Shown piece by piece: positions 1 through 24,048 of a DNA stretch of 24,048 bases (its first letter is position 1; each line of letters starts with the position of its first letter). The position numbers were made by a program, and so were the translations under genes. The stretch is taken from positions 1 through 24,048 of the IMG/VR virus record IMGVR_UViG_3300029258_004552; one strand, 5' to 3'. The notes under the pieces are model-generated. The model ran no database searches and was not told the DNA's origin. It saw nothing but the letters and a program-made list of their open reading frames with translations. The DNA comes from a virus.

Positions 1-1794
1 TTGATAATACCCAAAACAGGTGAAGGAATCATTGAAGAAAGCCCATGTATTATTGCGGTAATTATAGAGAAAAATACGTGTGGGATACGTTGGGTTATCA
101 GTATCATCAGGAAAAGACCAATATACAACTTCATTATAATAATCACGTATACCATAAACGCGCTCAGGACCATCATTCCCATTATGAATCTTAAAAACTT
201 CATCAGGTATTTTTTCATCAATTCTCGTAACATTAACCCCATTACAACTATGTACCCCCACATTCCCTACTCCCAAGACGGCTTTGTCGAACCCTACCAC
301 CGAAAAAGAACTTTCACATCCCAATTCGTTATTGATTTGTTGCCACCGAAAAGGGAGAGCCGTATTGCCTGTATAAACAAGTTCCCATGTAGACCTCTCA
401 AAATAAACGATTAAGCGATCTTTAATGTATTCAGCTGTGATAATTTGTTCTTGCGTAGGAGCATCTATAAACCCTCCTCTTCCTGCCGTATCATCTAACC
501 AAGAGGTGGTTGCATTAGTGGGATCTCCATTCTGAGAAAAACGACATCGATTAGGATAAGTGCGGTCCGTACCTCCCTCATCTTCTATCGTATTGAGAGC
601 CACTAGACGATCTTTAAAAGGAAGAAGAATCCGAGATGTTTCTAAAAATCTGTTAGTGCCTCCACTATTTAATTGAGGACGTAAATTGGTCCACGTGGAG
701 GATCCTTCTGGAATGTATTTTATATTATCTGCTGGAACAAAATTGACAGTGTAGAAAAAAGTTTCATATGGATTTGCACCCCTATAATTGGAGCTCCAGA
801 AAAAATTAGCGTTATCTCCTGTCCATGAGGCGGTTCCTAGTCTTATCCATCCTGCTCCACTCCGCTCATAAGCAAATTGAGTGTCGAAGGCAATAAGATT
901 TTCCGTATTAACGGAACTTCCTTCTCTGACCCTTAGCCCCATAACCGGCTCTGCAGGATAAAAAAAACATGCCGTAGCGGCCGCTGCTCCATTAATAACC
1001 AAGGCACCCGTGGTAGTATTATAGGTAGCCACGGTAGCGCTCCCTGTATCTAACATCGTCGCAGGAGTGCCGGTGACATTAACCGTAAATACTTCTGTTC
1101 CAATGGAAAACATTTGACCTACTTTAAAAATAGTCCCTGGAACGGTGGTACTTATGTTGCCCGATCCATCGGTATTTCCTAAATTGATACGCAATCGAGA
1201 ATTGAGATCATCAGATCCTATTAGAGAATATCCAAATCTTTTTCGAACTCTTCCTCTCCACACATATACATCTTCTAATTCAAAATATGCATCTTCGGGA
1301 AACCCAGTGGTTGTAAGATTTTGAACATTAACAGCTGTCACCAATGCAGCTGCTCCGAGAGGAGTAATTTGAACAATATAGGCTGCATTACTAAAGGCGG
1401 AAGAAAAAGTCACATTGGTGGCCGTTCCATTATGAACTACCGTTCCTAATCTCATTTGTTGGCCATCACTAAAATTCCAGTCTCGATTATTTCCTACTGT
1501 ATTCGGAGAGGTATTAGTGACCTGCTGTTCGGTTCCATTGGATTCATTTCTCCAGAAAAGTTGAGTGGCTCCACTTTCTTCTTTGGTATAAACGCCTCCT
1601 TCATTAGCACTCGTAGCAGGAGCAGAACCTTGTTCGGGCATTTGAAGAAAAGAATGTTTCCCTTGATCCGCAGCGTTAAAATTTCCATGATTGGTGTTAA
1701 ACGCCGTGCTAATTTCCTGAAAGTTATCTAAAATTTGTGCTTGACTTTGAGAAGGGTTATCACTGGCTTGGGGGATGTTTTCATTATATGCCAT
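1..1794 (-). CDS. Phage neck/tail protein (P22 gp10-like), fused N-terminal fibre-type module, 3' truncated
   Basis: The minus frame is open from ATG at 1794 to the window edge (598 codons, no stop), so the C-terminus is missing. Residues about 1-165 (MAYNENIPQASDN..., NFQEISTAFNTNHGNFN, QGKHSF) resemble the short fibre or attachment proteins found in many podovirus-like phages. From about residue 166 (PEDAYFELEDVYVWRGRVRKRFGY) the protein resembles P22 gp10-type DNA stabilisation/tail hub proteins, including DRLIVYFERSTWELVYTGN and GIRDYYNEVVYWSFPDD. These two families are usually separate genes, so the ORF looks like a fusion. The start lies 1 base after the stop of the upstream gene. Family names are from memory of conserved phage proteins; the role is inferred. 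Confidence 0.72.
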   Translation of the reverse strand, partial: MAYNENIPQASDNPSQSQAQILDNFQEISTAFNTNHGNFNAADQGKHSFLQMPEQGSAPATSANEGGVYTKEESGATQLFWRNESNGTEQQVTNTSPNTVGNNRDWNFSDGQQMRLGTVVHNGTATNVTFSSAFSNAAYIVQITPLGAAALVTAVNVQNLTTTGFPEDAYFELEDVYVWRGRVRKRFGYSLIGSDDLNSRLRINLGNTDGSGNISTTVPGTIFKVGQMFSIGTEVFTVNVTGTPATMLDTGSATVATYNTTTGALVINGAAAATACFFYPAEPVMGLRVREGSSVNTENLIAFDTQFAYERSGAGWIRLGTASWTGDNANFFWSSNYRGANPYETFFYTVNFVPADNIKYIPEGSSTWTNLRPQLNSGGTNRFLETSRILLPFKDRLVALNTIEDEGGTDRTYPNRCRFSQNGDPTNATTSWLDDTAGRGGFIDAPTQEQIITAEYIKDRLIVYFERSTWELVYTGNTALPFRWQQINNELGCESSFSVVGFDKAVLGVGNVGVHSCNGVNVTRIDEKIPDEVFKIHNGNDGPERVYGIRDYYNEVVYWSFPDDTDNPTYPTRIFLYNYRNNTWAFFNDSFTCFGYYQ

Positions 1795-1795
1795 C

Positions 1796-2824
1796 TTAAA
1801 ACCTATTGTTAAAGTTTCCATACGGAAAGGCTGTCATCTCCGTATATATCGTCGCCGTTCTTTCATTCGTTTGTTGTACGATATGACGGTGAAGGACTAA
1901 ATTTTCTTGTTCTTTAAGCCCAGGACCGATTTGATCAATTCCTTCGGGATCTTGAGAGTCTTCAAATATCTTTTTCGCGGCTCCATATGCCAAATATTGC
2001 CACCACTGTTTGATAAGAGGGTCTTGGGTGCTACTTAAAAGGGCCGCAGGAGTTAAAAAAGCATTAAATTGCACTGGATATGGTTTATCGGGCACAGGAC
2101 GCAAGGTGATAACGTTGTCATAGAATAACACTGCTTGAGGTCTGTTAGGCTGATATGGAGTAAATGTGAAGGTGATTTCATTCCCACTCGGAATATTATT
2201 TGCAAAAGTGACGGAAACAGCGCCTGTTAAATAATTTATTGTTCCTGTGACAGGAGTTGTAGAGTTACTAATAAGCCACCCTCCTGTGGATCGATCTTGA
2301 GGGTTATCCACTACTCGAATGGTAGAGTTGGTATCATCTACAGCCCCAATAGTAACAGAATTTTGGAGCATGGGTACATTCGGGAGAGTAAGAGTATAAG
2401 GTCCTTGAGTACCGTTCCCACTTAAGGAAGTATTAATGTCTCCCAGAGCTGGATAAATTCGGAAAAATTGTTCTCTACTTTGTCCATAAAAACTTTGATA
2501 TCCCGCAATATAAGCCGGAGGTTGAAGGTTATAATAAACATCTTGCGCCTGCGCCGGACTTCCATCAAAATCAACAACTAATTCATTAAAAGCAGGGGTG
2601 GCAGGAGTTGCCGAGAGCATATTATATTGATCCACATTAGGGATCGTCATAAATTCAAAGGTTCCATTATTGGAAAATACTCTCAAATGCTCAGGAAAAT
2701 CGTATTGATAGAAGGTATTTACATAGTCATCAATTTGAGCATCGGTAATTTGCTGAGGGGAAGGGCGCCCCGTAAGGCGCCTTACCTTTGTTCGAATTGC
2801 TGCTAAACTGCTGGGTGCGCTCAT
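1796..2824 (-). CDS. Phage head-tail adaptor/neck structural protein
   Basis: A 342-residue protein without a signal peptide. Its N-terminus (SLAAIRTKVRRLTGRPSPQQITDAQIDDYVNTFYQYDFPEHL) is an alpha-helical segment common to a family of podovirus-like phage proteins coded between the coat and the tail hub. The middle is beta-rich, with GTINYLTGAVSVTF-type strands, and the C-terminus is helical (DPLIKQWWQYLAYGAAKKIFEDSQDPEG). Its place directly before the gp10-like gene suits a connector that bridges portal and tail. The ATG at 2824 overlaps the upstream stop by 4 bases (ATGA), which suggests translational coupling. Exact role is inferred from position. Confidence 0.65.
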   Translation of the reverse strand: MSAPSSLAAIRTKVRRLTGRPSPQQITDAQIDDYVNTFYQYDFPEHLRVFSNNGTFEFMTIPNVDQYNMLSATPATPAFNELVVDFDGSPAQAQDVYYNLQPPAYIAGYQSFYGQSREQFFRIYPALGDINTSLSGNGTQGPYTLTLPNVPMLQNSVTIGAVDDTNSTIRVVDNPQDRSTGGWLISNSTTPVTGTINYLTGAVSVTFANNIPSGNEITFTFTPYQPNRPQAVLFYDNVITLRPVPDKPYPVQFNAFLTPAALLSSTQDPLIKQWWQYLAYGAAKKIFEDSQDPEGIDQIGPGLKEQENLVLHRHIVQQTNERTATIYTEMTAFPYGNFNNRF

Positions 2825-3195
2825 TTCTCTTCCGTTTCGGTGTCTTGAAATTCTAGACTTTCAAATGAACATCTTTGTACTTTTTTACCCACTTCTACTG
2901 ATGGCTTACCATTAGCATCCAAAACATGTGAATGTTTAGGGTAGTAGCACTGTTGATTCAAATGTTTAGCCACCATGAGAGGGATATCATAAATATCTCC
3001 ATCCACCATGGTATATTTAAGGACTTCATCGCCTTTGTATTTTTTAAAACTAAAGGTCATTGAACCTCCACGAGGCTCATAACAGCGAAAAATGCCTTTA
3101 ACCATCTTGTGGTCTTTCTGACGCATTTTACGCATTTCATCGTCGGTAATTTTACGCGTATTTCTCCGCGCTCGGGGGAGGGTTAATGTGGACAT
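2821..3195 (-). CDS. Small phage virion-region protein
   Basis: A 124-residue basic protein (MSTLTLPRARRNTRKITDDEMRKMRQKDHKMVKGIF) with a FRCYEPRGGSMTFSFKKYKGDEVLKYTMVDGDIYDIPLMVAKHLNQQC core. The pattern is typical of small conserved proteins next to the coat gene in this phage group. I do not know a proven function. A strong ribosome site (AAGAGGAGA) precedes ATG 3195. It is the first gene after the terminator at 3231-3262, so it opens a separate neck/tail transcription unit or is reached by read-through. Confidence 0.7.
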   Translation of the reverse strand: MSTLTLPRARRNTRKITDDEMRKMRQKDHKMVKGIFRCYEPRGGSMTFSFKKYKGDEVLKYTMVDGDIYDIPLMVAKHLNQQCYYPKHSHVLDANGKPSVEVGKKVQRCSFESLEFQDTETEEK

Positions 3196-3205
3196 AATGT
3201 CTCCT

Positions 3206-3232
3206 CTTGGTAACGTTTTCTCTGTTTGTCAA
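3206..3232 (-). promoter_or_regulatory. Two-part regulatory motif, copy B
   Basis: On the minus strand this reads TTGACAAACA, 7 bases, CGTTACCAAG. The same 27-base layout occurs at 20795-20821 with both 10-base words identical, and a shorter form lies at 6998-7017. It starts in the T-tract of the terminator and ends at the ribosome site of the gene starting at 3195. TTGACA looks like a -35 box, but no good -10 follows. Confidence 0.5.
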
Positions 3233-3262
3233 AAAAAGGATGGGGACATTGAGTCCCCACCC
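3231..3262 (-). terminator. Rho-independent terminator after the capsid operon
   Basis: On the minus strand, a 10-bp GC-rich stem (GGGTGGGGAC with GTCCCCATCC, one G-U pair) and a 5-base loop are followed by seven T. It lies 8 bases beyond the stop of the gene at 3270-4247, and separates the scaffold-coat-decoration genes from the neck/tail genes. Confidence 0.88.
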
Positions 3263-3269
3263 ATGGCAA

Positions 3270-4247
3270 TTATTCATTGCTTACGCTGAAGGATTTACCA
3301 GCACGCCAGTAGATCACATCATTATTAGACCCTGCGGGGCTATCTGCACCAGCTGCTAACTCCATTCCAATAATTGAAACGTTGTTAGTTGCATCATCCA
3401 GAGAGTTGGCAAAGGTTCCGTTTGCTGTTTCTCCGACAGGCACCACTTCCGCTAATGTGAAAGGGACCGCTGCTGTTAGAGGAAAAGCAAATGCAGTAAA
3501 TGCACTAGAATCAATATCTACTGTAATGGTGTTATTAGCAGTGCTCACAGCAGTGATATTGCCAATAAGGTTGTCCATTTCAGTCATACCGTAAGCACTA
3601 GGGACTTTAAGCCTAACTGCTTGACCCGCAGTAAACCCATGCGTGACAGACATTGTAATGACTGCGCTTTGAGCTTGAGTAATCGCGGTAATAGTGCGTC
3701 TTCTTGGATAGAATTGAGGTTGGAAAGGAATCTTTCTCCAGGACCCAGTTGTTCCTGCCACAATTTGAGCCATATAATCGAGGCTAAATGTGGTTGCAGA
3801 AAGAGTGTTGTTTCCAACTGTGAAATCAATTCCACCCAGTTGTTGAGCTCCACTTACATTGATAATTCTTACCACATCTCCAGCCGAAAGTCCGTTAGTA
3901 CCAGAGTTGGTCACTACAGGAATCGCCGCATTAGAAATAGCTGTGATAGTGGAATTAAGCGCACCCGGAGTCTGATCCGATGTATCTAGAAGAGTAAATC
4001 CTCCAGAAGCTAGTGCAGTTGTAAGTTGAGCAGCATTGGCAGCATTGGATTTTTTATATTCAATCCCTGTGCCATCCGCCATACCTCTTTGCCAGAAATA
4101 TTGCACTCCAACCGCTGTGGTTTGAGTGTCATCATCGGCTACGGTATAATTAACCACTTCCATCCAATCCACATCGGAGCGGATGTCAAGTGTTTTAGTA
4201 GTACCGTCTGAGGTAAAACGTCCTTGTTGTATAATAGTTCCGTTCAT
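3270..4247 (-). CDS. Virion structural protein, decoration or head-fibre-like
   Basis: A 325-residue protein rich in Thr, Ala, Ser and Asn with almost no charge clusters, typical of beta-structured virion surface proteins. Two similar modules are visible: around residues 107-157 (GTNGLSAGDVVRIINVSGAQQLGG) and around 195-250 (VTHGFTAGQAVRLKVPSAYGMTEM). They resemble the E1 FCCH-type beta modules often detected in phage structural proteins. The C-terminus NNDVIYWRAGKSFSVSNE is also typical of the group. The gene follows the coat gene by 10 bases and ends at a strong terminator, so it is probably made at a high level together with coat. The decoration role is inferred from position. Confidence 0.65.
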   Translation of the reverse strand: MNGTIIQQGRFTSDGTTKTLDIRSDVDWMEVVNYTVADDDTQTTAVGVQYFWQRGMADGTGIEYKKSNAANAAQLTTALASGGFTLLDTSDQTPGALNSTITAISNAAIPVVTNSGTNGLSAGDVVRIINVSGAQQLGGIDFTVGNNTLSATTFSLDYMAQIVAGTTGSWRKIPFQPQFYPRRRTITAITQAQSAVITMSVTHGFTAGQAVRLKVPSAYGMTEMDNLIGNITAVSTANNTITVDIDSSAFTAFAFPLTAAVPFTLAEVVPVGETANGTFANSLDDATNNVSIIGMELAAGADSPAGSNNDVIYWRAGKSFSVSNE

Positions 4248-4257
4248 CGTTGCCTCC

Positions 4258-5205
4258 TTACGCTGATAGGGTTGATCTAAGATTAATCACCCAAGCATCG
4301 TTGGTAATGCGAGGAACTTGCGCGAACTTGTATCCAACACTTGCATTGAGAGCGAGTGGTCCATCATAGATAGGTGGTCTATAGATAAATTGAGAACTAT
4401 AGCCATCTTGTTCTACCACGGCATACGCTTCCATCCCCACACAGAAAATGTTGTACACATCGTTTCCATTGTTGGAGCCGTTTTGGGTGACACTTCCAAT
4501 ACTAGAGAGTAAGAAACGTAAGTTAGACACAGAACCCCACTCAGGACGCAGAGTAGACATTTGAGAAGGATACTGAGCTTTAGCAATAAAGCCCTGTACT
4601 TGCTCTAGGTCTCCAATGAGCTGAGTGTTACCCAGTGCAAAATAGGCATCTCTGACAGGAGCGGTACCAAATCGGTCTTCTCCTTCGATGTTATCTGCAA
4701 TGGTGTAGGCATTGTTATCCGCTAAAGTACGAATAACAGTATCGACATCAGAACGGGTGATTTCCGTAGGATTATCACCATTGGTACCCCCGGTACAGTT
4801 AATAGAACTAGCTGTACTTTGGAGCATATTTCTAGTAAGCTCATCTTCAGTTTGTCTTAAAGACACTCCAAGTCTTTGTGCTGCTTCATTAAGCACTGGG
4901 TCTTGGTTTTGAAGAGTGACTTGCTCGTTTAAAATGATGTAAGTTCCATAGAAATCTATTTCCGCATCAATATTGACGGCTGTCAATTGTTGAGGAGGAG
5001 GAGTTACACCAGTATTCCCTAGCGGCACCGTAGCAGTGAGCAAGGGATTATACCTACGCATTCTAAGAGTAGTACCACCATTACGGGGCATATTCTTAAG
5101 CATCGCGGGTATGTTATGAATCATGTACGGAACTGGTACGGACAGAAGCTTGTACGAGAAGCTCTGCTGTACCGGTGCCGGTAACACAGTTGTGGTTGTG
5201 GTCAT
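4258..5205 (-). CDS. Major capsid protein, N4-gp56 family
   Basis: A 315-residue protein with the signature core of the N4-gp56 coat family, IDFYGTYIILNEQVTLQNQDPVLNEAAQRLGVSLRQTEDELTRNML (about residues 82-127), and RNGGTTLRMRRYNPLL near the N-terminus. Length is normal for the family, which forms the HK97-fold shell. The gene sits between a scaffold-like gene (16-base gap) and a probable decoration gene, the usual head order. ATG 5205 is preceded by GAGGTATCGC. Confident from sequence pattern and context. Confidence 0.88.
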   Translation of the reverse strand: MTTTTTVLPAPVQQSFSYKLLSVPVPYMIHNIPAMLKNMPRNGGTTLRMRRYNPLLTATVPLGNTGVTPPPQQLTAVNIDAEIDFYGTYIILNEQVTLQNQDPVLNEAAQRLGVSLRQTEDELTRNMLQSTASSINCTGGTNGDNPTEITRSDVDTVIRTLADNNAYTIADNIEGEDRFGTAPVRDAYFALGNTQLIGDLEQVQGFIAKAQYPSQMSTLRPEWGSVSNLRFLLSSIGSVTQNGSNNGNDVYNIFCVGMEAYAVVEQDGYSSQFIYRPPIYDGPLALNASVGYKFAQVPRITNDAWVINLRSTLSA

Positions 5206-5221
5206 GCGATACCTCGGTTAA

Positions 5222-5914
5222 TTACCGAGCTTTCACTGCCTCTGCCATTTCTTTTCGAAGCTGCTTCTTTAATTCCGGAGTCAGACCATTGGCAAAAACA
5301 TTTGCTTCATGGAGAGCTCCCGATCCTTTTATCGCTTGTGCGCTAAGCGGCTTTTTGTGGTTGGACTGTACTTGATCTTTTTGCTTCATAAGATTTTGAT
5401 TATTAGGATTATATCCTAATCCTTTGAGCGTTTTATAAGCTGCAACACCTTTCGCATAAAGACCCTCAGCATTAGTGCCATCTCCACTTTGAATGGAAAA
5501 GAACAATTCAGGCTCAGTTTCTTTTAGTTTTTCCAAGTTTTCTTTCGTCACGACTTGCTCAAAATCTTCAAATTTACCGCGGAGCTTCTCTGGTACTGCT
5601 TCCAGTTCCTTACGCAAGATGAGCTGTTCTAGCCTTTTGAGATGTCTCCCTTCGACTAAATCCTCTTCACCTAATTCGTCTTCCTTTTCAGAAGCTTCTT
5701 GTTTAGCGCGATAATCTCGAAGCTCTGCTTCAAGTCGCTCTTTCTCTTCTCGAAGCTTTTTAAAGTTAAATTCTTTAGTTTTAACTTCTTGTTCTTCGGG
5801 TTGAGAAACTTGAGTCTCTTGGCTCTGAACCTCCTCTGGTGGTTGCTCAGCTTGAGGTTGAACGACTTCCTCTTGTGGAATTTCTTCCGATACGTTCTGA
5901 GTTTCTGTTGCCAT
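5222..5914 (-). CDS. Putative capsid scaffolding protein
   Basis: A 230-residue, very hydrophilic protein. Residues 1-45 are a disordered Glu/Gln/Pro-rich region (EEIPQEEVVQPQAEQPPEEVQ). Residues about 47-125 form a charged coiled coil (FNFKKLREEKERLEAELRDYRAKQ). The C-terminus is a basic helix (LTPELKKQLRKEMAEAVKAR), as used by P22-type scaffolds to bind coat. It lies immediately upstream of the major capsid gene, the canonical scaffold position. Sequence alone gives no family signature; the call rests on composition and location. Confidence 0.7.
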   Translation of the reverse strand: MATETQNVSEEIPQEEVVQPQAEQPPEEVQSQETQVSQPEEQEVKTKEFNFKKLREEKERLEAELRDYRAKQEASEKEDELGEEDLVEGRHLKRLEQLILRKELEAVPEKLRGKFEDFEQVVTKENLEKLKETEPELFFSIQSGDGTNAEGLYAKGVAAYKTLKGLGYNPNNQNLMKQKDQVQSNHKKPLSAQAIKGSGALHEANVFANGLTPELKKQLRKEMAEAVKAR

Positions 5915-6001
5915 TCGTACTCCTATGCGCTTGCGAAGGCGCGTTACTGCTTATAATCTTCATGCCCACTAACGGAGGGAACCGATTCATGAATTAGTTT
6001 C

Positions 6002-6030
6002 TAATTAAAATGAATAGGAATTTAATTCAA
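6002..6030 (-). promoter_or_regulatory. Possible promoter for scaffold-coat genes
   Basis: On the minus strand TTGAAT is followed after 17 bases by TAATTA, in the 133-base gap upstream of the scaffold gene. The gap is the largest in this head operon and holds no other gene. Very AT-rich sequence makes chance matches likely. Confidence 0.35.
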
Positions 6031-6047
6031 GTATCCCAAACATTTTT

Positions 6048-6527
6048 TTATATTTTAGAATTTAGTTGTTCGCATAAGTGATCTAATTTACCTGAATTAA
6101 AATCTCTTACGAAATTAACTAACTGTTGTTGTTCTTCAGGAAGCTCTCCTCCCAAAACGGCTAAATCTATAGTGCTTTGTTTATCGGGAATTACCCAGAT
6201 GAACTCGAGTTTTTCTTCCTTGGGAAAATATCGATAAACTACTTGGTCGAATTCAGGAGTGGGACATGTTTTTCTAGGGAAAAAATATTGTCTCACAACA
6301 TTCTTTAGGAGCCTTTCCTTTTTAAAGAGAACAACCACAAAAAAGTCTCCTTCAAATTGTTCTTCTCCTCTTTGAACCGCTAACCTAACCTGATTTTCAA
6401 AAGAATCTTCATTAGAATTACCCTTATGAATTTCTCTCTGGAGATCGATCGGGTTAATTTTTTCATCCGGTTTTTGTTGCATTTCATAGGAATACTGCCC
6501 TACCGTTTTTTTAGGAGAAGTGCTCAT
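6048..6527 (-). CDS. Conserved phage hypothetical protein
   Basis: A 159-residue protein with the segment FFVVVLFKKERLLKNVVRQYFFPRKTCPTPEFDQVVYRYFPKEEKLEFIWVIPDKQS, which I recognise as a conserved cytoplasmic protein of podovirus-like phages coded upstream of the scaffold. No enzyme motif is seen. A strong ribosome site (GGAGGAG) precedes ATG 6527. The start overlaps the previous gene by 17 bases, so the three small genes 6994 to 6048 appear to be one transcript. Function unknown. Confidence 0.72.
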   Translation of the reverse strand: MSTSPKKTVGQYSYEMQQKPDEKINPIDLQREIHKGNSNEDSFENQVRLAVQRGEEQFEGDFFVVVLFKKERLLKNVVRQYFFPRKTCPTPEFDQVVYRYFPKEEKLEFIWVIPDKQSTIDLAVLGGELPEEQQQLVNFVRDFNSGKLDHLCEQLNSKI

Positions 6528-6762
6528 ATCTCCTCCTCTTCCAAAAAAGAACCTTGTCTTGGTCTCGGAGTCTAAGTCCTTCCCACTTAGTTTTATTCCA
6601 CCAGGCTGCTACCTTTTTATCGGTATTCGTCCATACAGTTACTAAATCAAAAGGAATAGGAAGAGATTTTGAGGCATCTGCCCATCCTTCTTTATTAAAC
6701 CTGGTTAAGAGATACCGAAAAGAATTAACCTTCTCTTGTGTTTGTTTTACTGTCTGCGTCAT
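6511..6762 (-). CDS. Small conserved phage protein
   Basis: An 83-residue basic, Trp-rich protein (GWADASKSLPIPFDLVTVWTNTDKKVAAWWNKTKWEGLRLRDQDKVLFWKRRR). The start at 6762 has an excellent ribosome site (AAGGAG) and lies inside the end of the upstream gene (38-base overlap); its own end overlaps the next gene by 17. No signal peptide or membrane segment. Function unknown. Confidence 0.65.
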   Translation of the reverse strand: MTQTVKQTQEKVNSFRYLLTRFNKEGWADASKSLPIPFDLVTVWTNTDKKVAAWWNKTKWEGLRLRDQDKVLFWKRRRYEHFS

Positions 6763-6994
6763 AGAGCTTCTCCTTTAAGAGTTTGAGTTCTAATTCGACA
6801 AACCTGTAGAAATGGCGCAAGATGCGTGGAAATTTAAGTGGGTTAATATTTTCAACGTGATCAATCTGCCAGTTAAGAAGTTCTTTTTGCGAATGAGGGA
6901 TCGAACAAAAGGAACACAAAGGGTGACAGATTTTGTCTGTAGGATCTTTTTCATCTTCCCATGCAAGAAAGCATGAGGGACATTCATATTTCAT
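6725..6994 (-). CDS. Small zinc-ribbon-like phage protein
   Basis: An 89-residue protein beginning MKYECPSCFLAW, with CHPLCSFC at about residues 23-30. The CPSC and CSFC pairs could bind one zinc ion. The C-terminal half is helical (FYRFVELELKLLKEKLYDADSKTN). It is the first gene of the small-gene cluster before the scaffold. There is no Shine-Dalgarno site; instead GTTACCAAGCTG touches the start codon, part of the repeated regulatory motif at 6998-7017. Function unknown. Confidence 0.62.
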   Translation of the reverse strand: MKYECPSCFLAWEDEKDPTDKICHPLCSFCSIPHSQKELLNWQIDHVENINPLKFPRILRHFYRFVELELKLLKEKLYDADSKTNTREG

Positions 6995-6997
6995 CAG

Positions 6998-7017
6998 CTT
7001 GGTAACTACTGTTTGTC
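6998..7017 (-). promoter_or_regulatory. Two-part regulatory motif, copy C
   Basis: On the minus strand this reads GACAAACA, 3 bases, GTTACCAAG, directly before the start of the gene at 6994. The same two words occur 8 bases apart at 3206-3232 and 20795-20821. The 5-base shorter spacing is about half a helical turn, so this copy may be weaker or bound differently. Confidence 0.42.
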
Positions 7018-7057
7018 GTAACTTTCTTGTAAATTAAACTTTAAATTAGATCAATTA

Positions 7058-8758
7058 TTAAATAATAAATAGAGGGCTGTCTTTTACTTGGCCGTCCTCA
7101 TCCTCTTCTAATGAAGGAAAAGAGGAATTTATCCAAAATTTATTGATTGCTTTAATAATGGATTTTTCTTCTATTATCATTTCAGCTCTCCGAGCATTCG
7201 TGTTGACGGATTTTTCTAAAAAGATTTTTTGTCTGGGAGTGATATGTTGTTCCTCCGAGGGATACCACTTTCCTAAAGGACGATACCCATTTTGCCCCTG
7301 TTGAATGGCGCGATCAGCATAAAATTTTAATTGTCTTTCTACTTCCTGAATGGTCCAACATAATTTAGCTTTCCAGAGAATTCCGTGGGAAAAACAAGTA
7401 AAAGATTTATATTCATCTTTCCACATAAGCATGTAAGTCATCATTTCATGTCCCTGGCGATGATATTTTTTTCCTTTTCGAGCCCGATGGGGCAGGATAT
7501 GTGCAACCATAAACCCATCTTCATGAGGCACATATCTAAAATATTTTCGGTATTTAAGTATTCGTTGAATTTTACATTCATAAAAAGAAAAAGGGGAAAC
7601 TCTCACATCCAAAAGAGTAATTCTTTTCCCACGTAAAAGTTGATTATATTTTTGTTTTCCTTTTTCTCGGCTTACAAGTTCTCCTTCTGTAAAGCACTGA
7701 AAAGTGGAATCCATATCAATGGACTCCCAAGTAATCATCTTCGGGTCATTAGAGCCAAATTCCATTACTAAACAATCATATTTAGAAGGATGACATCGAA
7801 GTCCTCTTCCAATCATTTGTTTATATAGTGCGGGAGAGCGAGTAGGACGAGCTACAACAATAGTTTGAAGTTGAGGATAATCAAAACCCTCCGTCAGTTT
7901 AACTGCATTTAAAAGGAATTCAATCTTTTGATCTTTAAACCTTTCTAAAATTTGAGTACATTCATTTTTAGAATTATGATAGGAAATAACTTCCGCCGTT
8001 CTATTTTTTGAAAGAAGTTTGTCTCTTATTCTTTCCGCATGATTGACGGTTGTACAAAAAATAATAGCTGGCACACGTCTAATGTTTTCACATTTATAGG
8101 CGATTATTTCATTTAATTCATCACAGTTGAAAATTTTATCTAATTCTGAGATATCATAATCTCCTCCCCGATTCTCAACTTTTCCTAACTCATATTTAAT
8201 AGAAAATCGTATTCCATGAACGGGACAGATATATCCCTGCTGGGTGGCTTCTTGTAAGGTCATTTTAAAGGTGTGATGTTTATAGAGACTTCCCAAACTT
8301 TTCCCATCTCCCCTTAGAGGAGTAGCTGTGAATCCTAAAAGAACTTTATTTTCTTCAAATATTTTAAAATGTTCAAAGAGTTTCAGATAAGAAGGCGCCA
8401 AAGAATGATGGGCTTCATCTACGACTATCATTTCTATATCTTCCGGAGCGTATAAATGAAGGTTATTTAAGAGAGACTGCACCATAGCAACATTATATCT
8501 CGAAAATTTTTCTTTTTTTTCAGCCGAAATGGAACGAATATTTTCTTTTTCAATCCCTATTCGCAGAGCCTTTTCGATGGTTTGATTTAAAAGCTCTTGG
8601 CGATGAACTAGAAAAAGAGTTTTTTTCTTCAACTCTTTAGCAGCATTTAAAAATGTTATGGTTTTTCCTGTCCCTGTCGGCATAGAAATGAGTTGAAATG
8701 GGGAAGGTGACTCTTTAATCGCTTCTATGCATTTTTGTTGATATGAATATAACTTCAT
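7058..8758 (-). CDS. SF2 DEAD/DEAH-type helicase (type III restriction/UvrB-like fold)
   Basis: A 566-residue superfamily 2 helicase. Visible motifs are Q-like start YSYQQKC, Walker A MPTGTGKT (26-33), DEAH (114-117), motif III TATP (144-147), motif V NAVKLTEGFDYP (284-294) and motif VI QMIGRGLR (314-321) with the arginine finger. It should unwind or translocate on nucleic acid using ATP, probably in phage DNA replication or repair. Residues beyond about 340 form a separate domain, rich in basic and aromatic residues, that I do not recognise. ATG 8758 has a strong ribosome site (AAGGAG). A terminator at 8817-8847 isolates it from the gene upstream, so it needs its own promoter in the AT-rich stretch 8770-8816. 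Confidence 0.88.
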   Translation of the reverse strand: MKLYSYQQKCIEAIKESPSPFQLISMPTGTGKTITFLNAAKELKKKTLFLVHRQELLNQTIEKALRIGIEKENIRSISAEKKEKFSRYNVAMVQSLLNNLHLYAPEDIEMIVVDEAHHSLAPSYLKLFEHFKIFEENKVLLGFTATPLRGDGKSLGSLYKHHTFKMTLQEATQQGYICPVHGIRFSIKYELGKVENRGGDYDISELDKIFNCDELNEIIAYKCENIRRVPAIIFCTTVNHAERIRDKLLSKNRTAEVISYHNSKNECTQILERFKDQKIEFLLNAVKLTEGFDYPQLQTIVVARPTRSPALYKQMIGRGLRCHPSKYDCLVMEFGSNDPKMITWESIDMDSTFQCFTEGELVSREKGKQKYNQLLRGKRITLLDVRVSPFSFYECKIQRILKYRKYFRYVPHEDGFMVAHILPHRARKGKKYHRQGHEMMTYMLMWKDEYKSFTCFSHGILWKAKLCWTIQEVERQLKFYADRAIQQGQNGYRPLGKWYPSEEQHITPRQKIFLEKSVNTNARRAEMIIEEKSIIKAINKFWINSSFPSLEEDEDGQVKDSPLFII

Positions 8759-8816
8759 AAGAGCTCCTTAGGTTTTTTCTTTTTTAATCTTAATTTGAAT
8801 ATTGTGCAATCTAGAC

Positions 8817-8847
8817 AAAAAAAGACCCGAATTTTTCAAAACGGGCC
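8817..8847 (-). terminator. Rho-independent terminator after the outer-membrane gene
   Basis: On the minus strand a 6-bp stem (GGCCCG with CGGGTC, one G-U pair) and a 12-base loop are followed by seven T. It sits 25 bases beyond the stop of the gene at 8872-9423 and before the helicase start. Confidence 0.75.
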
Positions 8848-8871
8848 TAAGGGAGAGAAGTCAGAAATAAA

Positions 8872-9423
8872 TTAGAATCCTATTCCCATACGACATCCGA
8901 AATGGTGAAGAGAAGTGTTTTCATACTTTCCCCATGCATACGGTTTATAGGTAAGCTCAAAGAAGACTTTTTTACTTTCGTCAAGATTGAAATCATGCCC
9001 AAGAGAAGCCGATGGATGAAGAGCATAATCTTTTTCTCGCCTTCCATAATAGCTTCGGGTTTTGACTCCTACTAGATCAGTTCCTACCCCAGCATATAGC
9101 TGACCTTTGTCAGTAGAATGAAGGGATTTGTATATATTCACCCCCACCTTTCCAAAGTGCCACGGAGAATAAACAGTTTTCATATATTTATATCCTCCGT
9201 TGACATCAAAAATATAAGAACCGTTTTGGTATCGATGACCCATAGAAGGATGTGAGACACCTTGGCTTCCAAATTCATATCCCATATAGGTGGTGTGAGA
9301 TTCTTTATTCTCTTCTCTACATTTATGGGTACCAAATGGAAAAGAGTCTTCCGATTCTGCTGCCATTAATGAGCCCGTTATTACAAGTCCAGTACAAAGT
9401 AACATTAATTTTGAAAATTTCAT
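8872..9423 (-). CDS. Exported beta-barrel outer-membrane protein (phage moron)
   Basis: A 183-residue protein with a classic signal peptide (MKFSKLMLLCTGLVITGSLMAA, cleavage near A22). The mature part has alternating aromatic/polar strands (TTYMGYEFGSQG, YIFDVNGGYKYMKT, GQLYAGVGTDLVGVKT, KVFFELTYKPYAWG) and ends in HHFGCRMGIGF. A terminal Phe is the usual signal for insertion into the outer membrane, so an eight-stranded barrel is plausible. Strong ribosome site AAAGGAG precedes the ATG, and the gene has its own terminator. An independently transcribed envelope gene in a phage is a moron pattern that could alter host surface or block superinfection. Whether the prophage expresses it is inference. 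Confidence 0.72.
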   Translation of the reverse strand: MKFSKLMLLCTGLVITGSLMAAESEDSFPFGTHKCREENKESHTTYMGYEFGSQGVSHPSMGHRYQNGSYIFDVNGGYKYMKTVYSPWHFGKVGVNIYKSLHSTDKGQLYAGVGTDLVGVKTRSYYGRREKDYALHPSASLGHDFNLDESKKVFFELTYKPYAWGKYENTSLHHFGCRMGIGF

Positions 9424-9436
9424 TTCTAACTCCTTT

Positions 9437-9512
9437 TAAAGGTTAAGTTTCCAAACTATAACAAATATGGAGTAAAGAAACCACCCATTAATGGCGTTTC
9501 TAAACTTTACTC
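9437..9512. promoter_or_regulatory. Repeat-rich site upstream of the recombinase: possible res or operator
   Basis: In the 199-base divergent gap (9424-9622), GTTTCCAAACTATA (9437-9450) and GTTTCTAAACTTTA (9496-9509) match at 12 of 14 bases. GAGTAAAG (9470-9477) and CTTTACTC (9505-9512) are perfect inverted arms around a central CATTAATG. Paired, inverted subsites beside a serine recombinase gene are typical of res/crossover or autoregulatory sites. The rest of the gap is AT-rich with A-tracts and no gene; TATAGT at about 9447-9452 (minus) could be a -10 box for the membrane protein gene. Confidence 0.4.
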
Positions 9513-9622
9513 GTTTTCCCTCAAGAAAAGCCGTGTTTGAGGTAAAAAAAGTATGTAAAAAAAGAAATGGTTAAATTAAAATGGAAGGAGCCCTTTTTTA
9601 ACTTTTAAAGAGAAGAGAAAAC

Positions 9623-10180
9623 ATGAAATTTGGATATGCGAGAATATCTACCCCCAAACAATCTTTAGACAATCAAGTGGCTCTTTTGGAAGATGCCGGA
9701 TGCGAGAAAATATTTTCTGACGTCATTTCGGGATACAATTCTAAAAAGAACAAATTTGAGGAGATGATGGGAGAGTTACGTAAAGAAGATTCCTTGGTGG
9801 TAACCGGAATTGATAGATTAGGAAGATCAACAAAAGATTTGGCATTGTTGATTGAGGAGCTTCATAATCGAGAAATAAATTTGATTGTTTTGGGCTATGA
9901 TATGGATACGCGCACTGCCTCTGGGAAAATGATGTTTAATTTTATGGCAATGATTGCGGAGAATGAAAGAATGAGAAATCTAGAAAGAATTAGACAGGGA
10001 ATTGAAGGAGCCCGAAAAAGAGGAAAGCACATTGGAAGAGCTCCAAAGCTTTCCGCAGAAAAAATTAAAAGACTCCAATCTCTTTATCAAGAAAAAAGGT
10101 TGAGTGTAATGGAGATGTGTTTAATGTATGGAATAACCAAACCCACTCTATATAAATATGTAAGGAGAAATCATGAATGA
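9623..10180 (+). CDS. Serine recombinase, resolvase/invertase family
   Basis: A 185-residue small serine recombinase. Catalytic Ser9 lies in YARISTPKQS with Arg7. The active-site cluster DRLGRS is at 64-69 (Arg65 and Arg68), followed by the long E helix (MFNFMAMIAENERMRNLERIRQGIEGARKRGKHIGRAP) and a C-terminal helix-turn-helix (about 160-181, SVMEMCLMYGITKPTLYKYVRR). All hallmarks of the Tn3 resolvase/Hin class are present and length is full. It would cut and rejoin two short DNA sites, resolving dimers or inverting DNA. A repeat-rich candidate site lies upstream. The stop overlaps the next gene start by 8 bases, so the alpha-CTD-like protein is probably translated with it. Confidence 0.93.
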   Translation: MKFGYARISTPKQSLDNQVALLEDAGCEKIFSDVISGYNSKKNKFEEMMGELRKEDSLVVTGIDRLGRSTKDLALLIEELHNREINLIVLGYDMDTRTASGKMMFNFMAMIAENERMRNLERIRQGIEGARKRGKHIGRAPKLSAEKIKRLQSLYQEKRLSVMEMCLMYGITKPTLYKYVRRNHE

Positions 10181-10865
10181 GTTTAATCACGAAGCGATGG
10201 AAGCGTATGCCCAAAATCTCAAAGAATCCATGCTCAAACAATGGGAAAGAGTCAATAAGTCTATCACGAGCTTCGAACTTAATCTCAATCGCCAAAGAAA
10301 AATGTTTGAGGAAAACCATCTTAAAATGTTGCAAGAAGTACACAAAGAAACCCAAAAATGTATCTCCGACTTTTCCTCCAAATCGAATGATTTAAGAGAG
10401 ATGATAATTGGTTTAAGGGAACAACTGGCATATATCGCTACCCAACAAAATCTAGAAGAGATTTCTAAACAATCTACTGCTTTAGCTCTAAAAGAAGCTA
10501 AAACCTTAATTAATAAAGATCTTTGGGACGAAAACCTCCAAAGGCTTTTTGATTATATTAATGGAATTACCAAAGCAGTAGGGGAATTTTCTCAAATTGT
10601 TTTCACATATGATATGCGTTTTAAAGTAGATCATCCTTCTCTTTTCAAGGAACTTAATGAGAGCGCTTCCCAATTTCTTAATTCAACTTTGCAAGAAGCC
10701 GAGTTAAGTGTAAGAACGGAAAATTGCTTACTCCAAACGGAATGCAAGACTATGAGAGATGTGTATAAAAAACCACCTTCTGAGCTGTTAAAACACAGAA
10801 ATTTTGGAAAGAAATCTATTAATGAACTTCGAAAGAAGTTTGAAGATAAAGGAATTAAATGGTAG
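10173..10865 (+). CDS. Coiled-coil protein with C-terminal RNA polymerase alpha-CTD-like domain
   Basis: A 230-residue protein. Residues about 1-110 are helical with coiled-coil character (ESMLKQWERVNKS, ENHLKMLQEVHKET), followed by a mixed middle segment (111-165). Residues 173-230 align without gaps to E. coli RpoA 257-314: ELSVRTENCL matches ELTVRSANCL and RNFGKKSINEL matches PNLGKKSLTEI. The UP-element contacts R265, N268, C269, G296, K298, S299 and E302 correspond to R181, N184, C185, G212, K214, S215 and E218. Acidic positions 259 and 261, which face sigma-70, are E175 and E177. The protein lacks the RpoA N-terminal dimerisation domain, so it is not a polymerase subunit. It may bind UP-like DNA or compete with host alpha. 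The alpha numbering is from memory; the role is inference. Confidence 0.8.
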   Translation: MNEFNHEAMEAYAQNLKESMLKQWERVNKSITSFELNLNRQRKMFEENHLKMLQEVHKETQKCISDFSSKSNDLREMIIGLREQLAYIATQQNLEEISKQSTALALKEAKTLINKDLWDENLQRLFDYINGITKAVGEFSQIVFTYDMRFKVDHPSLFKELNESASQFLNSTLQEAELSVRTENCLLQTECKTMRDVYKKPPSELLKHRNFGKKSINELRKKFEDKGIKW

Positions 10866-11053
10866 AAGAGGATGATTTACTTACAATTTTAATCTTTAAT
10901 CTCAAACTTAAAAAACTAGACTATGAAAGAATGCACCGTCTGTTTATAAAGGATAGGGCAGGCCCGACGATTCATTTTTCAAAAGGAATGATTGAAGGTC
11001 TCAGTGAAGCAATAAAGATTGCGGAACAGTCCAAAAACCTTAAGACGGAATAG
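10859..11053 (+). CDS. Small protein of the recombinase/alpha-CTD operon
   Basis: A 64-residue protein (LLTILIFNLKLKKLDYERMHRLFIKDRAGPTIHFSKGMIEGLSEAIKIAEQ) whose start overlaps the alpha-CTD gene end by 7 bases, so it is probably translationally coupled. The sequence looks helical, without signal peptide or known motif. Function unknown; it may be a partner of the preceding protein. Confidence 0.55.
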   Translation: MVEEDDLLTILIFNLKLKKLDYERMHRLFIKDRAGPTIHFSKGMIEGLSEAIKIAEQSKNLKTE

Positions 11054-11055
11054 TC

Positions 11056-11214
11056 ATGGAAAAAAGTAAAAAAGTTAAAGACCACTCTTCGAATTCGGCT
11101 CATAAGATTACTCAAATGGAGGAACGGTTACATAGAATGTGGGACTGTATGCTACAAATGAGTGACAAAATAACCGAGATCAAATATCTTATTAAATCAA
11201 TGAACATCAAATAA
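11056..11214 (+). CDS. Small coiled-coil protein (52 aa)
   Basis: ATG 11056 opens a 52-residue frame two bases after the preceding stop. The second half (ITQMEERLHRMWDCMLQMSDKITEIKYLIKSMNIK) has a heptad-like hydrophobic pattern typical of a short coiled coil. AAGACGGAA lies upstream as a weak ribosome site. No known family. Confidence 0.45.
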   Translation: MEKSKKVKDHSSNSAHKITQMEERLHRMWDCMLQMSDKITEIKYLIKSMNIK

Positions 11215-11234
11215 ACTATTAATTAGGAGGTTCC

Positions 11235-11438
11235 ATGGAAGCTCTTTCAATTGAACAAATGGATTTGTTTGAAGGAAAACTATTTCCTGAGTTTATCCAT
11301 GCTGAAAAAATTAGAGTTTTAGAAGAGAAGCAAGAGAATTTGAGACGGGGTCTTTTTAAAAGGTGGAATGATCAAGAGAAAAAGATCAATACTCTCACAG
11401 AATCTCTAGAAAAACTGGTAAAACTGTTAGAAAAATAA
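11235..11438 (+). CDS. Small coiled-coil protein (67 aa)
   Basis: A 67-residue, mostly helical protein (AEKIRVLEEKQENLRRGLFKRWNDQEKKINTLTESLEKLVKLLEK) preceded by a strong ribosome site (AGGAGG). Heptad leucines run to the C-terminus, so it probably oligomerises or binds another coiled coil of this operon. Function unknown. Confidence 0.58.
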   Translation: MEALSIEQMDLFEGKLFPEFIHAEKIRVLEEKQENLRRGLFKRWNDQEKKINTLTESLEKLVKLLEK

Positions 11439-11449
11439 ATAAGGTATAC

Positions 11450-11596
11450 ATGACAGAAAATATTTTAGATTATCTCTTGGCCGATCCTTCCTATTCCTTA
11501 TCCGAGGTAGTAGATATTATTGAGTTCCATATGAAAGGAGCCCCCCCCGAGGTGAAAGAAGAGGTAAAAGAAGATTTAAAGCATGCCTTTTCTTAA
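11450..11596 (+). CDS. Small acidic protein (48 aa)
   Basis: A 48-residue frame (MTENILDYLLADPSYSLSEVVDIIEFH...) that begins 11 bases after the previous stop, with AAGG as a modest ribosome site. It ends 5 bases before the convergent stop of the minus-strand gene at 11602. It contains a run of eight C (11541-11548) coding Ala-Pro-Pro. Such a run is a natural site for sequencing or replication slippage. Function unknown. Confidence 0.48.
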   Translation: MTENILDYLLADPSYSLSEVVDIIEFHMKGAPPEVKEEVKEDLKHAFS

Positions 11597-11601
11597 GAAA
11601 G

Positions 11602-11946
11602 TTATTGTCCATCATAATCTGGAGACCACAGTTCTTCATCAAAAAAAAGGTAAACCTTTTCCATAATTCTTCGTGCTTCTGTGTGGGGAGGAGAAATATT
11701 GACTGCATGGGATACCTGAGGAAAACTTAAAATAGTAGGCTTTTGTGCCTCATAAAGAAGATAGGCTAAAAAAGGAAGTGCCTCCTTAATATCCTCCGAC
11801 CTTTCCCATTCCTGCAGAGTATCAAAAGCCGAGGGATAAAAATCATAAAAGAGCGAGTGGGAAAATTCTTGAGCATAATTTTTTCCTTCTCCAGCACACA
11901 GCATCAGGGGGGTAAAAAGAAGGATTACAAACTTACTGATTTTCAT
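11602..11946 (-). CDS. Small exported protein
   Basis: A 114-residue protein with an N-terminal export signal (MKISKFVILLFTPLMLCAGEG). The Cys in LMLC resembles a weak lipobox, but position -1 is Leu, so processing by signal peptidase II is doubtful. The mature part is acidic and aromatic (FYDFYPSAFDTLQEWERSED, VYLFFDEELWSPDYDGQ). Its start overlaps the upstream gene by 14 bases, third in a chain of envelope-directed genes. Function unknown; a lysis or envelope role is inferred. Confidence 0.6.
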   Translation of the reverse strand: MKISKFVILLFTPLMLCAGEGKNYAQEFSHSLFYDFYPSAFDTLQEWERSEDIKEALPFLAYLLYEAQKPTILSFPQVSHAVNISPPHTEARRIMEKVYLFFDEELWSPDYDGQ

Positions 11947-12238
11947 GTGTATTTAATTTCTCTATAAAATCTCGAAAAGGTTTAGAACATTCTTCATACT
12001 GCTTTGCCATAAGTATCTCACTCGCTTTTCTTTTTTCTTCAAGAATAAGAGCTCGATCCTCCCCTATTTGGGCTAGCATTTCTTTTTCTTCTTTCTCATG
12101 AAGTTTGTGACAGTAACAGCCGCAGTCTGCAGAAATTTCCTGAATAGGATTATCTGATTTTCTTTCCCATAAAGCCCCTATAGCTATAGAGAGACAAAGA
12201 ATTGAAGAAAAAATCCCAATTTTATTTAGATTTTTCAC
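11933..12238 (-). CDS. Membrane-anchored periplasmic helical protein, possible inner-membrane spanin
   Basis: A 101-residue protein with one N-terminal membrane segment (IGIFSSILCLSIAIGALW), then DCGCYC, then a charged helix (HEKEEKEMLAQIGEDRALILEEKRKASEILMAKQYEEC). One anchor plus a periplasmic coiled coil is the layout of Rz-like i-spanins. The start overlaps the upstream gene by 17 bases. No sequence signature of Rz is visible, so the spanin idea is inference from topology and neighbours. Confidence 0.58.
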   Translation of the reverse strand: MKNLNKIGIFSSILCLSIAIGALWERKSDNPIQEISADCGCYCHKLHEKEEKEMLAQIGEDRALILEEKRKASEILMAKQYEECSKPFRDFIEKLNTHENQ

Positions 12239-12599
12239 GCTCTTTTCTTTCCTTTTCTTTTCGATCTAAATCTCGTCTATATTCTTCCCAAGCTTTCTTT
12301 TCTTCTTCTTTTCGTCGCCGTTCTTCTTCAGCTCTTTTGCGTTCCCTTTCTTCTTTTTCTTTTTTCTCTCGGGCTTGTCGTTCGTGATACTCTTTCCAGT
12401 ATTTAGCTTCCTCCCGGGCTCGGGCTTCTTCTTTCATGCGTCTTTCGGCCTCTTTTTTAATGGCTTCCTCATCCGCATGAATATCTAAGCTATGGGAAAA
12501 TGCATGTAATTTATTAGATACTCCAGAAACTTTCAGGATTCCAATGGATAGTAGCCCACACAATCCCCAGTACGCATAAAAGCGCAAAGATCTCTTCAT
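12222..12599 (-). CDS. Membrane-anchored long charged coiled-coil protein
   Basis: A 125-residue protein. Residues about 8-25 form a membrane segment or signal anchor (YAYWGLCGLLSIGILKVSG). Residues 44-125 are nearly pure Glu/Lys/Arg helix (KKEAERRMKEEARAREEAKYWKEYHERQAREKKEKEERERKR). This could span the periplasm like an i-spanin or a TolA-like rod. ATG 12599 is preceded by GGAG. A second start (ATG 12612) in another frame has a better ribosome site and codes a 32-residue membrane peptide. Confidence 0.65.
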   Translation of the reverse strand: MKRSLRFYAYWGLCGLLSIGILKVSGVSNKLHAFSHSLDIHADEEAIKKEAERRMKEEARAREEAKYWKEYHERQAREKKEKEERERKRAEEERRRKEEEKKAWEEYRRDLDRKEKERKEREKSK

Positions 12600-12612
12600 A
12601 ATTTAACTCCAT
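12514..12612 (-). CDS. Possible 32-residue membrane peptide overlapping the coiled-coil gene
   Basis: ATG 12612 has a near-ideal ribosome site (GAGGTGA, 4-base gap) and opens a 32-residue frame, MELNYEEIFALLCVLGIVWATIHW then NPESFWSI, ended by TAA. It holds one clear membrane segment and is out of frame with the gene starting at 12599, whose first 28 codons it overlaps. It could be a small holin-like or regulatory leader peptide, or chance. Confidence 0.35.
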   Translation of the reverse strand: MELNYEEIFALLCVLGIVWATIHWNPESFWSI

Positions 12613-12657
12613 AAATTCACCTCGCAATGTTGCGAAACGTCTTGTTTTATAGTGAGA

Positions 12658-12666
12658 ATTATATCA
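12658..12666 (-). promoter_or_regulatory. Extended -10 promoter for the envelope gene cluster
   Basis: On the minus strand TGATATAAT is a perfect extended -10 box, identical to the one at 21572-21580. The -35 region is poor, as expected for extended -10 promoters. The transcript leader would contain a perfect hairpin (TCGCAA, 2 bases, TTGCGA) at 12622-12635, next to the ribosome site of the 32-residue frame. Confidence 0.5.
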
Positions 12667-12693
12667 AACATCAGGATTTTAGGCTAATGAAAG

Positions 12694-13002
12694 TTATTTC
12701 TTACCACACTTTCTTTTTACGCAAGCTCGGATTCCGGAAGGATTGGGAGCATTTCTTGCATACGAAAGAGCGGCACTGCACCTTTTTTTGCTATTTACCG
12801 GATAGGTTCCAGGCGCAGCTCCTCCGGAAGGGCCACAAAAATCTCCTTTAGAGACTTTTTTGTACTTTCCGATATTGCTACTTCCGGGTTTTTTTGACAG
12901 CTTTTCTTCTTTTCCGCGCTTTAGGGACATTCCTTTTCCGATCTTTACACGGCCTTTTTTCTTCGCAGGCTTTGCAGCAGCTTTTCTTTTTCTTGGAGCC
13001 AT
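12694..13002 (-). CDS. Very basic phage protein with conserved head-associated domain
   Basis: A 102-residue protein. Residues 1-55 are Lys/Arg/Ala-rich like histone H1 tails (PRKRKAAAKPAKKKGRVKIGKG). The C-terminal segment (FCGPSGGAAPGTYPVNSKKRCSAALSYARNAPNPSGIRACVKRKCGKK) resembles a small conserved domain in phage head-gene regions (FCGP...YPV...KR...A). A strong ribosome site (AAAGGAG) precedes ATG 13002. DNA or capsid binding is likely from charge; this is inferred. The first 125 bases also code in another frame for the protein at 12878-13132. Confidence 0.68.
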   Translation of the reverse strand: MAPRKRKAAAKPAKKKGRVKIGKGMSLKRGKEEKLSKKPGSSNIGKYKKVSKGDFCGPSGGAAPGTYPVNSKKRCSAALSYARNAPNPSGIRACVKRKCGKK

Positions 13003-13132
13003 TCTTTTTCTCCTTTAATGACTTAATTAAATCTTTATCTTCTTTAATTTCGTGCTTATATCCTTTGATATCGCCCTTTAAATGTTTAATTACTTTCTTT
13101 CTCATATTTAATAACCATTCTATAATGCTCAT
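12878..13132 (-). CDS. Small very basic protein overlapping the preceding reading frame
   Basis: An 84-residue frame: a short N-terminal amphipathic part (MSIIEWLLNMRKKVIKHLKGD), a helical acidic/basic stretch, then CCKACEEKRPC and a Lys/Arg tail (KARKRRKAVKKTRK). It starts 5 bases after the lipoprotein stop with only AAAGGAT close to the ATG. The last 125 bases overlap the better supported gene at 12694-13002 in a different frame. The Lys-rich tail could be a by-product of A-rich codons. Confidence 0.45.
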   Translation of the reverse strand: MSIIEWLLNMRKKVIKHLKGDIKGYKHEIKEDKDLIKSLKEKKNGSKKKKSCCKACEEKRPCKDRKRNVPKARKRRKAVKKTRK

Positions 13133-13137
13133 ATCCT

Positions 13138-13290
13138 TTATCCATCGCTTGGAGACGGTCCAAAATGAAGATCCATCTTTTTTTCTTCTTTAAAAGGCTC
13201 CGGGCCTTCTTTATAACTTCTAGTTACTAGAGAGCATCCCATTAAAGTAATAAATGGAATAAAAACTAAGGATTTAAATATCTTTTTCAT
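13138..13290 (-). CDS. Small lipoprotein (50 aa), candidate outer-membrane spanin
   Basis: A 50-residue frame with a basic start and hydrophobic core ending in a lipobox: MKKIFKSLVFIPFITLMGC, with Cys19 as the lipid site. The mature part is 32 residues, polar and with several Pro (SYKEGPEPFKEEKK, FGPSPSDG), like Rz1-type o-spanins. AAAAGGA lies upstream, and the start overlaps the previous gene end by 17 bases. The lipoprotein call is firm; the spanin role is inferred from size and from the anchored helical proteins nearby. Confidence 0.68.
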   Translation of the reverse strand: MKKIFKSLVFIPFITLMGCSLVTRSYKEGPEPFKEEKKMDLHFGPSPSDG

Positions 13291-13471
13291 TTAAAATTTT
13301 CCTTTTCATTAGGGTTTGATAATCATCGTAATAACACCACTTTTCAATATGGCCTAAGCCTTCTCCTTCTCGAACTGTCATTTCAAAATAATTCCCCTGA
13401 GGACACCCTTTATAGTGCGCCAAAATGTGAGCACCTTCTTCAGGCATATGAGGGAAACAATGCCAGCTCAT
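13274..13471 (-). CDS. Small protein, possibly DUF551-like
   Basis: Starting at the ATG that overlaps the preceding stop by 4 bases (ATGA), this gives 65 residues: MSWHCFPHMPEEGAHILAHYKG...EKWCYYDDYQTLMKRK. A longer frame from 13534 exists but lies in the upstream gene. The MPEEGAHILAHYKG segment resembles the start of DUF551 proteins (W..LPEEG..VLV), also seen at 18254-18451. Function unknown. Confidence 0.55.
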   Translation of the reverse strand: MSWHCFPHMPEEGAHILAHYKGCPQGNYFEMTVREGEGLGHIEKWCYYDDYQTLMKRKILNEKDI

Positions 13472-13599
13472 TTTTTCTTTACCTTCTTGACTTTCTTGGG
13501 TAGCTTCTTTCCTTTCGGAGTATGAGCTTCCCATTCTTTAACCATTTTAGGTTTGTTGGCATGCATCCATGCCCTTTGACTTTTTGATTTAAACGGCAT
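13468..13599 (-). CDS. Small conserved phage protein (MPFKSKSQRAWM family)
   Basis: A 43-residue protein MPFKSKSQRAWMHANKPKMVKEWEAHTPKG followed by a Lys-rich tail. The MPFKSK.QR..M....P.MA..WE..TPKG.KLP pattern is a widespread tiny phage protein. The start at 13599 has an ideal ribosome site (AAGGAG); a longer frame from 13662 lacks one. Function unknown. Confidence 0.72.
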   Translation of the reverse strand: MPFKSKSQRAWMHANKPKMVKEWEAHTPKGKKLPKKVKKVKKK

Positions 13600-13664
13600 A
13601 TTATTCTCCTTAAACCAGGAAGCTTCCTTACGTCCACTCCCCAGCCTGCAAACAGAGCACAAAG

Positions 13665-13907
13665 TTATCTTTTATGCATTTTTTTGCGATGATGACTAGC
13701 CATATATTTATGGTGAGCCTGCGCCATGTGATGCCGATAAGATTCATCCATAGATTTATCTCCGCCATACGCATGTCCGGTAAGGTGTTTCATTTCACCT
13801 TTAGATTCATCACGTCTGTCCTTCATGGATTGCTTATGACGACCGCGATGTCTCATTCCTAGAGATTCATCAAGGCGATCATCATAACCTTGTTTTTTTC
13901 TTTTCAT
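13665..13907 (-). CDS. Small His/Lys-rich phage protein with DRxDES motif
   Basis: An 80-residue protein rich in His, Lys, Arg and Met. It has two copies of a short motif, DRLDESLGM and DRRDESKGEM, separated by RHRGRHKQSMK. The same motif and its flanks (QTMKDRHDESVGM) begin the protein at 14077-14370, so the two genes share an origin. It starts by 4-base overlap with the 56-residue frame upstream. Function unknown; found near portal genes in similar phages. Confidence 0.65.
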   Translation of the reverse strand: MKRKKQGYDDRLDESLGMRHRGRHKQSMKDRRDESKGEMKHLTGHAYGGDKSMDESYRHHMAQAHHKYMASHHRKKMHKR

Positions 13908-14074
13908 TTTAATCTTCCTCTATTTTCGTTGATGTTAACTATTTTAAGTTCTACTTCATCATTGGGGACTTTCTTCTCTTTTTTGCGCAAGTCACCTCTC
14001 TGGTTCATATTCAAACCAGGAATGGTTTTCTCCGCAATTTTCTGAGCTTCCCCGGATGGTCTTGGCATAGCCAT
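13904..14074 (-). CDS. Small basic protein (56 aa)
   Basis: A 56-residue frame (MAMPRPSGEAQKIAEKTIPGLNMNQRGDLRKKEKKVPNDEVELKIVNIN...) that exactly fills the space between two recognised genes. It starts 2 bases after the upstream stop and ends with an ATGA overlap into the next gene. No strong ribosome site, so reinitiation is likely. Function unknown. Confidence 0.55.
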   Translation of the reverse strand: MAMPRPSGEAQKIAEKTIPGLNMNQRGDLRKKEKKVPNDEVELKIVNINENRGRLK

Positions 14075-14076
14075 GA

Positions 14077-14370
14077 TTAATACATGCTGTCTGATTGATG
14101 AGATTCGATTTTGCGAACGCTATCATCAATGTTATCGTCAATGCCTCTAGAAGTATCATCTAGGTAGTAATTATCAACATAGTTACAGGGAGGATATTCC
14201 TTCTGTATAACGTGTTGAGGAAGATTTGCTGGAGCAGAATGATCTTCAGAGAGCATTCCCATATATCCAGAATCCATTTTGTTTTTATGAGAACGACCTC
14301 TTTCATATCGCTTCATGCCTACACTTTCGTCGTGTCGGTCTTTCATTGTTTGATGGTATTTTTTAACCAT
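14077..14370 (-). CDS. Conserved phage protein downstream of the portal gene
   Basis: A 97-residue protein. The N-terminus (YHQTMKDRHDESVGMKRYERGR) shares the DRxDES motif with the gene at 13665-13907. The C-terminal half (VIQKEYPPCNYVDNYYLDDTSRGIDDNIDDSVRKIESHQ) resembles a small phage protein commonly found beside portal genes (YP...YLDD...GID..IDDS..K). Start overlaps the portal end by 8 bases, ribosome site AAGGAG. Function unknown. Confidence 0.68.
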   Translation of the reverse strand: MVKKYHQTMKDRHDESVGMKRYERGRSHKNKMDSGYMGMLSEDHSAPANLPQHVIQKEYPPCNYVDNYYLDDTSRGIDDNIDDSVRKIESHQSDSMY

Positions 14371-16432
14371 TTTTTTCTCCTTCTGCCATTACGGCGAGTT
14401 CTTCTATGTTTGGGGTTTCAACCTGCGCCTTATCTCTTCGGGCCTCTGAAGATTGCTGTCCGTCTATATATTCGGAGAGCCTTAGAAGCCTTTCTATCTG
14501 GTCTAAATCCATTCCTTCAAGCTCTTTCATTGCTTTCACTTTGTGGAGGGTGCCCAGATCGCGATCTTTTTCAGATTCGGCTAGCCTTTCTACGGCTAAA
14601 GCGCGGTTTTCTTGTACTCGCGAGGCTCTTTCCAAACCAAGCCCCGCATTTGCCTCAGCCCGTGCTTCGAGGTCTTTTATTTTGGCCTCTTGTTCGGCCA
14701 TCGCAGCTTGAAGTTGCATTTGTTGCATCTCTTGCTGCTGACTTTCCTGTTGGTCTATCGCTTCCACGAGCTCTTTTTTATTTTGAAGCGTTGATGCCTC
14801 TATCAGGATGTCATTTGGTATGGGAAGTCCCAACTCTCGAAGAGAAATGAGTTGTTGAAACATCATTTGTCTTTGTGTTGAGGTATTAGTCCCCTCTTCT
14901 ATCGATACATCGTATTTTCCGAATGCTTTCGAATAGAACTGAGGAGAGGGATCTTCACCGATAATTCTTTTAATTTTTCCAGGAGAAAAGTTGGTTTGAA
15001 TAAGCTGGAGGAAAAGTCTTCCTAAGGTTTTCTGTGAAAAGTCCAGTTGATCAAACAAGGTTTGCAAGGTAGTGAGGCCAGCTCCCTGACGAAGCATGGA
15101 AAGAATTCCTGCTTTATCATCTTCAGCACTCCCGAGAAGCTCTTCATTTACTCCAGAGATTTGTTGGATTTCTTCTCCTAAAATCTTGGAAAGTTCAATC
15201 ATAGATGAGGGAACACTAGGGGGTTGAATTTGTTCCGCATCACTCATTTGAGCATCCTGTTTGAGAGCGAGACCTCTCCCTTGCCCCTGAAGGAATACAT
15301 CTTTCGGATTAACCAGAGAATCGGCTTTGTATTTCCATCCAGAGTTTATTTGAGACTCTAAAATATCTAGCTCAATCACTTTACGGCGATTATAGAGATA
15401 CTGAGAGTCTCGAAGCCCTCGTACTACTCCTTGAATCCTCCACGGAAAGTAAGGAATCTGTGGGTCGTAATACCCGAGAGCAGGTACGAAGGGATAGGGA
15501 TCGATGCCCATTGGATTAGGCCCATGATACATGACCACTCCTTGAACAACGATCGCAAGTTTAGTTGTTTGAATTTCATTATCGATAACAGTGATTTCAG
15601 GGAAGCGGGATAGGAAAAGGTCGAGTTCTTCGTCTTTTCCTCTCCATTCCATAGTTTCTCCCGTCTTTACATCGACCAGCAGCTTCTGGGTTCGATAGTC
15701 TCTGTACCAATATTCATCGTAGGTGAGAAGGTCTTTCATTCCATAGTTGTAGGCCTCGGGCATAAACTGGAACTTTCCGTCGCGATTTCCTCGTGCATAA
15801 AGTTTATCAATATCTGATTTTCTATCGGGGAGGAGAGCTTTTATTTGCGTTTTAGTGAGCCACTTCCGTGTCCAAACATAGTTGCAATCGCTTAGGTCGT
15901 GCTTTTTAAAGAAAGGATCAATAAGATAACCATTATAAGAAACATTATCAACACAGATATCTCCATTAATTGGATCCTCCCGATAATCCATCCAGACGGA
16001 AAGAAGATTCATTCCAGTTGTAACCGCTCCATCAAAAGCTTGAGAAATGGTTTCAAGAGTATTATCTTTGTTCATCGCCCAGAGCATAATCTTTGAGAAT
16101 TGGTCCGCCGTCAATTCATCGGAGTTTTCTATAGGAACTGCTACTGAACTTTTTCGATTGCGCCTCTGATATCCCGTAATCATGTTGCAAACTCGACGGA
16201 TACGATTGAAATTGAAAACCCTACGGCGAAATGCGGGAAGGTTTCCATAAATATCGTTCCAAAGAGTCTGGTCTCCTGCTTTGAAACGAGAATCGATATC
16301 AGCTTCTGACCAGAAGGATTGATTAATCGTTATACTGTTAGCATAGGCTTGTTCCATCATGACCTTTACATCTTTATCGTGTTCGGTCTGATAAGAATAA
16401 AAATCGCTATCTAGTTGCGGAAACAGTGTCAT
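14363..16432 (-). CDS. Portal protein, P22-like
   Basis: A 689-residue protein of normal length for P22-like portals, which form the twelve-fold ring through which DNA enters the head. Conserved pieces include FNFNRIRRVCNMITGYQRRNRKS, GVVRGLRDSQYLYNRRKVIELDILESQINSGW, SGVNEELLGSAEDDKAGILSMLRQGAG and a long C-terminal coiled coil rich in Gln, Ala and Glu (about 560-640), the likely barrel. It starts by a 4-base ATGA overlap with the terminase fragment. High confidence from pattern, length and location. Confidence 0.9.
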   Translation of the reverse strand: MTLFPQLDSDFYSYQTEHDKDVKVMMEQAYANSITINQSFWSEADIDSRFKAGDQTLWNDIYGNLPAFRRRVFNFNRIRRVCNMITGYQRRNRKSSVAVPIENSDELTADQFSKIMLWAMNKDNTLETISQAFDGAVTTGMNLLSVWMDYREDPINGDICVDNVSYNGYLIDPFFKKHDLSDCNYVWTRKWLTKTQIKALLPDRKSDIDKLYARGNRDGKFQFMPEAYNYGMKDLLTYDEYWYRDYRTQKLLVDVKTGETMEWRGKDEELDLFLSRFPEITVIDNEIQTTKLAIVVQGVVMYHGPNPMGIDPYPFVPALGYYDPQIPYFPWRIQGVVRGLRDSQYLYNRRKVIELDILESQINSGWKYKADSLVNPKDVFLQGQGRGLALKQDAQMSDAEQIQPPSVPSSMIELSKILGEEIQQISGVNEELLGSAEDDKAGILSMLRQGAGLTTLQTLFDQLDFSQKTLGRLFLQLIQTNFSPGKIKRIIGEDPSPQFYSKAFGKYDVSIEEGTNTSTQRQMMFQQLISLRELGLPIPNDILIEASTLQNKKELVEAIDQQESQQQEMQQMQLQAAMAEQEAKIKDLEARAEANAGLGLERASRVQENRALAVERLAESEKDRDLGTLHKVKAMKELEGMDLDQIERLLRLSEYIDGQQSSEARRDKAQVETPNIEELAVMAEGEKNG

Positions 16433-16836
16433 TGATAGGTCCCTGTAGAATGGTTGTCTTTAAAAAATGCTGGAAGCTTCTGTTCAGCTCCAAAATGAGC
16501 TTCATGATATCGTGCCTCTATCTCGTCTGCGCTTAGAGAATCAAAGGTTTTGGAAAGTGATACCGCAAGATACCTAAAAGCGTCAGCATAATGGCTGCTC
16601 CAATCATGCAGAGGACGAGGAAGATAAACTTTTTTCTTGGAGTCATATTCTTGCCTATAGTTTTCGAGAGCTTTAATTAAATCTGCGCACTTTTCTGCAT
16701 CCATCCAAATCTTAGAAAAGAGAGAACGGCAAGCTTCTATCCCGTCCGGAACTTCATATTGAGGAGCCACAGTAAACTGGATACCGAGTTGACGGGCCTT
16801 TTCAAATCGAGTAATGCCGGATCCCCATTCCTTCAC
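16429..16836 (-). CDS. terL: Terminase large subunit, C-terminal nuclease fragment (frameshifted)
   Basis: A 135-residue frame opened by GTG at 16836, carrying the end of the terminase nuclease domain: VKEWGSGITRFEKARQLG, EACRSLFSKIWMDAEKCADLIKALENYRQEYD and HDWSSHYADAFRYLAVSL with a catalytic Asp. Upstream in the same frame HIGPHDIR is still readable, so the frame continues the family sequence without the usual preceding helix. GTGA overlap with the stop of the N-terminal fragment could allow coupled translation of two pieces, but the intact nuclease fold seems to be broken. Confidence 0.72.
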   Translation of the reverse strand: MKEWGSGITRFEKARQLGIQFTVAPQYEVPDGIEACRSLFSKIWMDAEKCADLIKALENYRQEYDSKKKVYLPRPLHDWSSHYADAFRYLAVSLSKTFDSLSADEIEARYHEAHFGAEQKLPAFFKDNHSTGTYQ

Positions 16837-17762
16837 ACGAATATCGTGGGGGCCGATGTGAGTTGCTTGCTGTTCTCATAGCAGTCGATAATGCGTAGAG
16901 TTTGCCCAATGTTTTGAAAGAAAATAATTGATGTTTGATCCCGAACCCCAATGTCCCACGCTGTGTGTACCTTGAATCCCGATTCCCAAGGAACGACTCC
17001 AATTTGTTCGTTTCGTTTACACCTATCAATATATTTATTATAATAGGAGCCCTCAATACCCATATCGAAAGAGGTGTAATACTCCTGTTGAATCATGTCC
17101 TCCGACATTAGCCCTTCACGCCGTTCCTTTTCGATTTCGGAGAGCGGAATATGCTCAGTATCTTCAACAGTGAGTTTGTAGGAAAACCAGTCGGGGGACT
17201 CTTTGGAAAGTTGATAGAGGGTCCACAGATGATTCTTGCCTCGAGGAGTTGAGATAAAAAGGGCCCAACCCCCATTGGCCGTCAATATGGGACGTATGTA
17301 CTGATATGCTAACGGATCTTGCAATGCATACTCCGAGAAAACGCATCCGCGAGGGTTGGTACCCATGAGAGAATCGTAATTATCCGATCCAATCAATTGG
17401 AAAAGAGAGGTCTTTCCTCCCTTAGCTACCATACGTACTTTCATCTCTTGAGAGTTGAGCTGCAGGACAAGTTCTTTGGGAAAATAATCCAGTATCCTCT
17501 TTCCATCATTGGTAATTGAATCCCAAATTACTTTTTTAGCTTGCGAGTAAGTCGGAAAAATGTAGTAATAAACCCCAGGATTTTCCCACATCTGGCGGAT
17601 AACATAATTTAATGCCGTAATATCCTTTCCAGCACGACGTGGAAGTATAGCAAGAACGCGCTTGTACCCATCGGCAAGTGCTTTAAGAATAGGAGCCTGA
17701 TATGACCTAGGTTTATACTCGTTAAGCCTGTTTTCTACTTCGACGCTTGTTAGCGTTTTCAT
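16833..17762 (-). CDS. terL: Terminase large subunit, N-terminal ATPase fragment (frameshifted)
   Basis: The packaging motor ATPase. Walker A-like PRRAGKD is at 41-47 from the chosen Met, followed by YYYIFPTYSQAKKVIWDSI, Walker B-like GCVFSEYA, coupling motif FISTPRGKNHL, and the first nuclease strand AWDIGVRDQTSIIFFQ. After IIDCYENSKQ the frame runs into LTSAPTIFV and stops. The expected next residues (a helix like GL..Y...L....Y.Y and then HIGPHDIR) are missing or out of frame. ATG 17762 is preferred; ATG 17819 or TTG 17834 would lengthen it inside the small terminase gene. Confidence 0.8.
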   Translation of the reverse strand: MKTLTSVEVENRLNEYKPRSYQAPILKALADGYKRVLAILPRRAGKDITALNYVIRQMWENPGVYYYIFPTYSQAKKVIWDSITNDGKRILDYFPKELVLQLNSQEMKVRMVAKGGKTSLFQLIGSDNYDSLMGTNPRGCVFSEYALQDPLAYQYIRPILTANGGWALFISTPRGKNHLWTLYQLSKESPDWFSYKLTVEDTEHIPLSEIEKERREGLMSEDMIQQEYYTSFDMGIEGSYYNKYIDRCKRNEQIGVVPWESGFKVHTAWDIGVRDQTSIIFFQNIGQTLRIIDCYENSKQLTSAPTIFV

Positions 17763-18183
17763 CGTAGAGGCGCTTATAAAGTCCCTCAAGTCGTTCTTTT
17801 GAATAGTCTTCGACTGCATAATTGGTAACGGCAAAAGTGGTGTTCTGTGCTACTTCTTTTTTAGCCTCCTGATCCACAGAGTAGGCATGATTGTCGTAGA
17901 CACGGAGATATTTCATTAGGACTGCTTGCATGTGCCTTGGAAGATCTTTCTCCCTCTTCATGGCATAATCGAGCCACTTGGAGCAAAGACCAGAGATGAC
18001 AACTTCAAAAGTGTGGTGAAGTTGCGGGCACATTTTCATCATGGCCTGGAAGTATGTCCATCCAAGTCCATGAGACTTAAGGAATTGAGGGATAGTCCAG
18101 CTATCTTCACGTTCAGCCCATGTCTCGAGCCATTCACAAACCGTGTCGATATATTCTGGGGAAACTGATATTTCGTGAGCCAT
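17722..18183 (-). CDS. Probable terminase small subunit
   Basis: A 153-residue helical protein (YIDTVCEWLETWAEREDSWTIPQFLKSHGLGWTYFQAMMKMCPQLHHTFEVV...RVYDNHAYSVDQEAKKE) directly upstream of and overlapping terL by 41 bases. The helix-turn-helix-like N-terminus and ring-forming helical middle fit a pac-site recognition protein. No strict sequence signature, so the call rests mainly on position. A 24-base palindrome lies just upstream. Confidence 0.7.
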   Translation of the reverse strand: MAHEISVSPEYIDTVCEWLETWAEREDSWTIPQFLKSHGLGWTYFQAMMKMCPQLHHTFEVVISGLCSKWLDYAMKREKDLPRHMQAVLMKYLRVYDNHAYSVDQEAKKEVAQNTTFAVTNYAVEDYSKERLEGLYKRLYDENANKRRSRKQA

Positions 18184-18186
18184 CTC

Positions 18187-18210
18187 TTAATAGGGGTTAA
18201 TCCTTATTAA
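18187..18210. promoter_or_regulatory. 24-base imperfect palindrome upstream of terS
   Basis: TTAATA and TATTAA arms enclose GG...CC and a central GTTAAT segment; 20 of 24 positions are symmetric. It sits 4 bases before the terS start in a 70-base gap that also has GAATT/AATTC arms and two AAGCTT sites. A repressor operator or packaging-initiation site are possibilities. Confidence 0.4.
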
Positions 18211-18253
18211 GCTTCTTTTAGAAAAAGAATTATTTTAATTCAAGCTTGATAAA

Positions 18254-18451
18254 CTACTTTTTAGATAAAGATTTAATAGGAAACCAATGAGTAACGACAA
18301 GAGGTAAACATCTTTCGGGAGCTTCAGCTAAAAAAAAGAATCCCCTATAAAAATGTCCTATAATAGGACCATCTCCACTGTGTTTATTTTCTAAAATCAA
18401 TAAGCCTGCACCCTCTTCGGGAAGCTCTTTCTCTACATTTCTCCATTTCAT
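18254..18451 (-). CDS. DUF551-like small protein
   Basis: A 65-residue protein, KWRNVEKELPEEGAGLLILENKHSGDGPIIGHFYRGFFFLAEAPERCLPLVVTHWFPIKSL. The opening W..V...LPEEG..LLI and closing VTHWFPI match the DUF551 pattern common in phage early operons. It begins by a 4-base ATGA overlap with the upstream gene. Function unknown. Confidence 0.68.
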   Translation of the reverse strand: MKWRNVEKELPEEGAGLLILENKHSGDGPIIGHFYRGFFFLAEAPERCLPLVVTHWFPIKSLSKK

Positions 18452-18621
18452 TCCTCATCCCTCTCAATTTCAACATTCAACTTAGCTTTACACCATTCGC
18501 ATTCCCCACAGAGGCATCTCCATTTGAGTGCAGTAAGTTCATACTTTTCTTTATCGGCATTCCATCTCCACACCTTTCTTCTATCTCTTAAGAAGGGCTT
18601 TGAGTGTTTTAGTTTAGTCAT
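18448..18621 (-). CDS. Small Cys-rich protein (57 aa)
   Basis: ATG 18621 follows a good ribosome site (GGAGG, 6-base gap) and gives 57 residues with WRCLCGECEWC near residues 37-47. Four Cys in this pattern could bind zinc, and the N-terminus is basic (KLKHSKPFLRDRRKVWRW). Overlaps both neighbours slightly. Function unknown. Confidence 0.58.
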   Translation of the reverse strand: MTKLKHSKPFLRDRRKVWRWNADKEKYELTALKWRCLCGECEWCKAKLNVEIERDEE

Positions 18622-18808
18622 CGGCATCCTCCACTTTGTAGAAATCCCAGTTGAAGTAAACAGCTATTTCTTCCGACTCATACTGTTCTCGTCTCTGAAT
18701 TTGGGAGATGCGCAGTATCCCATCATGATCAATCTCGAGACTATGATCTAGAGGATAATTGGAATACCTATCTATGGAGTTGCAATAGTGAACAACGAGA
18801 GTCTTCAT
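18614..18808 (-). CDS. Small early-operon protein (64 aa)
   Basis: A 64-residue protein (MKTLVVHYCNSIDRYSNYPLDHSLEIDHDGILRISQIQ..., ending YFNWDFYKVEDADD). Its start has AAGGAGGAAG upstream and overlaps the previous stop by 4 bases; its stop overlaps the next gene by 8 bases. Compact beta-like sequence without known motif. Confidence 0.6.
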   Translation of the reverse strand: MKTLVVHYCNSIDRYSNYPLDHSLEIDHDGILRISQIQRREQYESEEIAVYFNWDFYKVEDADD

Positions 18809-18930
18809 TCATCTTCCTCCTTTAGATATAAATTCAGCAGAAAAGTAGCGAGAGCGATATTAAGAGGGGCACTTTCCTCTCGAAAAAGAGGATGATTTTG
18901 TGTTTCTAAGACTTCTTCTTCAGGACTCAT
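18805..18930 (-). CDS. Very small early-operon protein (41 aa)
   Basis: A 41-residue frame (MSPEEEVLETQNHPLFREESAPLNIALATFLLNLYLKEEDE) linked to both neighbours by 4-base ATGA overlaps, which strongly supports translation. It has an acidic start and a hydrophobic helix near the end. Function unknown. Confidence 0.58.
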   Translation of the reverse strand: MSPEEEVLETQNHPLFREESAPLNIALATFLLNLYLKEEDE

Positions 18931-19343
18931 TTCATATCTCCAAATAGTTTTTGTGCTATATTCTCTATTCTGAAGACCGTCTTGGGAGTTTCCGAATAGA
19001 ATTTCCGTGCTTCGATCTCACTAATGAGGGAGTCGTCTTCCCAAACGATGCCATTTAAAGAATCTTCTGTAAACTTCAAAAGATTGGATAGGTCAGGCTT
19101 CTTAGTGTGAGGTCCCTGTAAGCATTCTTTAGCCCTTTTCTTCGAATAACTTTTAGGAATAGGCATATGATACTCCACAACTAGCTTTAGAGCTGTGTGG
19201 GCCGCGAAAAGCCCTCTCATTTGGCTTTTAATGTTCCATTGAACCATCTCTTTCTCTTTTTTCTGAGTATCGTAGCACTTCTTTCCTGAATGCCGGTGTC
19301 GCTTCAATGCTACTGGAACCCCCGGTAATTCATATACGATCAT
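18927..19343 (-). CDS. rusA: RusA-like Holliday junction resolvase
   Basis: A 138-residue protein of normal RusA length. The family signature is KKPDLSNLLKFTEDSLNGIVWEDDSLISEIEARKFY (81-116), with Asp84, Asp94 and Asp103/104 as candidate metal ligands. RusA cuts four-way DNA junctions during recombination or replication. The usual second Asp of the DxDN motif is Ser86 here (DLSN). N-terminal PGVPVALKRHR is also typical. It belongs to the leftward early operon. Confidence 0.82.
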   Translation of the reverse strand: MIVYELPGVPVALKRHRHSGKKCYDTQKKEKEMVQWNIKSQMRGLFAAHTALKLVVEYHMPIPKSYSKKRAKECLQGPHTKKPDLSNLLKFTEDSLNGIVWEDDSLISEIEARKFYSETPKTVFRIENIAQKLFGDMK

Positions 19344-19500
19344 AAAGACCTGCCTTCACTTTATCGTTAATCTCCTGATGCATTTGAAGAAGACGATTAA
19401 TATGATAATTGTCAATGTAGTCCAACATGTACTCCTTTTCTGTGGGGACGAAGAGAATCTCCAAGTCTGGGGGGTAGTACATAATCAATTCTTTCTTCAT
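19330..19500 (-). CDS. Small early-operon protein (56 aa)
   Basis: From ATG 19500, which overlaps the stop of the upstream gene by 4 bases, the frame gives 56 residues: MKKELIMYYPPDLEILFVPTEKEYMLDYIDNYHINRLLQMHQEINDKVKAGLYDRI. An earlier Met at 19530 lies inside the upstream gene and is less likely. Overlaps rusA by 14 bases. Function unknown. Confidence 0.6.
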   Translation of the reverse strand: MKKELIMYYPPDLEILFVPTEKEYMLDYIDNYHINRLLQMHQEINDKVKAGLYDRI

Positions 19501-20663
19501 GCAGTTTTCCTTTCCGGGGATTGAGTCCATTCAGCTTCCTTGAAGAAGTCTTTGAGTTGCTTTTTAAACTCGCCATGAGGAAGGCTAAACTCTACTCTCA
19601 CAAAATGTCCTGCTCCCCGTCGTTTTTCTCCTGAAGGGAGAATATGGTATTTTAGGCTACAGCCATCTTCTATATCTTCTCCGCATTCCACTCCCAAATT
19701 TTTTACCACAAAGAACTTCTCAAAAATCTGGTGAGACCAGCATTTCATGTGAGAAAACTTCTGAACTAGCTGCTCTGCTAGCTTTTTGTTGGTGTCTACT
19801 TCAGCTTTTTTCTCTGCCTTCTTGAGCTTTTCTCTTTCTTCTTGTTGTAGGTGCGCTGCTATCTCCTTGTTAGCTGCCGCTACTTCCTCTTGAGCGTATC
19901 CTCCCTTGATGGCATTGATGATGCAAGCTATAGGCTTCTTCATGCTGTCTTTCTTGGTTTGAGTTTGCATCTTGTACCACTCCAGTCCGATATCGACTTC
20001 TTTTTTGGAGTAAGAATAAAGGAGTTCTATTCTCATTAAATCTTCAGAAGAAGCGGCGCGTGGCTCGTCAGAGCCTTTACATGTTACGTCGTTTTCTCTG
20101 TTACTTAAATACGTAGTATTTATAGCATCCTCAAATTTTGAGCTTGCTGCATCCTCAAATTTTGAGCTTGCTGATTTTGGCCCCGCATTTTTTGAGGGTG
20201 GTGGTGGTGGAGGACTATCATCAGGATCTGGGATGGATGAGAGATGAAGCATGAATTCTTCCTCAAACTTCTTGCGTTCTCCAAATTGTTTGCAGGCTGT
20301 TAAATAGCTCCAATACTTTCCAGCCGTGTCTGGATAGACGAGTTTGGATCGGCGTCCCCTGCGGGACATATATGAGTGTCGATAGACTCTCTTTTCAGCA
20401 ATGAGAACGTCAATATCACTCTTGATAGAGTTGTCAGATTTTTGTTTGGTGTACTTGCGGATGTAACTGTAGGAGACTTCGCTAAATCCTCTTTTTTTGC
20501 TCGTCTGTCGAATGATGGTGAGGATAAGAGCTTGAGTAGGAGAGAGATTATATTCGATATAATAACGATCGGGGATGACCCAAATGTTCTCTGGCTTGTA
20601 AACTTTTTCTTTTAATTGTTTTGATGCTTCATTTAAATCAGGCGCAGTGTTATGATCATCCAT
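19497..20663 (-). CDS. Putative replication initiation protein
   Basis: A 388-residue protein. Residues about 25-110 (VIPDRYYIEYNLSPTQALILTIIRQTSKKRGFSEVSYSYIRKYTKQKSDNSIKSDIDVLIAEKRVYRH) look like a winged helix of the type in phage and plasmid replication proteins. A low-complexity linker follows (six Pro at 151-156 and two copies of SSKFEDA), then charged coiled coil (EREKLKKAEKKAEV). The C-terminus is a separate small domain. First gene of the leftward early operon, after a hairpin-rich gap. A transcription regulator is an alternative. Confidence 0.6.
   Translation of the reverse strand: MDDHNTAPDLNEASKQLKEKVYKPENIWVIPDRYYIEYNLSPTQALILTIIRQTSKKRGFSEVSYSYIRKYTKQKSDNSIKSDIDVLIAEKRVYRHSYMSRRGRRSKLVYPDTAGKYWSYLTACKQFGERKKFEEEFMLHLSSIPDPDDSPPPPPPSKNAGPKSASSKFEDAASSKFEDAINTTYLSNRENDVTCKGSDEPRAASSEDLMRIELLYSYSKKEVDIGLEWYKMQTQTKKDSMKKPIACIINAIKGGYAQEEVAAANKEIAAHLQQEEREKLKKAEKKAEVDTNKKLAEQLVQKFSHMKCWSHQIFEKFFVVKNLGVECGEDIEDGCSLKYHILPSGEKRRGAGHFVRVEFSLPHGEFKKQLKDFFKEAEWTQSPERKTA
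20125..20172. repeat. Two perfect 24-base tandem repeats inside the replication-like gene
   Basis: Two identical head-to-tail units, in frame, code for SSKFEDA(A) twice in the Pro/Ala-rich linker. Each unit holds the near-palindrome TCAAATTTTGA. Iterons within initiator genes mark replication origins in lambdoid phages, but two copies may be only slippage. Confidence 0.75.
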
Positions 20664-20699
20664 ATCTTTTCATCTCCTGGCAGGGGGTTTGAATCTTTC

Positions 20700-20734
20700 A
20701 GAGAGGCTTTGCGAGGGCCTCTCTTATTTTTTTT
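20700..20734 (+). terminator. Plus-strand terminator in the leader of the replication operon
   Basis: AGAGAGGC, a 9-base loop and GCCTCTCT form a perfect 8-bp stem followed by TATTTTTTTT on the plus strand. No plus gene lies to its left, so it would end an antisense transcript across the start of the gene at 20663. In the minus direction the hairpin sits in that gene's leader without a T-tract. Confidence 0.7.
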
Positions 20735-20794
20735 ACACAATCCTATCAAAATAATCTGTAGAATGGTAGGATTTTTGTTGACCCTATTGTTCCG

Positions 20795-20821
20795 CTTGGT
20801 AACGGCAATAGTGTTTGTCAA
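20795..20821 (-). promoter_or_regulatory. Two-part regulatory motif, copy A
   Basis: On the minus strand TTGACAAACA, 7 bases, CGTTACCAAG, the same layout as 3206-3232. It overlaps an inverted repeat (CTATTG/CAATAG arms at 20784-20789 and 20806-20811). It lies in the 189-base gap 20664-20852 between the HTH operon and the replication operon. The gap also holds an inverted repeat at 20739-20773 and two plus-strand terminators, and no gene. Confidence 0.5.
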
Positions 20822-20854
20822 GGCGCTTTTTCCTAGGATTAAGCGCCGTTTTTT
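20822..20854 (+). terminator. Second plus-strand terminator
   Basis: GGCGCTT and AAGCGCC (7-bp perfect stem, 12-base loop) followed by GTTTTTT on the plus strand. It touches the stop of the minus gene at 20853. In the minus direction there is no T-tract, so its clear orientation is plus. Confidence 0.65.
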
Positions 20855-21293
20855 ATGGAGTGAAGAAAGGTTTCCAATGGGTAATCGCGTCCAGTGAAAC
20901 TTTTTTCATCGGCCCCCCCAAGGAGGTTAAACTCCAACTTTCTTTATCACCATTTAAAAATCCCCGGCTTTCTTTTTTATCTTTGTGGAGAAGAATAACC
21001 ATCTCAGAGTGAGGGGGGAGGTTTTTGGAAACAGTAATCCAACTAATTTGATCCTGTTGAAACTTTATAAGATAAGCATGGAGATCACTTACTTCTCGAG
21101 AAAGATCATTAAGTTTCCCCTCCATTTCCGAAAACCCTTCTTCGGTGCGGCGACTCTGAGAACGTAAGTCGTCGTTTTCCTTTTTTAGAAAGATGCTTTT
21201 CTTCTTCTCTTTTCTTACTTTCCATCCCATATACCACCACTGGGGAAGAATAAAAAGGGATGCCGCGATTAAAATGATGTAAAGGTAGTCCAT
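20853..21293 (-). CDS. Membrane-anchored coiled-coil protein with DUF551-like C-terminus
   Basis: A 146-residue protein. Residues about 4-23 are a membrane segment (LYIILIAASLFILPQWWYMGW), followed by a basic patch (KVRKEKKK) and a coiled coil (about 36-80). The C-terminus (ISWITVSKNLPPHSEMVILLHKDKKESRGFLNGDKESW...DAITHWKPF) fits the DUF551 pattern W..V...LP......LL...THW.P. It overlaps the HTH gene end by 25 bases. Co-expression with the regulator suggests a lysogeny or exclusion gene, which is inference. Confidence 0.62.
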   Translation of the reverse strand: MDYLYIILIAASLFILPQWWYMGWKVRKEKKKSIFLKKENDDLRSQSRRTEEGFSEMEGKLNDLSREVSDLHAYLIKFQQDQISWITVSKNLPPHSEMVILLHKDKKESRGFLNGDKESWSLTSLGGPMKKVSLDAITHWKPFFTP

Positions 21294-21532
21294 TCTTGAC
21301 CTCTAATTAATTCATAAAATTGTTTAAGGTCACGTTGGAGAATCCGTTGTACAGCTTGAAGTAAAAGAGCAATAAATTTAGGCTGAACAGAGTATTCTCC
21401 ATTAAAAACCCTAATAACATGGCTTGTACTATAATTCATTTCTTTACTCAAGCTTACGTAAGTAATTTTTTTATCCTTTAGAAATTTCCTCAAAACCTCT
21501 AAGTCTTCTGGTAAAAATTCTTTTTTTTTCAT
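21269..21532 (-). CDS. XRE/Cro-like helix-turn-helix regulator
   Basis: From ATG 21532 this gives 87 residues with an HTH of the XRE type at about residues 24-44 (YVSLSKEMNYSTSHVIRVFNGEYSV) and a helical C-terminus for dimerisation. Met at 21541 would add three residues. No Shine-Dalgarno is visible, and the promoter on this strand leaves a leader of about 30 bases. Position next to a divergent promoter pair with inverted repeats fits a CI/Cro-like role in controlling early transcription. Confidence 0.75.
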   Translation of the reverse strand: MKKKEFLPEDLEVLRKFLKDKKITYVSLSKEMNYSTSHVIRVFNGEYSVQPKFIALLLQAVQRILQRDLKQFYELIRGQEWTTFTSF

Positions 21533-21549
21533 GGACCACATTTTTTAGG

Positions 21550-21580
21550 TTGATTTTTATGTTGTTTGTCATGATATAAT
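21550..21580 (+). promoter_or_regulatory. Rightward early promoter (extended -10)
   Basis: TTGATT (21550-21555), 19-base spacer, then TATAAT (21575-21580) with the extended element TGA before it. It drives the plus operon at 21622-23949. TTGTCAT (21566-21572) and ATGACAA (21593-21599) flank the -10 as perfect inverted arms, a likely operator for the HTH protein. Confidence 0.68.
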
Positions 21581-21599
21581 GAAAACAGATTAATGACAA
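21571..21599 (-). promoter_or_regulatory. Leftward promoter for the HTH regulator
   Basis: On the minus strand TTGTCA, exactly 17 bases, TATCAT. It overlaps the rightward promoter, so the two polymerase sites compete. Transcription would start near 21564, about 30 bases before the HTH start. Part of the two-part motif is also here (plus strand GACAAGCA at 21595 and GTTACCAAG at 21613-21621). Confidence 0.6.
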
Positions 21600-21621
21600 G
21601 CATTAAACAGGAGTTACCAAG

Positions 21622-21960
21622 ATGAATTACCAACACGATTATGCCTATGACTATGTAGAGGTAGAAGATGAAACCTCGGAGCAAATAGGAAAATACTTTC
21701 CAAGTGAAGATGAAGCGGTCTTCGCTCTTTACGAGCAGCTCTTTTGCAATCTGAATACTGTGTGTAAGGAAACAGTTCTTCAGGCCATGCAATATCTCAT
21801 TTTTTCTAAAGACATGCCGAATCAAAGGGAAGAGATTCAGCATATGACGACTGATGATGTAGACGTAGTGCATCATCGTGAGGTAGATAAGGCGGTTGAC
21901 GAAACTACCAAAGAATTCAAAGACAAATTATACGAAATCTTAGAGAACAAACTTTTCTAG
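21622..21960 (+). CDS. Acidic early phage protein
   Basis: A 112-residue acidic protein (YVEVEDETSEQIGKYFPSEDEAVFALYEQLFCNLNTVCKETVLQAMQYLI...EFKDKLYEILENKLF), predicted helical. It is first in the rightward operon, with AGGAG 8 bases before ATG and a strong promoter upstream. Not recognised; it may be a partner of ERF or an anti-host factor. An overlapping minus-strand frame is judged to be a shadow. Confidence 0.7.
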   Translation: MNYQHDYAYDYVEVEDETSEQIGKYFPSEDEAVFALYEQLFCNLNTVCKETVLQAMQYLIFSKDMPNQREEIQHMTTDDVDVVHHREVDKAVDETTKEFKDKLYEILENKLF

Positions 21961-21969
21961 GAGTTTACT

Positions 21970-22698
21970 ATGACAAACATTGCACAAACCAAGGAAAAAC
22001 CTATGGCGTTACCAGCAAAACACGAAAGTATGCCCATTGAAGAAAGAAATCGATTGGCATTTGAACAAGTCTCCCAAAGACAGACAAAACAAACGGAATC
22101 TCCTGAACTTAATAAGCTTATGGAGGCTCTAGCTAAAGCTCAACTAGAAATGGATGTAGCAGCAACAGATAGTGTGAATCCATTTTTCAAGAGTCGCTAT
22201 GCGGATTTAGCATCGGTTGTGAAAGCTTCTCGTCCCGTTCTTGCTAAGAATGGACTCTCGGTTATTCAAAGAACTTTAACCGGTGAAGACGGGAAAGTCT
22301 ATATGCATGCACGGCTGTGTCACGCGTCGGGCCAATGGATAGAGTCTGTGATGGAAGTAAGACCTCCTAAGGCAGATATTCAAGCCCTAGGAAGTCATTT
22401 AACCTACCTGAGACGCTACCTTTACTCTTCCCTGGTAGGAGTAGTCACAAGTGATGAAGATGATGACGGAGAAGTCGCTATGAAGGCTCCTCGCTCGGGA
22501 AAGATTGAAGAAGAAAATACTGGAAAGATCAGCAAAGCCCAACTTCAAGTGTTAAGCCAGGAACTTTCTTCTCATGGAGAATTGGTAGAAAGTATACTTA
22601 AAGGTTTTAACATTAGTAAGCTAGCGGATCTTCCCGCTAAAAAGTATACCGGATGCATTGAGAGAATTCGCGATATTAAACGAGCGAAGGAGGCTTAA
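21970..22698 (+). CDS. ERF-family single-strand annealing recombinase
   Basis: A 242-residue protein with the ERF core NPFFKSRYADLASVVKASRPVLAKNGLSVIQRT (about 67-99), HASGQWIESVMEVRPPKADIQALGSHLTYLRRYLYSSLVGVVTSDEDDDGE (about 119-168). ERF proteins, such as P22 Erf, anneal complementary single strands to recombine or circularise phage DNA. The C-terminus is a separate helical region. Strong ribosome site AGGAG; one base separates it from the SSB gene, and a YqaJ exonuclease follows, the usual set. Confidence 0.9.
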   Translation: MTNIAQTKEKPMALPAKHESMPIEERNRLAFEQVSQRQTKQTESPELNKLMEALAKAQLEMDVAATDSVNPFFKSRYADLASVVKASRPVLAKNGLSVIQRTLTGEDGKVYMHARLCHASGQWIESVMEVRPPKADIQALGSHLTYLRRYLYSSLVGVVTSDEDDDGEVAMKAPRSGKIEEENTGKISKAQLQVLSQELSSHGELVESILKGFNISKLADLPAKKYTGCIERIRDIKRAKEA

Positions 22699-22699
22699 G

Positions 22700-23065
22700 A
22701 TGCAAAAGATATTTGTGATGGGTTTTGTGGGAAGAGACCCAGAAGAAAGGTGTACTGCGGGAGGGAAGAAAGTGAGTACATTTCCTATTGGAATCAATTT
22801 CAATAAGGGAGGAGAGAAAAGAACCGTGTGGTATAGGGTGAATTGCTGGGCTGGTGTCGCCTCCGCTATTCTTCCTTACATTAAAAAAGGAAAGGTATTG
22901 GCGGTAATGGGAGACCTGCAGCCTCCTACTACCTATCAGTCTAAAAATGGGGATATCAAAATCGATATGACTATTAGTTGCGATTCGATTTCTTTTATTC
23001 CTACTCCTAAACCTCCCGATGAAAAAAAGGAAGATGAAGCCGTCTTTGATTTTGGAGGGGTCTGA
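22700..23065 (+). CDS. ssb: Single-stranded DNA-binding protein
   Basis: A 121-residue OB-fold SSB. Typical parts are MQKIFVMGFVGRDPEERCTAGGKKVSTFPIGIN, WYRVNCWAGVASAILPYIKKGKVLAVMGDL and the acidic tail DEKKEDEAVFDFGGV, which differs from the host DDIPF tip. The ATG at 22700 is chosen because GAAGGAGG precedes it at good spacing; a longer frame from 22658 would lie in ERF. It protects single strands for ERF annealing. Confidence 0.88.
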   Translation: MQKIFVMGFVGRDPEERCTAGGKKVSTFPIGINFNKGGEKRTVWYRVNCWAGVASAILPYIKKGKVLAVMGDLQPPTTYQSKNGDIKIDMTISCDSISFIPTPKPPDEKKEDEAVFDFGGV

Positions 23066-23949
23066 TGAAGATAGTAAGCTTTCCGGACGGACAAGGAAGT
23101 AAGGAATGGTTAGACTGGAGGCGCAATGGAATAGGCGCCTCCGATATTGCTATCATTCAAGGAAGCAATAAGTATAAGACTCTTCTTACTTTATGGGATG
23201 AAAAATGCGGTTTTAAAGGGGAAGACGAAATGAACTTCGCTATGGAACATGGAGTTCGCAATGAAGATAAAGCGCGGCAATGGGTAAATGAAAACCAGCA
23301 GTTAAATCTTGAGCCTTTGTGTTTAGAAGATAATGAGAACTCTTTCTTTAGGGCTTCTTTGGATGGTTTTGATATGGAGAAAAAAGTTCTGTGCGAAATC
23401 AAGTGTCCTGTTAGTGATGATATCCTTGATAAAGCTCGAGAGCATCGGAATATTCCTCTCTATTGGCAGCATCAAATACAATGGCAGATTATGCTATGTA
23501 ATCCTGTAAGGGCTTTTGTGGCTATCTGGGATTATCGTCATGAGTCTTGTATCACTGTGGAGGCTTTTGCGCAACCGACCCTTCAAAAAGAAATGATAGA
23601 CAAAGGAAAAGAATTTTGGAGAATGGTACAGCTCGGGGTTCCTCCTAAGCCTAGTGAAAAAGATTATATCCATGTGGACGATGAAGAATTAAAAGCCCTC
23701 CTTCAGGAATACAAGGATCATGATGCGGTAGAAAAAGCCGCCGTCGCTCGTAAAAAGAAATTAAAAGAAAAGATCATTGAGTATGGGGACGATGGAAACT
23801 TTACCTGCGCAGGATTCTTTATTAGCCGCTTTGCTCCCCGTGTGACGTATAATTTAGATCAAATGAGACTAGATGGAATCGATGTGGACGGTTATGCCAA
23901 GAAAAATAATGGTATTGGGTACTATAAGATATCTTGTCCTAAACGTTAA
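23065..23949 (+). CDS. YqaJ/lambda-exonuclease-type recombination nuclease
   Basis: A 294-residue protein of the YqaJ viral recombinase family, with the PD-(D/E)xK nuclease fold. GIGASDIAIIQG (22-33), conserved Glu61 in EHGVRNE, catalytic Asp100 (RASLDGFD) and E111-K113 (CEIKC), then Gln-rich helix WQHQIQWQIML. Length is normal. It should resect DNA ends to make single strands for ERF. Start overlaps the SSB stop by one base (TGATG). Confidence 0.9.
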   Translation: MKIVSFPDGQGSKEWLDWRRNGIGASDIAIIQGSNKYKTLLTLWDEKCGFKGEDEMNFAMEHGVRNEDKARQWVNENQQLNLEPLCLEDNENSFFRASLDGFDMEKKVLCEIKCPVSDDILDKAREHRNIPLYWQHQIQWQIMLCNPVRAFVAIWDYRHESCITVEAFAQPTLQKEMIDKGKEFWRMVQLGVPPKPSEKDYIHVDDEELKALLQEYKDHDAVEKAAVARKKKLKEKIIEYGDDGNFTCAGFFISRFAPRVTYNLDQMRLDGIDVDGYAKKNNGIGYYKISCPKR

Positions 23950-24047
23950 TATCCACGCGGTCGAGGAGGAGGATCGTCAACACCATATTTTCCTGGGAGG
24001 GTTTTAAATTCTCCCTTTTCGGGATCATAGTAGTGCCAAAAAGGATC
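23946..24047 (-). CDS. 3' end of a minus-strand gene at the right edge
   Basis: The minus strand has an open frame from the edge to TAA at 23948-23946, giving at least 33 residues ending DPFWHYYDPEKGEFKTLPGKYG, DDPPPRPRGY. It overlaps the YqaJ stop by 4 bases, tail to tail. A Pro-rich C-terminus with good codon structure suggests a real gene, but no family can be named from this piece. Confidence 0.5.
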   Translation of the reverse strand, partial: DPFWHYYDPEKGEFKTLPGKYGVDDPPPRPRGY

Positions 24048-24048
24048 A

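Follow-up and report, generated by a model that had tools for sequence, protein, structure and literature searches.

A P22-like phage gene encodes a free-standing RNA polymerase alpha-CTD on a helical stalk that may act on host promoters

Host RNA polymerase uses the C-terminal domain of its alpha subunit (alpha-CTD), which grips DNA, to find promoters. T4 factors bind or modify the host alpha-CTD. A phage factor that cleaves it has also been described (PMC7552054). The phage analysed here does something else: it brings its own copy. Phage proteins with an alpha-CTD are already known as annotated but uncharacterised products. ORF 40 of Erythrobacter phage vB_EliS-L02 is annotated as an alpha-CTD protein (PMC9127768), the alpha-CTD protein of Ruegeria phage vB_RpoS-V16 stands under the annotation HTH-domain protein, and some phage records already carry the alpha-CTD name. 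PHROGs holds no good family for these proteins, and in the open-access literature we found annotation only and no tested function. The gene described here joins this group. Our analysis adds a present/absent cassette, ties the gene to a chlamydial phage group, and sets a contact-keeping copy against contact-losing sister copies.

The whole stretch of DNA analysed, hereinafter the window, is a 24,048-bp IMG/VR virus record (IMGVR_UViG_3300029258_004552). It encodes a P22-type portal (PF16510, E 5e-78) and also carries terminase, ERF, SSB and YqaJ genes. The phage is P22-like, and the first-pass annotation, made from the letters, was right to regard the alpha-CTD gene as phage-borne. The large terminase gene is apparently split into two frames on the minus strand (16429-16836 and 16833-17834) that overlap by 4 bases. 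The window portal has relatives at 79 viral loci and four in assembled genomes, namely a Simkaniaceae MAG, a Chlamydiia MAG, a Chlamydiae MAG and one archaeon-labelled MAG, the last possibly mis-binned. Because portal relatives lie in chlamydial MAGs, the host is probably a member of the Chlamydiota. The gene would also give an entry point for studying how phages of chlamydia-like bacteria control transcription, about which little is known. The locus comprises the following features.

9424-9622, plus strand: operon upstream region, with A-tracts at 9545-9553 and 9557-9566 (sequence)
9623-10180, plus strand: serine recombinase of invertase/resolvase type, 185 aa (PF00239, E 2.4e-36; PHROG DNA invertase, E 9e-59)
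10173-10865, plus strand: alpha-CTD gene, 230 aa, with a helical N-terminus and a C-terminal alpha-CTD (ATG ORF; PF03118; AlphaFold)
10176-10613, plus strand: long helical N-terminal region, not RpoA (AlphaFold; no family match)
10188-10884, plus strand: present/absent cassette, 697 bp (blastn against related phage L099)
10662-10862, plus strand: alpha-CTD domain, residues 164-230 (PF03118, residue mapping, structure superposition)
10859-11053, plus strand: 64-aa ORF, the 3' neighbour, overlapping the alpha-CTD gene by 7 bases
11235-11438, plus strand: 67-aa ORF (MDLFEG family), found after the recombinase in most relatives

The serine recombinase gene is the 5' operon partner of the alpha-CTD gene, and the ORFs confirm the 8-base overlap between the two that had been noted earlier.

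By profile and by predicted structure, residues 164-230 of the 230-aa protein form a genuine RNA polymerase alpha-CTD. The PF03118 match covers residues 164-224, with an E value of 5.9e-15 and 55.2 bits against a curated cut-off of 23.8 bits. Residues 173-230 align without gaps to residues 257-314 of E. coli RpoA (sequence from the public record), with 19 of 58 positions identical. The BLOSUM62 score of this alignment is 90, nine standard deviations above the scores of 20,000 shuffles (mean -49, s.d. 15.5, maximum 30). Specifically, the six UP-element contacts of RpoA, R265, N268, C269, K298, S299 and E302, all have the same residue in the window protein (R181, N184, C185, K214, S215 and E218), and the 265-determinant is kept, G296 included. 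The sigma-facing positions 259 and 261 are both E in the window protein, and D and E in E. coli. The first-pass annotation had named the alpha-CTD on the strength of this alignment, these contacts and these acidic residues; PF03118, AlphaFold and the contact residues bear it out.

The AlphaFold model of the protein has a mean pLDDT of 80.5, rising to 93-97 over residues 171-230 and 87 over residues 161-170. The modelled domain has the helix-hairpin-helix fold of an alpha-CTD and superposes on the E. coli alpha-CTD with 1.1 Å over 63 residues (Foldseek); the structure matched is 8y5t_A2 (63 residues, 1.1 Å, TM 0.87 by target). It lies 1.1–1.3 Å from alpha-CTD structures of E. coli, Caulobacter and Bacillus, and the Foldseek matches on DNA include 3n97 (UP DNA and sigma region 4), 1lb2 (CAP-DNA) and 9zum (Caulobacter, AT-rich DNA). 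When the PDB is searched by sequence, every match is an RNA polymerase alpha chain.

The rest of the protein is of a different kind. As proposed at first reading, the N-terminus is helical and unrelated to RpoA: AlphaFold places helices at residues 2-112 and 118-147, and Pfam detects no RpoA N-terminal domain in the window protein. No Pfam or NCBIfam family matches this region above cut-off. The proposed coiled coil fares less well than the helices, since hydrophobic periodicity is marginal (p about 0.03-0.05 in better stretches, 0.2 in another). The helical stalk would probably oligomerise. Eight NCBIfam RpoA models match the C-terminal end of the protein and none of the eight reaches its cut-off; the RpoA equivalogs reach 36-54 bits where 228-523 are required, at the C-terminus only. 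The window protein has no alpha N-terminal assembly domain and so cannot be an assembled alpha subunit. Other identities were rejected. PmgS-like head morphogenesis protein (phrog_1660, E 0.012) matches the end of the domain only, BREX PglW reaches 14 bits against a cut-off of 990 over residues 166-223 only, and a role in a defence system is unsupported. A single-sequence search of assembled-genome and viral contigs found no full-length homologue.

The best sequence matches of the window protein are chlamydial RpoA proteins, mostly at 47-51% identity and at most 62 bits. In the pooled comparison, other phage alpha-CTDs reach at most 58 bits, and RpoA of Enterococcus, Clostridioides, Parabacteroides and Sphingomonas 48-52 bits. 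At each of the 13 positions compared (259, 261, 264, 265, 268, 269, 294-299 and 302), the window protein agrees with all 28 distinct chlamydial RpoA, which do not vary there. These best matches and shared contact residues are consistent with capture of the domain from a host-like rpoA. A clade of the window protein with chlamydial RpoA was not found in the trees, nor was it rejected (p-AU 0.34).

Closer relatives share the place of the gene more than its surface. Among 50 related phage records, one has a PF03118 match, L079 (the same as G048), in a 139-aa protein. The second carrier, the portal relative L103 (on the same contig as L012), likewise encodes 139 aa, and the two proteins are 63% identical to each other. 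In both relatives the alpha-CTD gene is directly upstream of the recombinase gene, separated by 12 bp in L079 and 3 bp in L103; in the window it is directly downstream and overlaps. All three proteins end in F....IKW, an ending absent from the RpoA compared. They group with support of 98/86 in a tree built from a short alignment of 62 columns that leaves out two divergent P5 rows; with those rows included the clade is not recovered, and it is therefore sensitive to taxon choice. A profile made from the window and L079 proteins matched L079 only, and one made from the L079 and L103 proteins matched those two only, among the matches listed.

Most of the contact residues are lost in L079 and L103. 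Specifically, R265 is R or H, C269 is A, K298 is G and S299 is A, and both sigma-facing acids are gone (259 is N, 261 is K). Even so, the L079 protein is still modelled as an alpha-CTD, 1.0–1.2 Å from alpha-CTD structures. The family is thus united by fold and place and not by the UP-contact surface, and because L079 and L103 lost most contact residues, the function common to the family may be other than UP-element binding. The domain could, for example, be a repurposed helix-hairpin-helix, mounted on a coiled coil to make protein-protein contacts, for which neither DNA binding nor sigma binding is the point. This would explain how two proteins with 63% identity can both be without the DNA and sigma residues while the fold is kept, and it fits the shared ending and the grouping of the three proteins. 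However, the grouping depends on which taxa are included, and every contact residue is kept in the window protein, as would hardly be expected of an unused surface. We consider such a repurposing improbable as an account of the window protein.

Comparison with the related phage L099 defines the unit that carries the gene. Where the window has 697 bp with the alpha-CTD gene, L099 has 17 bp; by blastn, window 8817-10187 corresponds to L099 4582-5941 and window 10885-11398 to L099 5959-6472, at 76% and 82% nucleotide identity, respectively. The cassette boundaries are those of blastn, as a MAFFT alignment of the junction scattered the insert. In L099 the recombinase stop overlaps the start of the counterpart of the 64-aa ORF, and the genes are directly joined. 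L101 and L102 are also without the alpha-CTD gene. The gene is therefore an optional one-gene cassette, inserted into a coupled operon so neatly that it overlaps both neighbours, by 8 and 7 bases. A single-gene cassette known from only three phages of the group might be a captured rpoA fragment with no selected function, a passive decoy or neutral passenger, but the frame is intact, the overlaps with both neighbours are kept, and the contacts persist although identity to chlamydial RpoA is only 45-50%. The two relatives have likewise diverged from each other without a break in the frame. We regard a passenger without function as very unlikely.

The recombinase gene occurs in at least 11 of the 50 related phage records, nearly always without the alpha-CTD gene. 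Since most of the relatives that carry the recombinase lack the cassette, the recombinase does not need the alpha-CTD gene. In one of these records, L089, the second gene after the recombinase (L089:88-1041, minus strand) encodes a 317-aa U-box protein (PF04564, E 6e-5, over the cut-off). The U-box is a eukaryote-type ubiquitin-ligase domain, and the bacterium of the L089 phage is probably intracellular. The L089 recombinase match (G017:21924-22466) spans one in-frame TAG stop.

Fis works as an accessory factor in Hin/Gin inversion, and the window protein could serve its neighbouring serine recombinase in a comparable way, by binding near crossover sites or by bridging synapses. The first-pass annotation had suggested that it guides the recombinase with which it is translated. 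The adjacency behind that suggestion holds, as the gene immediately adjoins the same recombinase, on one side or the other, in all three carriers of the phage group; the DNA-contact residues of the window protein are intact, and a strong serine recombinase match lies on the fetched flank of 3 of 55 other viral alpha-CTD loci (L191, L216 and L217). The dependence does not hold: the recombinase is far more widespread in the 50 records than the single alpha-CTD gene found there, and the L099 operon has the gene cleanly missing. Furthermore, in L191 and L216 the recombinase and alpha-CTD genes are divergent and form no operon, and neither the window nor the L079 record (two pieces) contains a convincing inverted-repeat pair that would mark crossover sites or an invertible segment. 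A perfect 16-nt pair at 4420 and 10196 was rejected as a crossover site; both copies encode MEAYA within genes, and the match was attributed to chance. An accessory role in recombination is accordingly an unlikely explanation, though one with some support.

Contrary to what the first-pass annotation had implied, the window protein is not unique. A domain search yielded 55 viral loci with an alpha-CTD match, some of them near-copies of each other, so that comparable proteins exist in many phages. Pfam confirmed 12 other viral proteins outside the phage group of the window, and two more in L183, an unrelated record. Viral alpha-CTD proteins are small, with the alpha-CTD at either end. In L209:2575-3195 and L211:2620-3195, sigma-70 region 4 (PF04545, E 5e-10 and 8e-12) and PF03118 are in one chain; L190:2686-3186 is a fusion of HTH_3 and alpha-CTD, L189:890-1639 joins HTH_23 (just under cut-off) to an alpha-CTD, and L230:2806-3426 joins a Mor-like stretch to one. 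Such partners are what one would expect if these proteins were transcription modules. All 47 other viral alpha-CTDs that have a residue at position 265 keep the arginine, a count partly biased by the search pattern. Matches in the 'phages' and 'plasmids' collections are mostly ordinary rpoA on contigs so labelled and are not counted as precedents.

The two proteins of L183, a 19,526-bp record (L139, L141), are of 112 aa (58.9 bits) and 295 aa, and the latter has two PF03118 stretches. In Chlamydiota genomes G101, G109, G145, G177, G156, G174 and G116, a second PF03118 frame of 394-452 aa exists besides RpoA, and L177:1090-2286 has an alpha-CTD-like stretch in the first half of such a frame.

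We propose that the window protein works on host promoters as a free-standing alpha-CTD, a reading to which its conserved surfaces lend about an even chance. The alpha-CTD would be separated from the polymerase alpha subunit and mounted on a helical, probably oligomerising stalk, so that two or more domains could bind UP-like A-tracts upstream of promoters. As a recruiter, the protein would offer its sigma-facing side to sigma region 4 and bring polymerase to phage promoters; as a competitor, it would occupy sites that host alpha would otherwise use. In either case, host transcription would be shifted towards the phage. Binding at A-tracts together with sigma contact would imply action on host transcription; both roles, which the first-pass annotation had also put forward, are favoured, and the sequence does not separate them. 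A fuller scenario, in which the phage captured a host alpha-CTD onto an oligomerising stalk and redirects host transcription while its relatives switched the domain to a non-DNA role, is more doubtful.

The A-tracts upstream of the operon (9424-9622) are possible alpha-CTD sites. A-tract matches are frequent across the whole window (51 against 26 expected), and we therefore claim no UP site there. No sigma-70-like promoter was found in 9424-9622, and the 24,048-bp window yielded neither a promoter nor a UP site. The window gene is a good test case because all DNA contacts are kept and close relatives provide a natural present/absent pair.

Compared with the RNA polymerase alpha-CTD (E. coli RpoA 249-329; chlamydial RpoA), the window protein has the same fold, the same UP contacts and the sigma-facing acids. 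Unlike RpoA, it has an unrelated helical stalk in place of the alpha N-terminal domain and ends in IKW a few residues past the last helix. BREX PglW, which has an alpha-CTD-like stretch, resembles the window protein weakly and within the domain alone (E 8.5e-5 and 0.006); the window protein has no kinase, is one-sixth the length, and is not a BREX gene. The vB_EliS-L02 ORF 40 and vB_RpoS-V16 proteins are likewise small alpha-CTD proteins with no polymerase-assembly domain, and several other phage alpha-CTD proteins also have a helical partner region, but the phages, hosts and partner regions of these two differ from those of the window protein. The closest counterparts are the 139-aa proteins of L079 and L103, which have the same architecture of helical N-terminus and alpha-CTD, the same ending and the same recombinase beside them. 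They differ in a shorter stalk, in a gene placed before the recombinase, and in DNA and sigma contacts that are mostly lost.
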